Assembly: GCF_023074185.1 (NCBI RefSeq)
Contig: NZ_JADPKY010000018.1
Span: 1-64,000, forward strand
Source: Bradyrhizobium sp. 132
Lineage (GTDB): Bacteria > Pseudomonadota > Alphaproteobacteria > Rhizobiales > Xanthobacteraceae
DNA: 64,000 bases
Reading direction: 5' to 3'
Part shown: positions 1 through 64,000 of the stretch, in pieces
How the letters are laid out: every line of letters begins with the position of its first letter
Numbering within the stretch: the stretch's first letter is position 1
Notes under the pieces: generated by a model
What the model was told of the DNA's origin: nothing
Databases searched by the model: none
What the model saw: only the letters and a program-made list of their open reading frames with translations
Translations under genes and position numbers: made by a program

Positions 1-36
1 GATAATCTGTTCTTCCGTAAACCTGGCTCGCTTCAT
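1..36 (-). CDS. IS3-family transposase OrfA, first 12 codons only
   Basis: The minus strand reads MKRARFTEEQII, the usual amino terminus of OrfA, the HTH protein of IS3-family elements that binds the terminal repeats and is fused to the OrfB integrase by programmed frameshifting. An AAGGA site lies about 7 nt before the ATG. Only this fragment is inside the window, so nothing can be said about the integrity of the transposase. Confidence 0.7.
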   Translation of the reverse strand, partial: MKRARFTEEQII

Positions 37-99
37 CTGTCCGTCCTTCAGAAGGCCGGACTCTAACTTCAACCGGAGGAAATCGGCAGGGGCAGGTCA
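1..99 (-). mobile_element. End of an IS3-family insertion sequence, cut by the window edge
   Basis: Read on the minus strand, the element begins at about 99 with TGACCTGCCCC, a terminus typical of IS3-family (IS407-like) elements. A short leader with an AAGGA ribosome site follows, then the start of a transposase OrfA. On the other side of position 99 the sequence becomes tenA coding sequence in mid-gene, so the boundary is a real insertion junction. The rest of the element lies outside the window, so its full length and target duplication cannot be judged. Confidence 0.75.
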
Positions 100-656
100 A
101 CCTCGTTCAGGACTACCTGTTCCTCATCGAGTTTGCTCGCGCCTACGCGCTCGCGGTCTACAAGTCGCCCAGACTTGCCGACATGCGTGAAGCAGCGGCC
201 GGCCTTTCGGCCATCCTTGATGTCGAGATGAACCTGCATGTGAAGCTCTGTGCCGATTGGGGTCTGTCCCCGACCGACCTTGAACAGGCGCCTCCGGCGG
301 CCGAGATGCTGGCCTATACACGCTACGTGCTCGACGCGGGAATGCGCGGCGACCTGCTGGCTCTCAAGGTGGCGCTTGCCCCCTGCGTGATCGGGTACGC
401 GGAGATCGCAACGCGGCTCGCCTCGCGTCCCGATGCGGATGCTGCGACGAACGCCTACCGCGTTTGGATCGCCGAGTACGCCGGCGTGCCGTACCAGGAG
501 GTCGCTGGCAAAGCGCGGGCGCATATGGAGCATCTCGCCGATCTCTACGCCACACCGGCCCGCGAGGCAGAACTGATTGCGATCTTCAAGGAAGCCACCC
601 GCCTCGAGGCAGACTTCTGGGAGATGGCCTGGCGCGCGGGCCAGCGTGTTCAATAG
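100..656 (+). pseudogene. tenA: tenA (thiaminase II / aminopyrimidine aminohydrolase) with 5' end removed by the IS element
   Basis: From about 102 the frame reads LVQDYLFLIEFARAYALAV, typical of TenA after the first helices, and it stays open to 656. TenA hydrolyses aminopyrimidines in thiamin salvage. The likely active-site Cys (APCVIGYAEI) and the late Glu region (EADFWEMAW) are present. About 185 codons remain, whereas TenA is normally 215-240 residues, so some 40 N-terminal residues are lost at the IS junction. An internal ATG at 183 could give 157 residues, but that product would lack the first helices of the bundle. I treat it as broken. Confidence 0.85.
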
Positions 657-853
657 CCCTTTGGGCAGTCATCAGGCTCATCACCTGAAGGTTATACAAT
701 GACGATGACAGTGCTGCTCGATCTGTCGGGCCGAGCTTCCGTCACGATTCCTGAAAGCCTAGCCGAAACCACGTCTGTCGGCTGTCCCCGCTAGACCGCA
801 TTCATCATTTCGCGCAGTCTTTTCGCACAGCAACATGTCAGCGGAGGTCCTCC

Positions 854-1024
854 GTGGAACATCGCGGCGTCAGCTTCTCGATCGCTAGAATGCGCTATTT
901 GTCCGGTTGGCAATGGACCGTCGGAAAGGGCCGAACCGTGTCGGTCGGTGTCTGCGCGACGAGGGGGGATGCGATCCGCCAGACCCGGACTTTCATTGAC
1001 GCGATTGTGGACTGGGCTGCCTAA
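854..1024 (+). CDS. Small hypothetical protein, 56 residues
   Basis: A GTG at 854 is preceded by GGAGG at 843-847 with 6-nt spacing, a strong ribosome site in an otherwise barren stretch. The product begins VEHRGVSFSIARMRYL and ends FIDAIVDWAA. It has no signal peptide or membrane span and the look of a small alpha/beta fold. I cannot assign a family. It lies between the broken tenA and the duplicated transporter end, so it may be cargo or debris of the accessory region. The start choice rests on the ribosome site alone. Confidence 0.5.
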   Translation: MEHRGVSFSIARMRYLSGWQWTVGKGRTVSVGVCATRGDAIRQTRTFIDAIVDWAA

Positions 1025-1033
1025 GCGGATCAC

Positions 1034-1121
1034 TCACCGCCCGACCGGTAACGTCACCGTCGCCAGCAGCGCCACCGCCCCGGACACCGGGTTGACCAGC
1101 CGCTGGCATTGAACTGCACAA
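1034..1121 (-). pseudogene. Detached 3' end of an AEC-family transporter gene
   Basis: Read on the minus strand, this stretch encodes CAVQCQRLVNPVSGAVAL and then LATVTLPVGR before a stop. That matches the C-terminus of the intact AEC transporter at 2428-3366 (AVQYQRLVNPVSGAVAL, then LAAVTLPV). The DNA is close to 87% identical by eye, with a 9-nt in-frame deletion near the end. It has no upstream coding part. It therefore forms a direct repeat with the real gene end, and the Fic/HTH pair lies between the two copies. Confidence 0.8.
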
Positions 1122-1156
1122 AGCACGATGAGGATTCATCCCAATCACATCGCGCT

Positions 1157-1756
1157 TTAGAGATCACCTCGCGGACCAACGAACTTCATCAAAGGACCAA
1201 TGTCATCCTGGTCGGCAGCCTTGAGAGCCGCGATGTAAGCGGTACGCCGCTCATTCATCTTTTGAAGATCATGTCCGCCTGCCCAATCGATTGGTTTTGC
1301 CTTGTAGACGCGGTTCAGAACAGCATCCGCCATGATACGGGCGTGCCTGCCGTTACCATTCGGAAACGGATGAATCTTTGCGAGACGATGGTGCAATCGA
1401 ATTGCAGCTTCGGAAGGCGAGTAGGTTTTGTTGTCAGCCCAAAACTGGGCGTCATCCATGAGGGTTCGAAGCGCTACAGGGATATGGATGGGATCGATGC
1501 CGATGTTTTTCCCCGTCTTTCGGAACGTTCCCGCCCAGTCCCAGACGTCGCCGAACAAGCGTTTGTGCAAAATGATGGCGAAGTCGTCGGTCAGAACGTG
1601 AGCTCTCTGGCGACCAAGCCAACGCAAGCCGGACTCGATGTTGGCCTGTTCCAATTGATCGAGTTCGCCTTGCGTTGTGATGTGTTTATGCTTCAGCCCG
1701 CCAAGCTCGTTTGGGTCGAGCGGCGTCGCTCCCTCGGGATACCAGAGATCGATCAT
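1157..1756 (-). CDS. Fic-domain protein, 'mobile mystery protein B' type
   Basis: This is a 199-residue Fic/DOC-family protein. Most Fic enzymes transfer AMP or a related group from a nucleotide to a protein side chain. The core motif HPFPNGNGRHAR at residues 129-140 has the catalytic His, the GNG anion hole and the final Arg. The position that is usually Asp or Glu is Asn, which may affect Mg binding or nucleotide choice. The start overlaps the stop of the upstream HTH gene as ATGA, so translation is probably coupled. The pair resembles a toxin-antitoxin module and sits between duplicated AEC-transporter ends. The target protein cannot be inferred. Confidence 0.85.
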   Translation of the reverse strand: MIDLWYPEGATPLDPNELGGLKHKHITTQGELDQLEQANIESGLRWLGRQRAHVLTDDFAIILHKRLFGDVWDWAGTFRKTGKNIGIDPIHIPVALRTLMDDAQFWADNKTYSPSEAAIRLHHRLAKIHPFPNGNGRHARIMADAVLNRVYKAKPIDWAGGHDLQKMNERRTAYIAALKAADQDDIGPLMKFVGPRGDL

Positions 1757-2220
1757 TGATCGCTCCAGAAATTCGAAGGCATTTCCAGCGCGATCTCACG
1801 GGTGAGACGTTCGACTTCCTGAGCAATTTTGTCGTCCGGCAGTTTCTGGTTTTCGAGGGCCATGTGCTTGCTGGCCGTGCCGACGATTGCCATGGCCTTT
1901 TTTCGAGCCTGAGCCGTAATGAGATCCTCGACCTGTCCTGAGGCCGGAATGATCGCGTAGACGAAGCGGCACCCCATCGCCTCTGCTGTGGCTTGCATTG
2001 ATTTCAGGGTGATGCCGCCCGTGAGTTCCGCACGTTCTGCCGTGGTGACGCGTGCGCGGGTGACGCCCATTTTCTTTGCGACGTCGGCCCCCGACATACC
2101 CAGCGCGCTGCGGACCGTGCGCAGCCAGCCTTCCGGCGGTGCTTTCAGACTGGCAGCGCTTGCGGCGGCCGTGTCGACGATGTTGCGGTACTGCTGCTGA
2201 ACGATGGTTTTGACGCTCAT
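1753..2220 (-). CDS. XRE-type HTH protein, 'mobile mystery protein A' type
   Basis: The 155-residue product carries a Cro/C1-type helix-turn-helix at about residues 33-85, with GADVAKKMGVTRARVTTAER as the recognition region. This family is found directly upstream of the Fic partner on mobile DNA and is expected to repress the pair and perhaps to neutralise the partner. I chose the ATG at 2220 because GGATGA lies 9 nt upstream; an ATG four codons earlier (2232) has no ribosome site. Three similar A+T-rich sites lie just upstream (2255-2340) and are likely its operators. The stop overlaps the Fic start. Confidence 0.8.
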   Translation of the reverse strand: MSVKTIVQQQYRNIVDTAAASAASLKAPPEGWLRTVRSALGMSGADVAKKMGVTRARVTTAERAELTGGITLKSMQATAEAMGCRFVYAIIPASGQVEDLITAQARKKAMAIVGTASKHMALENQKLPDDKIAQEVERLTREIALEMPSNFWSDQ

Positions 2221-2254
2221 TTGGCAAGTCATCCGTATACATAGAGGTTCATTT

Positions 2255-2340
2255 CGAATACTTATATGTATTCAAATAGGAGAACTCCGAATAGTTATAT
2301 ATATCCAAAATGTAAACTTATGAATACATATAAGTATTCG
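2255..2340. promoter_or_regulatory. Three spaced operator-like repeats before the HTH/Fic pair
   Basis: The 19-mer cgaatacttatatgtattc at 2255-2273 recurs as an exact reverse complement at 2322-2340, and a degenerate copy (cgaatagttatatatatcc) lies at 2288-2306. Spacing is about 33-34 nt, close to three helical turns. The stretch is very A+T-rich against GC-rich surroundings and must contain the promoter of the pair. Autoregulation by the HTH protein is inferred. Confidence 0.7.
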
Positions 2341-2427
2341 ATTGGTGATGATTTTCCGACCCCAGAAGGAGGCCTATTTTCCGGGTATCCCGGCTGAAGT
2401 CGCCAGGAGGGCCTCGTAAGTGCTACC

Positions 2428-3366
2428 TCACCCCGCCACCACCCACACCACCACCGGCAACGTCACCGCCGCCAGCAGCGTCCCCAGCGCCACCGCGCCC
2501 GACACCGGGTTCACCAGCCGCTGATACTGGACTGCAAAAATATACGCGTTGGCGCCGGTCGGCATCGCCGCGAACAGCACGACCACGCCGGCCGCGAGCG
2601 GCGGCAGGTCGAGCAGCTTTGCGAATACGAACGCGGCGGCCGGCATCGCCAGCAGCTTGAGTGCGCTCATGGCGAGAATGCCGAGCTTCTCGCCCTTGAC
2701 CTCGAACCGGAACAGATTGATGCCGAGCGCGATCAGCGCGGCCGGCGATCCCGCCTGCGCCAGCAGCTCGACGGTCCTGTCCACGACGGGATGAAGACCG
2801 AGGCCGGTCAAGCGCCAGAGCAGGCCGAGGCCGATCGCGAGCATGATCGGGTTGCGGGAGAGATCCAGCAGCACCGGCACGATCAGCGACGCGGCCGAGG
2901 CGGTCTGCTTGCGGTCGACCAGCTCCATCTGCAGCGTGCCGCAGAGCCAGAGCAGCGGCGTGTTCACCGACAGGATCAGCGCCATCGGGCCCGCGGCCTC
3001 GTTACCCAGCGCTGAGAGCGTCAGGGGAATGCCGAGCATCACGATGTTGCCGTAGACCGAGCCGATCGCGAACACGACCCCGTCCTCGCGATCCTCGCGC
3101 CGCTTCCGCAGCAGCGCCGAGAGCGCCAGCGCCGCGATCCAGGTGAGCGCGAGCGCGCCGTAATAGGCGCCCCACATCCGCCACGGGCTGACGCCGGAAA
3201 ATTCCGACACCACGATGGTGCGGAACAGCAGCGCGGGGATGGCGATGCTGAAGGCGAATTCGGAGATGCCCTTGTGCGCGGTCTCGGAGACGAAGCGAAA
3301 CAGCACCGCGGCATAGCCGGCCGCGATCAGCGCAAACACCGGCGCGACGATCAACATCGTGGCCAT
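2428..3366 (-). CDS. AEC (auxin efflux carrier) family transporter
   Basis: The 312-residue inner-membrane protein has about ten hydrophobic spans and the AEC layout, with PTGANAYIFAVQYQRL before the last spans. Bacterial members move organic anions such as malate or malonate. It is the last gene of a three-gene operon and starts 6 nt after the CoA-ester lyase stop. Import of the acid that the two upstream CoA enzymes handle is a reasonable inference. A second, detached copy of its last 28 codons lies at 1034-1121. Confidence 0.85.
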   Translation of the reverse strand: MATMLIVAPVFALIAAGYAAVLFRFVSETAHKGISEFAFSIAIPALLFRTIVVSEFSGVSPWRMWGAYYGALALTWIAALALSALLRKRREDREDGVVFAIGSVYGNIVMLGIPLTLSALGNEAAGPMALILSVNTPLLWLCGTLQMELVDRKQTASAASLIVPVLLDLSRNPIMLAIGLGLLWRLTGLGLHPVVDRTVELLAQAGSPAALIALGINLFRFEVKGEKLGILAMSALKLLAMPAAAFVFAKLLDLPPLAAGVVVLFAAMPTGANAYIFAVQYQRLVNPVSGAVALGTLLAAVTLPVVVWVVAG

Positions 3367-3372
3367 GCGGCG

Positions 3373-4302
3373 CTACGACCCCATCTCGATGATCCTGCGC
3401 GCCATCCGCACATTGGCATAGTCGATCATCTTGCCGTCGAGTGTCACCGCTCCCTGGCCCTGCGCCTCGGCCTGCTCCATGGCCTCGACGACCCGCCGCG
3501 CGTGCGCCAGTTCGGTGTCGGACGGGACGAACGCCCGCAGCGTCGGTTCGATCTGGTCGGGATGGATCACCTGCTTGCCGTCAAAACCCATCGCCGCGGC
3601 CTTGAGCGCGCTGCTTTCAGTCAATCTGGCATCCCGGAACGCGCCGCACGGACCGTCGATGGCGCGCAGGCCGAACGCGCGCGAGGCCACCAGCAGGCGC
3701 ATCATCGGATAGGCGAACAGATCGAGCGGGGCGGAGGCATAGCCGCTCTGGGCGGAGCCTACGTGCCGGTAGCCGTCCGGCGACGCGCCGATTTCCGAGG
3801 AGCGGGCGCCGATCGAGGCGGCGAAATCCCCGACACCGAGATGAAGGGCGGCGACGCTTTGGTGCGAAGCGGCGAGCGCGTCGACATTGACGACACCCAG
3901 CGCGGTCTCGATCAGCAGTTCAAGCGTCACAGGCGAAGGGCGACCGGGCGCTGCCGTGCGCAGCTGATCGGCAATGGCGGCGATGTCGCTCGCGCGCTCC
4001 GCCTTCGGCACGATCACCGAATTCAGCCTGGGGAGCGCAGCGAGCTCGCGGATTTCCTGCGCGATGAAGGCGCTGTCGACGGCGTTGATCCTGACAGCGA
4101 CGATCTTGTTGCCCCAATCCAGGGAGGACAGCGACCGCGCAGCTTCCTCCAGCGCCGCACTCTTCTCGGACGGCGGCACGGCGTCCTCGAGGTCCATGAA
4201 CACCGCATCCGCGGCCGAGGCAGCTGCCTTGGCGACGAGACGGGAGCGATGCGCGGGAACGGCCAGATAGACCCGCGTCGGCCGCTGAGGGGCCATCGTC
4301 AT
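3373..4302 (-). CDS. HpcH/HpaI (CitE-like) CoA-ester lyase
   Basis: The 309-residue protein matches the CitE / malyl-CoA lyase family, Mg-dependent TIM barrels that cleave or form 3-hydroxyacyl-CoA such as malyl- or citramalyl-CoA. AVFMDLEDAVPPSEK is the family signature near the N-terminus, and GFDGKQVIHPDQI is the conserved C-terminal block. The ATG at 4302 overlaps the stop of the upstream CoA-transferase (ATGA). A second ATG at 4296 has a better-spaced AAGGAG, so either may be used. The substrate is not known; with its operon partner it could split an acid activated by CoA transfer. Confidence 0.85.
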   Translation of the reverse strand: MTMAPQRPTRVYLAVPAHRSRLVAKAAASAADAVFMDLEDAVPPSEKSAALEEAARSLSSLDWGNKIVAVRINAVDSAFIAQEIRELAALPRLNSVIVPKAERASDIAAIADQLRTAAPGRPSPVTLELLIETALGVVNVDALAASHQSVAALHLGVGDFAASIGARSSEIGASPDGYRHVGSAQSGYASAPLDLFAYPMMRLLVASRAFGLRAIDGPCGAFRDARLTESSALKAAAMGFDGKQVIHPDQIEPTLRAFVPSDTELAHARRVVEAMEQAEAQGQGAVTLDGKMIDYANVRMARRIIEMGS

Positions 4303-5465
4303 GTCTCCTTTGCGAGACCGAGTTCGCTGAGGATGGATTGGTTGTGCTGCCCGAGGCCAGGCACCGGATCCATCCGGGGCGACAGACCTGGAATGGTGAG
4401 AGCCGGCAGGAAGCTCATCACCGGTCCGCACGGTGAGCCAACCGTTTGCACCCGGGAGCGGGAGCGGAGCTGCTCGTGCTCCAGGAAAGCCTCGACCGAA
4501 TTCAGGTGCGCGTTGGCGATCGAGGCCTCGTCGAGCAGCCGCAGCACCTCTTCACTGGTCATCGCTGCAAAACGCTGCTCGATATGTGTTTGCAGATCGT
4601 CCCTGTTCTGCATGCGCAGCGGATTGGTGCGGAAGCGGGGGTGGTCGGCAAATGCCGCATCGCCAAGGACAATGGCGCACAGCGATCGCCATTCCCGGTC
4701 GTTTTGGATGCCGAAGAAGATCGTGTTGCCGTCTCCGACGCGGAAAGGGCCATACGGCGCTATCGTTGCATGCTTTGCCCCGGTTCGCGGCAGAGGCCGG
4801 CCCGCACTCTGGGTGTAGAAGGCGGGATAGCTCATCCAGTCCGTGATGGAATCGAACAGCGAGGCCTGGAAGGCGGTGCCCTTGCCGGTCCGCTCGCGGC
4901 GATACAGCGCCATCAGCACGCCGTTGAGGATGTACATGCCGGTGGCGATGTCGACCACCGAAAGTCCGACCTTCGCAGGCTCCGCCTCGGTGCCGTTGAT
5001 GGCGAGGACGCCGGCCTCGCACTGGACCAGGAGATCGTAAGCCTTCTTGTTGCTGTAGGGTCCGCCCGCACCATAGCCCGAAACGTCGCAGGCGATGATC
5101 CGGGGAAATTTCCGCACGAGCGATGCGGCATCGAGGCCCAGCCGCTCCGCCGCGCCGGGCGCCAGGTTCTGAATGAAGACGTCGGCCTGCGGCAGCAAGG
5201 CGTCGAGCACCTTCTGGCCGTCCGGACTTTTGATGTCGATGGCGAGGCTCTCCTTCGACCTGTTGGTCCAGACGAACTGGCTCGACATCCCGTTCATCAC
5301 GTGATCGTAGTCGCGGCAGAAATCGCCGTCGCCCGGCCGCTCGATCTTGATGACCCGCGCGCCCCAGTCCGCAAGATGCCGGCTGGCCAGAGGAGCCGCA
5401 ATCGCCTGCTCGAGCGAGACGACCGTCACGCCCGACAGCGGCAGGTCCGCCTCATTTCGCTCCAT
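4299..5465 (-). CDS. CaiB/BaiF family III CoA-transferase
   Basis: The 388-residue protein has the family III fold: DWGARVIKIERPGDGD near the N-terminus, then the expected catalytic Asp at about residue 144 in AYDLLVQCEAG. These enzymes move CoA between organic acids through an aspartyl-CoA intermediate. I chose the ATG at 5465 because GGGAG lies 8 nt before it and the family normally starts close to LSGVTVVSLEQ. It is the first gene of an operon with the lyase and the AEC transporter, an arrangement like itaconate or citramalate pathways, but the substrate is not shown. Confidence 0.85.
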   Translation of the reverse strand: MERNEADLPLSGVTVVSLEQAIAAPLASRHLADWGARVIKIERPGDGDFCRDYDHVMNGMSSQFVWTNRSKESLAIDIKSPDGQKVLDALLPQADVFIQNLAPGAAERLGLDAASLVRKFPRIIACDVSGYGAGGPYSNKKAYDLLVQCEAGVLAINGTEAEPAKVGLSVVDIATGMYILNGVLMALYRRERTGKGTAFQASLFDSITDWMSYPAFYTQSAGRPLPRTGAKHATIAPYGPFRVGDGNTIFFGIQNDREWRSLCAIVLGDAAFADHPRFRTNPLRMQNRDDLQTHIEQRFAAMTSEEVLRLLDEASIANAHLNSVEAFLEHEQLRSRSRVQTVGSPCGPVMSFLPALTIPGLSPRMDPVPGLGQHNQSILSELGLAKET

Positions 5466-5769
5466 GCAATCCGCTCCCGCTTTCGACCAGCGCAGGAGCA
5501 AGCCGACCACCCCACGCACATGCTGTGATGATGACATGATGCCCCTGTTTTGCCCGACAAGTCAAACTGCATTTCGCTAAATCCTAAGATTTGAAATGCC
5601 AGCAATCGCCGTGACTTGGCTACTGTGCATGGGGTTGTTTTCGCGTTTTTGTTCGCGAGGCCATCCTGTTGCCGAGACCGCACACGTCCCGGCTTTCGCA
5701 TCTCCGCTCGGTTGCCAACGAACGCCCATTCACCCACTATTCCGTCCGACTCGACATTTTGGGGGATCA

Positions 5770-6144
5770 ATGCCGGCGTTCCGCTTTAAGACATCCATGA
5801 TGAAATACATGGCTGCGGCGATCTCGGGGATCGCCCTGGCCGTCCTGATCCACCCGGGTGCAGGCTTTGCCTACTCCCAGGAGGAGCAGCAGGCCTGCAC
5901 GCCGGATGCGATGCGGCTGTGCGGCGACTTCGTTCCGAACGTCGACGCCATCACCGCCTGCATGATCCAGAAGAAGTCGCAGCTCTCGCCGCAGTGCCGG
6001 GCGTTCTTCCGGCCTGGACGGGAGCCCGGCATGGCGGCCGCGCCCCGCGCCGGCAAGCCGACCAGCATCGCGCCCAAAGCCGCGAAGAAGACCACCAAGC
6101 CGGCGCCGAAGGTGGCCAAGAAGAAGAAATCCAGCGAAAGCTGA
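5770..6144 (+). CDS. Small secreted protein with a four-cysteine motif and Lys/Ala-rich tail
   Basis: The 124-residue product begins with a signal peptide (ISGIALAVLIHPGAGFAYS). A short domain follows with Cys in ACTPDAMRLCGDFVPN and ACMIQKKSQLSPQCRAFF, then a basic tail rich in KKTTKPAPK. The paired cysteines suggest two disulfides in the periplasm. The basic tail could bind an acidic polymer or the cell surface. I know this pattern as a conserved rhizobial hypothetical but not its function. A GGGGGA site precedes the ATG. The gene stands alone. Confidence 0.75.
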   Translation: MPAFRFKTSMMKYMAAAISGIALAVLIHPGAGFAYSQEEQQACTPDAMRLCGDFVPNVDAITACMIQKKSQLSPQCRAFFRPGREPGMAAAPRAGKPTSIAPKAAKKTTKPAPKVAKKKKSSES

Positions 6145-6180
6145 GGGCGCGGCACCGCGTTCCCTTTTTGAAACGCGATC

Positions 6181-6222
6181 ATGCCCGGGCAAAGCGCTCA
6201 CTGCGTTTGAAGTCCCGGGCAT
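6181..6222. terminator. Stem-loop after the secreted-protein gene
   Basis: ATGCCCGGG at 6181-6189 pairs with CCCGGGCAT at 6214-6222. The loop is 24 nt and there is no strong U-run, so termination may be weak or factor-assisted. Confidence 0.5.
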
Positions 6223-6547
6223 TTGCGTTTCCGGTCCCTCGTTCGACGGCCTTGAGTCAAAATGGCCGGGTCATCAGCCCCACACCAGCCATCGGACTCC
6301 TTTTGTTCGCCTCCGCTTGCGGACGCTTGCGGCCACGCGGGATGTAAACGAGTCGCGAAATGGTTGCGCGGCGAGGTTGCATTCCGCATTTTCCCGCCCG
6401 CCTGCTCAAAAAACGTACGATTGCTGGGGTGAAGGGCGGTCCGCTGCAGTTGGTCGCTGTCCGTCGCACGCAGCAGTGTGACTCAAAAGCCAACGTGCTT
6501 TGTTATTTCATGGCTCCAGCATAACTTACGATAAATTTTTCTTTCCC

Positions 6548-6565
6548 GAATCACCGCGGTGATTC
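6548..6565. promoter_or_regulatory. 18-bp perfect palindrome with two GANTC sites
   Basis: GAATCACCGCGGTGATTC reads the same on both strands and ends 37 nt before the ParA-like start. Each end is a GANTC site, the target of the alphaproteobacterial cell-cycle methylase CcrM. It could be an operator, or a partition-type site bound by the ATPase or a partner. Confidence 0.6.
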
Positions 6566-6601
6566 ATTTTCGCTGCCTGGGGTCAATCTGGAGGCAGAGG
6601 T

Positions 6602-7279
6602 ATGAACGTTATTGTTTTTGCATCGCGTAAAGGTGGCTCGGGCAAGAGTACCCTGGCCGCGCATCTCGCCGCGCAGATCAAGGCGACCAAGCCGATCCTG
6701 CTCGTCGATGCGGATCCGCAAGGCTCGCTCACGCTGTGGCACAAGCTGCGTGGCACCAACGAGCCGCCGATCAAGTCCGCGGTGAACTCGGTCAGCGGCA
6801 TCGTCTCCGCTGCCAAGCGCGACGGTTATGAATGGGTGTTGATCGACACGCCGCCGAACCTGTCGGCCGTCGTCGACGACGCCATCCGCAATGCCACCAT
6901 GGTCGTGATTCCCGCCCGTCCCGGCGTGTTCGACGTCAACGCGGTGCAGGAAACGATCCAGATGTGCCGTGCGGCCCGCAAGCCCTACGCGGTCGTGCTC
7001 AACGGTGCGCCGGCGCGCCGCGACGAGTCCGAAAGCCCGATCGTCACCATCGCCCGCGAGGCGCTGGCAAAATTCCGGGCCCCGGTGTGGGGCGGCCAGA
7101 TCACCAACCGTTCGGATTTGCTGATGGCGCTGAGCCACGGCGAAGGCGCGCGGGAATATCAGGCCGAGAGCCGTGCGGCTCAGGAAATCGCAAGGCTGTG
7201 GGCGGCGATCGAACGTTCGGTGAAGGCTATTCGCGGCACGGCGTCGGCTTCCGGCGCAATGCACAAGCAGGCGGCGTAA
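6602..7279 (+). CDS. Orphan ParA/MinD-family ATPase
   Basis: The 225-residue protein has a deviant Walker A, RKGGSGKST at residues 9-17, with the signature Lys at 10. LLVDADPQGS and VLIDTPPNLS are the other nucleotide-binding blocks. Such proteins form ATP-dependent dimers on DNA or membrane and position plasmids, chromosomes or protein clusters. No ParB or other partner gene is adjacent, and it lacks the extra N-terminal HTH of plasmid ParA. GGAGG precedes the ATG. A perfect palindrome with two GANTC sites lies 37 nt upstream, and a clear terminator follows at 7305-7330. Confidence 0.85.
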   Translation: MNVIVFASRKGGSGKSTLAAHLAAQIKATKPILLVDADPQGSLTLWHKLRGTNEPPIKSAVNSVSGIVSAAKRDGYEWVLIDTPPNLSAVVDDAIRNATMVVIPARPGVFDVNAVQETIQMCRAARKPYAVVLNGAPARRDESESPIVTIAREALAKFRAPVWGGQITNRSDLLMALSHGEGAREYQAESRAAQEIARLWAAIERSVKAIRGTASASGAMHKQAA

Positions 7280-7304
7280 TTTCCATAAATCATTCCCCGG
7301 ACGA

Positions 7305-7330
7305 AAAACGCGCGGATCTCCGCGCGTTTT
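7305..7330 (+). terminator. Intrinsic terminator of the ParA-like gene
   Basis: AAAACGCGCGGA at 7305-7316 pairs with TCCGCGCGTTTT at 7319-7330, a 12-bp stem ending in U residues, 25 nt after the stop codon. Confidence 0.8.
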
Positions 7331-7355
7331 GCGTTTCCGGAGATCACTATGAAAG

Positions 7356-7535
7356 CTAGGCCACCATCAGCATGTAGAATACGATCACCGGCGACAGGGT
7401 GAGGATCACCGACCAGATGCCGGCGGCCCAGAGAATGTCCTCGGTGGTAAAACCCTGCTGTCCCGCGTCGTAATGCGACGCCACTTCGTTATGACTATTC
7501 ACAAACGCCCCCGCGATTTCTTCGCTTATGGGCAT
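7356..7535 (-). CDS. Small single-span membrane protein, 59 residues
   Basis: The ATG at 7535 opens a short hydrophilic head, then a C-terminal hydrophobic helix, ILWAAGIWSVILTLSPVIVF, that ends MLMVA. The last segment matches that of the next small gene (7634-7780) in the pattern D-[IL]-L, then W-x-V-x-L-x-L-x-P-V-x-V-F, so the two are probably paralogs. The ribosome site is weak. The function is unknown; it may be a subunit or regulator of a membrane complex. Confidence 0.6.
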   Translation of the reverse strand: MPISEEIAGAFVNSHNEVASHYDAGQQGFTTEDILWAAGIWSVILTLSPVIVFYMLMVA

Positions 7536-7633
7536 GAACGATAGGCGGGATGCTTTAAGATTCCGGGTCGCAATCTCGCGCGCATTCGAACACAAGTCTA
7601 ACCCACGGATTAACCATCCGGACGTGCTCCGTG

Positions 7634-7780
7634 TCAGGCGAGCCAGACCCGAAACACCAGCACCGGCATCAGGCCGAGCATCACCGCCCAGAAGCCGAAC
7701 GACGACACCACCAGAATTCCGCGCAACAGATCGGCGGACGCGAATATATCTGCCGCCGGCGGGCGGATGCGTTGCCCCAT
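7634..7780 (-). CDS. Small single-span membrane protein, 48 residues
   Basis: The ATG at 7780 is preceded by AAGGGGG with 8-nt spacing. The product starts MGQRIRPPAADIFASADLLR and ends with the hydrophobic FGFWAVMLGLMPVLVFRVWL. It shares the W..V.L.L.PV.VF span with the 59-residue protein just downstream on the same strand. The strong ribosome site and the paralogy support a real gene. Function unknown. Confidence 0.65.
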   Translation of the reverse strand: MGQRIRPPAADIFASADLLRGILVVSSFGFWAVMLGLMPVLVFRVWLA

Positions 7781-7955
7781 GGTTATTCCCCCTTTTGAAG
7801 ACTGTGAATGAAAACGATAGGCGCGTTTGCGTAAACGAGCCGTGGATGCGCCATGCGGCAGCAGCGAAGGCCGTTGGCGCGTGGTTAACCACGGTGCGTC
7901 TTCCCTTCTCCCGCAAGGGAGAAGGGCGAGCGTGCGTGGATCGAAAGAGGAAGCT

Positions 7956-8864
7956 CTACGCCGCGACTTGCATCCGTCGCTCGATCTCGCGGTCGAGCTG
8001 GGCGGCGAGTTCGCTGCCGACTTCGACCATCGGCAGGCGCACTTCGGGGCTGTCGACGAGGCCCGTGCGCCACAGCCAATACTTTGCCGGCGCGGGACTG
8101 GGTTCAGTGAACAACAGGCGCGTCAGTTCCGCGACCTCCTGCCAGCGCGCCAGCGCCGCATCGTGGTTGCCGCGCTTCAGCTCGGCATACACAGCCGCAA
8201 ACGTCGCGGTCTCGAGATGGGCTGACAGCACGATGCCGCCGTCGGCGCCGTCGCGGAGTGCCTCGAAATAGTTCGCGTCCTCGCCGGTCAGCACGCGAAA
8301 GTTCTTGGGACGGTCGCGCAGCAGCGCGATGGATTGCTCGCGGCTCGCGCCGCAATCCTTCAGGCCGATGATGTTCGGATGCTCGGCAAGCCGCAGCAGC
8401 GTCTGGTTGGTGATGTTGACCGAGGTGCGATAGGGGATGTTGTAGAGCGCGAGCGGCCAGGCGGCGTGATCGGCGAGCGCCTCGAAATGCGCCAGCACGC
8501 CGCGTTGCGACGGCCGCACATAATAGGGGCTCGCGATCAGATAGCCGTCGATCGGCCAGTCCGCGGTTTCATCGAGGCGGTCCTTCAGCCGCGCCGTGTC
8601 AGCGCCTGATAGTCCGAGGCAGATCGGAAGCCTGCTGGGGCCGGTGGTCATCTCGTCGCGCACGATGGCGACGAGGCGTTCAAGCTCGGCGTCGCGCAGC
8701 GTCATGCCTTCGCCGGAGGTCGCCCCCAGGATGAAGCCGTCAACGGCCTGTCCGCTGTAATGCCGTGTCAGCCGCCGCAGCGACCTTTCGTCGAGAGCGC
8801 CGTCGCGAAACGGCGTCACCAGCGGCAGCCACAGCCCGTGCAAATGTTCCTGTAGTCCGGTCAT
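7956..8864 (-). CDS. DapA / N-acetylneuraminate lyase family Schiff-base aldolase
   Basis: The 302-residue TIM barrel has GATSGEG at 47-53, the Tyr of YNIPYRT near 141 and the Schiff-base Lys at 169 in GLKDCG. The family condenses or cleaves pyruvate with an aldehyde. No other lysine or sialic-acid gene is adjacent, so it could be an accessory aldolase (for example 4-hydroxyproline or sugar-acid breakdown) rather than the housekeeping dihydrodipicolinate synthase. GAAGGAGAT precedes the ATG. A terminator-like hairpin in the leader, 45-75 nt upstream, suggests attenuation or a separate small RNA. Confidence 0.85.
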   Translation of the reverse strand: MTGLQEHLHGLWLPLVTPFRDGALDERSLRRLTRHYSGQAVDGFILGATSGEGMTLRDAELERLVAIVRDEMTTGPSRLPICLGLSGADTARLKDRLDETADWPIDGYLIASPYYVRPSQRGVLAHFEALADHAAWPLALYNIPYRTSVNITNQTLLRLAEHPNIIGLKDCGASREQSIALLRDRPKNFRVLTGEDANYFEALRDGADGGIVLSAHLETATFAAVYAELKRGNHDAALARWQEVAELTRLLFTEPSPAPAKYWLWRTGLVDSPEVRLPMVEVGSELAAQLDREIERRMQVAA

Positions 8865-8904
8865 GTTCCATCTCCTTCTCGGGAAAAAACCTGAGACGAG
8901 GGCA

Positions 8905-9057
8905 CATGAAAAAACCCCGTCCAGGCGGCGGGGTTTTCGGGGTTTGGCGCGCGATGACGAAGCTTGTTTAGCGCGCGCAAAAATCCGAGGTCCCCCGATA
9001 GGGGCCTTTTTTCGAGACGGCTGCCTCGAACGAAATTGCGCACGACTTCGTGATCAT
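8905..9057 (-). ncRNA. Candidate leader or small RNA upstream of the DapA-like gene
   Basis: On the minus strand a TTGACA at 9092-9087 is 17 nt from CATCAT at 9069-9064. A perfect palindrome (ATCATTTGCAAATGAT, 9053-9068) covers the -10 and likely start. The predicted RNA of about 150 nt would hold a hairpin from the ggcccc/gggg arms near 8990-9005 and a GCGCGC-armed hairpin near 8945-8980. It ends at 8909-8937 in a 9-bp CCCCG/CGGGG hairpin followed by U6. The DapA-like start codon is 45 nt further on. It could be an attenuated leader or an independent sRNA. Confidence 0.45.
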
Positions 9058-9122
9058 TTGCAAATGATGCGGGGTGCGCATGGAACTGTCAACACTCGCG
9101 GAACGCGAAAGCCGTAGAGGTC

Positions 9123-9154
9123 AAAAAAAAGCCGGGCTCGAACGAGCCCGGCTT
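9123..9154 (-). terminator. Terminator of the trxB-lysR operon
   Basis: AAGCCGGGCTCG pairs with CGAGCCCGGCTT around a 2-nt centre (9129-9154) and is followed by eight U residues on the minus strand. It lies about 175 nt past the LysR stop. The sequence between the stop and this site (9155-9327) shows no convincing gene. Confidence 0.85.
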
Positions 9155-9327
9155 AAGGTATTGGCCACGTGAGGCCGACACAATCACCTTCCAAGAGGGA
9201 TTACTGAACTCCCGCGCCACTGGAGGAGGGGGACAAATGCGCAACGCGAAGGCTCAGCGTGCAAACAGTATGAGCTTGACGAGCGGCCTGCAGCAACAGC
9301 CGAGGCCGCATGTCAGTCATGCGGAAA

Positions 9328-10251
9328 TTAGGACGGCCAGCGCTGCGCCTTGCTCACCACGAAGTCGCGGAACACCTGCACACGCGCGACCGTCTTCAGC
9401 TCTTCCGGATAGACAAAATACGTATCGAGCTGGATCGAATCCGATTCGCCGAACAGCTGCACGAGGCGGCTCTGTTCTTCGATCAGATAGTCCGGCAGCG
9501 CCGCGATGCCGAGGCCTTGCTGACAGGCGCGGACGAGGCCGAGGATGTTGTTGACCCTGAAATAGGCTTCGCGCGGACCCGAGCCGTTGCGTCCCGCTTC
9601 GACCAGCCAGTTGCGGTTCTGAAGATGCGGCGCGAAGGTGCCGTCGGAGAGCGTGATGATGCGGTGGGAATCGAGCTCCTCCAGCGTGCGCGGCGTGCCG
9701 AAGCGCTTGATGTAATCAGGCGAGCAATAGGCGTGGAAGCCCATCGCGAAAAGCTTGCGCTGAATGAGGTCCGGCTGCGTCGGCTTGCGGGTGCGGATCG
9801 CGACGTCGGCCTCGCGCATCGAGAGGTCGAGCTCTTCGTCGGTGACGATCAGCGAGATCCGGATTTCCGGATAGAGCGCAGTGAATTCGCCGAGCCGCGG
9901 GATCAGCCAGTTGATGCCGACGCCGGGCGTGGTGGTGATCTTGAGATCACCGCTCGGCCGCTCGCGGCTGTCGGTCAGTTTGGCGCGCGCCGCCTGCAGC
10001 TGCATGAACACGTCATGCGCGGTGCGGAACAGGAGGTCGCCCTGTTCGGTGAGGATCAGGCCGCGGGCGTGGCGGTGGAACAGCGAGACCGAGAGCTCCT
10101 GCTCGAGCGCCGAGACCTGGCGTGACACCGCCGATTGCGACAGGCCGAGCTGCTCGCCGGCATGGGTGAAGCTTCCCGCTTCCGCCGCCGCGTGAAACAC
10201 CTTCAGCTTGTCCCAGTCCATATCCGTGAATCCGTCGCGTGTTCGTGCCAT
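9328..10251 (-). CDS. LysR-family transcriptional regulator (downstream of trxB)
   Basis: The 307-residue protein has an N-terminal winged HTH (FTHAGEQLGLSQSAVSRQVS) and a periplasmic-binding-like effector domain. The ATG at 10251 is 5 nt after the trxB stop, so it is almost surely co-transcribed with trxB. A second ATG at 10221 (MDWDKLKVFHAA) fits the family start better and may be the true one. Its effector is unknown. Its place in the trxB operon hints at redox or thiol metabolism, but this is inference. Confidence 0.85.
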   Translation of the reverse strand: MARTRDGFTDMDWDKLKVFHAAAEAGSFTHAGEQLGLSQSAVSRQVSALEQELSVSLFHRHARGLILTEQGDLLFRTAHDVFMQLQAARAKLTDSRERPSGDLKITTTPGVGINWLIPRLGEFTALYPEIRISLIVTDEELDLSMREADVAIRTRKPTQPDLIQRKLFAMGFHAYCSPDYIKRFGTPRTLEELDSHRIITLSDGTFAPHLQNRNWLVEAGRNGSGPREAYFRVNNILGLVRACQQGLGIAALPDYLIEEQSRLVQLFGESDSIQLDTYFVYPEELKTVARVQVFRDFVVSKAQRWPS

Positions 10252-10256
10252 GATCT

Positions 10257-11222
10257 TTATTCCGCTGCCGCGCGCTCGCTGGCGCGCAGGGCCAAGAAAC
10301 GTTCGGCTTCGAGAGCCGCCATGCAGCCGAGGCCGGCCGCTGTGACCGCTTGACGATAAGTCTCGTCGGCGACGTCGCCGGCGGCGAACAGGCCGGGCAC
10401 CGAGGTGGCGGTCGAGTTCGGGGCGACCTCGACATAGCCCGATGGCTTGAGCTTGACCTGGTCTTTCACCAGCTCGGTCGCCGGCGCATGCCCGATAGCG
10501 ATGAAGACACCGTCGGCCTTGTGCTCGGTGAGCGCGCCGGACTTGACGTTCTTGAGACGGACATGAGTGACCTTGCCCGGATTGCCTTCGCCGCAGATCT
10601 CGTCGATGGCGTTGTCCCAGACCACCTTGATCTTGGGATGCTTGAACAGGCGGTCCTGCAGGATGCGCTCGGCGCGGAAATGGTCGCGGCGGTGAACCAC
10701 AGTCACCTGCGAGGCGAAATTGGTCAGGAACAGCGCTTCCTCGACGGCGGTGTTGCCGCCGCCGACCACGACCACTTCCTTGCCGCGGTAGAAGAAGCCG
10801 TCGCAGGTGGCGCAGGCCGAGACGCCAAAGCCCTTGAAGTTTTCTTCGGAGGAGATGCCGAGCCAGCGCGCCTGGGCGCCGGTGGCCAGGATCACGGTCT
10901 CGGCGAGATAGACGTCGCCGCTATCGCAGGTGAGGCGGAACGGCCGCTGCGTGGTGTCGAGCTTGATCACCAGATCGGTTTTGATCTGGGTGCCCACATG
11001 CAGCGCCTGCTTCTCCATCTGCTCCATCAGCCAGGGGCCCTGGATCACGTCGGCGAAGCCCGGATAGTTCTCGACATCGGTCGTGATGGTGAGCTGGCCG
11101 CCCGGCTGGATGCCCTGGATCAGAATCGGCTCGAGCATTGCGCGCGCGGCGTAGATCGCCGCCGTGTAGCCGGCGGGGCCGGAGCCGATGATGACGACCT
11201 TTGCATGGACAGCGGCGGACAT
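10257..11222 (-). CDS. trxB: Thioredoxin-disulfide reductase
   Basis: The 321-residue flavoprotein carries an FAD-binding GSGPAGYTAA near the N-terminus, the redox-active CATC at residues 137-140 and the NADPH-binding GGGNTAVEEA. It passes electrons from NADPH to thioredoxin in the cytoplasm. Length and motif order match the low-molecular-weight bacterial class. A LysR gene follows after 5 nt, and a divergent Lrp-type gene starts 265 nt upstream. Confidence 0.97.
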   Translation of the reverse strand: MSAAVHAKVVIIGSGPAGYTAAIYAARAMLEPILIQGIQPGGQLTITTDVENYPGFADVIQGPWLMEQMEKQALHVGTQIKTDLVIKLDTTQRPFRLTCDSGDVYLAETVILATGAQARWLGISSEENFKGFGVSACATCDGFFYRGKEVVVVGGGNTAVEEALFLTNFASQVTVVHRRDHFRAERILQDRLFKHPKIKVVWDNAIDEICGEGNPGKVTHVRLKNVKSGALTEHKADGVFIAIGHAPATELVKDQVKLKPSGYVEVAPNSTATSVPGLFAAGDVADETYRQAVTAAGLGCMAALEAERFLALRASERAAAE

Positions 11223-11487
11223 TTCGACAGATGCCTTTCACGGGGGATTGCAGCGCGGGCGCGGAACGTGCCGGGAGGCCTCGCGGAGGCGCTGAAATAT
11301 CAGAGCTAATCTAAGCCTTCTGGTGAGCTATGCAAGAATTGCATTCCCTGTCGGCGGATTTTTCCAACAAGGAACAAAAGTCGATTGCGCTGCACGCGCA
11401 ATAAAATTGCGCTGGTCGGGCCGTCTGCGCTATGAGGATTGCGATAAACGCACCAATAGCGCCGCAAAGGCCAGGAGTTCCAATCAC

Positions 11488-11967
11488 GTGTCGCGGAACC
11501 TAGACGAGATCGACCTGAAAATTCTCACCGAGATTCAGGCCGACGGTCGAATCACGAATGTCGAGCTGGCCAGGCGCGTCGGCATCTCGCCACCGCCCTG
11601 CCTGCGCCGCGTCCGGGCCTTGGAGGAGGAGGGGTATATCCACGGCTATCGCGGGCTCCTGGACGCGCGAAAGCTCGGCTTCGACGTCACGGTGTTTGCC
11701 GCAGTGCACCTCTCCAGCCAGGCCGAGGCTGATTTGCGCGCCTTCGAGGAGTTCGTCCGTGCCGAGCCGCTGGTGCGCGAGTGCTGGATGCTGTCGGGCG
11801 AAGTCGATTTCATCCTGAAATGCGTCGCACCCGACATGGCCACCTTCCAGGATTTCGTCACCCATTTGACCGCCGCCCCGCACGTCCGCAACGTGCGGAC
11901 CTCGCTCGTGCTGCATAACTCGAAATACGAGGCGGCCGTGCCGCTCGACGTGAGGGGAAGAAGGTAG
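11488..11967 (+). CDS. Lrp/AsnC-family regulator
   Basis: From a GTG at 11488 with AGGAG 10 nt upstream the product is 159 residues, the normal family length. An HTH (TNVELARRVGISPPPCLRRV) is followed by an RAM ligand domain ending in SLVLHNSKYE. Lrp-family proteins form octamers that sense amino acids and act as local or global regulators. It is divergent from trxB-lysR. The upstream in-frame ATG at 11323 would add 55 residues unlike the family, so I reject it. Confidence 0.9.
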   Translation: MSRNLDEIDLKILTEIQADGRITNVELARRVGISPPPCLRRVRALEEEGYIHGYRGLLDARKLGFDVTVFAAVHLSSQAEADLRAFEEFVRAEPLVRECWMLSGEVDFILKCVAPDMATFQDFVTHLTAAPHVRNVRTSLVLHNSKYEAAVPLDVRGRR

Positions 11968-12080
11968 CTCGCGCGATCTCGTGCCCCGGACGCAGCGCAG
12001 CAGCGCAAGAACGCTGCAGCGCGTCAGGGACACGAAAGAGAGGGCGCGAGCCCATCACATTCCCAGCAACATGCAGAAAC

Positions 12081-12110
12081 AAAAAAAGCCGCGCAGTCCG
12101 CGGCCTTTTT
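12081..12110. terminator. Bidirectional terminator between the Lrp gene and greA
   Basis: An A7 run, the stem GCCGCG/CGCGGC and a T5 run form a symmetric hairpin. It lies 114 nt after the Lrp stop and 25 nt after the greA stop on the other strand, so it can serve both. Confidence 0.85.
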
Positions 12111-12134
12111 CAAATCACGCGCAACGGCAAATCG

Positions 12135-12608
12135 CTACCGCCACTCCACCTTGGTGATCTCATACGCCTTGGAGCCGCCGGGTGCGTTGACCTCGACGGT
12201 GGCGCCCTTCTTCTTGCCGATCAGCGCGCGTGCGAGCGGTGAGGTGATCGAGATGCGGCCCTTCTTGGCGTCGGCCTCGACCTCGCCGACGAGCTGCCAC
12301 ACGTTCTTTTTCTCAGTGTCCTCATCGACCAGCGTCACGGTGGCGCCGAACTTGATGGTGTCGCCGGACAGCTTGGAAATGTCGATGATGTCGGCGCGCG
12401 CGAGCTTGTCCTCGAGCTCGGCGATGCGGCCTTCATTGTGGGACTGCTCTTCCTTCGCGGCGTGATATTCCGCGTTCTCCGAAAGGTCGCCGTGCGAGCG
12501 CGCCTCCGCGATATGCTCGATGATGCGCGGACGGTCCTCCGACTGGCGCTTCTTCAATTCTTCCCCGAGCGCGGCAAAGCCGCTCGCTGTCATCGGTACC
12601 TTTTCCAT
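12135..12608 (-). CDS. greA: Transcription elongation factor GreA
   Basis: The 157-residue protein starts [20 protein letters not shown], as rhizobial GreA does. An N-terminal coiled-coil carries [15 protein letters not shown] with the acidic tip residues that enter the RNA polymerase channel, and the C-terminal FKBP-like domain ends in [15 protein letters not shown]. GreA stimulates cleavage of backtracked RNA. I chose the ATG at 12608; the upstream in-frame extension has no family match. It lies just downstream of carB on the same strand, 212 nt away. Confidence 0.97.
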
Positions 12609-12820
12609 CTCTTCTCTCGTCCTTCGGTCGCGCGCGCCCCGAAATGTCAGCGCGCACGCAACTTGATTCGTCAGTCTATCCGGAGGCTCAACGCGCTCGC
12701 CGCCGGACGTTGATATGGGCGTGGCGCCGGAACTGAACAACCAAATGGCCGGACAGTTCCTCCGGTCATTGTGGCTTCATCGCCAGTCACTTAGCGGAAA
12801 GTGGGCCTTTCCGCTCGCGA

Positions 12821-16285
<3,465 letters not shown>

Positions 16286-16314
16286 CAACTCTCGCCGAAG
16301 TGGAATTTGGGCAC

Positions 16315-16346
16315 AAAAAAAGGGCGCGCTTGCTGCGCGTCCCTTT
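16315..16346 (-). terminator. U-run hairpin between the MFS gene and carB
   Basis: On the minus strand AAAGGG-A-CGCGC pairs with GCGCGCCCUUU, with loop AGCAA, then seven U residues. It is 83 nt after the MFS stop and 30 nt before the carB start, so it may end the MFS transcript or act as a carB attenuator. Confidence 0.8.
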
Positions 16347-16428
16347 GGCCGAGAGCGCGGTGGTCTCCCCTGCGCGCGGGTGGGTCTTAGACCAGTTTTC
16401 GGGGCGGCGAAACCCCGAAAAACGCCCA

Positions 16429-17598
16429 TCAACCGGCAATTTTGACCGGTTTTGGCCGGGCCTGCCAGCCACGGGCGAGGTGCACCAGAAGGGCAGCCGA
16501 AACGCTCAATCCGCCGACCCAGCCGAGATCAGCCGGGCTCCACGCAGCAAGTACGGCGCCTCCGAAGGCTCCGCCGATCGCGAAGCCGAGATACATGGCC
16601 GAGGCGTTGAGGGAGAGCGCAATCATCGAGGCCTTGGGGTCGATCCGGATGATGCTGGCGACCTGGGCCGGATAGAACGCCCAGCCCGAAAGCCCCTGGA
16701 GGAAGATCGGGCCCAGGATCGCGTAATGCGCCTGGCCGGGGAGGAATTTCAGCACCAGCGAATGCAGGAAAAGCGCGCTGGCCATGCCGGTCAGGCCGAG
16801 CGCCGCGGTGACGATGGTGCCCAGCCGGTCGGCCAACAGGCCGCCGAGCATGTTCCCGATCGCGGCGGCCGCGCCGAACACCAGGAGCGCGAGGCTGATG
16901 CGCGAGGCGTCGAAGCCCAGCGCGCGCAGCGGGACCGCGAAATAGGTGAACATTGTGAAGCCGCCGAGCGCCCATAAAATCGTGATCACGAGTGCGATCA
17001 GGACATTGCTGTGACGCGCCACCGCCAGCCGCTCGCTGAGCGAGGCCGTGTTGCGCGGCAGGCCGCGGGGTAGGCCGAGCAGGAGGCCGGCGAGCGCGAC
17101 GGCGCCGATCAGGGCGACCATGGCAAAGGTCGCACGCCATCCGAAGAGGCTGCCGACGAGATTGCCGAGGGGAACGCCGATGACGGTCGCAACCGTGAGT
17201 CCCGACGTGACCAGCGCCACCGCGCGGCCGCGCCGCTCCGGCGAGGCGACGGCCACGGATACGGCCAGCGCGGTCGGCATGCACAGCCCGGAGCCCAGCG
17301 CCATCAGCATGCGCGAGGCCAGCAGCAGGCCGTAATTGGACGCCACCGTCGCCGCGAGGTTTCCGGCGATGAAGGTCGATAGCGCCAGGGCCAGCACGGT
17401 GCGGCGGTCGATATTGTTCAGCGTCACCGCCAGGATTGGCGAGCCCACGGCATAGGTGAGGGCGTAGGTGGTGACCAATTGGCCGGCGGCGGAGACGGAA
17501 ATTGACAGGTCGGTTGCGATCGCCGGCAAAAGTCCTGCAATGACAAAGCCTTCCGTGCCGATCGCAAAGGCCGCCAGGGCCAACCAGAATACGCTCAT
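16429..17598 (-). CDS. MFS efflux transporter, DHA1 (AraJ/NepI-like) type
   Basis: The 389-residue protein has 12 predicted membrane spans. It starts [20 protein letters not shown] and has the motif A-like [18 protein letters not shown] loop between spans 2 and 3. Relatives export sugars, nucleosides or drugs. The ATG at 17598 has GGGGA about 9 nt upstream. It is divergent from an ArsR-type regulator, and the 111-nt gap holds two copies of a GTTCAA/TTGAAC palindrome, so repression by that regulator is likely. The substrate is unknown. Confidence 0.88.
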
Positions 17599-17612
17599 CG
17601 GAAAATCCCCAT

Positions 17613-17678
17613 GTTCAATGTTTATTGAACTATCAATTGGACCGGTGCATGAGTCAATTGGTTCAAGAACTATTGAAC
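17613..17678. promoter_or_regulatory. Paired operator palindromes in the MFS/ArsR divergent promoter
   Basis: GTTCAATGTTTATTGAAC at 17613-17630 and GTTCAAGAACTATTGAAC at 17661-17678 share the half-site GTTCAA with a 6-nt spacer. Two TCAATTGG repeats lie between them (17633-17640, 17653-17660). Binding by the adjacent ArsR protein is inferred. Confidence 0.7.
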
Positions 17679-17709
17679 ATCGAGGCCATTTCGCTATGAT
17701 CGTCAGACC

Positions 17710-18081
17710 ATGAGCCGCACGCCTCCCCACCCCACCCGCGAGCAGATCGAGCTACCGATGGTTCTGGATTGCCTGAGCGATCCGATCCGATTGGCGATCG
17801 TCTACCAGCTCGCCCAGCAGCAAGGTGTCAGTAGCGAATTGTGCTGCGGCGACTTCAATGCGCTCGGCGGCAAGTCGAATCTCGCCTATCACTTCGCGAA
17901 GCTGCGGGAATCCGGTCTGATGCAGACGCGCGTGGCGGGCACCAACCGCTTCATGCGGCTGCGACGCGAGGATCTGGATGCCCGTTTCCCCGGTCTGCTC
18001 GATGCGGTGGTGAAATCGGCAGCGAAGGATGCCGACCGGCTTCAGCTGCTGTCGGAGTGCGAAGCGCCTGCTGCGGGTTGA
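17710..18081 (+). CDS. ArsR-type winged-helix regulator
   Basis: The 123-residue protein starts MSRTPPHPTREQIELPMVLD. Its HTH core includes CLSDPIRLAIVYQLAQQ and KSNLAYHFAKLRESGLMQTR, typical of ArsR/SmtB dimers. A CC pair occurs in ELCCGDF near the HTH, but the classic metal-binding CVCDL is not present, so the inducer need not be a metal. It is divergent from the MFS gene and probably represses it and itself through the intergenic palindromes. Confidence 0.85.
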   Translation: MSRTPPHPTREQIELPMVLDCLSDPIRLAIVYQLAQQQGVSSELCCGDFNALGGKSNLAYHFAKLRESGLMQTRVAGTNRFMRLRREDLDARFPGLLDAVVKSAAKDADRLQLLSECEAPAAG

Positions 18082-18181
18082 AGTTGAGACGATTGCGCGC
18101 CAACGCCCGATTTCGCCCTTCGGGCTTCGTCGAGGCAGCCTTCGCTACGAAAGGGCTCGCCTGGCCGAAGCTGGCGAAGGC

Positions 18182-18257
18182 TGGAGACCCGGCCTGGATT
18201 TGAACCAGGATGAAGAGCGATGCACTGCTCTCGCGTAGACGCTTCCGCCACCGGGCC
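18182..18257 (-). tRNA. Atypical tRNA-Cys-like gene (GCA) with an 8-nt anticodon loop
   Basis: The 76-nt cloverleaf has a 7-bp acceptor (GGCCCGG/CCGGGTC, one G-U), discriminator U, encoded CCA, a 3-bp D stem (GCG/CGC) and a perfect T arm (CCTGG TTCAAAT CCAGG). The anticodon stem AGAGC/GCTCT closes an 8-nt loop, AGTGCATC, with GCA after a U. U73 plus GCA are tRNA-Cys identity features. Against a normal tRNA, the D loop (GAAGCGTCTA) lacks the G18-G19 pair and the anticodon loop is one base too long. It may be a divergent paralog, a frameshift-type tRNA or a pseudo-tRNA. Confidence 0.65.
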
Positions 18258-18311
18258 GTGGCGATCATTGCCGATCGGGGTGCGACAAGCCACCCCAGGC
18301 AATCGTTATGC

Positions 18312-19013
18312 TTAACGGACCAAAGGCGGCCGCGCGATGAAGGTCATCCGCCAGCGATTGTGGCCGATATTGCCGTTGGCGCGCTGGACCGCGAAGCCGG
18401 CGGCCTTGAGCCTGGCGGTGATCTCGTCCTCGCTATAGCGCTGCAGCCCGATGCGCGTACGCAGATGACGGTAATCTGACAGCGCGGTGCTGATCAGCCC
18501 GATCAGCGCATCTTTCAAAAAGCCGTGGCGCAGGCCGAAGCTGAGCAGCGCTGTGACGTCCCTGAACATGCCGACGTCGGGCTGGAGGATGTCGCCGAGC
18601 ACCAGCTTGCCGGAGGGCTTCAAAATACGTCGGAAGTTGAGGAGCGCGGCATCGAGCTCGTCCGGCGTCATGTATTGCGCGACCGAGTTCATCACGGCGA
18701 GATCGATCGACTGCTCCTGCATGTTGCGGACATCGTCGAGCGAGCGGACGCGGATCTTCGTGTTCGGGGCAAACCGCGCGATCAACCGGCCGCGAACGCC
18801 GGGCGCAGGCTCGGCGAGGATCAACTTGCCGCAGGCCGCCGCCACTTGGCTCGCGGACAGCGCCTCGCCGCAGGCATAGTCGAGCACGGTCGCCTCGGGC
18901 GAGGAGATATAGCCGATGATGTCCCGTGCGATGATCTGGAAGTGCAAGTCGCGATGCAACTTGCTGACATAGATCGTATGCGTCGAGTCGTAATAATCGA
19001 TCCAATCGTCCAT
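18312..19013 (-). CDS. Class I SAM-dependent methyltransferase
   Basis: The 233-residue protein has the SAM-binding motif I VLDYACGEAL at residues 43-52, the motif III-like VMNSVAQYMTPDEL and LKPSGKLVLGDI, all typical of methyltransferase type 11/12 folds. It begins MDDWIDYYDSTHTIYVSKLH, a start seen in sugar- or lipid-modifying relatives, but the substrate is unknown. The gene is alone; the tRNA-like gene lies 54 nt downstream on the same strand. Confidence 0.8.
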   Translation of the reverse strand: MDDWIDYYDSTHTIYVSKLHRDLHFQIIARDIIGYISSPEATVLDYACGEALSASQVAAACGKLILAEPAPGVRGRLIARFAPNTKIRVRSLDDVRNMQEQSIDLAVMNSVAQYMTPDELDAALLNFRRILKPSGKLVLGDILQPDVGMFRDVTALLSFGLRHGFLKDALIGLISTALSDYRHLRTRIGLQRYSEDEITARLKAAGFAVQRANGNIGHNRWRMTFIARPPLVR

Positions 19014-19126
19014 GGTATCTGAGGGCCCCGGCCAAACGGTTCCGCCAAAGGAACCGGCGCTGCCCGCCTGCGTTAGGGGTGCGACGGCGCGCCGTCAATG
19101 TCCGCGTCCTAACAGGAAGGTTTCCC

Positions 19127-19651
19127 GTGAGCAAAGCCCCTACCAAGGTCTCGCCCGACCTCGATACCCCCACCGATCTGTCGCCTCAGGCGGTCAAGAA
19201 GGTTTCGGAGGCGCTCAACGTGCTTCTGGCCGATGCGTTCGCGCTGTATCTGAAGACCAAGAACTTCCACTGGCACATCAGCGGCCGGCATTTCCGCGAC
19301 TATCATTTGCTGCTCGACGAACAGTCCGACCAGATCTTCGCCACCACGGACCAACTCGCTGAACGGGTCCGCAAGATCGGCGGCACCACGCTGAAGTCGA
19401 TCGGCCAGGTCGCGAAACTCCAGACCATCAAGGACAACAACGAGGACTACGTCCCGCCGCGCGAGATGTTGCGTGAATTGATGCAGGACAATAAGCACGT
19501 CGCGAGCGCGATGCGAAAAGCGCACGAGGTGTGCGACGAGGCCGGCGACGTCGCCAGCGCCAGCATCCTCGAGAACTTCATCGACGAGACCGAGCGCCGC
19601 ACCTGGTTCCTGTTCGAAGCCACACGTCAGGAAGGCGCCAACGAGGCGTAG
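19127..19651 (+). CDS. Dps-family ferritin-like DNA-protection protein
   Basis: From a GTG at 19127 with AGGAAGG upstream the product is 174 residues. The intersubunit ferroxidase ligands are in NFHWHISGRHFRDYH and LLLDEQSDQIFATTDQLAER, as in Dps dodecamers, which store iron using hydrogen peroxide and shield DNA. The N-terminus (SKAPTKVSPDLDTPTDLS) is short and mildly basic. The gene is alone. An in-frame ATG at 19079 would add 16 residues without a ribosome site. Confidence 0.9.
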   Translation: MSKAPTKVSPDLDTPTDLSPQAVKKVSEALNVLLADAFALYLKTKNFHWHISGRHFRDYHLLLDEQSDQIFATTDQLAERVRKIGGTTLKSIGQVAKLQTIKDNNEDYVPPREMLRELMQDNKHVASAMRKAHEVCDEAGDVASASILENFIDETERRTWFLFEATRQEGANEA

Positions 19652-19662
19652 GGCACGCTGTG

Positions 19663-19759
19663 GCAGGGTGGGCAAAGGCGCGCTCTTCGCGCGCCGTGCC
19701 CCACCATCCATCTGCAGTTCAAGTCATTTGGTGGGCACGCTTGGCTTTGCCCACCCTGC
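19663..19759. repeat. Extragenic inverted repeat
   Basis: GCAGGGTGGGCAAAG at 19663-19677 is the exact reverse complement of 19745-19759. Inside lie shorter GC-rich arms (GGCGCGC/GCGCGCC near 19677-19693). It has the look of a dispersed REP-type element and fills most of the gap between the Dps and cupin genes. It may also stop transcription from both convergent genes. Confidence 0.65.
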
Positions 19760-19775
19760 GGCACCGCCGTTGCGA

Positions 19776-20297
19776 CTACCGCCACAACCGCATCAACGCG
19801 CCATTCTTGCCCGTCACCGGATCGGCCGGCGGCAGCGCGACGTTTGGAACCGTCTTCAGCGCTTTCGCGTGATTCTCCGGCGTTGCCCGGGTGATCTCCA
19901 TCTTCGCACCCGGCGGATAGGCGCCGATCACGCAGAAATCCTCGCTCGCCTTGATGCATTGATGCCCGGTGCCGGCAGGGAGAATCGCGACGTCCCCGGC
20001 CTTGATCTCCAGCTCCTGACCGTGGTCGCCACCGAAGCGGACCCGCGCGCTCCCGCGCGCAACGCCGAGCACCTCATGCACCGTCGCGTGATAGTGCAGA
20101 TAGTCGAAGACCCCATTGCGCCACGTCCCGCCCCAGCCGTTCGCTTCGAACAAACTTTCGATCGTCTCTTCCGGCTGTCTGGAATCGAACTTCACCGCGC
20201 CCTGGTAGACCAGGAACGGGAGGATGTTGTTCGGCACGAGCCCGTCGTCCTCGAACACGATGGCGAGCGGCTCGGCATTATCGCGGACGGCGGGCAT
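19776..20297 (-). CDS. Cupin-domain protein (YjlB-like)
   Basis: The 173-residue protein has one double-stranded beta-helix: YLHYHATVHEVLGVARGSAR supplies the His/Glu metal ligands of cupin motif 1, and GDVAILPAGTGHQCI gives motif 2. The fold binds a divalent metal; the family's reaction is not known. It is convergent with the Dps gene. The ATG at 20297 is the only good start. Confidence 0.8.
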   Translation of the reverse strand: MPAVRDNAEPLAIVFEDDGLVPNNILPFLVYQGAVKFDSRQPEETIESLFEANGWGGTWRNGVFDYLHYHATVHEVLGVARGSARVRFGGDHGQELEIKAGDVAILPAGTGHQCIKASEDFCVIGAYPPGAKMEITRATPENHAKALKTVPNVALPPADPVTGKNGALMRLWR

Positions 20298-20365
20298 GGC
20301 GGGGCTCCTGCGTGAGCGTAGCAGGGATCAACGAGGGAAATTAGGTGGCGTTCCTCAATGACAGA

Positions 20366-20387
20366 AGCCCGGGAGAAGGCCCGGGCT
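20366..20387 (-). terminator. Stem-loop after carA
   Basis: AGCCCGGG pairs with CCCGGGCT around a 6-nt loop, 33 nt past the carA stop. The following U content is low, so this is a weaker call. Confidence 0.55.
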
Positions 20388-20419
20388 CGATGTCATCAAA
20401 GTGGTCGCAAGAGCGCGCC

Positions 20420-21610
20420 TTACGCGCTCTTGTTCTGCCGCATCAGGTCCGCGAAACGCTGGAACAGATAGTGCGAATCGCGCGGACCCGGTGAGGCCTC
20501 GGGGTGGTATTGCACCGAGAACACCGGTTTGCCGTCGAGCTGGATACCGCAATTGGAGCCGTCGAACAGCGAGATGTGAGTCTGGGTCGCGCCCGTCGGC
20601 AGGGTGCTCTCGTCCACGGCAAAGCCGTGGTTCATCGAGGTGATCTCGACCTTGCCAGTGGTCTCGTCCTTCACGGGGTGATTGGCGCCGTGATGGCCCT
20701 GATGCATCTTCCTCGTCTTGGCGCCGACCGCGAGGCCGAGCATCTGGTGACCGAGACAAATTCCGAACGTCGGCGTGCCCGACTTGATCACGTCCTGGAT
20801 CACAGGCACGGCATATTTGCCGGTCGCGGCCGGATCGCCCGGACCGTTCGACAGGAACACGCCGTCCGGCTTCATCGCAAGAATATCTTCGGATGAGGTC
20901 GTTGCCGGCACCACCGTCACCTTGCAGCCGACGCCGGCGAGCAGGCGCAAAATGTTGCGCTTGACGCCGTAGTCGATGGCGACGACGTTGAACTCAGGCT
21001 TGTCCTGCCGGCCAAAGCCCTTCTCCCACAGCCACGGCGTCTCGTCCCAGGTGAAGCGCTGGCCGGAGGTGACCATCGGCACGAGGTCCATGCCCTCGAG
21101 GCCCGGCCATTCGCGCGCTTCTTCCTTCAGGCCATGCAGATCGAACTCGCCGTCCCTGGCGTGCGCGATCACGGCGTTGGGCATGCCCTTGCTGCGGATC
21201 AGCGCGGTCAGTGCACGGGTGTCGATGCCGGAGAGGCCGATGATGCCGCGCGCCTTCAGCCACTGGTCGAGATGCTTGGTGGCGCGGTAGTTCGAGGGAT
21301 CGGTGATCGCGGTGCGCAAGATCACGCCGCGCGCGCCGGGCGTCGCGGCCATGTTCACCGTCTCGATGTCGTCGTCGTTGGTGCCGACGTTGCCGATATG
21401 CGGGAAGGTGAAGGTGATGAGCTGGCCGGCATAGGAGGGATCGGTGAGGATCTCCTCGTAGCCGGTCATCGCGGTGTTGAAGCAGACCTCGCCGACGGCT
21501 TGGCCTTCGGCCCCGAGACCAAAGCCTTCGAGCACCGTGCCGTCGGCAAGCACCAACAGCGCGGTCGGTTTGTGGTCCGGCCAGGCGGTATCGTTTTCGG
21601 ATTGTGTCAT
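20420..21610 (-). CDS. carA: Carbamoyl-phosphate synthase small (glutaminase) subunit
   Basis: The 396-residue protein has the N-terminal CPSase small-chain domain (ADGTVLEGFGLGAEGQAVGE) and a C-terminal class I amidotransferase with the nucleophile Cys in FGICLGHQMLGLAVG and the His/Glu pair in FSVQYHPEASPGPRDS. It releases ammonia from glutamine and channels it to CarB, encoded 4 kb away on the same strand. Length is normal. Confidence 0.97.
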   Translation of the reverse strand: MTQSENDTAWPDHKPTALLVLADGTVLEGFGLGAEGQAVGEVCFNTAMTGYEEILTDPSYAGQLITFTFPHIGNVGTNDDDIETVNMAATPGARGVILRTAITDPSNYRATKHLDQWLKARGIIGLSGIDTRALTALIRSKGMPNAVIAHARDGEFDLHGLKEEAREWPGLEGMDLVPMVTSGQRFTWDETPWLWEKGFGRQDKPEFNVVAIDYGVKRNILRLLAGVGCKVTVVPATTSSEDILAMKPDGVFLSNGPGDPAATGKYAVPVIQDVIKSGTPTFGICLGHQMLGLAVGAKTRKMHQGHHGANHPVKDETTGKVEITSMNHGFAVDESTLPTGATQTHISLFDGSNCGIQLDGKPVFSVQYHPEASPGPRDSHYLFQRFADLMRQNKSA

Positions 21611-21757
21611 AAGCCCGGTTCATAGTCCCCGCGGGCGCTGCCGTCAAAGCGGAGAAGCGCGGATTCACATGCGTTTTTGCATATTTGACAGCTCGCCTCG
21701 GGCCCTTCAGCTTGAGCGGCACAATTTCCGGCAATTGTTGGGGCTTGAGAGGCAATA

Positions 21758-22486
21758 ATGGACCAGACGACCCCGATTGTGCTGGTTCCGGGATTGGCGT
21801 CCTCGGCCCGGATCTATGCCCCGGTGATCCCCTCGCTCTGGCGGTTCGGCCCGGTGATGGTCGCCAACCATATCCGTGACGACAGCATGGCCGCGATCGC
21901 CCGTCGGGTGCTGAGCGAGGCGCCGCCGCGCTTCGCGCTCGCCGGCCATTCGATGGGCGGCTACGTCGCGCTCGAGATCATGCGCCAGGCGCCCGAGCGG
22001 GTGGCTAGGCTCGCGCTGATCAACACCCAGGCCCGGCCGGACACGGAGGAGGCGACCGCGCGCCGCCGCGGCCTGATGGAGCGGGCCAAGCGCGGCGAGC
22101 TGCGTGCGGCTCGCGAGGAGATGTTTCCCGAACTGGTGCATCCCTCGCGCCGCGACGATGCCGGCATTCGTCAGCTCGTGCATGAACAGGGCGAGGATGT
22201 CGGCGTCGAAGGCTATCTGCGGCAGCAGACCGCGATCATCGCGCGGGTGGATTCACGGCCGACGCTTGCGACGATCAAATGCCCGACGCTGGTGCTGACG
22301 GGCGATGCCGACAACACCATCCCCAACGCGTTCTCGAAAGAGATGGCGGAGGGCATTGCTGGCGCAAAGCTCGTGGTCCTGTCGAATTGCGGACATCTGC
22401 CGCAGCCGGAGCAGCCTGAGGCAACGGTGCGAGCGCTGGTCGAATGGCTGGGAACCCCGGTTGTCTCAGGGCTGCGAACGGCCTAG
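21758..22486 (+). CDS. Alpha/beta hydrolase
   Basis: The 242-residue protein has the nucleophile elbow GHSMGG with Ser near residue 65, an HG-less oxyanion loop (LVPGLASSARIY), a likely Asp in TGDADNTIPN and the His in NCGHLPQPEQP. It has no signal peptide and is cytoplasmic. Relatives are esterases or lactonases with unknown natural substrates. It lies 33 nt upstream of the YqeY-like gene on the same strand. Confidence 0.85.
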   Translation: MDQTTPIVLVPGLASSARIYAPVIPSLWRFGPVMVANHIRDDSMAAIARRVLSEAPPRFALAGHSMGGYVALEIMRQAPERVARLALINTQARPDTEEATARRRGLMERAKRGELRAAREEMFPELVHPSRRDDAGIRQLVHEQGEDVGVEGYLRQQTAIIARVDSRPTLATIKCPTLVLTGDADNTIPNAFSKEMAEGIAGAKLVVLSNCGHLPQPEQPEATVRALVEWLGTPVVSGLRTA

Positions 22487-22519
22487 ATCAGGCGTCGGAT
22501 ATTCTAGGGGAGCACGATC

Positions 22520-22975
22520 ATGCTGCGCGATGACATCAACAATGCGGTCAAGGAGGCCATGAAGGCCAAGGAAGAGCGCAAGCTGTCCACGCTGCGCATG
22601 GTCAACTCGACCATCAAGAACGCCGACATCGAGGCGCGCGGCAACGGCAAGCCGCCGCTGTCGGACGCAGACCTGCTCGGCGTTTTTCAGAAGATGATCA
22701 AGCAGCGCCAGGAATCGGTCGAGCTCTACGAGAAGGGCGGCCGTGCCGAACTCGCCGCGCAGGAGCGCGAGGAGATCGCGGTGATCTCGGCCTATCTGCC
22801 GAAGCAGATGTCGGACGACGACGTGAAGAAAGCGATCTCGGACGCGATCGCCGAGACCGGCGCGGCCGGCATGAAGGACATGGGCAAGGTGATCGCCGTG
22901 TTGAAGACGAAGTACGCCGGCCAGATGGATTTCGGCAAGGCCAGCGGTCTGGTGAAGGCCGCGCTGACGGGCTGA
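22520..22975 (+). CDS. GatB/YqeY-domain protein
   Basis: The 151-residue protein is a full-length YqeY: two helical domains, starting MLRDDINNAVKEAMKAKEER and ending GKASGLVKAALTG. The fold resembles the tRNA-binding tail of GatB and GatE. The family is conserved beside dnaG and rpoD in many bacteria, and in rhizobia often beside carA; here 12 kb of other genes separate it from dnaG. Its cellular role is not settled. The ATG at 22520 follows a GGGGAG site. Confidence 0.9.
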   Translation: MLRDDINNAVKEAMKAKEERKLSTLRMVNSTIKNADIEARGNGKPPLSDADLLGVFQKMIKQRQESVELYEKGGRAELAAQEREEIAVISAYLPKQMSDDDVKKAISDAIAETGAAGMKDMGKVIAVLKTKYAGQMDFGKASGLVKAALTG

Positions 22976-22977
22976 GC

Positions 22978-23016
22978 CGTCATTCCGGGATCGCGCTTCG
23001 CGCGCCCGGAATGACG
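22978..23016. repeat. Short palindromic extragenic element
   Basis: CGTCATTCCGGG at 22978-22989 pairs with CCCGGAATGACG at 23005-23016 around GCGC-rich inner arms. Elements of this form are common between bradyrhizobial genes. It could also act as a terminator for the YqeY-like gene. Confidence 0.7.
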
Positions 23017-23038
23017 AAAGAAACTCGGGAGGCAACCG

Positions 23039-24178
23039 ATGACCGGCGCCATAAAACCCTTTCGCATCGCCATCAGCGACGACATCCTCACCGACCTCAA
23101 GTTGCGCCTCGCGCGCACGCGCTGGCCGGAGGCGGAGCTGGTCGACGACTGGAGCCAGGGCGCGCCGCTGAAATGGATCCGGGAGATCTGCACCTATTGG
23201 GCCAACGAGTATGATTGGCGCGCGCGCGAAGCAAAGCTCAACCGCTTCGAGCAATCCACCACCGAGATCGACGGGCTCGACATCCATTTCCTGCATGTGC
23301 GATCGAAGGAGCCGGCGGCGCTGCCGCTGATCATCACCCATGGCTGGCCCGGCTCGATCGTCGAATTCCAGAAGGTGATCGCGCCGCTGGTCGATCCCGC
23401 CGCGCATGGCGGCAATCCCGCCGATGCCTTCCATGTTATCTGTCCATCGCTCCCGGGTTTTGGCTTCTCCGCGAAGCCGAAGGCCACCGGCTGGGGCGTT
23501 GATCGCATCGCCGCGACCTGGGCCAAGCTGATGGACCGGCTCGGTTACGCGCGCTATGGCGCGCAAGGCGGCGACTGGGGCTCGGCGGTGACGACCTCGC
23601 TTGGCATGCAGGACGGCGACCATTGCGCCGGCATTCACATCACGCTCGCCTTCAACGCAGCGCCGAAGGTCGATGGCGAACCGACACCGAAGGAGAAGCG
23701 GGCGCTCGCCGGCCTCAAGCATTACGTCGATCTCGACTCCGGCTATTCGAAGCAGCAATCGACGCGGCCGCAGACCCTCGGCTACGGCTTGACGGATTCG
23801 CCGAGCGGGCAGGCGGCCTGGATTCTGGAAAAATTCTGGGCCTGGACCGATTGCAACGGCCATCCCGAAAACATCTTCACCCGGGACGAGCTGCTCGACA
23901 ACGTCATGCTCTATTGGGCGACGGAGACGGCGACCTCATCGGCGCGGCTCTATTGGGAAAGTTTTGGCAAGCGCCGCACCACGCCGGTCGTCAAGGTGCC
24001 GACCGGCGTCGCTGTCTTCCCCAGGGAGATCATCACGCCGGTGCGGCGCTGGATGGAGCCGAACTTCCACAACATCACGCATTGGAGCGAGATGGAGAAG
24101 GGCGGGCATTTCGCTGCGTTCGAGCAGCCGGAGCTGTACGTCGGCGAGGTCCGCAAGTTCTTCGCGACCGTGAGGTAG
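23039..24178 (+). CDS. Epoxide hydrolase (EHN-type alpha/beta hydrolase)
   Basis: The 379-residue protein has the N-terminal EHN domain (ISDDILTDLKLRLARTRWPE), the oxyanion HGWPGS at 101-106, the nucleophile Asp at 179 in GAQGGDWGS and the catalytic His in GGHFAAFEQPE. It opens epoxides to diols through an ester intermediate. The acyl-CoA ligase starts 10 nt after its stop, so the two form an operon that may activate a hydroxylated or unsaturated acid. The substrate is unknown. Confidence 0.88.
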   Translation: MTGAIKPFRIAISDDILTDLKLRLARTRWPEAELVDDWSQGAPLKWIREICTYWANEYDWRAREAKLNRFEQSTTEIDGLDIHFLHVRSKEPAALPLIITHGWPGSIVEFQKVIAPLVDPAAHGGNPADAFHVICPSLPGFGFSAKPKATGWGVDRIAATWAKLMDRLGYARYGAQGGDWGSAVTTSLGMQDGDHCAGIHITLAFNAAPKVDGEPTPKEKRALAGLKHYVDLDSGYSKQQSTRPQTLGYGLTDSPSGQAAWILEKFWAWTDCNGHPENIFTRDELLDNVMLYWATETATSSARLYWESFGKRRTTPVVKVPTGVAVFPREIITPVRRWMEPNFHNITHWSEMEKGGHFAAFEQPELYVGEVRKFFATVR

Positions 24179-24188
24179 GATCAAGTTC

Positions 24189-25799
24189 ATGCTCACTGAA
24201 GCCGCAACCTACGACGAGCTCTATCGCAACTTCCGCTGGGACGTCCCGGCGCGCTTCAACATGGCGGAGGCCTGCTGCGATCGCCATGCCGACGGCACCG
24301 GCCGCCTCGCGCTGGTCTATGCCGACGAGAACGGCGCCATCACGCGCACCTCCTTCGACGAGGTCGCGGAGATGTCGCGTCGCTTCGCCAATGTGCTGAA
24401 GGCGGATGGTCTTGCTCGCGGCGACCGCGTCGCGGTGTTCCTGTCGCAATCGCTGGAGCTGCCGATCGCGCACATGGCGGCATTCCGTTCGGCGATGATC
24501 TCGATCCCGCTGTTCGCACTGTTCGGCGAGGACGCGCTGGAGTTCCGGCTTTCGAATTCACAGGCCAAGGCGATCGTCACGGACGAGGGCGGCTGGGAGA
24601 AGCTTTCGAAGATTCGCGACCGCCTGCCGGACCTGAAGAACGTCTATGTCGTCGGCGAGCGCGCAGCCGCGGGCACGAAATCGTTCTGGGATTCGATCAA
24701 GGCCGCATCGCCTGACTTCGCACTGGTGGACACGTCTGCGGATGATCCCGCGCTGATCATCTATACCTCGGGCACGACAGGCAATCCGAAGGGCGCGCTG
24801 CATGCGCATCGCGTGGTGCTCGGCCATCTCCCCAATGTCGAGATGTGCCACAACTTCCTGCCGCGCGCCGGCGATCTCATGTGGACGCCGGCGGACTGGG
24901 CCTGGATCGGTGGACTCGTCAACGGCCTGTTCGCGTTCTGGTATCACGGCATCCCCCTTGTCGGTCACCGCGCGCGAAAATTCGAGCCGCAGGCGGCGAT
25001 GCAGATGATGGCCGATCTCGGTGTCCGCAACGTCTTCCTGCCGCCGACTGCGCTAAAACTGATGCGGCAGGCCGGCGTGACGCATTCCGGTGTCAAGCTG
25101 CGCAGCATCTTCACCGGCGGTGAATCCCTCGGCGGCGAGCTGCTCGGCTGGGTGCGCGAGACTTTTGGCATCGACGCGCATGAGGTGTTTGGCCAGACAG
25201 AATGCAATCTCGTGATCGGCAGCAACGCGAATCTGTTTCCGATCCGCCCCGGTTCGATGGGCAAGGCGACGCCGGGTTTCGATGTTCGCATCGTCAACGA
25301 CACAGGCGAGGAGCAGCCGAGGGGACAGCGCGGCATCATCGGCGTGCGCCAGCCGTGCCCGTGCACGATGATCGAGTACTGGCGCAATCCGGACGCGACG
25401 GCGAAGAAATATGCCGGCGAGTTCCTGCTCACCGGCGATCTCGGCATCCAGGATGAGGACGGTTACTTCTGGTACGTCAGCCGCGAGGACGACGTTATCA
25501 CGACCGCCGGCTATCGTGTCGGCCCGTCCGAGATCGAGCACACGCTGATGAAGCACCGGGCGGTGGCGATGGCAGCGGTGGTCGGCATTCCCGATCCGAT
25601 CCGCACCGAATCGATCAAGGCCTGGATCGTGCTGCGCCCGGGCTTTGCCGCCGGCGATGCGCTCGCGCGCGAGATCCAGGAGTTCGTCAAGGTGCAGCTC
25701 GCCGCCCACGAATACCCGCGCTTCGTGGAGTTCGCGGAGACACTGCCGATGACGGCGACCGGAAAGGTGCTGCGGCGCGAACTGCGGGCGCTCGGGTAG
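24189..25799 (+). CDS. AMP-forming acyl-CoA ligase
   Basis: The 536-residue protein is an ANL-superfamily ligase. The P-loop YTSGTTGNPKG lies at 192-202, FGQTECNLVIG gives the A5 motif, LTGDLGIQDEDGYFWYVSRE the hinge and MTATGKVLRREL the catalytic Lys near the C-terminus. It adenylates a carboxylic acid and passes it to CoA. Overall it resembles the ACSM/medium-chain group rather than acetyl-CoA synthetase. It is translated just after the epoxide hydrolase. Confidence 0.9.
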   Translation: MLTEAATYDELYRNFRWDVPARFNMAEACCDRHADGTGRLALVYADENGAITRTSFDEVAEMSRRFANVLKADGLARGDRVAVFLSQSLELPIAHMAAFRSAMISIPLFALFGEDALEFRLSNSQAKAIVTDEGGWEKLSKIRDRLPDLKNVYVVGERAAAGTKSFWDSIKAASPDFALVDTSADDPALIIYTSGTTGNPKGALHAHRVVLGHLPNVEMCHNFLPRAGDLMWTPADWAWIGGLVNGLFAFWYHGIPLVGHRARKFEPQAAMQMMADLGVRNVFLPPTALKLMRQAGVTHSGVKLRSIFTGGESLGGELLGWVRETFGIDAHEVFGQTECNLVIGSNANLFPIRPGSMGKATPGFDVRIVNDTGEEQPRGQRGIIGVRQPCPCTMIEYWRNPDATAKKYAGEFLLTGDLGIQDEDGYFWYVSREDDVITTAGYRVGPSEIEHTLMKHRAVAMAAVVGIPDPIRTESIKAWIVLRPGFAAGDALAREIQEFVKVQLAAHEYPRFVEFAETLPMTATGKVLRRELRALG

Positions 25800-25813
25800 A
25801 GCACGTCGTCATC

Positions 25814-25975
25814 TTATCGCGACGGCGCCGACAGCGCTGACCGCAGCATCGCTGCGAGGTCTCGTCCCCGGAACGGCTTGGTCAGGATGAAGGCGTTGCC
25901 GACCCCGTCGGGCGCCTTGACCGGATTTTGGGCCGCCGTCATCGTGATGCTGCTGATCGTCTCGGCGCTGCCGTA
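25814..25975 (-). pseudogene. C-terminal fragment of a response-regulator receiver domain
   Basis: The minus strand encodes ISSITMTAAQ, then NAFILTKPFRGRDLAAMLRS and a stop. That is the beta-4 to alpha-5 end of a receiver domain, with the conserved Lys in TKPF. No upstream part with the acidic pocket or phospho-Asp can be found in the next bases, which read as low-complexity Pro/Ala/Arg. It is therefore a remnant of a deleted signalling gene. Confidence 0.55.
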
Positions 25976-26101
25976 TTTCTTGGGCCCCGGCGGTGACGCT
26001 GCCCGTGCGCGGGCAGGCGAACTGGCATCTTTATCGGAGGATCGTGGTGCCGGTGGCGGAACAGGAGCCGGACGCAACGGCAGCGAGCTATTCGCCCGTT
26101 G

Positions 26102-26194
26102 CTAGGCGGCGAGCGCCGGATGAGGGCGGTTCGAGTTAATCTCGGCCAATGATGCAAATTCATCGGCGCTGAGGGCGGCGCTGCTGCCGGTCAT
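26102..26194 (-). CDS. Possible 30-residue peptide coupled to the transglutaminase gene
   Basis: The ATG at 26194 overlaps the stop of the preceding gene as TGATG, a layout that favours translational coupling. The product is MTGSSAALSADEFASLAEIN followed by SNRPHPALAA. It has no recognisable family and could be a truncated gene start. It ends 127 nt before the receiver fragment, in a decayed stretch. Confidence 0.3.
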   Translation of the reverse strand: MTGSSAALSADEFASLAEINSNRPHPALAA

Positions 26195-27000
26195 CAGGCA
26201 ACCTCGTCGGTCCATACCTTGAAATTGAGCAGGGTATTCGGACCGAATGTCTGGGTGATCGGGACGTCCGCGGCGTCGCGTCCTTGTGCGATCAGCACGC
26301 GGCCGATCCGCGGCGTATTGTTGCGCGGATCGAACATGTGCCAGCTTCCACCGAGATAAGCCTCGAACCAGCCGGCGAAATCTCCCACGGCCCAGGGCTT
26401 CGGCGTGCCGATGTCGCTGAGATAGCCGGTGCAGTAGCGCGCCGGGATGTTCATGCAGCGGCAGAACGTGATGGCAAGATGCGCATAGTCGCGGCACACA
26501 CCCTTGCCTTCGTCGTAGGCTTCCCGCGCCGACTTGGTTGGGCGCGCGTGTTCATAGCCGAAAGCGATGTGACGGTGAACGAAATCGCAGATCGCCTGGA
26601 CCCGCGCCCAGCCAGGCGGCGTGTGCTCGAACAATTTCCATGCGATATCCGACAGGCGATCGGTCTCGCAGTAGCGACTGCCGAGCAGATAGACCAGCGT
26701 GTCGGCCGGCAGCGCTTCGACGGCGTGCTGAGACGCGTTCGGAAACACCGGGTCGGGCAGGCCGCTATCACTCACGACGCCGTCGCCGGCAAGGCGAAAG
26801 GCGCCGGCCGGCGCCACGATGCGGCTGCACCAATTGCCGAAGAGGTCACGATAGGGACTGATCGCCACCGAGGGTCTGGTGGTCAGCAGGTCGGGCACGA
26901 TGACATCGGAGGCGCGCGTGAAGTGCGTGCCCAACACTATGAGCATAGGCGTGGGCTGCGGGAATTCGTACAGCATCTCAAACCCGACGCGGAGCTTCAT
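26194..27000 (-). CDS. Transglutaminase-like (COG1305) protein lacking the usual catalytic His
   Basis: The 268-residue protein has a transglutaminase-like core with the nucleophile Cys at 169 (GKGVCRDYAHL) and the Asp at about 224 (MFDPRNN). The catalytic His expected in an HAW motif is replaced: the matching segment reads DFAGWFEAYL. The second transglutaminase in this window (32659-33570) has the normal THAWVQVYL. This variant may use another residue, or may act as a binding or non-enzymatic peptidase-like fold. It begins MKLRVGFEMLYEFPQPTPML and has no signal peptide. Confidence 0.8.
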   Translation of the reverse strand: MKLRVGFEMLYEFPQPTPMLIVLGTHFTRASDVIVPDLLTTRPSVAISPYRDLFGNWCSRIVAPAGAFRLAGDGVVSDSGLPDPVFPNASQHAVEALPADTLVYLLGSRYCETDRLSDIAWKLFEHTPPGWARVQAICDFVHRHIAFGYEHARPTKSAREAYDEGKGVCRDYAHLAITFCRCMNIPARYCTGYLSDIGTPKPWAVGDFAGWFEAYLGGSWHMFDPRNNTPRIGRVLIAQGRDAADVPITQTFGPNTLLNFKVWTDEVA

Positions 27001-27399
27001 ACGTTTTTCCCTTGGCTAAGCTCCCAACATGGCTACGGAGCGGTCGCGCACAAGGCTTTCGACGGCTTATTCGATCGAAAGCGGCCTTTGGCGCTCCAAA
27101 AGCGCGGCGCGGGCGAGAAAGCGATAGCTAATTGCAGCGATTGCGCGCACGGTGCGGGAATGTCGGAAAGGCCTGTCTTCTCTGCGCATACGCAGCGCCA
27201 CGACTATTCGCGCGCGACGTGAAGCGCCTCACTCCCTCGCACCGGTAAAGTCGACTCGTCGCCGACGTCATAACAGCGGTCGTTGCGCATACTGCCCATT
27301 CCAGCGGGTGAGCTGGACGCGGCAGGCTCATGCCGCGGACGCCTGAAGGTTCCACCGCGATTCGATCATGAGATCGAACGCCAACCGAAAGCACCCCTG
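27001..27399. other. Intergenic stretch, no gene seen
   Basis: I see no ORF with a credible start and family in these 399 nt, and no strong terminator. It must hold the promoter of the minus-strand transglutaminase-like gene on its left side. Confidence 0.5.
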
Positions 27400-27579
27400 A
27401 TGCAAACGTTCTCCCCACGGCACGTCAAGACAGAAGAAGCGCTTCGGCTCGGCGTAGAGTCGGGCTGGTACGCGATCAAGGTCAGCGGGACCTTTGTCTC
27501 GGGACCGCACGACTCGGAAGCGGATTGCAATCGCAAGATCGACGAGATCAATCCGCCGGCGGTGAAGAAGAAGCGATGA
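27400..27579 (+). CDS. Small hypothetical protein, 59 residues
   Basis: The product MQTFSPRHVKTEEALRLGVE continues SGWYAIKVSGTF and ends in a KKKR tail. It is soluble and compact, with a pattern I know from conserved rhizobial small proteins, but the function is unknown. The ATG at 27400 was chosen over an ATG at 27283, whose extension is Arg/His-rich and unlike the rest. No strong ribosome site is visible. It converges on the SRPBCC operon. Confidence 0.55.
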   Translation: MQTFSPRHVKTEEALRLGVESGWYAIKVSGTFVSGPHDSEADCNRKIDEINPPAVKKKR

Positions 27580-27597
27580 GGGCGCAGAGCCCGCCCG

Positions 27598-28110
27598 CTA
27601 CGGTGTCTTGATCCCCATCGCCTTCAACGCTTCCAGCATCTGCACCGGCGGCGCCGTCTTGATCTGCGGCGCCTTGCCCGTTTCCAGCAGGCTCTTCAGC
27701 CCCGACAGGATTGCGGGCCAGCCGGTGCGGCCGCCGGAGAGGATGTCGTCGCTGAGCGGACGGTCGTGGCCTTCGCTCATCGTCAGCCGAACCGCCTCGC
27801 CGACCGGTTCGATCTCGTAGGTGACCAGGGTCGGTCCGAGCTTTTCGAGCAGCTCGGGCCAATTGACGTTGAAGGTGACCGAGAGCTTTCGCGGCGGATC
27901 GTATGCGAGCACCTCGCCGCTGATGTGCAGGGCGCCATCGGGCGTGCGAACGATGAACGCGCCGCCAAGTCGCGGCTCGACCTCCACGGCATTGCCGAAG
28001 AAGTACTGCATGCTGAACTCGGCCGAAGTCAGTGCTTCCCACACCTTTTCCGGCGTCGAGGCAATGTAGATGGTGTAGACGGTGAGCGGCTTGAATTGGT
28101 CAAGGTTCAT
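27598..28110 (-). CDS. SRPBCC (AHSA1-like) protein, second of a pair
   Basis: The 170-residue START-like fold protein has IASTPEKVWEALTSAEF at the N-terminus and the hydrophobic-cavity strands typical of the Aha1 C-domain group. It ends with a block containing GWPAILSGLKSLLE, which its upstream neighbour shares almost exactly, so the two arose by duplication. Its start overlaps the neighbour's stop as ATGA. The ligand is unknown; bacterial members are usually found with an ArsR regulator, as here. Confidence 0.85.
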   Translation of the reverse strand: MNLDQFKPLTVYTIYIASTPEKVWEALTSAEFSMQYFFGNAVEVEPRLGGAFIVRTPDGALHISGEVLAYDPPRKLSVTFNVNWPELLEKLGPTLVTYEIEPVGEAVRLTMSEGHDRPLSDDILSGGRTGWPAILSGLKSLLETGKAPQIKTAPPVQMLEALKAMGIKTP

Positions 28111-28577
28111 TTTGCATCGAATCCCTTGTTGAGGGCTGCGCGCGGAATGGCGAGCACTTTGCCTCCTTCCAGCAGGCTCTTGAGCCCGGACAGGATCGCC
28201 GGCCAGCCATTGGAGACGGCCCCGAGATACTTCCCGCCTTCGATGAATCCGTCATGCAGCACGGTCAAACGGACGAGCGAGCCGAACGGCTCGAGCGTGA
28301 ACACGACGCGGGATATCGGCTCACCGCGCAGCTCCTCGTACTTCTGGTGCTTAAAGCTGTAGGACAGTCGCCGCGGCGGATCAGCCTCGAGGATCTCGCC
28401 GGAATCGGTGGTCTCGCCCTCCAGCAGGAGCGCGAAGGGAGAACCGACCTTCCAGTCCGACTGGACTTCGGCGCCGAACCAGTATCGCCTCGTGAATTCG
28501 CTCGACGTCAGAGCCTCCCACAGTGTCTCCGGAGTGGTCTCGATGTAGGTGACATAGACGAATTGCGGCTTACTCAT
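28107..28577 (-). CDS. SRPBCC (AHSA1-like) protein, first of a pair
   Basis: The 156-residue protein begins MSKPQFVYVTYIETTPETLW and carries the START-like fold with NGWPAILSGLKSLLEGGK near its C-terminus. It is the middle gene of an ArsR-SRPBCC-SRPBCC operon in which all junctions overlap, so all three are probably translationally coupled. A role in binding a hydrophobic small molecule is suggested by the fold, not shown. Confidence 0.85.
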   Translation of the reverse strand: MSKPQFVYVTYIETTPETLWEALTSSEFTRRYWFGAEVQSDWKVGSPFALLLEGETTDSGEILEADPPRRLSYSFKHQKYEELRGEPISRVVFTLEPFGSLVRLTVLHDGFIEGGKYLGAVSNGWPAILSGLKSLLEGGKVLAIPRAALNKGFDAK

Positions 28578-28884
28578 CGCGCTTCTCCAACTGGCGTTTC
28601 AACTCGCTCAGCGCGGCGAGCTTGCCGCGCTCGAATTTTTTGATCCAGCGTTCGCCGATCTGATGGATCGGCACCGGATTGAGGTAGTGTAGCTTCTCGC
28701 GGCCATGCCTGATGGTCGTGACCAGATTGGCCTCTTCCAGAATCACAAGGTGCTTGGTCACGGCCTGGCGCGTCATCGCGAGGTCTTCGCAGAGCTCGTT
28801 CAGCGTCTGGCCGTTCCTGGCGTGAAGCCTGTCGAGCAGCGACCGTCGTGACGCATCGGCGAGCGCTTTGAAGACGTCATCCAT
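28570..28884 (-). CDS. ArsR-family repressor with a leaderless-type promoter
   Basis: The 104-residue protein starts MDDVFKALADASRRSLLDRL and contains the winged HTH TLNELCEDLAMTRQAVTKHL. It lacks the metal-site CxC, like the ArsR proteins paired with SRPBCC genes. It overlaps the next gene by 8 nt. I took the ATG at 28884; a TTG six codons upstream lies inside the -10 element and is unlikely. The promoter at 28892-28921 puts the transcription start about one base before the ATG, so the mRNA appears leaderless. Confidence 0.88.
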   Translation of the reverse strand: MDDVFKALADASRRSLLDRLHARNGQTLNELCEDLAMTRQAVTKHLVILEEANLVTTIRHGREKLHYLNPVPIHQIGERWIKKFERGKLAALSELKRQLEKRDE

Positions 28885-28891
28885 GGCGGGG

Positions 28892-28921
28892 ATAATAGGC
28901 AACCAAACAGTTGCATGTCAA
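28892..28921 (-). promoter_or_regulatory. Sigma-70-like promoter of the ArsR/SRPBCC operon
   Basis: TTGACA (28921-28916) and TATTAT (28897-28892) are separated by 18 nt on the minus strand. Transcription would begin near 28885, next to the ATG at 28884. Confidence 0.7.
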
Positions 28922-28922
28922 G

Positions 28923-28964
28923 ATGGTGTCTTTGGCGCGCACAATGGTGTCTTTGGCGCGCACA
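28923..28964. repeat. Perfect 21-bp tandem duplication in a divergent promoter region
   Basis: Bases 28923-28943 are repeated exactly at 28944-28964. Each copy contains TTTGGCGCGCACA. The second copy supplies the apparent -35 (TTGGCG) of the exported LVIVD-protein gene, so the duplication gives two candidate -35 boxes. Confidence 0.85.
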
Positions 28965-28981
28965 AATGGCTGTGCTAGAAT
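28953..28981 (+). promoter_or_regulatory. Candidate promoter of the LVIVD-repeat operon
   Basis: TTGGCG at 28953-28958 and TAGAAT at 28976-28981 have a 17-nt spacer, 40 nt before the ATG at 29022. A GGGAGGA ribosome site follows. Confidence 0.55.
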
Positions 28982-29021
28982 CAAATCTCAGCCAACGTAG
29001 ATTGGTTCCGGGAGGACTTCG

Positions 29022-30467
29022 ATGTTCCGTTGCGTCTTGACTGCCGCAGGCCTCGTCCTTTTCGCCTGCAGCACCGCGGCACATGCGCAGAAGCAGACCA
29101 TCGGCGCGCCGCCCGAAGCTTCCAACATGAAGCTGGTCGGTGCGAGCGACCTCCAGGCGCGTAGCGCCTATCAGCCGACCATCCATCACCAGGGCGACCG
29201 CTGGATCGCCTATATCGGCCATCACGGCGGCACCGACGATGTGCCCGCTCCCGTCAATCCGATGACCGGGCAGGCCGAACCGAACGGCACCTCGATCGTC
29301 GACGTCACCGATCCCGCGCGCCCGAAATATTTGCGGCACCTGCCGGGACAGGAGGGCAAGTATGAATCCGGCGGCGCGCAAATGGTGCGCATCTGCGACG
29401 GCAAGTCGTTGCCGAAGGGCGATCCCAACGCCGTCTACATGCTGCGCACCTTCGGCAGCCAGGCGCATGAGATCTGGAACGTCGCCGATCCCGCAAGCCC
29501 GGTGCTCGTCACGCGCATCGACGGCCTGAAGGACACGCACAAGAGCTGGTGGGAGTGCGACACCGGCATTGCCTTCCTCGTCTCGGGCGCGCCGGACTGG
29601 CGCACGCGGCGCATGACGCAGGTCTATGATCTCAGCGATCCCGCGCATCCGCAGAAGATCAGGGATTTTGGCTTGCCCGGTCAGGAGCCCGGTTCGACCG
29701 GCGCGGTGCCCACCGAATTGCACGGGCCGATTTCGACGGGGCCGCAGGGCAATCGCGTCTATTTCGGCTACGGCACCAACAAGGGCGGCATCCTGCAGAT
29801 CGTCGATCGCGACAAGCTTTTGAACGGCCCGAAGGAGCCGACGCCGGACAATCTGCGCTATCCCGAGATTTCGCGCATGCCGATGTCGGCCTTCAACGGC
29901 GCGCATACCACGTTTCCGATGCTCGACATGCCGGTCGCGGAATTTGCCGAGGACAAGGACGGCAAGACCCGCGACATCGTCATGATCGTGGACGAGGCGA
30001 TTTTGAACGAATGCGGCGAGGCGCGGCAGATGGTGTGGTTCGCCGACGTCACCACCGAGACGCGGCCGATGATGATCTCGAGCTACACCGTGCCGGAGGC
30101 GAGCGGACAGTTCTGCCGGCGCGGCGGGCGCTTCGGCTCGCATTCGGCGAACGAGAGCATGGCGCCGGTCTATTACAAGAAGATGGCCTTCATCGCCTTC
30201 TTCAATGCCGGGGTGCGCGCGCTCGACATCCGCGATCCCTATCATCCAAAGGAAGTCGGTTACTTCGTTCCGTCGATCACGAGCGCGACCGACAAACGCT
30301 GCATTCCGATCGAGGGCGGCGAACGCTGCAAGGTCGCGATCCAGACCAACAATGTCGAGACCGATGATCGTGGCTACGTCTACATCGTCGATCGTGCCAA
30401 TACCGGCCTGCACATTCTCGAACTGACCGGACCGGCGCGCGCGGCCGCCGGTCTGCCGAAGACCTGA
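29022..30467 (+). CDS. Exported LVIVD-repeat (beta-propeller-like) protein
   Basis: The 481-residue protein has a signal peptide cleaved near AAHA-QKQT. Several LVIVD-like repeats follow (TSIVDVTDPARPKYLRHL, EIWNVADPASPVLVTRI, QVYDLSDPAHPQKIRDF, ALDIRDPYHPKEVGYF), each forming a propeller blade. Such proteins are periplasmic or surface exposed, with unknown function. A second exported protein starts 2 nt after the stop. A candidate promoter with a duplicated -35 region lies upstream. Confidence 0.8.
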   Translation: MFRCVLTAAGLVLFACSTAAHAQKQTIGAPPEASNMKLVGASDLQARSAYQPTIHHQGDRWIAYIGHHGGTDDVPAPVNPMTGQAEPNGTSIVDVTDPARPKYLRHLPGQEGKYESGGAQMVRICDGKSLPKGDPNAVYMLRTFGSQAHEIWNVADPASPVLVTRIDGLKDTHKSWWECDTGIAFLVSGAPDWRTRRMTQVYDLSDPAHPQKIRDFGLPGQEPGSTGAVPTELHGPISTGPQGNRVYFGYGTNKGGILQIVDRDKLLNGPKEPTPDNLRYPEISRMPMSAFNGAHTTFPMLDMPVAEFAEDKDGKTRDIVMIVDEAILNECGEARQMVWFADVTTETRPMMISSYTVPEASGQFCRRGGRFGSHSANESMAPVYYKKMAFIAFFNAGVRALDIRDPYHPKEVGYFVPSITSATDKRCIPIEGGERCKVAIQTNNVETDDRGYVYIVDRANTGLHILELTGPARAAAGLPKT

Positions 30468-30469
30468 CG

Positions 30470-31012
30470 ATGCGGCGCGGGGCGGCGATCGCAGCTGTGG
30501 TGTTTGCGCTCGGCGCGTCCGGTGTCGGGGCCTATCAGCTCGCGCCGGCACCGGCCGAAGAGACAGCGCGCTGGCGCGAGATCGCCTGGCCGTTCCCGCG
30601 CGACGGCTGGTCCGCCGGCCGCGCGTTTCGTTGCGATGGCGCCTGCGCCGGCGCTGAGCTGTACCTGCGCGCGAAACGCGGCTTCTGCAATTGCGACCGC
30701 GGTGTCGCTGACGACGACGAGGTGGATCGTGTCGCCGATATCGATCTGATCAGTCCGCGCTTTGCGGCCGTCGCGCCGGGTGAGGAAGTGGGCATCGGAG
30801 CGATGCACGGGCGTGCCAGGCGCTATGATCTGGATATGCCCGACGGCGCTCGTCATGCCGCAATCGGCATCGCCGTCTCGCGGCGCTGCGATCTTTTCGT
30901 TGCAGCGACGCAGGGACGTGGGGAAGCAGGCGTGATGCAGCGCGCGGCACTCGCGTTCCTCGAAACCCAGGAGATCAAGACGTGGGTGATGGCGGCGCTG
31001 GACGGAAAGTGA
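30470..31012 (+). CDS. Periplasmic hypothetical protein downstream of the LVIVD protein
   Basis: The 180-residue product begins with a signal peptide (GAAIAAVVFALGASGVGAYQ). The mature part has Cys in FRCDGACAGAELYL and GFCNCDRGVADDDE, so two disulfides are likely, and a C-terminal helix WVMAALDGK. It follows the LVIVD gene after 2 nt and is surely in its operon. The two may form a complex in the periplasm. I do not recognise the family. Confidence 0.65.
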   Translation: MRRGAAIAAVVFALGASGVGAYQLAPAPAEETARWREIAWPFPRDGWSAGRAFRCDGACAGAELYLRAKRGFCNCDRGVADDDEVDRVADIDLISPRFAAVAPGEEVGIGAMHGRARRYDLDMPDGARHAAIGIAVSRRCDLFVAATQGRGEAGVMQRAALAFLETQEIKTWVMAALDGK

Positions 31013-31060
31013 GTGCCATGCATTAATGCCGCAAACTGCCCTCAGCGAGTCCTCCCCACG

Positions 31061-31678
31061 ATGTCTATGCAAGCCTATTTCGCCTTCGTCGCCGCCTGCA
31101 TTGCGCTGGCGCTGCTGCCGGGTCCCATCGTCACCCTCGTCATCGCCAATGGCCTGCGCCACGGCACGCGTGCGGCGCTGACCAATGTCGCCGGCGCGCA
31201 AGTAGGCCTCGCCATCGTCATCGGCATCGTCGCGGTCGGTCTGACCTCGCTGATGGCGACCATGGGCTACTGGTTCGACTGGGTTCGCTTTGCCGGTGCC
31301 GCCTATCTGATCTGGCTCGGTGTCAAGCTGATCTGGGCGCCGGTCGAGGGCGTCAATGTCGACCAGCCGCCGGCGCCGCCGCGCGGCGGGTTCTTCCTGC
31401 AAGGTTTCCTGGTGCTGTTGTCGAACCCAAAGGTGCTGATCTTCTTCGGCGCCTTCATTCCTCAGTTCATGGACATGAACCGCGACCACTTCCCGCAGGT
31501 CGCGCTGTTGGGGGCGACTTTCATGGTCACCGCTGCGATGACGGATGCGCTCTACGCCATCGCGGCCGGGCGCGCCCGGAAATTCTTCTCGGCCCGCCGC
31601 ACGCGGCTGATGTCGCGCGTCTCCGGCGGCTTCATGATCGGCGGCGGCATCTGGCTGGCGCTGACCAGGGCGAAATAG
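31061..31678 (+). CDS. LysE/RhtB-family amino-acid exporter
   Basis: The 205-residue inner-membrane protein has six spans and the family motif LALLPGPIVTLVIANGLRHG in the first loop. The mid-protein FLVLLSNPKVLIFFGAFIPQ is also diagnostic. It likely exports an amino acid or homoserine-lactone-like compound. I chose the ATG at 31061 because the family begins just before the first span; an upstream start at 31013 adds Cys-rich residues without support. It is the last gene in its direction before a convergent gene. Confidence 0.88.
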   Translation: MSMQAYFAFVAACIALALLPGPIVTLVIANGLRHGTRAALTNVAGAQVGLAIVIGIVAVGLTSLMATMGYWFDWVRFAGAAYLIWLGVKLIWAPVEGVNVDQPPAPPRGGFFLQGFLVLLSNPKVLIFFGAFIPQFMDMNRDHFPQVALLGATFMVTAAMTDALYAIAAGRARKFFSARRTRLMSRVSGGFMIGGGIWLALTRAK

Positions 31679-31759
31679 CTCCATCGGGCCGGTTGGCCCT
31701 GAACCCTTTGCGGCGGCGATACGCATCTCGATCGGCGAGGATATCGTTGCGACGCGGGG

Positions 31760-32566
31760 CTAATCGACCAGCCGCTCCGCCCTCAGCTCCACCTCGATCT
31801 CCGCAAAAATCCTTGCCAGCCGCTCGGCCCATTGTTGCTGGCCGGATTGGTCGGCAATGAGGTCCTGGCGGATCTCGATGCCGGTGTTGACGAGGCCGCG
31901 GGCCTCGCCGTGAACAGGGATGGTGTAGTCGGTGAGGTCGCTCACTGCATAGGGCTCGTTGTCGCCGACGACGAGATCGCTCTGGCTGCGCAGGTGCCTG
32001 AGCAGCAGATGCGGCAGCATGGTGTCGCGATTATACAGCGCGCCGATGTGCCAGGGACGGGCGACGCCGGCATAGACCGGCGTGAAGCTGTGCAGCGACA
32101 CCAGCACCGTCGGCCGCTTGTCGTGCAGGCGGCGGTCGATCGCGGCATCGATACGGTGATGATAGGGCTCAAAAATCTCGCGGTGCCTCGCGGCGCGCTC
32201 GCCCTCGGAGATGCCTTCGTTGCGCGGAATCGCGGTCGCTTCGGAAATGACGGGGATCGAGCTGACGGCGGCTGGCGGGCGGTTGCAATCGATCACCAGC
32301 CGCGAATAGCGCTGCGCGATCAGATGTGCGTCGAGCATTTTTGCCAGCCGATCGGCGACGCCGGCGATGCCGATGTCCCAGGCGATGTGCCGCGTCAGCT
32401 CGGCCTCAGTGACGCCGAGGTCGCCGAGCGCGCGCGGCAAAATCCGTCCGTAGTGATCCGAAGTGAGCAAAAACGGCGATGTCGCTTGCGCATTCACCTC
32501 ATGCACTGGCGGAATGTCACCCCCGCCGAGGAGTTGATCGGTCGTGTTGATTGTGTCTAAAGCCAT
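31760..32566 (-). CDS. N-formylglutamate amidohydrolase-family protein
   Basis: The 268-residue protein has SPFLLTSDHYGRILPRALGD near its N-terminus, RLVIDCNRP in the middle and VSLHSFTPVY toward the C-terminus, the metal-ligand blocks of the FGase/HutG-like family. HutG cleaves N-formylglutamate in histidine breakdown, but no other hut gene is near, so this may be a paralog acting on another N-acyl amino acid. It is divergent from a transglutaminase gene, 92 nt away. Confidence 0.82.
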   Translation of the reverse strand: MALDTINTTDQLLGGGDIPPVHEVNAQATSPFLLTSDHYGRILPRALGDLGVTEAELTRHIAWDIGIAGVADRLAKMLDAHLIAQRYSRLVIDCNRPPAAVSSIPVISEATAIPRNEGISEGERAARHREIFEPYHHRIDAAIDRRLHDKRPTVLVSLHSFTPVYAGVARPWHIGALYNRDTMLPHLLLRHLRSQSDLVVGDNEPYAVSDLTDYTIPVHGEARGLVNTGIEIRQDLIADQSGQQQWAERLARIFAEIEVELRAERLVD

Positions 32567-32658
32567 CCAGATTGCCTATGGAAAAAGCAGTCACCCCGAA
32601 AAATCGGACGGGAATCGCTATAGATTGGTCCGCCTGACATCACCATGATTGCCTGACG

Positions 32659-33570
32659 ATGCCGCTGCTGACGATTCATCACAAGACCAAATATCGCTAC
32701 AAGCGCCCGGTGGCGTTCGGCGAGCACAGGATCATGCTGCGTCCGCGCGACGGGCACGATCTGCGCGTGCTCGATTCTCAGCTCGAGATTTCGCCGGAGC
32801 CGATGTCGCTGCGCTGGATCCACGACGTGTTCGGCAATTCGGTCGCGATCGCCGATTTCGACGAGCGCACGGATTGCCTGACCTTCGATTGGTCCGTCAC
32901 CGTCGAACACAATCCGGTGGAGGAGTTCGCGCTGACGGCGGACGATGCGGCCTACTTCTACCCGTTCGTCTATGGCGACGAGGAATATCCCGATCTGGTC
33001 CAGTACACGACGCCGCACTATGCCGATCCCGATGGCGAGCTCTCGGAATGGGCGCGCGGCTTTCTCGACGAGGACGCGCCGACGCCGACCTTCAAGATCC
33101 TGAGCGGCATGACGCACGCCATCCGCAAGCAGTTCAAGTACCGCAACCGCCACGAGCCCGGCACCCAGCATCCGCTCGACACCTTGCAGTCCGGCACCGG
33201 CACCTGTCGCGATTATGCGCTGTTCATGATCGAGGCGCTGCGCCGGCTCGGCATCGCCGCGCGCTTCGTTTCCGGCTACATCTTCGTGCCTGAAAACATC
33301 GCGCAACGTCATGTCGGCGGCGGCTCGACGCATGCTTGGGTGCAGGTCTATCTGCCGACCGCGGGCTGGATCGAGTTCGATCCGACCAACGGCATCGTCG
33401 GCACCCGCGACCTCATCCGCGTTGCGGTCGCCCGCGACCCGCGCCAGGCGATCCCGCTGCACGGCACCTATATCGGCTCGCAGGACGTCTTCGACGTCAT
33501 GGAAGTGAACATCAGGGTGGTGTCGGACGAACAGTGCAGCGGCCGGGAGCTGAAGGCGGAGGTTTCGTAG
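32659..33570 (+). CDS. Transglutaminase-like cysteine protein with intact triad
   Basis: The 303-residue protein has the bacterial transglutaminase N-terminal beta domain (LLTIHHKTKYRYKRPVAFGE) and a core with Cys 183 (GTGTCRDYALFM), His 225 (STHAWVQVYLP) and Asp 241 (FDPTNG). It has no signal peptide. Such proteins are thought to cleave or link amide bonds; their substrates are unknown. It is divergent from the FGase-like gene and followed 45 nt later by a gamma-glutamylcyclotransferase-like gene. Confidence 0.88.
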   Translation: MPLLTIHHKTKYRYKRPVAFGEHRIMLRPRDGHDLRVLDSQLEISPEPMSLRWIHDVFGNSVAIADFDERTDCLTFDWSVTVEHNPVEEFALTADDAAYFYPFVYGDEEYPDLVQYTTPHYADPDGELSEWARGFLDEDAPTPTFKILSGMTHAIRKQFKYRNRHEPGTQHPLDTLQSGTGTCRDYALFMIEALRRLGIAARFVSGYIFVPENIAQRHVGGGSTHAWVQVYLPTAGWIEFDPTNGIVGTRDLIRVAVARDPRQAIPLHGTYIGSQDVFDVMEVNIRVVSDEQCSGRELKAEVS

Positions 33571-33615
33571 GTCTACTGCGATTTGCACGCTGCTGATTGA
33601 CGGTTATAGAAGGCC

Positions 33616-34014
33616 ATGACCTCCGATCGTCTTTTCGTTTACGGCACGCTGATGCGCGGCTTCGACCATCCGATGGCGCGGCTGCTTGCGGGCCACGCGG
33701 ATTTCCTGAGTGAAGCGACCTGCCGCGGCCGGCTCATCCTGGTGAAGCATTATCCTGGGCTGTTGCTGTCGGATGCGGCCTCGGACGTCGTCCACGGCGA
33801 GCTTTTTCGCCTTCACGTGCCCGACGAGCTGTTGAGCGAGCTCGACATGTACGAGGCCTGCGGCGAGGGCTTTCCGGAGCCGACCGAATATCTGCGCAAG
33901 CTGGTCGAGGTGACAGGCGCGGACGGCGCGACTGCACCGGCCTGGACCTACATCTACAACTGGCCGGCCACCGATCTGCCGCGCATCGAGACCGGCCGCT
34001 TCCTCGGCCACTAA
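33616..34014 (+). CDS. Gamma-glutamylcyclotransferase-like (GGCT/AIG2) protein
   Basis: The 132-residue protein begins with the YGTLMRG glycine loop (RLFVYGTLMRGFDHP), which binds the substrate alpha-amino acid part, and has the acidic catalytic region ELDMYEACGEGFPEPTEYLR. The fold converts gamma-glutamyl compounds to 5-oxoproline. Its 3' end overlaps that of the convergent Cld-like gene by 4 nt. Confidence 0.85.
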   Translation: MTSDRLFVYGTLMRGFDHPMARLLAGHADFLSEATCRGRLILVKHYPGLLLSDAASDVVHGELFRLHVPDELLSELDMYEACGEGFPEPTEYLRKLVEVTGADGATAPAWTYIYNWPATDLPRIETGRFLGH

Positions 34015-34574
34015 GCCGACAGCACTTCCTTCACCGCGCGCACGTCCACCTCGCGCTCGACATAGGTCCACTCCTCGGTTCGCCTGAGCATCGCGACCAG
34101 CTCCTCGAACAGCGAGGCGTGCGCGGGCGCGAATTCGAACCAGGTCAGGAAATCGAACGGCCCGCCGAGGTCGCGGCTATGATAGAGCTGGCGCGCAATC
34201 GCAGGCAGGAAGCGCAGGCTGCTCGCGATGTGGTGCGATTTGTCTTCGAAGATCCTGCGGCGCTCTTCCTGGGTCAACTCCCACCAGGCCTGCGACTTGC
34301 GGATCGGGATCAGCGCCGCGCTGGTTGCTTCCAGGCGGCCGAGGCCGGCCTGCACGGACGTGAGCTGCTGCTGTTCGGCGCGCTCGGTGTAGCGCAGCGT
34401 GCTCGCGACGCCGACCAGCCGCCAGGCATTGCGCGAGGGCACCAGCGGCAACGAGATGGCCTCGCTATCGGTGACCGACAGCGCCGGCATGAAGGCGAGG
34501 GGCTCGCCCGTCACGGGCGAAATCGAGGTGATGCGCCATCCCCCGCTCTGGCCGCCTCGAAAGGTCCTGAACAT
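34011..34574 (-). CDS. Chlorite-dismutase-family (Cld-like) heme protein, short type
   Basis: The 187-residue protein matches the short Cld group: LPAIARQLYHSRDLGGPFDF carries the likely heme-ligand His and leads into LTWFEFAPAHASLFEELV, and the C-terminus is EEWTYVEREVDVR. True Cld turns chlorite into chloride and oxygen, but many relatives act in heme metabolism or have other roles. The short form is known from nitrite oxidisers related to Bradyrhizobium. Activity here is unproven, as I cannot place the distal Arg with certainty. Confidence 0.75.
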   Translation of the reverse strand: MFRTFRGGQSGGWRITSISPVTGEPLAFMPALSVTDSEAISLPLVPSRNAWRLVGVASTLRYTERAEQQQLTSVQAGLGRLEATSAALIPIRKSQAWWELTQEERRRIFEDKSHHIASSLRFLPAIARQLYHSRDLGGPFDFLTWFEFAPAHASLFEELVAMLRRTEEWTYVEREVDVRAVKEVLSA

Positions 34575-34620
34575 GTCTCATGGAAGCGTGGAACCGGGTC
34601 GGGTTCAAGTGGCTCGTCAT

Positions 34621-34650
34621 TATCTCTACGGGATTTATCTCTACGGGATT
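34621..34650. repeat. Two perfect 15-bp tandem copies after brnA
   Basis: TATCTCTACGGGATT occurs at 34621-34635 and again at 34636-34650, directly after the brnA stop in the transcribed direction. It is outside any gene. Confidence 0.8.
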
Positions 34651-34658
34651 TGCCCGGA

Positions 34659-34958
34659 TCAGGCCCGCTTCTTCGGCTTCGACTTCTGTTCCATGTAGGA
34701 GCGCAGCACCGCATTCATGCGCCGCTGATAGCCCTCGCCATCGCGCTTGAAGAAGTCGAGCACATCCTCGTCGACGCGGATGGAGATGGCCTTTTTTTTC
34801 GGCGGTATCACCAGCACGGCATCCGACCAATCGATGTCAATCGGCGCTGCGTCGGGATCATTGGCGACGGCCTTGGCGATGTCCTCGTCGGTCAGTGCGT
34901 CGACGCGGGCCCAGTCAGTCTTGCCCTTCCTTGGGTAGTCCCTTGAAACGGTTATAAT
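34659..34958 (-). CDS. brnA: BrnA-type antitoxin, start codon unusual
   Basis: The frame reads IITVSRDYPRKGKTDWARVD, then DEDIAKAVANDPDAAPIDID, a ribbon-helix-helix part (KKAISIRVDEDVLDFFKRDG) and a basic tail (MEQKSKPKKRA). This is the BrnA pattern: it binds BrnT and represses the operon. No ATG, GTG or TTG occurs in frame near the expected start. The listed start is an ATT at 34958 preceded by GAAAGA; ACG at 34973 is another option. The gene overlaps the end of brnT by 44 nt in the +1 frame. Confidence 0.75.
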   Translation of the reverse strand: MITVSRDYPRKGKTDWARVDALTDEDIAKAVANDPDAAPIDIDWSDAVLVIPPKKKAISIRVDEDVLDFFKRDGEGYQRRMNAVLRSYMEQKSKPKKRA

Positions 34959-35241
34959 ATTTCTTTCGTTCGTCTTCGCGCGCGCGCCGGACCGAGATGA
35001 ACCGGCAGACCGCCCCGCGGATCGCGCAGACTGCCGCGACTTCCCGCCCGGCGACGTAACCGAAGATTTGGTACCTGACTTCGTCATTGCGATCCGACCG
35101 GCGGATGAAGGTGTAGCCGTCGAGAATTCCGCGCGCGTCCTCGAAGTCGATTCCGTGAATCCGCAGGTTGGACGCGCGCTTCTTCGGATCCCATCCAAAG
35201 TCGCGAACGCCTGCGAACAGCAGCTGCAAGTCTTCCGTCAT
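34915..35241 (-). CDS. brnT: BrnT-type ribonuclease toxin
   Basis: The 108-residue protein has the BrnT core: FGWDPKKRASNLRIHGIDFE, then VCRFISVRRAREDERKKYYN at the C-terminus with the Arg-rich motif. BrnT toxins are RelE-like ribonucleases that block translation until bound by BrnA. Toxin-first order with an overlapping antitoxin is normal for this family. The upstream 332-nt gap holds a perfect TGTATATACA palindrome (35328-35337) that could be the operator. Confidence 0.88.
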   Translation of the reverse strand: MTEDLQLLFAGVRDFGWDPKKRASNLRIHGIDFEDARGILDGYTFIRRSDRNDEVRYQIFGYVAGREVAAVCAIRGAVCRFISVRRAREDERKKYYNRFKGLPKEGQD

Positions 35242-35573
35242 GGCAAATCATCCAAATGACACCGCATCTTGCCGCGCATGAGGTTTGCTATGACGTCTGA
35301 AGCCGTAGCCGCGACTTCATCGTTTTCTGTATATACAAACGTAATCGTCGGATGTCAACGATTTCGGATTCCACTGGAAAAGCCAAAATCTGTTTGCTCG
35401 TCGAGAGCAGTCTAGGGTTCCGGGTGGGCATTCCTTTGCGTGAGAGATTTTCTGCCCTGTGCATAGGTCGAATAACCTGCATAACCCGGAGAAACCTGAC
35501 TTCTAGCCCTGTCGCACCTATATCCCTGATCCTTCACCCTGACTCATGCTGATTCGCGCTAGACCCAGAGCCC
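35242..35573. other. Divergent intergenic region between brnT and dnaG
   Basis: No gene is seen in 332 nt. The left half is A+T-rich around 35316-35345 with TGTATATACA at 35328-35337, a likely BrnA operator and promoter. The right half must hold the dnaG promoter, which I cannot place with confidence. Confidence 0.55.
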
Positions 35574-37616
35574 ATGCGCTTCACGCCCCAATTCCTCGAC
35601 GAGCTGCGTGCCCGGCTTTCGGTCTCCGAAGTCGTGGGCAAGCGCGTCAAGCTGAAGAAGGCGGGGCGGGAGTGGAAGGGGTTGTCGCCGTTCCAGCAGG
35701 AGAAGTCGCCGTCGTTTTTCGTCAACGACCAGAAGGGTTTTTACCACGACTTCTCCTCCGGCAAGCACGGCGACATCATCAGCTTCGTGATGGAGACCGA
35801 CGGCCTGCCGTTTGCCGAGGCCGTGGAGCGGCTCGCCAACATGGCGGGCCTGCCGCTGCCGGCGGTGACGCCCGATGCTGCCAGGCACGAGCAGCGGCGG
35901 AAGTCGCTGCATGACGTGATGGATCTCGCGGCAAAGTTCTATGCCGAGACGCTGGCCTCACGTGTCGGCGCCAAGGGGCGCGGCTATCTCGCCGACCGTG
36001 CGATCTCGCCCGCGACGCAATTGCAGTTTCGGCTGGGCTATGCGTCACCCGATCGCTTTGCGCTGAAGGAGCATCTCGGCAAGCTCGGCGTCTCCGTCGA
36101 CGACATGGTCGAGGCAGGCATGCTGGTGGCCGGTGAAGACATCCCGGTGCCCTATGACCGCTTCCGCGATCGCGTGATGTTTCCGATCACGGATCTGCGC
36201 GGCCGCGTCATCGCCTTCGGCGGGCGCGCGCTGGAGAAGGACATTCCGGCCAAATACCTGAACTCGCCGGAGACGCCGCTCTTCCACAAGGGCGACAATC
36301 TCTACAACCACCAGACGGCGCGCAAAGCCACCCATGACGGCAGCGCCCTGGTCGTGGTCGAAGGCTATGTCGACGTCATCGCCATGGTTACTGCGGGCTT
36401 TGCCGGCAGCGTGGCGCCGCTCGGCACCGCGCTCACGGAAAACCAGCTCGCGCTGCTCTGGAAAATGGCGGACGAGCCGATCCTCTGCTTCGACGGCGAC
36501 CGCGCCGGCCAGAAGGCGGCTTATCGTGCGGCGGATCTTGCCTTGCCATTCCTCGCACCGGGCAAGAGCCTGCGGTTCGCGCTGCTGCCGGAAGGGCAGG
36601 ACCCCGACGATCTCGTGCGCTCCGGCGGCCGCGGCGCCATCGAGGAGGTGATCGCGGCGGCGCGTCCGCTCGCCGAGATGATCTGGTCGCGCGAGCTCGA
36701 AGGCGGCAATTTCGCAACGCCCGAGCGCCGCGCCGCGCTGGAAGCGCGCATCAAGGATCTCTCCAACGGCATCCGCGACGAGGTGGTGCGACGCTATTAT
36801 CGGCAGGATCTTGCCGAGCGGCTCCAGCGCGCCTTTGCCCCCGACGGCGGACGCGGCGGCTTTGGCGGCCGTGGCAATTTCCGCCCCGGCCCCGGCGGTC
36901 GCCAGTTCCAGCCCCGCGGTGGCGGAAGCGCGAATCGATTCGGCGGCCAGGGATTTGGTGGCCAAGGACTTGGCGGCCAAGGATTTGGTGGAGGCCGCCG
37001 AGGCCCGCCCGGTCCCATCCAGCTGCCCTCCGGGCCCTACCAGGCGGCGAGCGCCCAGCTGGCGGCAAGCCCGATCATGCGCAGCCAGCGCAGCGCCATC
37101 TCGCGCCGGGAAGCCCTGATCCTGCAGAGCCTGATCAACCACCCCTGGCTGCTGCACGACCATCTCGAAGAGGTCGCGGCCCTGGAATTCGCCCATCCCG
37201 AGGCCCATAAGCTCAGGGCCGGCATCATCGCCGCCTTTGCCAACGACCATCACCACTCGCCGGACCCCGGCGAGCAGGCCGAAAAGATGCGCGGCGACCT
37301 CGAGAAGGGCGGATTTTCGCAGGTTATTCAAAAGGTTGATGGCAGCATCACGACCGCGGCGGTGTGGGGCGCCCGCGAGGGCGCCGCACGGGACGACGTT
37401 CTCTCCACCTGGCATCAGCTGGTTGCCTTGCATCGGCAGTGGCATTCACTACTTAGAGAGCTGAAAGACGCCGAGCTGGCCTTGGGAGAGGATTCCAGCG
37501 AGGCCAGTATGGCGTGGCTGCGTGACGTCAAGGCTCGGATAGGCGAAGTCGACGGCACCGAAGCCCTGATCGAGGGTTTTGGCGAGCTGTCGGGCCGGTT
37601 CCAGAAGAGCGTGTGA
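35574..37616 (+). CDS. dnaG: DNA primase without zinc-binding residues
   Basis: The 680-residue protein begins MRFTPQFLDELRARLSVSEV and keeps the zinc-ribbon region outline, but all four metal ligands are replaced: SPFQ (38-41) stands for CPFH and YHDFSSG (57-63) for the HCFGCG pair. The catalytic core is intact, with TOPRIM blocks LVVVEGYVDVIAM and LCFDGDRAGQKAA. A Gly-rich linker (about residues 422-482) precedes the helicase-binding C-terminal domain. It makes RNA primers at the fork. The lost zinc site is a feature I know from other rhizobial DnaG proteins. rpoD follows 378 nt later. Confidence 0.95.
   Translation: MRFTPQFLDELRARLSVSEVVGKRVKLKKAGREWKGLSPFQQEKSPSFFVNDQKGFYHDFSSGKHGDIISFVMETDGLPFAEAVERLANMAGLPLPAVTPDAARHEQRRKSLHDVMDLAAKFYAETLASRVGAKGRGYLADRAISPATQLQFRLGYASPDRFALKEHLGKLGVSVDDMVEAGMLVAGEDIPVPYDRFRDRVMFPITDLRGRVIAFGGRALEKDIPAKYLNSPETPLFHKGDNLYNHQTARKATHDGSALVVVEGYVDVIAMVTAGFAGSVAPLGTALTENQLALLWKMADEPILCFDGDRAGQKAAYRAADLALPFLAPGKSLRFALLPEGQDPDDLVRSGGRGAIEEVIAAARPLAEMIWSRELEGGNFATPERRAALEARIKDLSNGIRDEVVRRYYRQDLAERLQRAFAPDGGRGGFGGRGNFRPGPGGRQFQPRGGGSANRFGGQGFGGQGLGGQGFGGGRRGPPGPIQLPSGPYQAASAQLAASPIMRSQRSAISRREALILQSLINHPWLLHDHLEEVAALEFAHPEAHKLRAGIIAAFANDHHHSPDPGEQAEKMRGDLEKGGFSQVIQKVDGSITTAAVWGAREGAARDDVLSTWHQLVALHRQWHSLLRELKDAELALGEDSSEASMAWLRDVKARIGEVDGTEALIEGFGELSGRFQKSV
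36939..36998 (+). repeat. 15-bp minisatellite inside dnaG
   Basis: Units of the type TTTGGTGGCCAAGGA repeat about four times, encoding FGGQG/LGGQG in the Gly-rich linker. Copy number is likely variable between strains because the repeats stay in frame. Confidence 0.8.
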
Positions 37617-37994
37617 TGAAAGAATCATGCGGACGGCCGCGGCCGGGACCGCTAAAAGACTCGCCAAATCCGAGGTTTGGCGGCAAAAACAGGGTTAATC
37701 GAGGCTTAACGGTCTTGTAGCACTTTGGCCACCAGGCGGCCGCAGGCAGAACAGACGCGTCAGGAATGAATCCGCGCAATTGCTGTTGGCACTACACCTG
37801 CATCCGCTGCGACAAAGAGGCTCTACGAAGCGTTAGGCAAATCCGGCGAGAGATAAGGTCGGGGGTGGCGAAAAGAGGTTCGCGCCGCCCTTTCCGTGTC
37901 GAGATCTGACGAAGCGAGAGCAGCGAGCAACAGGTTCAAGTGATTTCACGCGGGCGCGGCGAACGTCTGTGTGAAACGCGTTTAGGAGCAATGG
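37617..37994. other. dnaG-rpoD intergenic region
   Basis: There is no gene in 378 nt. It contains a small CCAAA/TTTGG hairpin at about 37663-37681, a CtrA-type site at 37695-37709 and the likely rpoD promoter and leader. A GGAGC ribosome site precedes the rpoD ATG. Confidence 0.6.
37695..37709. promoter_or_regulatory. Full CtrA-type binding site upstream of rpoD
   Basis: TTAATCGAGGCTTAAC fits the consensus TTAA-N7-TTAAC exactly. CtrA is the cell-cycle response regulator of alphaproteobacteria. The site is 286 nt before the rpoD start and 79 nt after the dnaG stop. Confidence 0.6.
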
Positions 37995-40145
<2,151 letters not shown>

Positions 40146-40191
40146 TTCAGGCGTGCCTGGACTCGATCCGGGCATCCATCCAAACGAAAAC

Positions 40192-40215
40192 GGCGGGCTG
40201 AGGCCCGCCATTTTT
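40192..40215 (+). terminator. rpoD terminator
   Basis: GGCGGGC (40192-40198) pairs with GCCCGCC (40203-40209) and is followed by ATTTTT, 46 nt past the stop. Confidence 0.85.
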
Positions 40216-40252
40216 GTTTGTGCCGATGCTCTAGGTGTCGCGCGAGCGGAGC

Positions 40253-40489
40253 CTATTTCTTCTTCGCCCCGACCCGCTCGAGGTTCTTGATCTCCAGCGC
40301 CGGGCGGCCGGATTTTTCGGCGATCTCGCGGTCCTGCTCCATGATGAAGGCGCGTGCGGGCTCGTCGCCGTCGAGGCCGCCCAGCAATTCGGCGGGCACG
40401 CGCCGGTTGGAGCGTTGAGAGCCGTCTTCATAGAAGACGTTGAAAAAGGCGAATTCGCCTTTGGGATTGGTTCCAGGTTTTTTGGCCAT
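40253..40489 (-). CDS. Small conserved hypothetical protein, 78 residues
   Basis: The product starts MAKKPGTNPKGEFAFFNVFY and ends RVGAKKK. The N-terminal part reads as one or two beta strands (EFAFFNVFYEDGSQRSNRRV), and the rest as a helix ending in basic residues. It has no signal or membrane span. I know it as a conserved rhizobial small protein of unknown function, often near rpoD. It converges on the rpoD terminator. Confidence 0.7.
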   Translation of the reverse strand: MAKKPGTNPKGEFAFFNVFYEDGSQRSNRRVPAELLGGLDGDEPARAFIMEQDREIAEKSGRPALEIKNLERVGAKKK

Positions 40490-41073
40490 GGCGGCTTGTC
40501 GTCGATCAGGACGCCGCAGTCAAATGGTGAATTGCCCGTATTCACGCGGAGCGGGGTGCCGCGCACGGATGAATTCGTTTTGCCGGCGGGGCGCCGGGCG
40601 CCCTCTTGCCGTCTGCCGAGACCCTTCCTCAATAAACGGCGGGCCGCTAAGCCCGCCGTTTATTTTTGGTCTTCAGTGTCGCCCGGGGCTGGCGGGGCGA
40701 CAACCTAGAATAGAAGGTTATAGGCTGCGCCATGCGATGGCAAGGCAAATCAGGGCGGCGTCGATGTCGCAGCCGGCGGATCAGACATGCGTCGGATTTC
40801 GACGTTCATGAGTTCCCAAACGAACTGCTTCGATGAGCAAATGAGTTTGTTCATCTATGCGCTGCCGCAACGCAGCTAGCGTTGTGTGCACTATGTAGAA
40901 AGCGCGTTGGCCTGCGCGTCTTCCCGTCGATGCGCAGACGTGGCGAGCGCATTTCATTTGTCGCAGCCAAGATGCGATCGGGTTCTGGCGAGGTTTGCCG
41001 CTTTGACGCGAATCCGGTTCCCGGGCATGATCGCGTGCCGCTTTCGCGTTCATTCTTCAAAGGATTTTCCGGT
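40490..41073. other. 584-nt region without a protein gene; holds an orphan terminator
   Basis: No credible coding sequence is seen. A strong hairpin with U5 at 40633-40667 faces plus-strand transcripts although the nearest plus-strand gene, rpoD, already ends in its own terminator at 40215. A plus-strand small RNA somewhere in 40500-40667 is possible. The right end holds the promoter of the lytic transglycosylase gene. Confidence 0.5.
40633..40667 (+). terminator. Strong terminator with no obvious upstream gene
   Basis: TAAACGGCGGG (40633-40643) pairs with CCCGCCGTTTA (40652-40662), followed by TTTTT. It can also work in reverse but with a weaker U-run. Confidence 0.8.
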
Positions 41074-41880
41074 ATGTCGAGACCCGCTTTGGCCATCGCC
41101 TTCATTGCCTGTCTGGCCAGCGGATCGGCCCACGCCGCGCGCTGCGGCGGCGACTTCAACAGCTTTGTCGCCAGCATGACCGCGGAAGCGCAAGGCGCCG
41201 GCGTCTCGGCGGGCGTGACCAGCGCGGCGCTCAGCGGGGTGGCCCAGGATGGCGCGGTGCTCGCCTTCGACCGGCGCCAGCGCTACACCTTCAACAAGAG
41301 TTTCGAGCAGTATGTCTCGACCCGGGTCGGCCCCGGCCGCATCAATGGCGGCAAGGCGATGTTGCAGCGCCATGCCGCGCTGCTCTCGCGCATCGAGCAG
41401 CAATTCGGCGTGCCCCGCTATATCCTGGTCGCGATCTGGGGCTTGGAAAGCGATTTCGGCAAGGGCGACATCGGCAAGCTGCCCGTGATCCGCACGCTGG
41501 CGACGCTCGCGCATGACTGCCGCCGCACGGATCTGTTTCAGGGCGAGCTGCTTGCGGCGCTGAAGATCGTGCAGCGCGGCGACCTGCCGCTGCGCGACCT
41601 GATCGGCGCCTATGCCGGCGAGATAGGCCAGACCCAATTCCTGCCGTCCTCCTACATCAAATACGGCGTCGATTTCGACGGCGACGGCCACGTCGATCTC
41701 CGCCACAGCGTCCCCGACGTGCTCGCGTCGACCGCGAACCTGCTCCACACCAGCGGCTTCAAGATGGGCCAGCCCTACGGCGAAGGCACCGCAAATTTCG
41801 AGGCGATGCGCGAATGGAACAGGGCGGTGATCTATCGCAAGACGATCGGGTATTTTGCCGATCGGCTGGCGGGGCAGTGA
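41074..41880 (+). CDS. Periplasmic lytic murein transglycosylase (MltB-like)
   Basis: The 268-residue protein has a signal peptide cleaved after SAHA and a lysozyme-like domain with the catalytic Glu at 125 in AIWGLESDFGKGD. IGQTQFLPSSYIKYGVDFDG is the second family block. It cleaves peptidoglycan glycan strands to 1,6-anhydro ends. The ATG at 41074 has AAAGGA upstream and opens directly on the signal peptide; longer in-frame starts are not supported. It is smaller than E. coli MltB and not a lipoprotein. Confidence 0.88.
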   Translation: MSRPALAIAFIACLASGSAHAARCGGDFNSFVASMTAEAQGAGVSAGVTSAALSGVAQDGAVLAFDRRQRYTFNKSFEQYVSTRVGPGRINGGKAMLQRHAALLSRIEQQFGVPRYILVAIWGLESDFGKGDIGKLPVIRTLATLAHDCRRTDLFQGELLAALKIVQRGDLPLRDLIGAYAGEIGQTQFLPSSYIKYGVDFDGDGHVDLRHSVPDVLASTANLLHTSGFKMGQPYGEGTANFEAMREWNRAVIYRKTIGYFADRLAGQ

Positions 41881-41943
41881 GGGGCGTGATGTCTCTCCGC
41901 CTTCGCCGGGACGACGTTGAAAGTGATGCGGCGGACCACACGG

Positions 41944-42774
41944 CTAGCTCCCCTTCGCCATCCTCTCCAGCTTGCGCTGCAACGGCGCCCAGTACGTCCC
42001 CGGACGGAAGCGCTGCAACAGATCCATGAAGCGGGCGTCGTTGCCGATCAGGATACGCGGCTCGTTTCTCTCGATGCCCTTGATGATGCGCAGCGCGGCG
42101 TCCTTCGGCGTGGTCTTTGCCGCGTTCTCGAACCGCTCGATCGATTGCGACCGACGCGCGTTGTCGGTGACGCCGACCCCGGTGCGCGAATTGCGCGCGA
42201 TGGCGGTGGCGACGCCGCCGGGGTGCACGACCGACAACCTCACAGGGCTGCCCGCCATCGCAAGCTCGTGCCGCACGCTCTCGGAAAAGCCGCGCACCGC
42301 GAATTTCGCCGCGGCATAAGCCGACTGTCCCGGCGGCGCGATGATGCCGAAGATCGAGGACAGGTTGACGATGTGGGCCTCGCCCATCGTCTTCAGATGC
42401 GGCAGGAAGGCGCGCGTGCCGTGCACCACGCCCCAGAAATTGATGTCGAACAGCCAGTCCATCTGCGCCTGGTCGATCTCCTCGAACGAGCCCATCAGCG
42501 CCACGCCGGCATTGTTGACAACGATGCCGAGCGCGGGATGCGTTGTTGCCGCCTCGCTCGCGAACCGCGCGATGTCGTCGGGCTCGCCGACGTCGACGCG
42601 GTGCAGGCTGACCTTGCATGCGGCTCCGATCTCGGCCGCGAGCGTCTTCAGCCCGGCCTCGTCGCGATCGGCGAGCGCGAGATCGCAGCCGCGCCGCGCA
42701 AGCTCGATCGCCAGCGCGCGGCCGATGCCGCTGGCCGCTCCCGTGATGGCGGCGGCGCCGCGAATCGCAGTCAT
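41944..42774 (-). CDS. Short-chain dehydrogenase/reductase
   Basis: The 276-residue protein has the Rossmann motif TGAASGIGRA (11-20), the NNAG of VVNNAGVALMG and the catalytic Ser and YxxxK in NLSSIFG and SAYAAAKFAVRGF. It is a classical NAD(P)-dependent SDR. The substrate is unknown; the long C-terminal part with PRILIGNDARFMDLLQRF is typical of a group acting on lipophilic alcohols. The gene is alone on its strand. Confidence 0.88.
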   Translation of the reverse strand: MTAIRGAAAITGAASGIGRALAIELARRGCDLALADRDEAGLKTLAAEIGAACKVSLHRVDVGEPDDIARFASEAATTHPALGIVVNNAGVALMGSFEEIDQAQMDWLFDINFWGVVHGTRAFLPHLKTMGEAHIVNLSSIFGIIAPPGQSAYAAAKFAVRGFSESVRHELAMAGSPVRLSVVHPGGVATAIARNSRTGVGVTDNARRSQSIERFENAAKTTPKDAALRIIKGIERNEPRILIGNDARFMDLLQRFRPGTYWAPLQRKLERMAKGS

Positions 42775-42905
42775 GAATCCCCAATCAAGCCCCTCGTGCG
42801 GAACTATGATTTACATTTTTTCATAATGGAACTGAACCGCATGGCTGTTCCCACCTTAACCTACGTTACTTGATAGAGACAGACAGGCAGCATTGGGAGC
42901 CGCCA

Positions 42906-43280
42906 ATGGGACAAGCAAAGCCATTTCGAGCAACCGCACTGATTGTGGAAGACGACCTCATGCAGAGGGAGATGCTCAGTCTTCTTCTCGAAGAAAGCGG
43001 CTACGACGTCATTCAATGCGAGAGCGCCGAAGCAGCCGAGCTTGTGCTCGACAAGAGCGCCGGCGCGCTCTGCTTGATGATGACCGACGTCCAGCTTGCC
43101 GGCCGCATGAACGGGGTCGAGCTCGCGCACGTCGCCAAGGACCGAAATCCGAAGCTCGACATCGTCGTCACCTCCGGCCGCCCCTTGATGCAGCCCTTGC
43201 CGAACGGCGCAAAGTTCTGGGCCAAGCCATGGGCGCCGCTGGACGTGCTCCGCGAGGCCGAGCTCGCGCAGCTGTCCTGA
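42906..43280 (+). CDS. Single-domain response regulator
   Basis: The 124-residue protein is a lone receiver domain: acidic pocket EDD at 15-17, phospho-Asp 61 (MMTDVQLAG), a Ser in place of the switch Thr (VTSGRP) and Lys 107 (FWAKPW). It has no output domain and must act on another protein. GGGAG precedes the ATG at 42906 by 6 nt. No histidine kinase is adjacent. The upstream non-coding part is A+T-rich near 42810-42835. Confidence 0.85.
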   Translation: MGQAKPFRATALIVEDDLMQREMLSLLLEESGYDVIQCESAEAAELVLDKSAGALCLMMTDVQLAGRMNGVELAHVAKDRNPKLDIVVTSGRPLMQPLPNGAKFWAKPWAPLDVLREAELAQLS

Positions 43281-43335
43281 CGGCGATCCCGCGGGCCGGC
43301 TTTCTTGCCCCGAGATGCGGTGATAAGGTCTGTGC

Positions 43336-43947
43336 ATGACCTTGTCTTTCCTGCTGACCTCGCTGATCGTGGTCGCCTCGCCCGGTACCGGCGTGCTCTA
43401 CACGCTGGCCGCCGCGCTGACACGCGGCTCGCGCGCGAGCATCGCGGCCGCCTTCGGCTGCACGCTCGGAATCGTGCCGCACATGATTGCCGCGATGCTG
43501 GGGCTCGCCGCCGTGCTCCACACCAGCGCGCTCGCCTTCGCCGCGCTGAAATGGTGCGGCGTCGCCTATCTGCTCTATATGTCCTGGCAGGCGCTACGCG
43601 AGACCGGCGCGCTGGCGGTCGACGGCCAAATTCGCGAGCGTTCGGTTGGCCGTGTGATCGTGACCGGCTTCCTGATCAACATCCTCAATCCAAAGCTGTC
43701 GATCTTTTTCCTCGCCTTCCTGCCGCAGTTCATCGCGGCGGACGAGGGTCATGTGCTGGCGCAGATGCTGGAATTGAGCGGTGCCTTCATGGCGATGACG
43801 TTTGCCGTGTTCGTGGTCTACGGCCTCTGCGCAGCCTGGGTGCGCGAGCGCGTCATCTCCCGTCCGCGCGTCATGGCCTGGCTGCGGCGGAGTTTTGCCG
43901 CCGGCTTCGCCGCACTTGGGGCCAAGCTCGCGTTCGCCGAGCGGTAG
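43336..43947 (+). CDS. LysE/RhtB-family exporter
   Basis: The 203-residue membrane protein begins MTLSFLLTSLIVVASPGTGV, with the family's proline-glycine loop after the first span, and contains GFLINILNPKLSIFFLAFLP in the middle. It is the second LysE-type exporter of the window and is not closely similar to the one at 31061. The substrate is unknown. A ribosome site is not obvious before the ATG. It starts 55 nt after the response regulator. Confidence 0.87.
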   Translation: MTLSFLLTSLIVVASPGTGVLYTLAAALTRGSRASIAAAFGCTLGIVPHMIAAMLGLAAVLHTSALAFAALKWCGVAYLLYMSWQALRETGALAVDGQIRERSVGRVIVTGFLINILNPKLSIFFLAFLPQFIAADEGHVLAQMLELSGAFMAMTFAVFVVYGLCAAWVRERVISRPRVMAWLRRSFAAGFAALGAKLAFAER

Positions 43948-43962
43948 TTTTCTTCACCCCAT

Positions 43963-43985
43963 AAAAAAGCGGGCCTCGCGCCCGC
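43963..43985 (-). terminator. Terminator of the poly-lysine microprotein gene
   Basis: On the minus strand GCGGGC/GCCCGC forms a hairpin followed by six U. A further GC-rich hairpin (about 44012-44040) lies between it and the small gene. This gives the 23-codon gene its own end. Confidence 0.65.
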
Positions 43986-44058
43986 CGCCTTCAATCTCTC
44001 GCCTCTGCCGAAGCCCGGGCGGAGCGAACTCCACCCGGGCAAAAAATAAGAAGCCTCG

Positions 44059-44130
44059 TTACTTCTTCTTCGCTGCCTTCTTGGCCTTCTTCTTTGTCGC
44101 CTTCTTCGCCTTCTTCGCTTTCTTAGCCAT
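44059..44130 (-). CDS. 23-residue Lys/Ala microprotein
   Basis: The ATG at 44130 has GAAGAGGA upstream. The product is MAKKAKKAKKATKKK and then AKKAAKKK: fifteen lysines in 23 residues with regular AKK repeats, like a histone H1 tail. It can coat DNA, RNA or another anion. An own ribosome site and an own terminator on the same strand argue for a real gene rather than a simple repeat. It is not part of a longer frame. I cannot name a family. Confidence 0.6.
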   Translation of the reverse strand: MAKKAKKAKKATKKKAKKAAKKK

Positions 44131-44535
44131 AGGATCCTCTTCAGGGTTAATGGTGAAACGCGACACGAGGGATGCTCGGCGGAGGGCCAGCCTCGCAACA
44201 TCCTCGACCACAAGCTCAGCAGATTCGCGCCCATATGCCCCGCGCTGTCACATCCGTGTCATTGCGTTATCCACAGCTCAGATGCATTTCCGGGCGCTTT
44301 TGGTTCTTGAATCCGCATCGCGGCGTCGGAGCATCATCGCGGCCGACATGCCTAACGATCCGACAACCGCGCCGGCCGTTCATGAATCCAAAACCAAAGG
44401 CATGCTTTTAAAGTTCGCAGTGAGACTCCGTTAAGCGCGACGGCCGCATTGTTGCCCGCAAGAAAACGGGGACGGGGTCATGGACGGACGGCTGCCAGGG
44501 ACGGAAGGCACGACGCAGCGCGTGCGGCACGCGCC
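44131..44535. other. Intergenic region with a single DnaA box
   Basis: No gene is seen in 405 nt. TTATCCACA, a perfect DnaA-box sequence, lies at 44267-44275; no second box or A+T-rich unwinding element is near, so this is not an origin. The region holds the promoters of the microprotein (minus) and of the diguanylate cyclase (plus). Confidence 0.5.
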
Positions 44536-45747
44536 ATGCTGAACGTGCCGACACTCTGGACGGTGTTCGTCGTCAACTTTCTGGCGCTCGGCCTGATCTG
44601 GGCCTATGTGACGCGCTCTTATCCGAAATTCGCAGCCGCGCGGTTCTGGATGGCATCGTCCTTCATCGGTGCGACCGGCGCGATGACGGCCCTGATCCGC
44701 CTGTTCATCGCATCTCCACTGCCACTTCTGCTTGGCGCGGCCGGCGTCATCGCGGCGAGCTGCCTTGCCGCCATGGGCATCCAACGCTTCTATCACCGGC
44801 CGGTCTCGTGGCGCATGATGACCGCGGCGGGAGCGCTGAGCCTCGCCGGCGTCGTGTTCTTCATGGTCGGCTTCGAGCACATGCCGCTGCGCATGCTCTG
44901 CTACACGCTCGGTCAGGGCCTGCCGCTGGTGCTGTCGCTGCGTCTGTTGCTGGCGCCGCCGGAAGGCCGCGTCAGCCCGGGCGCCCGGTTGTCCGGCATC
45001 GTCATCCTCGTCATTATCGCGATCCTCGCGGTCCGCACGGCGGGCAATCTGCTCGGCGGCGATTTCTCGGCGAGCGCCGGCGGCCAGGCTCATGCGGTCA
45101 TGGTGCTGGGGCTGCTGTTCCTGTCGATGACGCTCAATTTCGGCTTCCTGCTGATGGCGATGGACCGCCTGCGCAACGAGGTGGCCGACCTCGCGCTGCT
45201 CGACGATCTCACCGGTGTCGCCAACCGGCGGCATCTGTTGCAGCGGCTGGGTGAAGAATGCGCCCGCTCGGAGCGCAGCAGCGAGCCGTTCTCGCTGCTG
45301 GTGATCGATCTCGACGGCTTCAAGACCATCAACGACACCCATGGCCATGCCGCGGGCGATGCCTGCCTGCAGCATTTCACCCTGATGGCGCAAACGCGGC
45401 TGCGGCCGGGCGACATGCTCGCCCGCACTGGCGGCGACGAATTCTGCGTCGTGCTGCCGTCGTCGTCCTTGCGCGAGGCGGCCGCGATCGCCCGCCGCGT
45501 GCTCGAGGTCTGTCGTCAGGATGCCGTCAGCTGCACCGGGGGCGACATTCCGATCGCGATCTCGATCGGGCTGGCGCAGTGGGATCGCGGCATCGGCCAA
45601 TTTCCGGACCGCCTGATCGCGCATGCCGACCACGCGCTCTATGCGGCCAAGAAGAACGGCAAAAACGACTTTGCCGTCTACGAGCCGGCGCCGCCGCTCC
45701 TGCCTGAGCCGATCGGTCCAGGCGAGGCCTTGCGCAAATTCGCGTAA
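44536..45747 (+). CDS. Membrane-bound diguanylate cyclase (GGDEF)
   Basis: The 403-residue protein has about six or seven N-terminal membrane spans (residues 5-210) and a C-terminal GGDEF domain. The active site GGDEF lies at 299-303 and an inhibitory RxxD site (RPGD, 290-293) is five residues before it, so feedback by cyclic di-GMP is expected. It makes cyclic di-GMP from GTP and probably senses a membrane or periplasmic cue. I chose the ATG at 44536, directly before the first span. The amidase gene follows after 10 nt. Confidence 0.9.
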   Translation: MLNVPTLWTVFVVNFLALGLIWAYVTRSYPKFAAARFWMASSFIGATGAMTALIRLFIASPLPLLLGAAGVIAASCLAAMGIQRFYHRPVSWRMMTAAGALSLAGVVFFMVGFEHMPLRMLCYTLGQGLPLVLSLRLLLAPPEGRVSPGARLSGIVILVIIAILAVRTAGNLLGGDFSASAGGQAHAVMVLGLLFLSMTLNFGFLLMAMDRLRNEVADLALLDDLTGVANRRHLLQRLGEECARSERSSEPFSLLVIDLDGFKTINDTHGHAAGDACLQHFTLMAQTRLRPGDMLARTGGDEFCVVLPSSSLREAAAIARRVLEVCRQDAVSCTGGDIPIAISIGLAQWDRGIGQFPDRLIAHADHALYAAKKNGKNDFAVYEPAPPLLPEPIGPGEALRKFA

Positions 45748-45757
45748 GGGCGTGCTA

Positions 45758-46423
45758 ATGTCTGGTCCGCATTGGACCCGCACGATGATCTCCCGCCTGC
45801 TCGCGGCCGTATTCGCCGCTCTCATTCTGATCGCGCCCGCAGACGCAACCGACGCCGAGCTGGCCAAACTCGCGCGCGCCTCCGGCACGCCCGACATTCC
45901 CGGCCTGAAAATCGTGTGGCTGGCGCCATGGGGCGATGTCGGTAACGCAAGACCATGGCGCAACATCATCGTGCACCAGACCGAGGGGCCGGCGGGCTCG
46001 GCCCGCGGCGGCGCCGAGGCGCAATCGAAGAATCCCACGCGTCGCGGCGTCACATTGTGGGTCGAAACCGATGGCACGGTCTATTGGGCGGTGGCGGAGA
46101 ATCTGGTGCCGACCCATGGCGACGGCGCCAACCGCAACGACAACAAGTACATCGACAACAAGCCGACCTATCGCCAGGTGGTGCGCGACAATTCGATCGG
46201 CGTCGAGTTCGCCGGCAACTATCCCGACGTCACGACCGGCCCGACCGCGGCGCAGGTCGCCGCGTGGAAGATCCTCGTCCAAATCCTGCGCGCGCGCTAC
46301 GGCATTCCGCTCGACCACGTCTATGCGCACAACTGGATCGACTACAAGGACGCGCGCTATTGCGAAGGCTGCTGGCTCGCGACGCTGGCGAGGACTTGGG
46401 GGAAAGAATTTAGGGGCGAGTGA
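45758..46423 (+). CDS. Exported N-acetylmuramoyl-L-alanine amidase (amidase_2 fold)
   Basis: The 221-residue protein has a signal segment (MISRLLAAVFAALILIAPAD) and a PGRP-like amidase fold with the first Zn-ligand His near 73 (NIIVHQTEGP) and a second block DHVYAHNWIDYKDARY. It cuts the bond between muramic acid and the stem peptide. The start at 45758 follows AAGGG; a later ATG (45785) lies at the signal peptide itself and is possible. It may be co-transcribed with the diguanylate cyclase. Confidence 0.82.
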   Translation: MSGPHWTRTMISRLLAAVFAALILIAPADATDAELAKLARASGTPDIPGLKIVWLAPWGDVGNARPWRNIIVHQTEGPAGSARGGAEAQSKNPTRRGVTLWVETDGTVYWAVAENLVPTHGDGANRNDNKYIDNKPTYRQVVRDNSIGVEFAGNYPDVTTGPTAAQVAAWKILVQILRARYGIPLDHVYAHNWIDYKDARYCEGCWLATLARTWGKEFRGE

Positions 46424-46427
46424 CGAG

Positions 46428-46769
46428 CTACACCGGCTCCGACATCCATCCAAAGAGCCGCCGCATCAATCCCGGCCGCCGCGGCAATTGCGGCGGCTCA
46501 TCCGCCGCCAGCACGCGGTTGATGAAGTAATCCAGGAACACCATGTCGTTCGGCTCGGTGACGGTGAATTCTTCCTCGCCGAAGAAGACGCTGTAATTGA
46601 AGAAGAACGGGCCCATGATCGGGATCGTCGCGGTCGAGGCGTAGTCCTTCGAGATCACGAACTCCGACGGCTCGAGGCCGTGGTCGCGCATCGCCTGCTC
46701 GACCAGCGGCAACTTGCGCATGAACTGGGCGGAAAACCCGCCCACGGTAGATTGCAAAATGATCGACAC
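46428..46769 (-). CDS. Conserved hypothetical protein, 113 residues
   Basis: The product begins MSIILQSTVGGFSAQFMRKL and ends LMRRLFGWMSEPV. It has mixed alpha/beta character without signal or membrane span, with an acidic segment (SVFFGEEEFTVTEPND). The family is known to me only as a rhizobial hypothetical. It converges with the amidase gene, 4 nt apart, and lies downstream of the rpoH terminator. Confidence 0.7.
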   Translation of the reverse strand: MSIILQSTVGGFSAQFMRKLPLVEQAMRDHGLEPSEFVISKDYASTATIPIMGPFFFNYSVFFGEEEFTVTEPNDMVFLDYFINRVLAADEPPQLPRRPGLMRRLFGWMSEPV

Positions 46770-46884
46770 AGTGCGTGTCCGTTCTCTTGATGCTGTCGGT
46801 CCGATGTTTTTGGTCGGCCGACCGGCAGTGCGGGTTCAAGGTGCCTGGCCCCGCGCCTCCAAGAACATGCTGCACCTCACACAC

Positions 46885-46911
46885 AAAAAAGCCGGCGTTG
46901 CCGCCGGCTTT
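46885..46911 (-). terminator. rpoH terminator
   Basis: AAAGCCGGCG pairs with CGCCGGCTTT around a 4-nt loop and ends in U6 on the minus strand, 47 nt past the rpoH stop. Confidence 0.85.
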
Positions 46912-46957
46912 CTGTCTCTTGTCGATCCGCCAATCTCTGGCGCCGGAGCAACCTCGC

Positions 46958-47857
46958 TTAGAGCGCGGCTTCCAGCGCGGCCTGTTCGGCCTTTGCGATC
47001 GTGCCCTTGACCGCGGCCTGCACCTTTTCAAAAGCGCGGACCTCGATCTGGCGGACGCGCTCGCGCGACACGCCGAACTCGGCGGCAAGGTCTTCCAGCG
47101 TCATCGGTTCATCGGCGAGGCGGCGGGCCTCGAAGATGCGGCGTTCGCGCGGGTTGAGCACGCCCATGGCGCCATTGAGGGCGTCACGGCGGTGATCATA
47201 TTCCTCGTGCTCGGCCAGCATGGCTTCCTGGTTGGGCGAATTGTCGACCAGCCAGTCCTGCCATTCTCCGGCTTCGCCGTCGTCGCGGATCGGAGCGTTG
47301 AGCGACGCGTCGCCACCGAGGCGGCGGTTCATGTCGACCACGTCCTGAGCCGTGACGCCGAGACGCTTGGCAATGATTGCCACCTGGTCGGGGCGCAGAT
47401 CGCCTTCGTCCAGCGCGGAAATCTTGCTCTTCGCCTTGCGCAGGTTGAAGAACAGCTTCTTCTGGTTCGCGGTGGTGCCCATCTTCACGAGCGACCAGGA
47501 ACGCAGAATGTACTCTTGTATCGACGCCTTGATCCACCACATGGCGTAGGTGGCGAGACGGAAGCCCTTCTCGGGCTCGAACCGCTTCACCGCCTGCATC
47601 AGGCCGACATTGCCTTCCGAGACGACCTCGGAGATCGGCAAGCCGTAGCCACGATAGCCCATGGCGATCTTGGCCACGAGCCGGAGATGGCTGGTGACGA
47701 GTTGATGTGCGGCGTCGCGATCATCGTGCTCGCGCCAGCGTTTGGCGAGCATGTATTCCTGCTGGGGTTCCAGCATCGGGAACTTGCGGATTTCGCCGAG
47801 GTAACGGGAAAGGCCGGATTCTCCATTAAGGACCGGCAGTGCAGCGGTACGGGCCAT
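46958..47857 (-). CDS. rpoH: Heat-shock sigma factor RpoH (sigma-32)
   Basis: The 299-residue protein begins MARTAALPVLNGESGLSRYL. Region 2 reads GFRLATYAMWWIKASIQEYI, the RpoH box QKKLFFNLRKAK lies at about 132-143, and region 4 ends EFGVSRERVRQIEVRAFEKV. It directs transcription of chaperones and proteases. GGAGGG precedes the ATG at 47857 with 8-nt spacing; a TTG five codons earlier is not needed. Bradyrhizobia often have several rpoH genes, and I cannot tell which this is. Confidence 0.95.
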   Translation of the reverse strand: MARTAALPVLNGESGLSRYLGEIRKFPMLEPQQEYMLAKRWREHDDRDAAHQLVTSHLRLVAKIAMGYRGYGLPISEVVSEGNVGLMQAVKRFEPEKGFRLATYAMWWIKASIQEYILRSWSLVKMGTTANQKKLFFNLRKAKSKISALDEGDLRPDQVAIIAKRLGVTAQDVVDMNRRLGGDASLNAPIRDDGEAGEWQDWLVDNSPNQEAMLAEHEEYDHRRDALNGAMGVLNPRERRIFEARRLADEPMTLEDLAAEFGVSRERVRQIEVRAFEKVQAAVKGTIAKAEQAALEAAL

Positions 47858-47906
47858 AGTTAAGCCCTCCAAAGGTTCAGGCCCCCGATAGCGGCGGGCC
47901 AGGCAG

Positions 47907-47966
47907 ACGACCGCTTTGTTAAAGCCGGTCGTAGCTGCGATGTTCCGCGTTGGTCATTTCCAACGC
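47907..47966 (-). promoter_or_regulatory. Two inverted repeats in the rpoH upstream region
   Basis: ACGACCG/CGGTCGT arms (47907-47932) and GCGTTGG/CCAACGC arms (47947-47966) can form hairpins 50-110 nt before the rpoH start. They may be leader RNA structures or operator sites; no clear ROSE-type thermometer is visible near the ribosome site. Confidence 0.4.
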
Positions 47967-48076
47967 AGACGCAATATACCCCATCGGGGGGCAAAAAGGG
48001 AAGGATTGCTGACGTCACGTCCCCGTGTGGCAGCTATAACTTTTTGTAAGGTAAGGGTTTTCTGAAACTGCCTGCG

Positions 48077-49084
48077 TCATAGCGCCGCTTTCAAGGCTCC
48101 CTGGAGGAGAAGCAAATCCTCCGGCAGCGGCGTCTCCCAGTGGAGTAATTCTCCAGTCCTGGGGTGCTCCAATACCAGCAAATAAGCGTGCAGGGCTTGC
48201 CGTCCGAGGGCGGCCAGCGCTGCTTGCGACTCGGGGCCGAGCTGGTTCGCCTTGGTCTTGAAGTGCGGGCCGTAGACGCCGTCGCCCAGCAGGGGATGGC
48301 CGATATGGGCGAGGTGGACGCGGATCTGGTGAGTGCGCCCGGTCTCGAGCTCGCAGGCGAGCAGGCCCGCGATCGGCTTGCCGTCCCGCCCGGCAAAGCT
48401 CTCCAGAAGCTCCCAATGCGTCACGGCCTCGCGGCCGCCCTGGCGCACCGCCATCTTCTCGCGCGCATGCGGATGGCGGTCGATCGGCGCATCAACGGTG
48501 CCGCGATGGCGGCCGGGCAGCCCCCACGCGAACGCCATGTAGCCGCGCCGCATCGGCCCGGTGCGGCCGTGATCGGCGAATTGCGCGGTGAGCGAGGCAT
48601 GCGCGAGGTCGTTCTTGGCGACCACCATCAGCCCCGTGGTGTCCTTGTCCAGCCGGTGCACGATGCCGGGCCGGCGCACGCCACCGATGCCCGACAGCGA
48701 GCCTCCGCAATGGGCGATCAGCGCGTTCACCAGCGTGCCGGTCTCGTGGCCCGCCGCGGGGTGCACCACCAGCCCCCTGGGCTTGTTGAGGACGACGATG
48801 TCGTTGTCCTCGAACACGATGTCGAGGGCGATATCCTCGCCTTTCGGCTCCGGCGAGACTGCTTCCGGCACGTCGATTGTGATCGTATCGCCGGATGCGA
48901 CGTGATAAGCGGGGTCGCGGATCGCGGCGTCCTTGAGGCTCACCGCGCCCGCCAGGATCAGGGCTTTCAGTCTCGATCGCGACAGGTCGGCGAGGTGCGC
49001 CGCCAGCACGCGGTCGAGCCGGGTCGAGTCCTCGTCGCCGGTGACGACAACCTCCAACCTTTGCGCAGAGCCTGAATTTTCCAT
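48077..49084 (-). CDS. RluA-family 23S rRNA pseudouridine synthase (RluD-like)
   Basis: The 335-residue protein has an N-terminal S4 RNA-binding domain (STRLDRVLAAHLADLSRSRL) and a catalytic domain with Asp 146 in GIVHRLDKDTTGLMV. The C-terminal ETGRTHQIRVHLAHIGHPLL is diagnostic. It isomerises uridines in rRNA; length and domains fit RluD. The ATG at 49084 shares two bases with the ATG of the divergent gene. A longer start at 49180 would overlap that gene fully and lacks family similarity. Confidence 0.9.
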   Translation of the reverse strand: MENSGSAQRLEVVVTGDEDSTRLDRVLAAHLADLSRSRLKALILAGAVSLKDAAIRDPAYHVASGDTITIDVPEAVSPEPKGEDIALDIVFEDNDIVVLNKPRGLVVHPAAGHETGTLVNALIAHCGGSLSGIGGVRRPGIVHRLDKDTTGLMVVAKNDLAHASLTAQFADHGRTGPMRRGYMAFAWGLPGRHRGTVDAPIDRHPHAREKMAVRQGGREAVTHWELLESFAGRDGKPIAGLLACELETGRTHQIRVHLAHIGHPLLGDGVYGPHFKTKANQLGPESQAALAALGRQALHAYLLVLEHPRTGELLHWETPLPEDLLLLQGALKAAL

Positions 49085-49427
49085 GACGACGTCTGATACC
49101 GCTGTTCCCGAACCGAGCCCCGAGCAGGCCGCGATTTTCGCGCGGGTGCGGCGGATGATGCTGATCGCGGGGTTGACCACGGCGCTGGCAATCTGCGCCG
49201 TGCTGATCGCGGTGGGCTACCGCCTTTTCAAGTCGGAGGGAAGGGCACCCGAGCCGGCAGGTGACGTCACCGCCACCCTGCCGAAGGGCGCCAGAATCGT
49301 CTCGACCGGGGTTGCCGGCGACCGCCTCGTGGTCACGCTCGATGTCGGCGGGGTCATCGAGATCCGCGCCTTCGACGCCCACACCTTGAAGCCGGCCGGA
49401 AAGCTGAAATTCGCCAATGAGCCGTAA
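49083..49427 (+). CDS. Small membrane-anchored protein (DUF6476-like)
   Basis: The 114-residue protein begins MTTSDTAVPEPSPEQAAIFA, followed by one membrane span (MLIAGLTTALAICAVLIAVG) and a periplasmic beta domain (GARIVSTGVAGDRLVVTLDV) that ends LKFANEP. The family is conserved beside the pseudouridine synthase in alphaproteobacteria and has no known role. Its ATG overlaps the divergent start codon in a CATG. A later ATG at 49155 just before the span is a possible alternative. Confidence 0.75.
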   Translation: MTTSDTAVPEPSPEQAAIFARVRRMMLIAGLTTALAICAVLIAVGYRLFKSEGRAPEPAGDVTATLPKGARIVSTGVAGDRLVVTLDVGGVIEIRAFDAHTLKPAGKLKFANEP

Positions 49428-49484
49428 AAGGCCCATTCGGGTCCTTGCGGCGGACAAATTTCGAGGTTATTGGCTAGCGCTCAC

Positions 49485-49559
49485 GCTCCCTTCGTCTAGC
49501 GGTTAGGACGCGGCCCTCTCAAGGCTGAAACAGGGGTTCGATTCCCCTAGGGAGCGCCA
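49485..49559 (+). tRNA. tRNA-Glu (CTC)
   Basis: The 75-nt gene has acceptor GCTCCCT/AGGGAGC, discriminator G and encoded CCA. The anticodon loop CTCTCAA gives anticodon CTC, and the T arm reads GGGG TTCGATT CCCC. The cloverleaf is regular. Confidence 0.97.
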
Positions 49560-49653
49560 TTCGCGTACGAGACTGGGCAGTCCAAACCCGGCCGTTTTGC
49601 CGCCTGAAGCCGCAACGAGCGTACGCAGGAACAAGCTCGGCGCGGGCGCCCTC

Positions 49654-50679
49654 TCACGCGGTCGTGCCGTCGATCGAGCGGCGGATCACCCGCTGCACTT
49701 CCGCATTCGACAGAAACAGATCATGGTTGATGAGGCCCCAGCCTTCCTGCGAGGCATCGACCACGCGCACACCGAGCTGCGCGATGACGGCCTTCTCGGC
49801 GGCGCCGACCCTGGTCATTCCACCTGCGATTTGTCCCGACAGCGCGAGGGCGCGATCGTTCGTCGCGGCGATCACGGTGATCTTGCCGGCAAGCGGACCG
49901 ATGCGGTGGATCGCCGACGAGAACACGTCCATGTCGATATCGGGCGCGGCAAACACCACCGCGCCGATCTTGCCCGTCACCGTGTCGCCGTAGCGCGCAT
50001 AGAGCTGACGCAGGCTTTCGAGCGCCAGCATGGTTCCCATGCTATGCGCAACGATGTGCACGCGGCCGGCGCCTGGAGCCGACACCAGCGCAGAGAGCAC
50101 GCGCTCGAAATCGTCGCGGGACCACATCGCGCTGTCGCGGTCATAGGCATAATCGAACAGCCCTGCCTTGGACGGCCAGGCAAACACCATGGTCCGGCCG
50201 CGGAACTTGATCCCGTCGGAGAGATGTGCGGCATCGAGCACCGCCGTCTCGAATGTCTGCTTGAAGCCGTGCACATAGATCAGCACGTCGCCGCCGCCGG
50301 TCTGCGCAACGAGATCGCCAACGTCGACCGACACCGGTTCGACCCGGTCGAGGCGCCAATCGCCAAGTCCGACCGAGGCGAGAGAAAGTCGGCTCTCGTC
50401 CGGCGCCCCCAGCTTCGCCCGCGCGACCGTCATGTTGGTCGCGCGCTCCGGGCCGAACCAGGGTTTCGTGCGAGCGCCGTTCGCGGGCTTGCGTGTGGTG
50501 GCGACGAGCAAGGTTGGATCAATGGAGAGCGATGACGCGTCGAAGCGCGCGCCGGTCGCACCCAGGCCGGCGCATCCGCCGAGCGCGAGGGCACTTCCCG
50601 CCGACACAAATCCGCCGAGCAGAGCGCGGCGCGAAACAGAATGACCGGAGTCGCGTTGCAGGAGACGTTGGATGATCAC
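49654..50679 (-). CDS. Exported alpha/beta hydrolase, Tat-type lipoprotein (COG4782-like)
   Basis: The 341-residue protein starts at a GTG with AAAGG 6 nt upstream. Its N-terminus holds SVSRRALLGGF (twin-arginine) and then ALALGGCAGLG (lipobox), so it is probably exported folded and lipid-anchored. The hydrolase domain has GDVLIYVHGFKQTFETAV, the nucleophile AHSMGT and a late His region in LINHDLFLSN. The group (DUF900) is a set of esterase-like proteins of unknown substrate. A longer in-frame start upstream is low-complexity. Confidence 0.8.
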   Translation of the reverse strand: MIIQRLLQRDSGHSVSRRALLGGFVSAGSALALGGCAGLGATGARFDASSLSIDPTLLVATTRKPANGARTKPWFGPERATNMTVARAKLGAPDESRLSLASVGLGDWRLDRVEPVSVDVGDLVAQTGGGDVLIYVHGFKQTFETAVLDAAHLSDGIKFRGRTMVFAWPSKAGLFDYAYDRDSAMWSRDDFERVLSALVSAPGAGRVHIVAHSMGTMLALESLRQLYARYGDTVTGKIGAVVFAAPDIDMDVFSSAIHRIGPLAGKITVIAATNDRALALSGQIAGGMTRVGAAEKAVIAQLGVRVVDASQEGWGLINHDLFLSNAEVQRVIRRSIDGTTA

Positions 50680-50930
50680 ACGGAACCTTTGGGAACTTCG
50701 CCCACCGTAACGCCGCCCCGCCAATTCCCTGGCTGACAATGGGGGCGAGAAGACGGCGGAGCCGCTTCGCTGTCGGTTGCATGGTCTCTTACCGCTCCGT
50801 TGGATCTGATTTTCCTCATCAGTGGTGCGAGCACTCTCGGCCGTTTCGAGGTCGAAGCGCGGCGTCTGGATGGGACTCGCTGACGTCCGGCAGGGAGCGC
50901 CATTCCAGCCCGACTGTATTGACGGGCTGA

Positions 50931-51494
50931 TCAGCCGGACTGAAGCCAATCGTCCGCGGTCAGAGCTTCCAGCTCGGCGAAATACGCCTCGTTCGGATCG
51001 GACCTCGTGTCGGGGTCGCTGCCCGATTCGGCTCCGTGGATCAGATCGTGCATGTGAGCGGCAAGCACCGAGCCGATCGCATGAATGGCTTCGTGGCGGT
51101 CGAGCCCTTCGGACATCAGCCGCTCGGCCGTGCCGCGCACCGGCAGCTCGGTATCGGCAATCTGGCGCTCGACGATGGCGTGAAAGATGGCATGCGCTTG
51201 CTCGCGCGGAAAGCGGATCCCGGCGCGCCGGTGGTACGCGACGACGAGATCAATCTGTTCCTGCTCGTCCAGCGCAAGCCACTGATCCGGGTCCGGCTCC
51301 ACGAATGGATCATACTCCAGCATCGCTTCATCTTCCTGCGGCCACCCGGCAACGTCCGGGGCCTGCGCATCGACTTGGGGCAATCCGGATGACGGCTCGT
51401 CCAGCCTTTGCGAGATGAGGCAGCACTTCTTGAACTTCCTGCCGCTGCCGCAGGGGCAGGGATCGTTTCGTCCCACCTTGTTTGAATTCATCAT
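50931..51494 (-). CDS. SEC-C (YecA-like) zinc-motif protein
   Basis: The 187-residue protein begins [20 protein letters not shown], with Cys 13, 15, 24 and 25 forming the SEC-C zinc ribbon seen in SecA and YecA. The rest is mostly helical and acidic (for example [20 protein letters not shown]) and resembles a DUF1841-type domain, ending [14 protein letters not shown] modules bind ribosomes or SecB-type partners. The function here is unknown. The in-frame extension upstream of the double ATG has no support. Confidence 0.75.
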
Positions 51495-52406
51495 TGCGAA
51501 CACCAGCGACCGGGTCGACCGTAAAAATGCTCTGCCAAGCGAAGAGACAATATGCGCGCCGGTGGCGAGCCGAGCAACTCCCCGGCCGATCGCGCAGCAG
51601 CCCCGCGGCCGCCATTGCGCGGTTGTGATCACGGAACGCTGCCGTCCTGTTCTCCAGGCGCCAACTGCCTGACGGGCAAAACACCCCGATCGCCGTCAAC
51701 CCCTTCTCACAAAAATATTCCACTTTACCGAAATTCTGATTTGGCGTATCTCTCGCCCATCCCAGCCCAGCAAAGGGGCGGTCGTACGTCGTCACGAACG
51801 CGGGCTGGAGTGCGGTGGACGCGGGCGGCGTTAAAGGCGGGCTTGTGCGTGCAGGGCGAGATGAACCTCGTGAGCATGGTACGAACCGCGATAGACGGAC
51901 GGCGCTCAGGTCTTGCGGACCCTTTGGCGACGCAAGGCAGCCTGCGTACGGCGAAACCGTGTGGTCCTGGCCGTCGTTGCTACGGTCAAGCCTTTGCGAA
52001 GGCGTCAGCGCGTCAACCGGCGCGGTACCCTGGATTTCGCGGGGGTGACGGAGGCAAGAAGGAACTCGTCTCCGGGGAGAGCGCGGTATAGGCCGTCAAA
52101 CCATCGCGCAGGGAAGGCCTGGTCTCGGCTGCCCTGTGTCTCCCCTGTGCATTGCGTGTGCAATCAGTTCGCATAGGGGTTTTTATGGGTGCCAGCCGGC
52201 GCCCGGTCTTCCCTGCGCCCTTTCTTTCGAGAGGGGTGAAGCGAGAAGCATAGCTCGGGCAAACCTGCCGCGAGACTGCGAGCGCGTGTCTGCGACGCGC
52301 ATGTGAATTGACCTCCCTTGCGAGCATGATGCGTCGGCATCGGTGGAGGTGGTCGTACCTTCCGGAATCTGCCTTGATGCGAATTCAGCGTGGAGGGAGT
52401 GACGAT
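51495..52406. other. 912-nt non-coding region with a dispersed-repeat look
   Basis: I find no gene with a convincing start or family. The right part (about 51780-52300) strongly resembles a sequence I remember from many bradyrhizobial intergenic regions: a stretch running through cgaacgcgggctgg, then imperfect inverted arms (52104-52117 and 52205-52218). The left part has only short ORFs that shadow each other. This may be a decayed mobile or RNA element. Confidence 0.5.
52104..52218. repeat. Imperfect inverted repeat in the non-coding region
   Basis: GCGCAGGGAAGGCC at 52104-52117 and GGTCTTCCCTGCGC at 52205-52218 pair with one G-U. The 87-nt loop is less structured. It looks like a dispersed extragenic repeat. 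Confidence 0.55.
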
Positions 52407-53897
52407 ATGAGCGGCTTGGTGATCTCTGGCGGCCGGGTGGTGGATCCCGCCAGCGGAATGGACGCCATCGGGGATGTGGCGGTGGTGGACGGCAAGGTCG
52501 CCGCGGTCGGCTCCTCGCTCGGCGGGGCCGAGCGCGTGATCGACGCGACCGGGCTCGTGGTCGCCCCCGGCTTCATCGATCTGCACGCACATGGCCAGTC
52601 GATCCCGGCCGACCGCATGCAGGCGTTCGACGGCGTGACGACGACGCTCGATCTCGAAGCAGGCGTGCTGCCGGTCGGGTCCTGGTATGAGCGCCAGGCG
52701 CGGAAGGGACGCGTGCTGAATTATGGCGCCGCCGCCAACTGGGCCTTTGCGCGCATCGGCGCGATGACCGGCTCCAACGCGGAAAGCTCGCTGGAGGCGT
52801 TCGGCAACGCCATGCGCGATCGTCGCTGGATCGACAACGTGGCGAGCGATGCGGAGGTCGCCGGCATCCTCGAGCGCCTCGCACGCGGCCTGAACGAGGG
52901 CGGCATCGGTATCGGCATCCTCAACGCCTACGCGCCGGGCGCCGGCGTGCAGGAGCTGACCGCGGTCTGCCAGCTCGCGGCTGCGCAGGACGTGCCGACC
53001 TTCACCCACGTCGCCTACATGTCGCGCGTCGACCCCGAGAGCGCGGCGGAAGCCTACATTCGCCTGATCGGCTATGCCGGCGCCACCGGCGCGCATATGC
53101 ACATCTGCCATTTCAACTCGTCGAGCAAGACCGATGTCGAGCGCTGCCGCGTGCTGATCGCGAAAGCGCAGGCGCAGGGCCTGCCCATCACGGTCGAGGC
53201 CTATCCGTACGGCACCGGCTCGACCGTGCTGGCGGCTGCCTTCTTCAGCGACCCCGAATTCGTCGAGCGCAACGGCACCGGCTACGATTCCGTGCAGCGG
53301 GTCACCGACGGCCATCGCTTTAGCGATCGCGAGGAGCTCTTGAAGGCGCAGGCCGAAGAACCGTCTTCACTGGTGCTGTGGCACATCCTCGACACCGAGA
53401 ACAACGCGCATCATCGCGACCTCCTCGACATGTCGGTGCTCTATCCCGGCGGCGCGATCGCCTCCGACGCGATGCCGTGGACGACCTCGGACGGCAAGAC
53501 CTACACCGGCGATGCCTGGCCGCTGCCGGATGACGCCACCTCGCATCCGCGTTCGGCCGGCTGCTTCACGAGATTCATCCGCGAATGGGTGCGCGAGCGC
53601 AAGACCGTGTCGCTGCTGGAAGGCGTGCGCAAATGCGCGCTGATCCCGGCGGAGATCCTGTCGCAGAGCACGCCGGCGATGCGCGCCAAGGGCAGGCTTG
53701 CGAAGGACGCCGATGCCGACATCGTCGTGTTCGACTACGAGAAGCTCAGCGACCGCGCCACGTTCACGGCGATGAACCGTCCCTCGGAAGGTGTGCGGCA
53801 TCTGATCGTCAGCGGCCAGCCGCTGATCACAGATGGTGTGCTGGACGTGGCCGCGCGGCCCGGCCGGCCCGTGCGCCGCACCGTTGTCGAGGGCTGA
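52407..53897 (+). CDS. Amidohydrolase, N-acyl-D-amino-acid deacylase-like
   Basis: The 496-residue protein has the amidohydrolase beta sandwich plus TIM barrel, with metal ligands HAH at 60-62 (GFIDLHAHGQS), THVAYM and HMHICHFNSSSKTDVE in the middle. Length and ICHFN resemble D-aminoacylases, which remove acyl groups from D-amino acids. GGAGGGAG precedes the ATG at 52407; a longer frame from 52308 lies in the repeat region. The CobW-family gene starts 3 nt after its stop and may supply its metal. Confidence 0.85.
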   Translation: MSGLVISGGRVVDPASGMDAIGDVAVVDGKVAAVGSSLGGAERVIDATGLVVAPGFIDLHAHGQSIPADRMQAFDGVTTTLDLEAGVLPVGSWYERQARKGRVLNYGAAANWAFARIGAMTGSNAESSLEAFGNAMRDRRWIDNVASDAEVAGILERLARGLNEGGIGIGILNAYAPGAGVQELTAVCQLAAAQDVPTFTHVAYMSRVDPESAAEAYIRLIGYAGATGAHMHICHFNSSSKTDVERCRVLIAKAQAQGLPITVEAYPYGTGSTVLAAAFFSDPEFVERNGTGYDSVQRVTDGHRFSDREELLKAQAEEPSSLVLWHILDTENNAHHRDLLDMSVLYPGGAIASDAMPWTTSDGKTYTGDAWPLPDDATSHPRSAGCFTRFIREWVRERKTVSLLEGVRKCALIPAEILSQSTPAMRAKGRLAKDADADIVVFDYEKLSDRATFTAMNRPSEGVRHLIVSGQPLITDGVLDVAARPGRPVRRTVVEG

Positions 53898-53900
53898 CCC

Positions 53901-54872
53901 ATGCCGGTCCCCATTCTTCTGGTGACAGGCTTTTTGGGAGCGGGCAAGACGACTGTCGTCAACCATCTGCTGGCGCATGCGGAGGGGCGGCGGATCGCCG
54001 CAATCGTCAACGATTTCGGGGCGATCAACATCGATGCCGAGCTGATCGCCGGCGCGAGCGACGGCGTGGTCAGCCTCGCCAATGGCTGCATCTGCTGCTC
54101 GCTCCAAGGCGACCTCCTGCGCACGCTCTCGACGCTGCTGCGGCGTGATCCGAAACCGGAATACATCGTCATCGAGACCAGCGGCGTCGCCGATCCCGCC
54201 GACATCGTCCGTAACCTGATGGATCCCGTGATCCTGCGCGAGGCGCCGCTCGAAACGGTGCTCTGCGTGATGGATGCGGCGACACCGCTGGCCGCCCTGG
54301 ACGATGCGCTTCAGCGTTCGCAATTGCGCGTTGCCGACATCGTGGCGTTGAGCAAGCTGGATCTGGCGGACGAGGGCGCGGGCGGGCGGATGCGCGAGGC
54401 CATCCGCGCGCAGCGCGTCCCCGCCGTGGTGGTCGACGCGCCGCACGGCGAGATTCCGTCCGCGCTGCTGTTCCCCGCGACCGTCGATCGCGCGTCCGCG
54501 CCGCGCGATCCCGGGCCGCGCCGGCCGGCAGAAGAGCGCTTCGAAACGCTGAGCTGGACCTCGGACCAACCGCTCTCGCTGCCGCGCTTGCAAAAGGCGA
54601 TCGGCAAGCTGGCGCCAAAACTCGCGCGGGCAAAAGGCCTGTTCGAGACCGTCGAGCAGCCCGGGCGCCAGATGCTGTTTCAATTCGCCGCCGGCCGCGC
54701 CACGCTCGTCCCTGGCGATGCCGCGCTCGCCCCCGGCGATGCCGCGCTCGCCCCCTGCGATGCGCCGGCCGAAGGCGTGCCGCGCGCGCGGATCGTCTTC
54801 ATCGCCGAACTCGGGGTGCTCTCGAAAGCGGAGCTCGATGGAATCATGGAGACGTGCGTTGCGGATCGGTGA
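53901..54872 (+). CDS. CobW/COG0523-family GTPase (metallochaperone)
   Basis: The 323-residue protein has Walker A GFLGAGKTTVV at 10-20, the metal motif CICC at 63-66 and the C-terminal CobW domain. These GTPases deliver zinc or cobalt to client enzymes. It follows the metal-dependent amidohydrolase after 3 nt, which hints that the amidohydrolase is its client. Near the C-terminus a 21-bp DNA repeat (54711-54768) encodes PGDAALAPGDAALAP, a probably disordered linker. The G4 motif reads SKLD rather than NKxD. Confidence 0.85.
   Translation: MPVPILLVTGFLGAGKTTVVNHLLAHAEGRRIAAIVNDFGAINIDAELIAGASDGVVSLANGCICCSLQGDLLRTLSTLLRRDPKPEYIVIETSGVADPADIVRNLMDPVILREAPLETVLCVMDAATPLAALDDALQRSQLRVADIVALSKLDLADEGAGGRMREAIRAQRVPAVVVDAPHGEIPSALLFPATVDRASAPRDPGPRRPAEERFETLSWTSDQPLSLPRLQKAIGKLAPKLARAKGLFETVEQPGRQMLFQFAAGRATLVPGDAALAPGDAALAPCDAPAEGVPRARIVFIAELGVLSKAELDGIMETCVADR
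54711..54768 (+). repeat. 21-bp in-frame minisatellite in the CobW gene
   Basis: About 2.7 units of CCCGGCGATGCCGCGCTCGC type run in frame and encode PGDAALA. Strain variation in copy number is likely. Confidence 0.75.
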
Positions 54873-54882
54873 AGCTGGCGCT

Positions 54883-55260
54883 TCAAGCGAATTGCGCGAC
54901 GCCGTGGCCGACGGACCAGTTCTCTGCCGGCGCATCGAGCACGTTGACGAACACGTCTTCGGGACGGATGCCCGGATTTTCGCCGAGCAGGTCCGCGATC
55001 CGCCGGTACAGGGCCTTCTTCTGCTCAGGAGTGCGCGAGGCGAATACGGTGATCTGGATCAGCACGGCGTCGTCGCTGCGCTTGACGTCGTAGGCATTGC
55101 CGCAGCGGAAGTTTGCGGCGGCATGTTCGCTGATGGTCATGAACTCGTCGCCTTCCGGCACGTTCAGCGCCTCGCGCATGGCGCGGTAAAGGCCGTCGAG
55201 GATCGCCTGCCGGTAAGCTTCCGGCTTTCCGGCGCGCATCGAGATATGAAGGAGAGGCAT
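54883..55260 (-). CDS. Tautomerase-superfamily protein
   Basis: The 125-residue protein begins MPLLHISMRAGKPEAYRQAI, with the Pro 1 expected of 4-oxalocrotonate tautomerase relatives, and ends APAENWSVGHGVAQFA. The AENWS block marks a group found widely in soil bacteria. It catalyses keto-enol or related proton shifts on an unknown substrate. It converges on the CobW gene and is divergent from a TetR-type regulator; the 110-nt gap has two similar operators. Confidence 0.85.
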   Translation of the reverse strand: MPLLHISMRAGKPEAYRQAILDGLYRAMREALNVPEGDEFMTISEHAAANFRCGNAYDVKRSDDAVLIQITVFASRTPEQKKALYRRIADLLGENPGIRPEDVFVNVLDAPAENWSVGHGVAQFA

Positions 55261-55306
55261 CGCGAGTTCCTCATTGACGAAAGGGGGCGTCGGCCCCAAT
55301 TTGTTT

Positions 55307-55349
55307 TTGACGCAGCGTCTAGAATGCATGTTTTTGACACCGTGTCAAA
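55307..55349. promoter_or_regulatory. Two TetR-type operators between the tautomerase and TetR genes
   Basis: TTTGACACCGTGTCAAA at 55333-55349 is a perfect palindrome around a central C. TTGACGCAGCGTCTA at 55307-55321 is a weaker relative, 26 nt away. Binding by the adjacent TetR protein is inferred. Confidence 0.65.
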
Positions 55350-55370
55350 TATACCGGACAGGAGCGAAGC

Positions 55371-55970
55371 TTGAGGCCGCGCGAGTTCAACCACGACGAT
55401 GTCCTGCGCATCGCGTTCGATCAGTTCTGGCGCAAGGGCGTGCGCGGCACTTCGCTGTCGGACATCGCGCGCGACGCCGGTGTCCAGCGCGGTAGCCTCT
55501 ACAACGCCTTCGGCAGCAAAGAGGCGCTGTTCCTCCTGGCCTATGAGCGCTATGCGGGCGACTATCTCATTGCCTTGCAAAAGGCGCTCGGTACGGGCTC
55601 ATTGCGCAAGCGTCTCACCGCGTTCTTTGACTCGACCATCACCAATTTCCGCTCCGGCTCACCGCCGCGGGGATGCCCGACCACGCGCGGATTGATGGAG
55701 CTCGGCGCGGCCGAAGGCGAGGGGCTGGATGAGGACGCGCGCCAGGCCTTCGCGAACCTCATCTCGCGCATCACCGCTCTGGTTCAGGATGCGTTGTCGG
55801 CGGGCGCAAAGCGCGGCGAATTCAGCGGCAACCCCGCGGCCGCAGCGCTGCACATCATCACCGTGACGCGCGGCCTCGCCGTAATCGAGCGTGCCTTCGA
55901 TGACGAGCCGCAGCTGCGCAAGATCGCCGCCCACACCATCGATCTCGTGCTCGACAAAATGGGCCGCTAG
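55371..55970 (+). CDS. TetR/AcrR-family regulator
   Basis: The 199-residue protein starts at a TTG (AGGAGCG upstream) and has the HTH LSDIARDAGVQRGSLYNAFG. The C-terminal ligand domain resembles the group of TetR proteins near tautomerase, nitroreductase or NemA-type genes. It is likely to repress the divergent tautomerase and itself through the intergenic palindromes. Its inducer is unknown. Confidence 0.87.
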   Translation: MRPREFNHDDVLRIAFDQFWRKGVRGTSLSDIARDAGVQRGSLYNAFGSKEALFLLAYERYAGDYLIALQKALGTGSLRKRLTAFFDSTITNFRSGSPPRGCPTTRGLMELGAAEGEGLDEDARQAFANLISRITALVQDALSAGAKRGEFSGNPAAAALHIITVTRGLAVIERAFDDEPQLRKIAAHTIDLVLDKMGR

Positions 55971-56160
55971 GTGTCAGCAGAAAGCGAGCGCGATGCAGCA
56001 GGCCGCGCAAGGCAGCGCGCGCGACCAACTGATATTCCGGCTCGCGGGAACGGGCATCGCGACCGGCGTCCTCTACCCTTGACGGCCTCGGCTAAAGCGA
56101 CGAAGCAGAACCATCGGACCTGCCGACCCGCGCTTGGACACGCGGGCATGGAGACGCTGC

Positions 56161-59100
56161 ATGTCGTTCAAAAAACTCCTGATCGCCAACCGCGGCGAGA
56201 TCGCCATCCGCATCGCGCGCGCGGCGGCTGATGCCGGGATCGCGACGGTCGCGATCTACCCGGCCGACGACGCGCTGTCGCTGCATGTGCGGGTTGCCGA
56301 TGAGGCGACCGAAATCCCCGGCCGCGGCGCGCGGGCCTATCTCGACATCGAGGCCGTGGTGCAGGCGGCGAAGAGCGGAGGCTGCGATGCTGTGCATCCC
56401 GGCTATGGCTTCCTCAGCGAGAACGCTGCGTTTGCGAAGGCCTGCGCCGATGCAGGCATCGCCTTCGTCGGACCGAAGGCTGCGGCGCTCGAACTGTTCG
56501 GCGACAAGGTCGCGGCGCGGCAATTGGCAAGACGTTGCGGCGTGCCGATCATCGCCGGCACCAGCGGGCCGTCCTCGCTGGAGGATATCGCGGCGTTCTT
56601 CACCTCGCTCGGCAGCAACGCGGCGATCGTGATCAAGGCAATGGCCGGTGGCGGCGGCCGCGGCATGCGCGTGGTCGAGAACGCATCCGATCTCGCGGAG
56701 GCCTATGCGCGCTGCCAGTCCGAGGCGAAGGCCGCGTTCGGCTTCGACGGCGTCTATGCCGAGCGCCTGATCCGGCAGGCGCGCCATATCGAGGTGCAGA
56801 TCATCGGCGACCGCCACGGCGCAATCTCTCATCTCTGGGAGCGCGAATGCACCATCCAGCGCCGGCACCAGAAGCTGATAGAGGTAGCGCCGAGCCCGTC
56901 GCTCGGCGACGGCTTGCGTGGCCGTATCATCGAGGCAGCGAAGCAACTCGCCGCAGCCGCGTCTTACGACAGTCTCGGCACGTTCGAGTTCCTGGTCGAC
57001 GGCACCGCCGAAGACAGTTTTGCCTTCATCGAAGCCAATCCGCGGCTGCAGGTCGAGCACACCGTGACGGAAGAGGTGCTCGGCCTCGATCTCGTCCGCG
57101 CCCAGCTCGCGGTCGCCGCCGGCGCCTCGCTTGCCTCGCTTGGCCTGGCGCAAGGTTCGATCCCGAAGCCGCGCGGCTATGCCATGCAGCTCCGCGTCAA
57201 CATGGAGACGCTGGACGAGCTAGGCGCGACTCATCCGACCGGCGGCGTGCTTGCCGTGTTCGAACCGCCGTCGGGCCCCGGCGTCCGCGTCGATAGTTTT
57301 GGTTATGCCGGCTACAAGACCAGCGCCGCCTTCGACTCGCTCTTGGCGAAGGTCATCGTGCATACGCCGGGAGAGGCTTGGCACGACGTGGTTGCAAAAG
57401 CCTCGCGGGCGTTGCGCGAATTTCGGATCGACGGCGTCGTTACCAACATCGCTTTCCTTCAGGCGGTGCTGGCGCATCCCGATTTCAGGACCAACCGCAT
57501 CGCGACCGACTTCATCGACCGCAATATCGCGAAGCTCGTGGAGGCCGCCGACGGCGCTGCAAAGCCGCTCTATTTTGCAGTGACGGAGCGAAGCAGCGGC
57601 CGCGGCACCGAAGCGCATACCGCACAGATCGTGCCGGAAGGCGCGGTGATGGTCGCGGCTCCCTTGCAGGGGACCATCGTCACCATCCAGGTCGGGGAAG
57701 GCGAGATCGTGCGCCCCGGCCAGCAGCTCGCCGTGATCGAATCCATGAAGATGGAGCATCTCGTGATGGCCGAGCAGGGCGGCCGGGTCATGAAGCTCGT
57801 CGCCGGCGACGGTGTCACGCTGATGCATGGCGAGGCCATTCTCTACCTCGAGCCGCTCGACGTCGCCGCCGATCATTCGGCGCAGGAAGCGGATATCGAT
57901 CTCGACCACATCCGTCCCGATCTCGCCGAAATGATCGCGCGCCAGGCCAACACGCTCGACGAAAATCGCCCGGCCTCGGTCGAGCGCCGCCGCAACACCA
58001 ACCAGCGCACCGCACGCGAAAACGTCGCGCAACTCGTCGACGACGGCTCGTTCATGGAGTACGGCAGCCTTGCGATTGCGGCGCAGCGGCGCCGGCGCAA
58101 GCTCGACGATCTCGTCAAGAACACACCGGCCGACGGCCTCGTCATGGGTGTCGCGACCGTCAACGCCGAGAAGTTCGGCCCTGAGGGCGGGCGCTGCATC
58201 GTCGTGGCCTACGACTACACGGTGCTCGCGGGCACGCAGGGCCACATGAACCACAAGAAGATCGACCGCATGCTGACGCTCGCGGAAGACTGGCGCGTGC
58301 CTCTGGTGTTCTACGCCGAAGGCGGCGGCGGCCGGCCCGGCGATACCGACCGGCTCGGCATGACCGGCCTCGACGGTCCGTCGTTCGTGCAGTTCGCAAG
58401 GCTCTCCGGCCTCGTGCCGGTCGTCGGAATCGTCTCCGGCTATTGTTTCGCCGGCAACGCCGCGATGCTCGGTTGCTGCGACGTGATCATCGCCACCAAG
58501 AACGCCTCGATCGGCATGGGCGGCCCGGCCATGATCGAGGGCGGCGGGCTCGGCGTCTATCACCCGGCCGAAGTCGGCCCGGTCTCGTTCCAGTCGCCGA
58601 ATGGCGTCATCGACATCCTCGTCGAGGACGAGGAGGAGGCGACGCGCATTGCGCAAAAATACCTGTCCTATTTCCAGGGTGCGGTGACGGAGTGGCAGGC
58701 CGCCGACCAGCGGCTGCTGCGCCGCGCGATCCCCGAGAGCCGCCTGCGGGTCTACGACATCCGCAGCGTGATCGACCTCGTCGCGGACAAGGATACCGTG
58801 CTGGAGCTGCGCCGCGACTATGGTGTCGGCATGATCACCGCGTTGATCCGCATCGAGGGCAGGCCGTTCGGCCTGATCGCCAACAATCCGCGCCATCTCG
58901 GCGGCGCGATCGACGCCGATGCCGGCGACAAGGCCGCGCGCTTCCTCCAGCTCTGCGACGCGTTCGACCTGCCGATCGCCTCGCTGTGCGACACGCCCGG
59001 CTTCATGGTCGGCCCGGAAGCCGAGAAGACCGCGATCGTGCGCCACGTCTCGCGCATGTTCGTGACAGGTGCGAGCCTCACCGTGCCGCTGTTCGGCATC

Positions 59101-59466
59101 GTGCTGCGCAAGGGCTATGGTCTCGGGGCGCAGTCGATGATCGGCGGCGGCTTCCACGCCTCGTTCTTCACCGCGGCCTGGCCGACTGGCGAATTCGGCG
59201 GCATGGGCCTGGAGGGTTACGTTCGTCTCGGCTTCCGCAAGGAAATGGAGGCGATCGCCGACCCCGTCGAGCGCGAGACCTATTATCGTAACAAGGTCGC
59301 TGAGCTCTATGCCAACGGCAAGGCGGTCTCGATCGCATCCGTGTTCGAAATCGACAACGTCATCGACCCCTCCGAGACGCGACGCTGGATCATGGCGGGC
59401 CTGCGGTCGGTGCCGAAGCCGCCTGCGAGGACGGGCAAGAAGCGGCCGTGCATCGATACGTGGTGA
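56161..59466 (+). CDS. Single-chain biotin-dependent acyl-CoA carboxylase (BC-BCCP-CT)
   Basis: The 1101-residue protein joins a biotin carboxylase (1-450; ATP-grasp KAMAGGGGRGM near 160), a short linker domain, a biotin carrier with the biotinyl Lys at 530 (ESMKMEH) and a two-part carboxyltransferase (about 590-1101; GYCFAGNAAM and GGGFHASFFTAAWP). It carboxylates an acyl-CoA with bicarbonate and ATP. This domain order and size match the single-chain long-chain acyl-CoA carboxylases known from mycobacteria and Rhodopseudomonas. The ATG at 56161 opens directly on MSFKKLLIANRGEIA. Confidence 0.9.
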   Translation: MSFKKLLIANRGEIAIRIARAAADAGIATVAIYPADDALSLHVRVADEATEIPGRGARAYLDIEAVVQAAKSGGCDAVHPGYGFLSENAAFAKACADAGIAFVGPKAAALELFGDKVAARQLARRCGVPIIAGTSGPSSLEDIAAFFTSLGSNAAIVIKAMAGGGGRGMRVVENASDLAEAYARCQSEAKAAFGFDGVYAERLIRQARHIEVQIIGDRHGAISHLWERECTIQRRHQKLIEVAPSPSLGDGLRGRIIEAAKQLAAAASYDSLGTFEFLVDGTAEDSFAFIEANPRLQVEHTVTEEVLGLDLVRAQLAVAAGASLASLGLAQGSIPKPRGYAMQLRVNMETLDELGATHPTGGVLAVFEPPSGPGVRVDSFGYAGYKTSAAFDSLLAKVIVHTPGEAWHDVVAKASRALREFRIDGVVTNIAFLQAVLAHPDFRTNRIATDFIDRNIAKLVEAADGAAKPLYFAVTERSSGRGTEAHTAQIVPEGAVMVAAPLQGTIVTIQVGEGEIVRPGQQLAVIESMKMEHLVMAEQGGRVMKLVAGDGVTLMHGEAILYLEPLDVAADHSAQEADIDLDHIRPDLAEMIARQANTLDENRPASVERRRNTNQRTARENVAQLVDDGSFMEYGSLAIAAQRRRRKLDDLVKNTPADGLVMGVATVNAEKFGPEGGRCIVVAYDYTVLAGTQGHMNHKKIDRMLTLAEDWRVPLVFYAEGGGGRPGDTDRLGMTGLDGPSFVQFARLSGLVPVVGIVSGYCFAGNAAMLGCCDVIIATKNASIGMGGPAMIEGGGLGVYHPAEVGPVSFQSPNGVIDILVEDEEEATRIAQKYLSYFQGAVTEWQAADQRLLRRAIPESRLRVYDIRSVIDLVADKDTVLELRRDYGVGMITALIRIEGRPFGLIANNPRHLGGAIDADAGDKAARFLQLCDAFDLPIASLCDTPGFMVGPEAEKTAIVRHVSRMFVTGASLTVPLFGIVLRKGYGLGAQSMIGGGFHASFFTAAWPTGEFGGMGLEGYVRLGFRKEMEAIADPVERETYYRNKVAELYANGKAVSIASVFEIDNVIDPSETRRWIMAGLRSVPKPPARTGKKRPCIDTW

Positions 59467-59573
59467 GGGCGGTGCAGCAATTTGATTGCGGCACGACCGT
59501 TTCCGGTTCCCGATTGACATCCCCGCCTGCGGTGCCAGACTTTGCACAATAATACAGGGTGGAGACGTCCGCG

Positions 59574-61445
<1,872 letters not shown>

Positions 61446-61567
61446 ACCGGTTCGACATCCCGGCTCCGCCGAAAGCAGTCGGAAAATGCTGGCGCGCCTG
61501 GGTCTTCGCGCGGCGGACACGCCGTCGCGAACGTGCATTTCCAGAAATTGCGAGAGGAGAGGATTCG

Positions 61568-62455
61568 ATGGAGGAGATCGAAGTCTTTCTGGCTGTCGTC
61601 GAGGCCGGCAGCCAGACCGCGGCCGCGCGACAATTGGGACGGTCGCTGCAGTCCGTCAACCGGGCATTGGCGGCGCTGGAACGCAACGTCGGTGTTGAGC
61701 TGGTGCGGCGGACCACGCGGCGATCGCTGGCGACTGAAGCGGGACTTGCGTTCTATCATCGCGTCAAGCCGGCCTTTGCCGAAATCAGCGAGGCGCGCCT
61801 GGAAGCGGCCAACCGCCGCGTCGAGCCGTCGGGTCTTCTCAGGGTCGCCGCGCCCGTCCTGTTCGGATCGACCCACGTCGTGCCGGCGATTGCGGATTTC
61901 ATGGCGCGCTTTCCGCGGATCGAAACCGATCTCCATGTCTCCGATCGGCCCATCGACGTCGTCGCCGATGGATTCGATCTGGCCGTGCGGATCAGGGAAT
62001 TGCCGGATTCCTCGCTCAAGGCGCGGCGGCTCGGCGAGCTTCGCACGGTTGTCTACGGCGCACCCGGCTATTTCGCGCGCCATGGGCGTCCGCATCATCC
62101 CGACGACCTGACAGACTATCAATGTATTCTGCGCAGGACCGGCCCGGGTGACACGGAAGCGTGGCGGTTTCAGATCGGCGGCGAGGTGAAGATGGTGCAG
62201 GTGAACGGCCGCTTCCGGACCGATAATACGACGGCGGCGCAGGCGGCTGCCTGCCATGGCATCGGCGTCGGCTATGCGCCGTTCTGGCTGATACGCGATC
62301 GCGTCGATGATGGCGCGCTGGAGATCGTGCTGGAGGATTTCGAGGCACCGCGCATGCCGGTGTACGCCGTAGTCCCGCCGAGCGCGGCGCCGCCGGCCAA
62401 GACGCGCCTGTTCGTCGATCTGCTGGCGGGGCGATTGAAGCGCGAGCGGCTCTAA
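61568..62455 (+). CDS. LysR-family regulator
   Basis: The 295-residue protein begins MEEIEVFLAVVEAGSQTAAA and has the winged HTH (RQLGRSLQSVNRALAALERN) and a two-lobe effector domain. GAGAGGAGAGGATT precedes the ATG. The next gene on the same strand is the cytokinin-dehydrogenase-like oxidase, 176 nt downstream, which it may control. Most LysR targets are divergent, so this is only a weak inference. Confidence 0.87.
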   Translation: MEEIEVFLAVVEAGSQTAAARQLGRSLQSVNRALAALERNVGVELVRRTTRRSLATEAGLAFYHRVKPAFAEISEARLEAANRRVEPSGLLRVAAPVLFGSTHVVPAIADFMARFPRIETDLHVSDRPIDVVADGFDLAVRIRELPDSSLKARRLGELRTVVYGAPGYFARHGRPHHPDDLTDYQCILRRTGPGDTEAWRFQIGGEVKMVQVNGRFRTDNTTAAQAAACHGIGVGYAPFWLIRDRVDDGALEIVLEDFEAPRMPVYAVVPPSAAPPAKTRLFVDLLAGRLKRERL

Positions 62456-62631
62456 GAGCCCCGGCTCTCTTACCCATTGGCCACGTGCATCGCCGGCGTG
62501 CGTTCCGTCCGCATTCTCCCGGTTTGCGGGAATGTGTATCCCGCGATGTGCCGGTTGTTCGGAGGCGCGGGCGATCGCAGTTTGCGGGCCACGGGCACTT
62601 ATCCGCCCGGTCCGGCGTGAAGGACCGCACC

Positions 62632-64000
62632 ATGACCCCCAATCGACGCGCGCTGCTGCATGCAGGTGTCAGCGCCACCGCGACGCTAGCTTCCCTCGCT
62701 CTTGCCGGCCAGTCGCGCGGCCCGGCCGATGGACCATTTGCCAGTGCCGCATCGAACTGCAACCCGGAAACTTGCGCGGCCGCGGGTGAGGATTTCGGTC
62801 ACATCATCCACAAGCAGCCGCGTGCCGTGTTCAGGCCGACGACGATTCCCGGGATTGCGGGGATTCTGCGATGGGCCGCGGAGCAAGGGCTGACGGTTGC
62901 CGCGCGCGGGCAGGGCCATAGCATCTATGGTCGTGTCATGACGGAAGGCGGCATTGTGATCGACCTCGGCGCGCTGGCCACCATCCATCGGATCGAGCCG
63001 GACCGTGTCGTGGTCGATGCAGGTGCGACCTGGCACGCGGTGCTGGAAGCGACCTTGGCCAAAGGGCTGGTTCCGCCGGTCCTGACCAACTACCTCGGCC
63101 TGTCCGTGGGCGGCACCCTCGCCATCGGCGGAATCGGCGGATCGTCGTCGCGACATGGCCTGCTGACGGACCAGGCTATCGAGCTCGATGTGGTGACGGG
63201 CGAGGGCCGGCAATTGACCTGCTCGCCAACGTCCAACGCCGAGCTCTATGATGCCATTCGGGCCGGGCTTGCCCAATGCGCGATCATCACGAGGGCGACG
63301 CTTCGGCTGGTGCGTGCGCCCGAACGGGTCCGACGCTTCCAACTCTCTTACCCCGATCTCCCCTCGCTGACGGCCGATCAGCGCCGTGTCCTGGCGGAGG
63401 CGCGCTTCGATCAGCTGCAGGGAGCCGTCGTGCCAGAGGCGGCCGGTGGCTGGCGATACCTGCTGGAAGCAGGCGTGTTCCATGACGGCGATTCTCATCC
63501 CGACGACGAGGCGCTGCTTGCAGGTCTGTCGGATCGCCGCGGGAGCGCCGTCGTCACCGACTTTGCCTTCCGCGACGACGCCAATGCGTTTGCAAAGCTG
63601 GAAGCGCTTCTGAGGGCGAACGGTCAATGGTTCAATCCGCATCCGTGGCTTCTCGTGTTCCTGCGCGGCAGCAACGCGCTGGAGATCGCGAGCGAGGTCG
63701 TTGCCGGGACGAAGAGTGAGGACATCGGCCCGTTCGGACGGATCACCTGCTATCCCATGATCACGGATGAATGCCGCACGCCACTGGTCCGGTTGCCCGA
63801 CGAGCGGATCGTGTTCGTGTTCAATCTGATCCGTATCCCGGAATCGGCAGACAAGACGAATGCCGAACGGCTGGTCGCGCAGAACCGCGAGCTGTACGAC
63901 CGTATTCGCGGCGCCGGCGGCGTGTTGTACCCGGCGAGCGCGTTTCCCATGTCGTCCCAGGATTGGGCCGATCATTTCGGGGTGCAGTGGCCGTTGCTGC
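62632..64000 (+). CDS. Tat-exported FAD oxidase, cytokinin-dehydrogenase-like, cut by the window end
   Basis: At least 456 residues are present. A twin-arginine signal (NRRALLHAGVSATATLASLA) is followed by a VAO-type FAD domain with ARGQGHSIYGR, where His 96 is the expected covalent FAD link. LTNYLGLSVGGTLAIGGIGG and LDVVTGEGRQLTCSP match cytokinin dehydrogenases, as does WADHFGVQWPLL at the visible end. The Asp expected in plant enzymes within WIDVL aligns here with WHAVL, so the plant catalytic Asp appears missing. AAGGA precedes the ATG. The substrate could be a cytokinin or another alkylated amine or alcohol. Confidence 0.75.
   Translation, partial: MTPNRRALLHAGVSATATLASLALAGQSRGPADGPFASAASNCNPETCAAAGEDFGHIIHKQPRAVFRPTTIPGIAGILRWAAEQGLTVAARGQGHSIYGRVMTEGGIVIDLGALATIHRIEPDRVVVDAGATWHAVLEATLAKGLVPPVLTNYLGLSVGGTLAIGGIGGSSSRHGLLTDQAIELDVVTGEGRQLTCSPTSNAELYDAIRAGLAQCAIITRATLRLVRAPERVRRFQLSYPDLPSLTADQRRVLAEARFDQLQGAVVPEAAGGWRYLLEAGVFHDGDSHPDDEALLAGLSDRRGSAVVTDFAFRDDANAFAKLEALLRANGQWFNPHPWLLVFLRGSNALEIASEVVAGTKSEDIGPFGRITCYPMITDECRTPLVRLPDERIVFVFNLIRIPESADKTNAERLVAQNRELYDRIRGAGGVLYPASAFPMSSQDWADHFGVQWPLL

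What the first reader, a model, noticed from the sequence alone, without database searches (positions are those of the whole stretch)
18182..18257. tRNA-Cys-like gene with an 8-nt anticodon loop and no G18-G19
Acceptor stem, T arm, discriminator U and encoded CCA are perfect, and GCA after a U is the Cys anticodon. Yet the anticodon loop is AGTGCATC (8 nt) and the D loop lacks the GG that locks the tRNA elbow. Natural tRNAs with 8-nt loops are rare; laboratory ones read four-base codons. The intact stems suggest selection rather than random decay. It could be a frameshifting tRNA, a tRNA with a non-translation role, or a recent pseudogene.
Basis: partly seen in the sequence, partly recalled or inferred. 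Interest (0 to 1): 0.65.

Follow-up and report, generated by a model that had tools for sequence, protein, structure and literature searches.

The report
Remodelled second cysteine tRNA of Bradyrhizobium
This is a real, long-conserved extra cysteine-type tRNA gene of Bradyrhizobium and its relatives whose anticodon arm has been rebuilt so that it probably no longer reads codons in the ordinary way, yet it keeps the marks by which the cell would load it with cysteine; what the cell uses it for is not known.

Summary
In detail: 18182-18257 (minus strand) is a 76-nt tRNA gene that ARAGORN calls "tRNA-???" and Rfam's tRNA model misses. It is not random decay. Relatives show it to be a diverged paralog of the normal tRNA-Cys, present in 94 of 98 genomes of the genus (Bradyrhizobium) and 97 of 198 of the family (27 of 47 genera). 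Comparison corrects the "8-nt loop": the family has a covarying 6-bp anticodon stem, usually with a 6-nt loop (GUGCAA/GUGCAU); the window copy has an A.C at the sixth pair. Most copies lack GG in the D loop. U33 and purine-37, marks of normal decoding, drift, whereas GCA, U73 and C3-G70 (cysteine identity) are kept almost without exception. In another family of the order the body and U73 remain but the anticodon is replaced by a GGAA tetraloop on a covarying hairpin. A conserved -10-like element sits where transcription would start near nucleotide 1. Best reading: an expressed tRNA, charged by CysRS, that works off the ordinary decoding path. Expression, charging and the user are untested. Pseudogene is rejected, frameshifting unlikely. 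My searches found no description in print. New variant of the non-decoding tRNA kind.

The parts
18182..18257 (-). remodelled tRNA-Cys paralog, 76 nt including CCA
   Evidence: in 94 of 98 genus genomes
18251..18257 (-). 5' strand of the acceptor stem (pairs with 18186-18192); U73 at 18185, CCA at 18182-18184
   Evidence: 99.8% of acceptor cells paired, U73 80 of 80 in alignment A1
18214..18231 (-). anticodon arm: 5 bp plus a sixth position A18226.C18219 that pairs in most relatives; loop GTGCAT
   Evidence: sixth pair GC 32, AT 14, CG 13, TA 9, AC 8, TG 1, TC 1, gap 2 of 80
18221..18223 (-). GCA at the anticodon position, followed by a pyrimidine (U37)
   Evidence: GCA in 79 of 80 in A1, 92 of 95 distinct sequences
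18193..18209 (-). T arm, the most conserved part
   Evidence: 99.6% mean pairwise identity among 57 genus copies of 76 nt
18264..18269 (-). -10-like element AATGAT at -12 to -7 of the tRNA (transcription would start near nucleotide 1)
   Evidence: A-11 and T-7 together in 67 of 70 genus and 33 of 58 other family loci; 0-13 of 58 at shifted positions. The generic consensus scan found no promoter
18306..18315 (-). TTAAGCATAA, the local form of a conserved TTARGNTTAA-like element at -58 (here it overlaps the stop codon of the upstream gene)
   Evidence: 80 of 130 loci, 72 of them at -58/-59; shuffles 1.1 of 130; the expression was written after looking at the sequences
18312..19013 (-). upstream class I SAM methyltransferase gene: conserved neighbour, not shown to be a partner
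   Evidence: methyltransferase-carB order also exists without an intact tRNA
12821..16432 (-). carB (ORF as listed mechanically; downstream neighbour in many relatives)
16429..18081 (.). MFS transporter (16429-17730 -) and ArsR-family regulator (17710-18081 +), lying between tRNA and carB here
   Evidence: where carB is within the fetched flank, its match begins about 0.24-0.84 kb from the start of the tRNA

Best explanation
It is an expressed, vertically inherited paralog of tRNA-Cys that the cell's CysRS probably still charges with cysteine, but which has been released from ordinary codon reading and serves off the ribosome, as a cysteine donor or as a charging-dependent signal. Shown by comparison: it is a structured RNA gene under selection; acceptor and T arm are nearly frozen; the anticodon arm is kept as a longer hairpin; decoding features drift (U33, purine 37, loop size) while cysteine identity marks (U73, C3-G70, GCA) stay; a -10-like element is kept. 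Inferred: that it is transcribed (start near nucleotide 1), that CysRS charges it, that it does not decode, and that a non-ribosomal user exists.
For: Present in 94 of 98 genus and 97 of 198 family genomes. A normal tRNA-Cys is matched in 96 of 98 genus genomes (92 of 92 good ones; identity 81-100%, anticodons not read one by one), and the own genome has one strong CysRS match. Covariation. In A1 GCA 79 of 80, U73 80 of 80, C3-G70 80 of 80, 2-71 G-C 66, G.U 13, A-U 1, while position 37 is a pyrimidine in 30 of 80 and position 33 is not U in 6 of 80; over 95 distinct sequences the base before GCA is U 75, C 10, G 5, A 2. A review lists U73, G2-C71, C3-G70 and G34 C35 A36 as bacterial cysteine determinants, U73 alone being enough for minihelices (PMC9976931, passages). 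Family f35: same acceptor, T arm and U73, GGAA tetraloop on a covarying 7-bp hairpin, in 10 of 10 g81 genomes tried. Upstream conservation.
Against: U33 is kept in 75 of 92 GCA-bearing distinct sequences, which fits leftover or real decoding. GCA is lost in f35 (10 of 10 g81 genomes) and in 3 of 95 distinct f1 sequences, so charging by CysRS may not be general. Loss of G18-G19 and an A at position 15 (numbered by eye) could weaken CysRS binding. No user enzyme was found: the neighbouring methyltransferase sits next to carB without an intact tRNA in 6 of 20 loci. By DNA search 101 of 198 family genomes lack the gene (one of 20 re-examined, L376, was a miss), and one copy is decayed (L372), so it is dispensable in places. 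The window copy taken alone is not closest to tRNA-Cys (Met 19.5, Leu and Cys 18.5). No expression data were seen.
Confidence: 0.5

Rival explanations
1. A charged tRNA that still decodes cysteine codons, perhaps weakly or under special conditions (a specialised isoacceptor).
For: U before GCA is kept in 75 of 95 distinct sequences; some genomes of other families carry a second tRNA-Cys with a near-normal 5-bp stem and 7-nt loop (L312, L313, L315, L316, L320), a possible earlier state.
Against: A sixth pair with an extra loop base, pyrimidine-37 in 30 of 80, loss of U33 in several lineages, loss of GG in the D loop in 69 of 95, and a GGAA tetraloop in f35. A normal tRNA-Cys is matched in 92 of 92 good genus genomes.
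Confidence: 0.2
2. An uncharged or incidentally charged regulatory RNA: for example a decoy for CysRS or a tRNA-processing enzyme, or a source of tRNA-derived fragments.
For: f35 lost GCA but kept the rest; tRNAOther of Bacillus cereus is a precedent of a tRNA-like RNA reported to act outside translation (PMC3399842, passages).
Against: U73, C3-G70 and GCA are held more tightly in f1 than a mere fold would need.
Confidence: 0.22
3. A frameshift (four-base) suppressor tRNA with an 8-nt anticodon loop.
For: Literal 8-nt loop between 5-bp stems in the window copy; 8 of 80 aligned sequences have A.C at the sixth pair.
Against: The sixth pair covaries through four Watson-Crick types with 37 double changes; loops of 4, 6 and 7 nt occur in relatives.
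Confidence: 0.04
4. A decaying tRNA pseudogene or an integration site kept by mobile elements.
For: A decayed copy (L372) and two diverged extra copies in one genome (L136, L137); an MFS/ArsR pair lies between tRNA and carB here.
Against: Paired stems, 92% identity against 31-38% in outer flanks, conserved upstream region. In the own genome the longest other match to its 3' end is 15 nt (positions 60-74, C151), so there is no clear att duplicate; no match in phages or plasmids at E 1e-3.
Confidence: 0.04

Closest known systems
canonical bacterial tRNA-Cys (GCA)
   Same: D stem GCG/CGC, GCA, U73, C3-G70, CCA; 79 of 95 distinct family sequences are closest to tRNA-Cys among the 47 tRNAs of the own genome (13 to a tRNA-Met, 3 to a tRNA-Leu)
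   Different: 6-bp/6-nt anticodon arm, mostly no GG in the D loop, drifting U33 and position 37, missed by the Rfam tRNA model
Bacillus cereus tRNAOther (pseudo-tRNA; PMC3399842, passages)
   Same: tRNA-like gene beside a normal set, reported not to function in translation
   Different: Trp anticodon and poor lysylation there; a different phylum (recalled); here cysteine marks and family-wide inheritance
selC* tRNA-Cys and allo-tRNAs (PMC7609411, passages)
   Same: extra tRNA-Cys with U73 and GCA and an unusual shape
   Different: those have a 12-bp branch such as 8/4 (9/3 is recalled); here 7/5. One strong CysRS match in the genome; selB was not searched
tRNA-Pyl (PMC7609411, passages)
   Same: 6-bp anticodon stem, no G18-G19
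   Different: CUA anticodon, G73, small variable loop, own PylRS; here GCA and U73
yeast mitochondrial tRNA-Thr(UAG) with 8-nt loop (PMC7609411, passages)
   Same: literal 8-nt anticodon loop
   Different: here the two outer loop bases pair in most relatives

Membership tests
tRNA-Cys (decoding isoacceptor) | U73, G2-C71, C3-G70 and GCA | tested here: met
   U73 80/80, C3-G70 80/80, GCA 79/80; 2-71 G-C 66, G.U 13 (window copy among them), A-U 1 of 80
tRNA-Cys (decoding isoacceptor) | 5-bp anticodon stem, 7-nt loop with U33 and purine 37 | tested here: not met
   6-bp stem, mostly 6-nt loop; base before GCA not U in 17 of 92; pyrimidine-37 in 30 of 80, window copy U37
tRNA-Cys (decoding isoacceptor) | G18-G19 in the D loop | tested here: not met
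   none in the window copy; GG within RNA positions 15-24 in 26 of 95 distinct sequences
tRNA-Cys (decoding isoacceptor) | charged with cysteine and used by the ribosome | not testable with these tools
   needs biochemistry
tRNA pseudogene | stems decay without compensation | tested here: not met
   98.3% of cells paired, 85 double-change cells against a shuffle mean of 24.2, in 80 of 95 distinct sequences
frameshift suppressor tRNA | true 8-nt anticodon loop | tested here: not met
   sixth pair formed in 69 of 78 sequences with letters; the window copy itself is one of 8 with A.C
selC* tRNA-Cys / allo-tRNA | 12-bp branch as 8/4 or 9/3 | tested here: not met
   7/5 in A1; L112, L115, L121, L129 and L376 can pair one extra base below the T stem (by eye)
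tRNA-Pyl | CUA anticodon and G73 | tested here: not met
   GCA and U73
non-decoding tRNA-like RNA (as tRNAOther) | tRNA-shaped transcript not used by the ribosome | tested here: inconclusive
   drift of decoding features and GGAA tetraloop in f35; no expression or polysome data

The most novel reading that the evidence does not exclude
A group of alphaproteobacteria has long kept a tRNA-Cys descendant that left the ribosome but is still loaded with cysteine and hands it to an unknown non-ribosomal acceptor; in one family the anticodon has been replaced altogether by a GNRA tetraloop hairpin, leaving a charged acceptor/T-arm device started at nucleotide 1 by its own promoter.
Probability: 0.3. 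Interest if true: 0.82.

Novelty: new variant of a known kind. Interest (0 to 1): 0.62.

Why it matters
If right, it gives a natural series from a second tRNA-Cys with a near-normal loop, through a 6-bp/6-nt arm, to a GNRA-capped hairpin, in which aminoacylation marks and decoding marks come apart. It points to an undiscovered cysteine-tRNA-dependent (or tRNA-sensing) process in Bradyrhizobium, Rhodopseudomonas, Nitrobacter and Afipia, organisms that can be grown in the laboratory, and shows that a curated tRNA model overlooks such genes.

Tried and rejected
Methyltransferase as partner: adjacency is striking (70 of 70 genus loci, 39 of 60 others), but of 20 methyltransferase loci taken from genomes without a BLAST-level tRNA, 6 have carB downstream with no intact tRNA (L359, L364, L369, L371, L372, L377), so the gene order does not need the tRNA. 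A dedicated second CysRS: one strong PF01406 match in the own genome (L378); two weaker pieces, one of them over the cut-off, lie in one 709-aa frame on C67 and were not identified further. Mobile-element site: no clear second copy of the 3' end, no match in plasmids or phages. Generic promoter/terminator scan: nothing. The count of the base before GCA was wrong (it took the first GCA) and is replaced. ORF clusters were blurred by shadow frames and were replaced. Paralogy by BLAST: the odd gene does not find the own tRNA-Cys at E up to 10; the link rests on the covariance model (two matches in the own genome) and on global alignment of the relatives. Known Cys-tRNA users (PEARLs and others) and selB were not searched for. 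Common origin of the f35 gene rests on the shared acceptor, T arm, U73 and a similar upstream element; no tree was made.

Literature: ten searches of an open-access library showed no description of this gene in the rows listed (several listings were cut); supplementary files and tRNA databases could not be searched.

Full report
What is there. The minus strand of 18182-18257 encodes a 76-nt tRNA with a 7-bp acceptor stem, 3-bp D stem, 5-bp T stem, U73 and CCA. ARAGORN calls it 'tRNA-???'; Rfam's tRNA model does not match it at the gathering score or at E up to 10. The own genome has 47 tRNAs over Rfam's cut-off, among them one tRNA-Cys (L165) with the same D stem and U73. The window copy has drifted far: BLAST with it does not find that tRNA-Cys at E up to 10, and by global alignment it is about equally near to a tRNA-Met (19.5), a tRNA-Leu (18.5) and the tRNA-Cys (18.5). 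Its relatives settle it: 79 of 95 distinct sequences are closest to tRNA-Cys, 13 to the tRNA-Met, 3 to the tRNA-Leu, and a covariance model of the family finds two matches in the own genome.

Distribution. By DNA search the gene is in 94 of 98 genomes of the genus (88 of 92 good ones; the four without are G006, G041, G051, G091), and in 97 of 198 genomes and 27 of 47 genera of the family. The genus is Bradyrhizobium: several same-genus contigs have the lengths of named Bradyrhizobium records. With the model R1 the own gene scores 96.5 bits and normal tRNA-Cys genes about 61-73. The ranges overlap for diverged copies (L376 scores 70.7, three f35 copies 71.8-72.4), so R1 alone cannot exclude distant forms. 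In the order (297 genomes) genes over 75 bits occur outside the family only in f35, f6 and f41. In the class (289 genomes) nothing but the own gene exceeds 72 bits. In the phylum (398 genomes) 12 genomes pass E 1e-15, 11 of the family and one of f35.

Structure and selection. I fetched 130 loci with 131 copies: 70 of the 94 genus genomes (plus two extra copies of one of the others, G066) and 55 of the 86 other family genomes with a match, 95 distinct sequences. For alignment A1 I left out 15 of these: L136 and L137 (degenerate copies) and 13 with indels in the anticodon arm, longer T stems or redundant lineage (L099, L111, L112, L114, L115, L117, L120, L121, L122, L124 second copy, L125, L126, L129). 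On the remaining 80, 98.3% of 1673 cells pair, 9 of 21 pairs show double changes, and 85 double-change cells compare with 24 in shuffles; leaving out awkward rows favours these figures. The sixth anticodon-stem pair is G-C 32, A-U 14, C-G 13, U-A 9, A.C 8, U.G 1, U.C 1, gap 2. The commonest loops are GUGCAA (40) and GUGCAU (22). The window copy is one of the A.C cases, hence its literal 8-nt loop.

Where constraint lies. Among the 57 of 70 genus copies that have 76 nt the mean pairwise identity is 92% overall, T arm 99.6%, acceptor with CCA 97%, D arm 95%, anticodon arm 79%; flanks beyond -60 and beyond +20 are at 31-38%, +1 to +20 59%, -60 to -20 about 53%, -20 to -1 71%. Flanks were compared without gaps, which understates them. 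The acceptor/T half is nearly frozen and the anticodon arm is kept as a hairpin rather than as a sequence.

Decoding marks against charging marks. In A1: GCA 79 of 80, U73 80 of 80, C3-G70 80 of 80, position 2-71 G-C 66, G.U 13 (the window copy among them), A-U 1; position 37 is A 50, U 26, C 4; position 33 is U 74, C 3, G 2, A 1. Over all 95 distinct sequences GCA is present in 92; the base before it is U 75, C 10, G 5, A 2; L101, L114 and L137 lack GCA; position 73 is U in 94 of 95. A review gives U73, G2-C71, C3-G70 and G34 C35 A36 as bacterial cysteine determinants and says U73 alone suffices for minihelices (PMC9976931, passages). That purine-37 and U33 are near-universal in decoding tRNAs is recalled. 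The pattern is what selection for charging by CysRS, with weak or no selection for codon reading, would leave. The own genome has one strong CysRS match. A normal tRNA-Cys is matched in 96 of 98 genus genomes at 81-100% identity.

Beyond the family. In f35 (genus g81) a gene between gyrA (upstream) and what reads as coaD (downstream in the loci that reach it; both names are my reading of the translations) has the same acceptor, T arm and U73, but its anticodon arm is a 7-bp hairpin with a GGAA tetraloop: 10 of 10 g81 genomes and 0 of 1 g165 genome tried, these being the f35 genomes listed with a match. In 8 of the 10 sequences aligned, 100% of cells pair, with double changes at 4 pairs. Each of these genomes has two R1 matches; the one second gene that I read is a normal tRNA-Cys (L327). 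Several f35 loci carry a TTARGNTTAA-like element near -60 and a hairpin plus T-run just after CCA (by eye). In f6 (L311) the 6-bp/6-nt GUGCAA form recurs (by eye); in f41 and f23 second tRNA-Cys genes have near-normal arms. I read this as a series; the order of events is inferred and no tree was made.

Upstream region. In the f1 loci A at -11 and T at -7, the two strongest positions of a bacterial -10 element (recalled), occur together in 67 of 70 genus and 33 of 58 other family loci, against 0-13 of 58 at shifted positions. If that is the -10, transcription starts at about nucleotide 1 of the tRNA, with no leader. A TTARGNTTAA-like element occurs in 80 of 130 loci, 72 of them at -58/-59, against 1.1 in shuffles; I wrote the expression after seeing the sequences, and loci are related. 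In 31 of the 47 normal tRNA genes of the own genome no column near -11/-7 stands out. The generic scan found no promoter in the window, so the promoter rests on comparison alone.

Neighbourhood. Within flanks of 1-1.5 kb a class I methyltransferase gene lies upstream in 70 of 70 genus loci and 39 of 60 others, carB downstream in 34 of 70 and 36 of 60, and neither in 13 of 60 (the 60 include L136 and L137). Of 20 methyltransferase loci from genomes without the tRNA by BLAST, 6 have carB downstream without an intact tRNA; one of these (L372) holds a decayed tRNA of 40.8 bits, and another locus (L376) an intact gene that BLAST missed. The methyltransferase is therefore a neighbour, and the tRNA can be lost.

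Mechanism and confidence. Real functional RNA gene: about 0.95. Not an ordinary decoding tRNA: about 0.75. Cysteine-accepting in f1: about 0.65. Off-ribosome work as cysteine donor or charging-dependent signal: about 0.5 as stated, with no user known. Cysteinyl-tRNA has non-ribosomal users elsewhere (3-thiaglutamate pathway, PMC9016710, start of abstract in the listing); I did not look for such enzymes here. In print I found only analogues (tRNAOther, PMC3399842, passages; selC* tRNA-Cys, allo-tRNA, tRNA-Pyl and yeast mitochondrial tRNA-Thr, PMC7609411, passages). Three further papers were seen in passages without bearing on this gene: PMC8124441, PMC8007984 and a study of non-coding RNAs in B. 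japonicum, PMC5082802, whose main text has no occurrence of 'tRNA'; its supplements were not seen.

Noticed in passing
L195:6952-7023 (-), L217:5993-6065 (+), L233:2368-2440 (+), L124:1181-1253 (+), L089, L130, L126: In Nitrobacter (and L126, another genus) a second odd tRNA, tRNA-Gly-like with a 6-nt anticodon loop UUCCAG or UUCCAA (by eye; ARAGORN 'tRNA-??? (cc)'), lies a few hundred bases from a copy of the odd tRNA-Cys; a relative (L085) has a 7-nt loop and is called tRNA-Gly(tcc).
   Followed up: partly
window 18306-18315; also upstream of the tRNA in L314, L318, L325: A TTARGNTTAA-like element at a nearly fixed place (-58/-59 in f1) upstream of the tRNA, seen by eye in f35 as well; I cannot name its binding factor.
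   Followed up: partly
window 18100-18181: Just 3' of CCA many Bradyrhizobium copies run into GC-rich hairpin-like repeats (GCCTTCGC... or CGCTTCGC... types) that differ between related species (by eye).
   Followed up: no
L136, L137 (one genome, G066): Two extra diverged copies with altered acceptor stems; L137 has lost GCA.
   Followed up: no
L093, L122, L123 (one genome, G217): Three copies in one genome, all with GCA and a 7-nt loop on a 6-bp stem but A or C instead of U33.
   Followed up: no
L239 (JAUEPE010000011.1) and L268 (NZ_AKZI01000035.1): Records titled Frankia sp. RB7 and Rhodovulum sp. PH10 have contig lengths equal to contigs placed in the window's genus (L012) and family (L117), so the titles are probably wrong.
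   Followed up: no
L192 (MAG: Kaiparowitsia implicata): A pattern match in a cyanobacterial MAG where ARAGORN finds no tRNA; chance or contamination.
   Followed up: no
window 16429-18081: An MFS transporter gene (best NCBIfam model Cmx/CmrA efflux, 220 bits, below its cut-off of 400) with a divergent ArsR-family regulator lies between the tRNA and carB here; carB is not within the fetched flank in 36 of 70 genus loci, whose inserts I did not compare.
   Followed up: no
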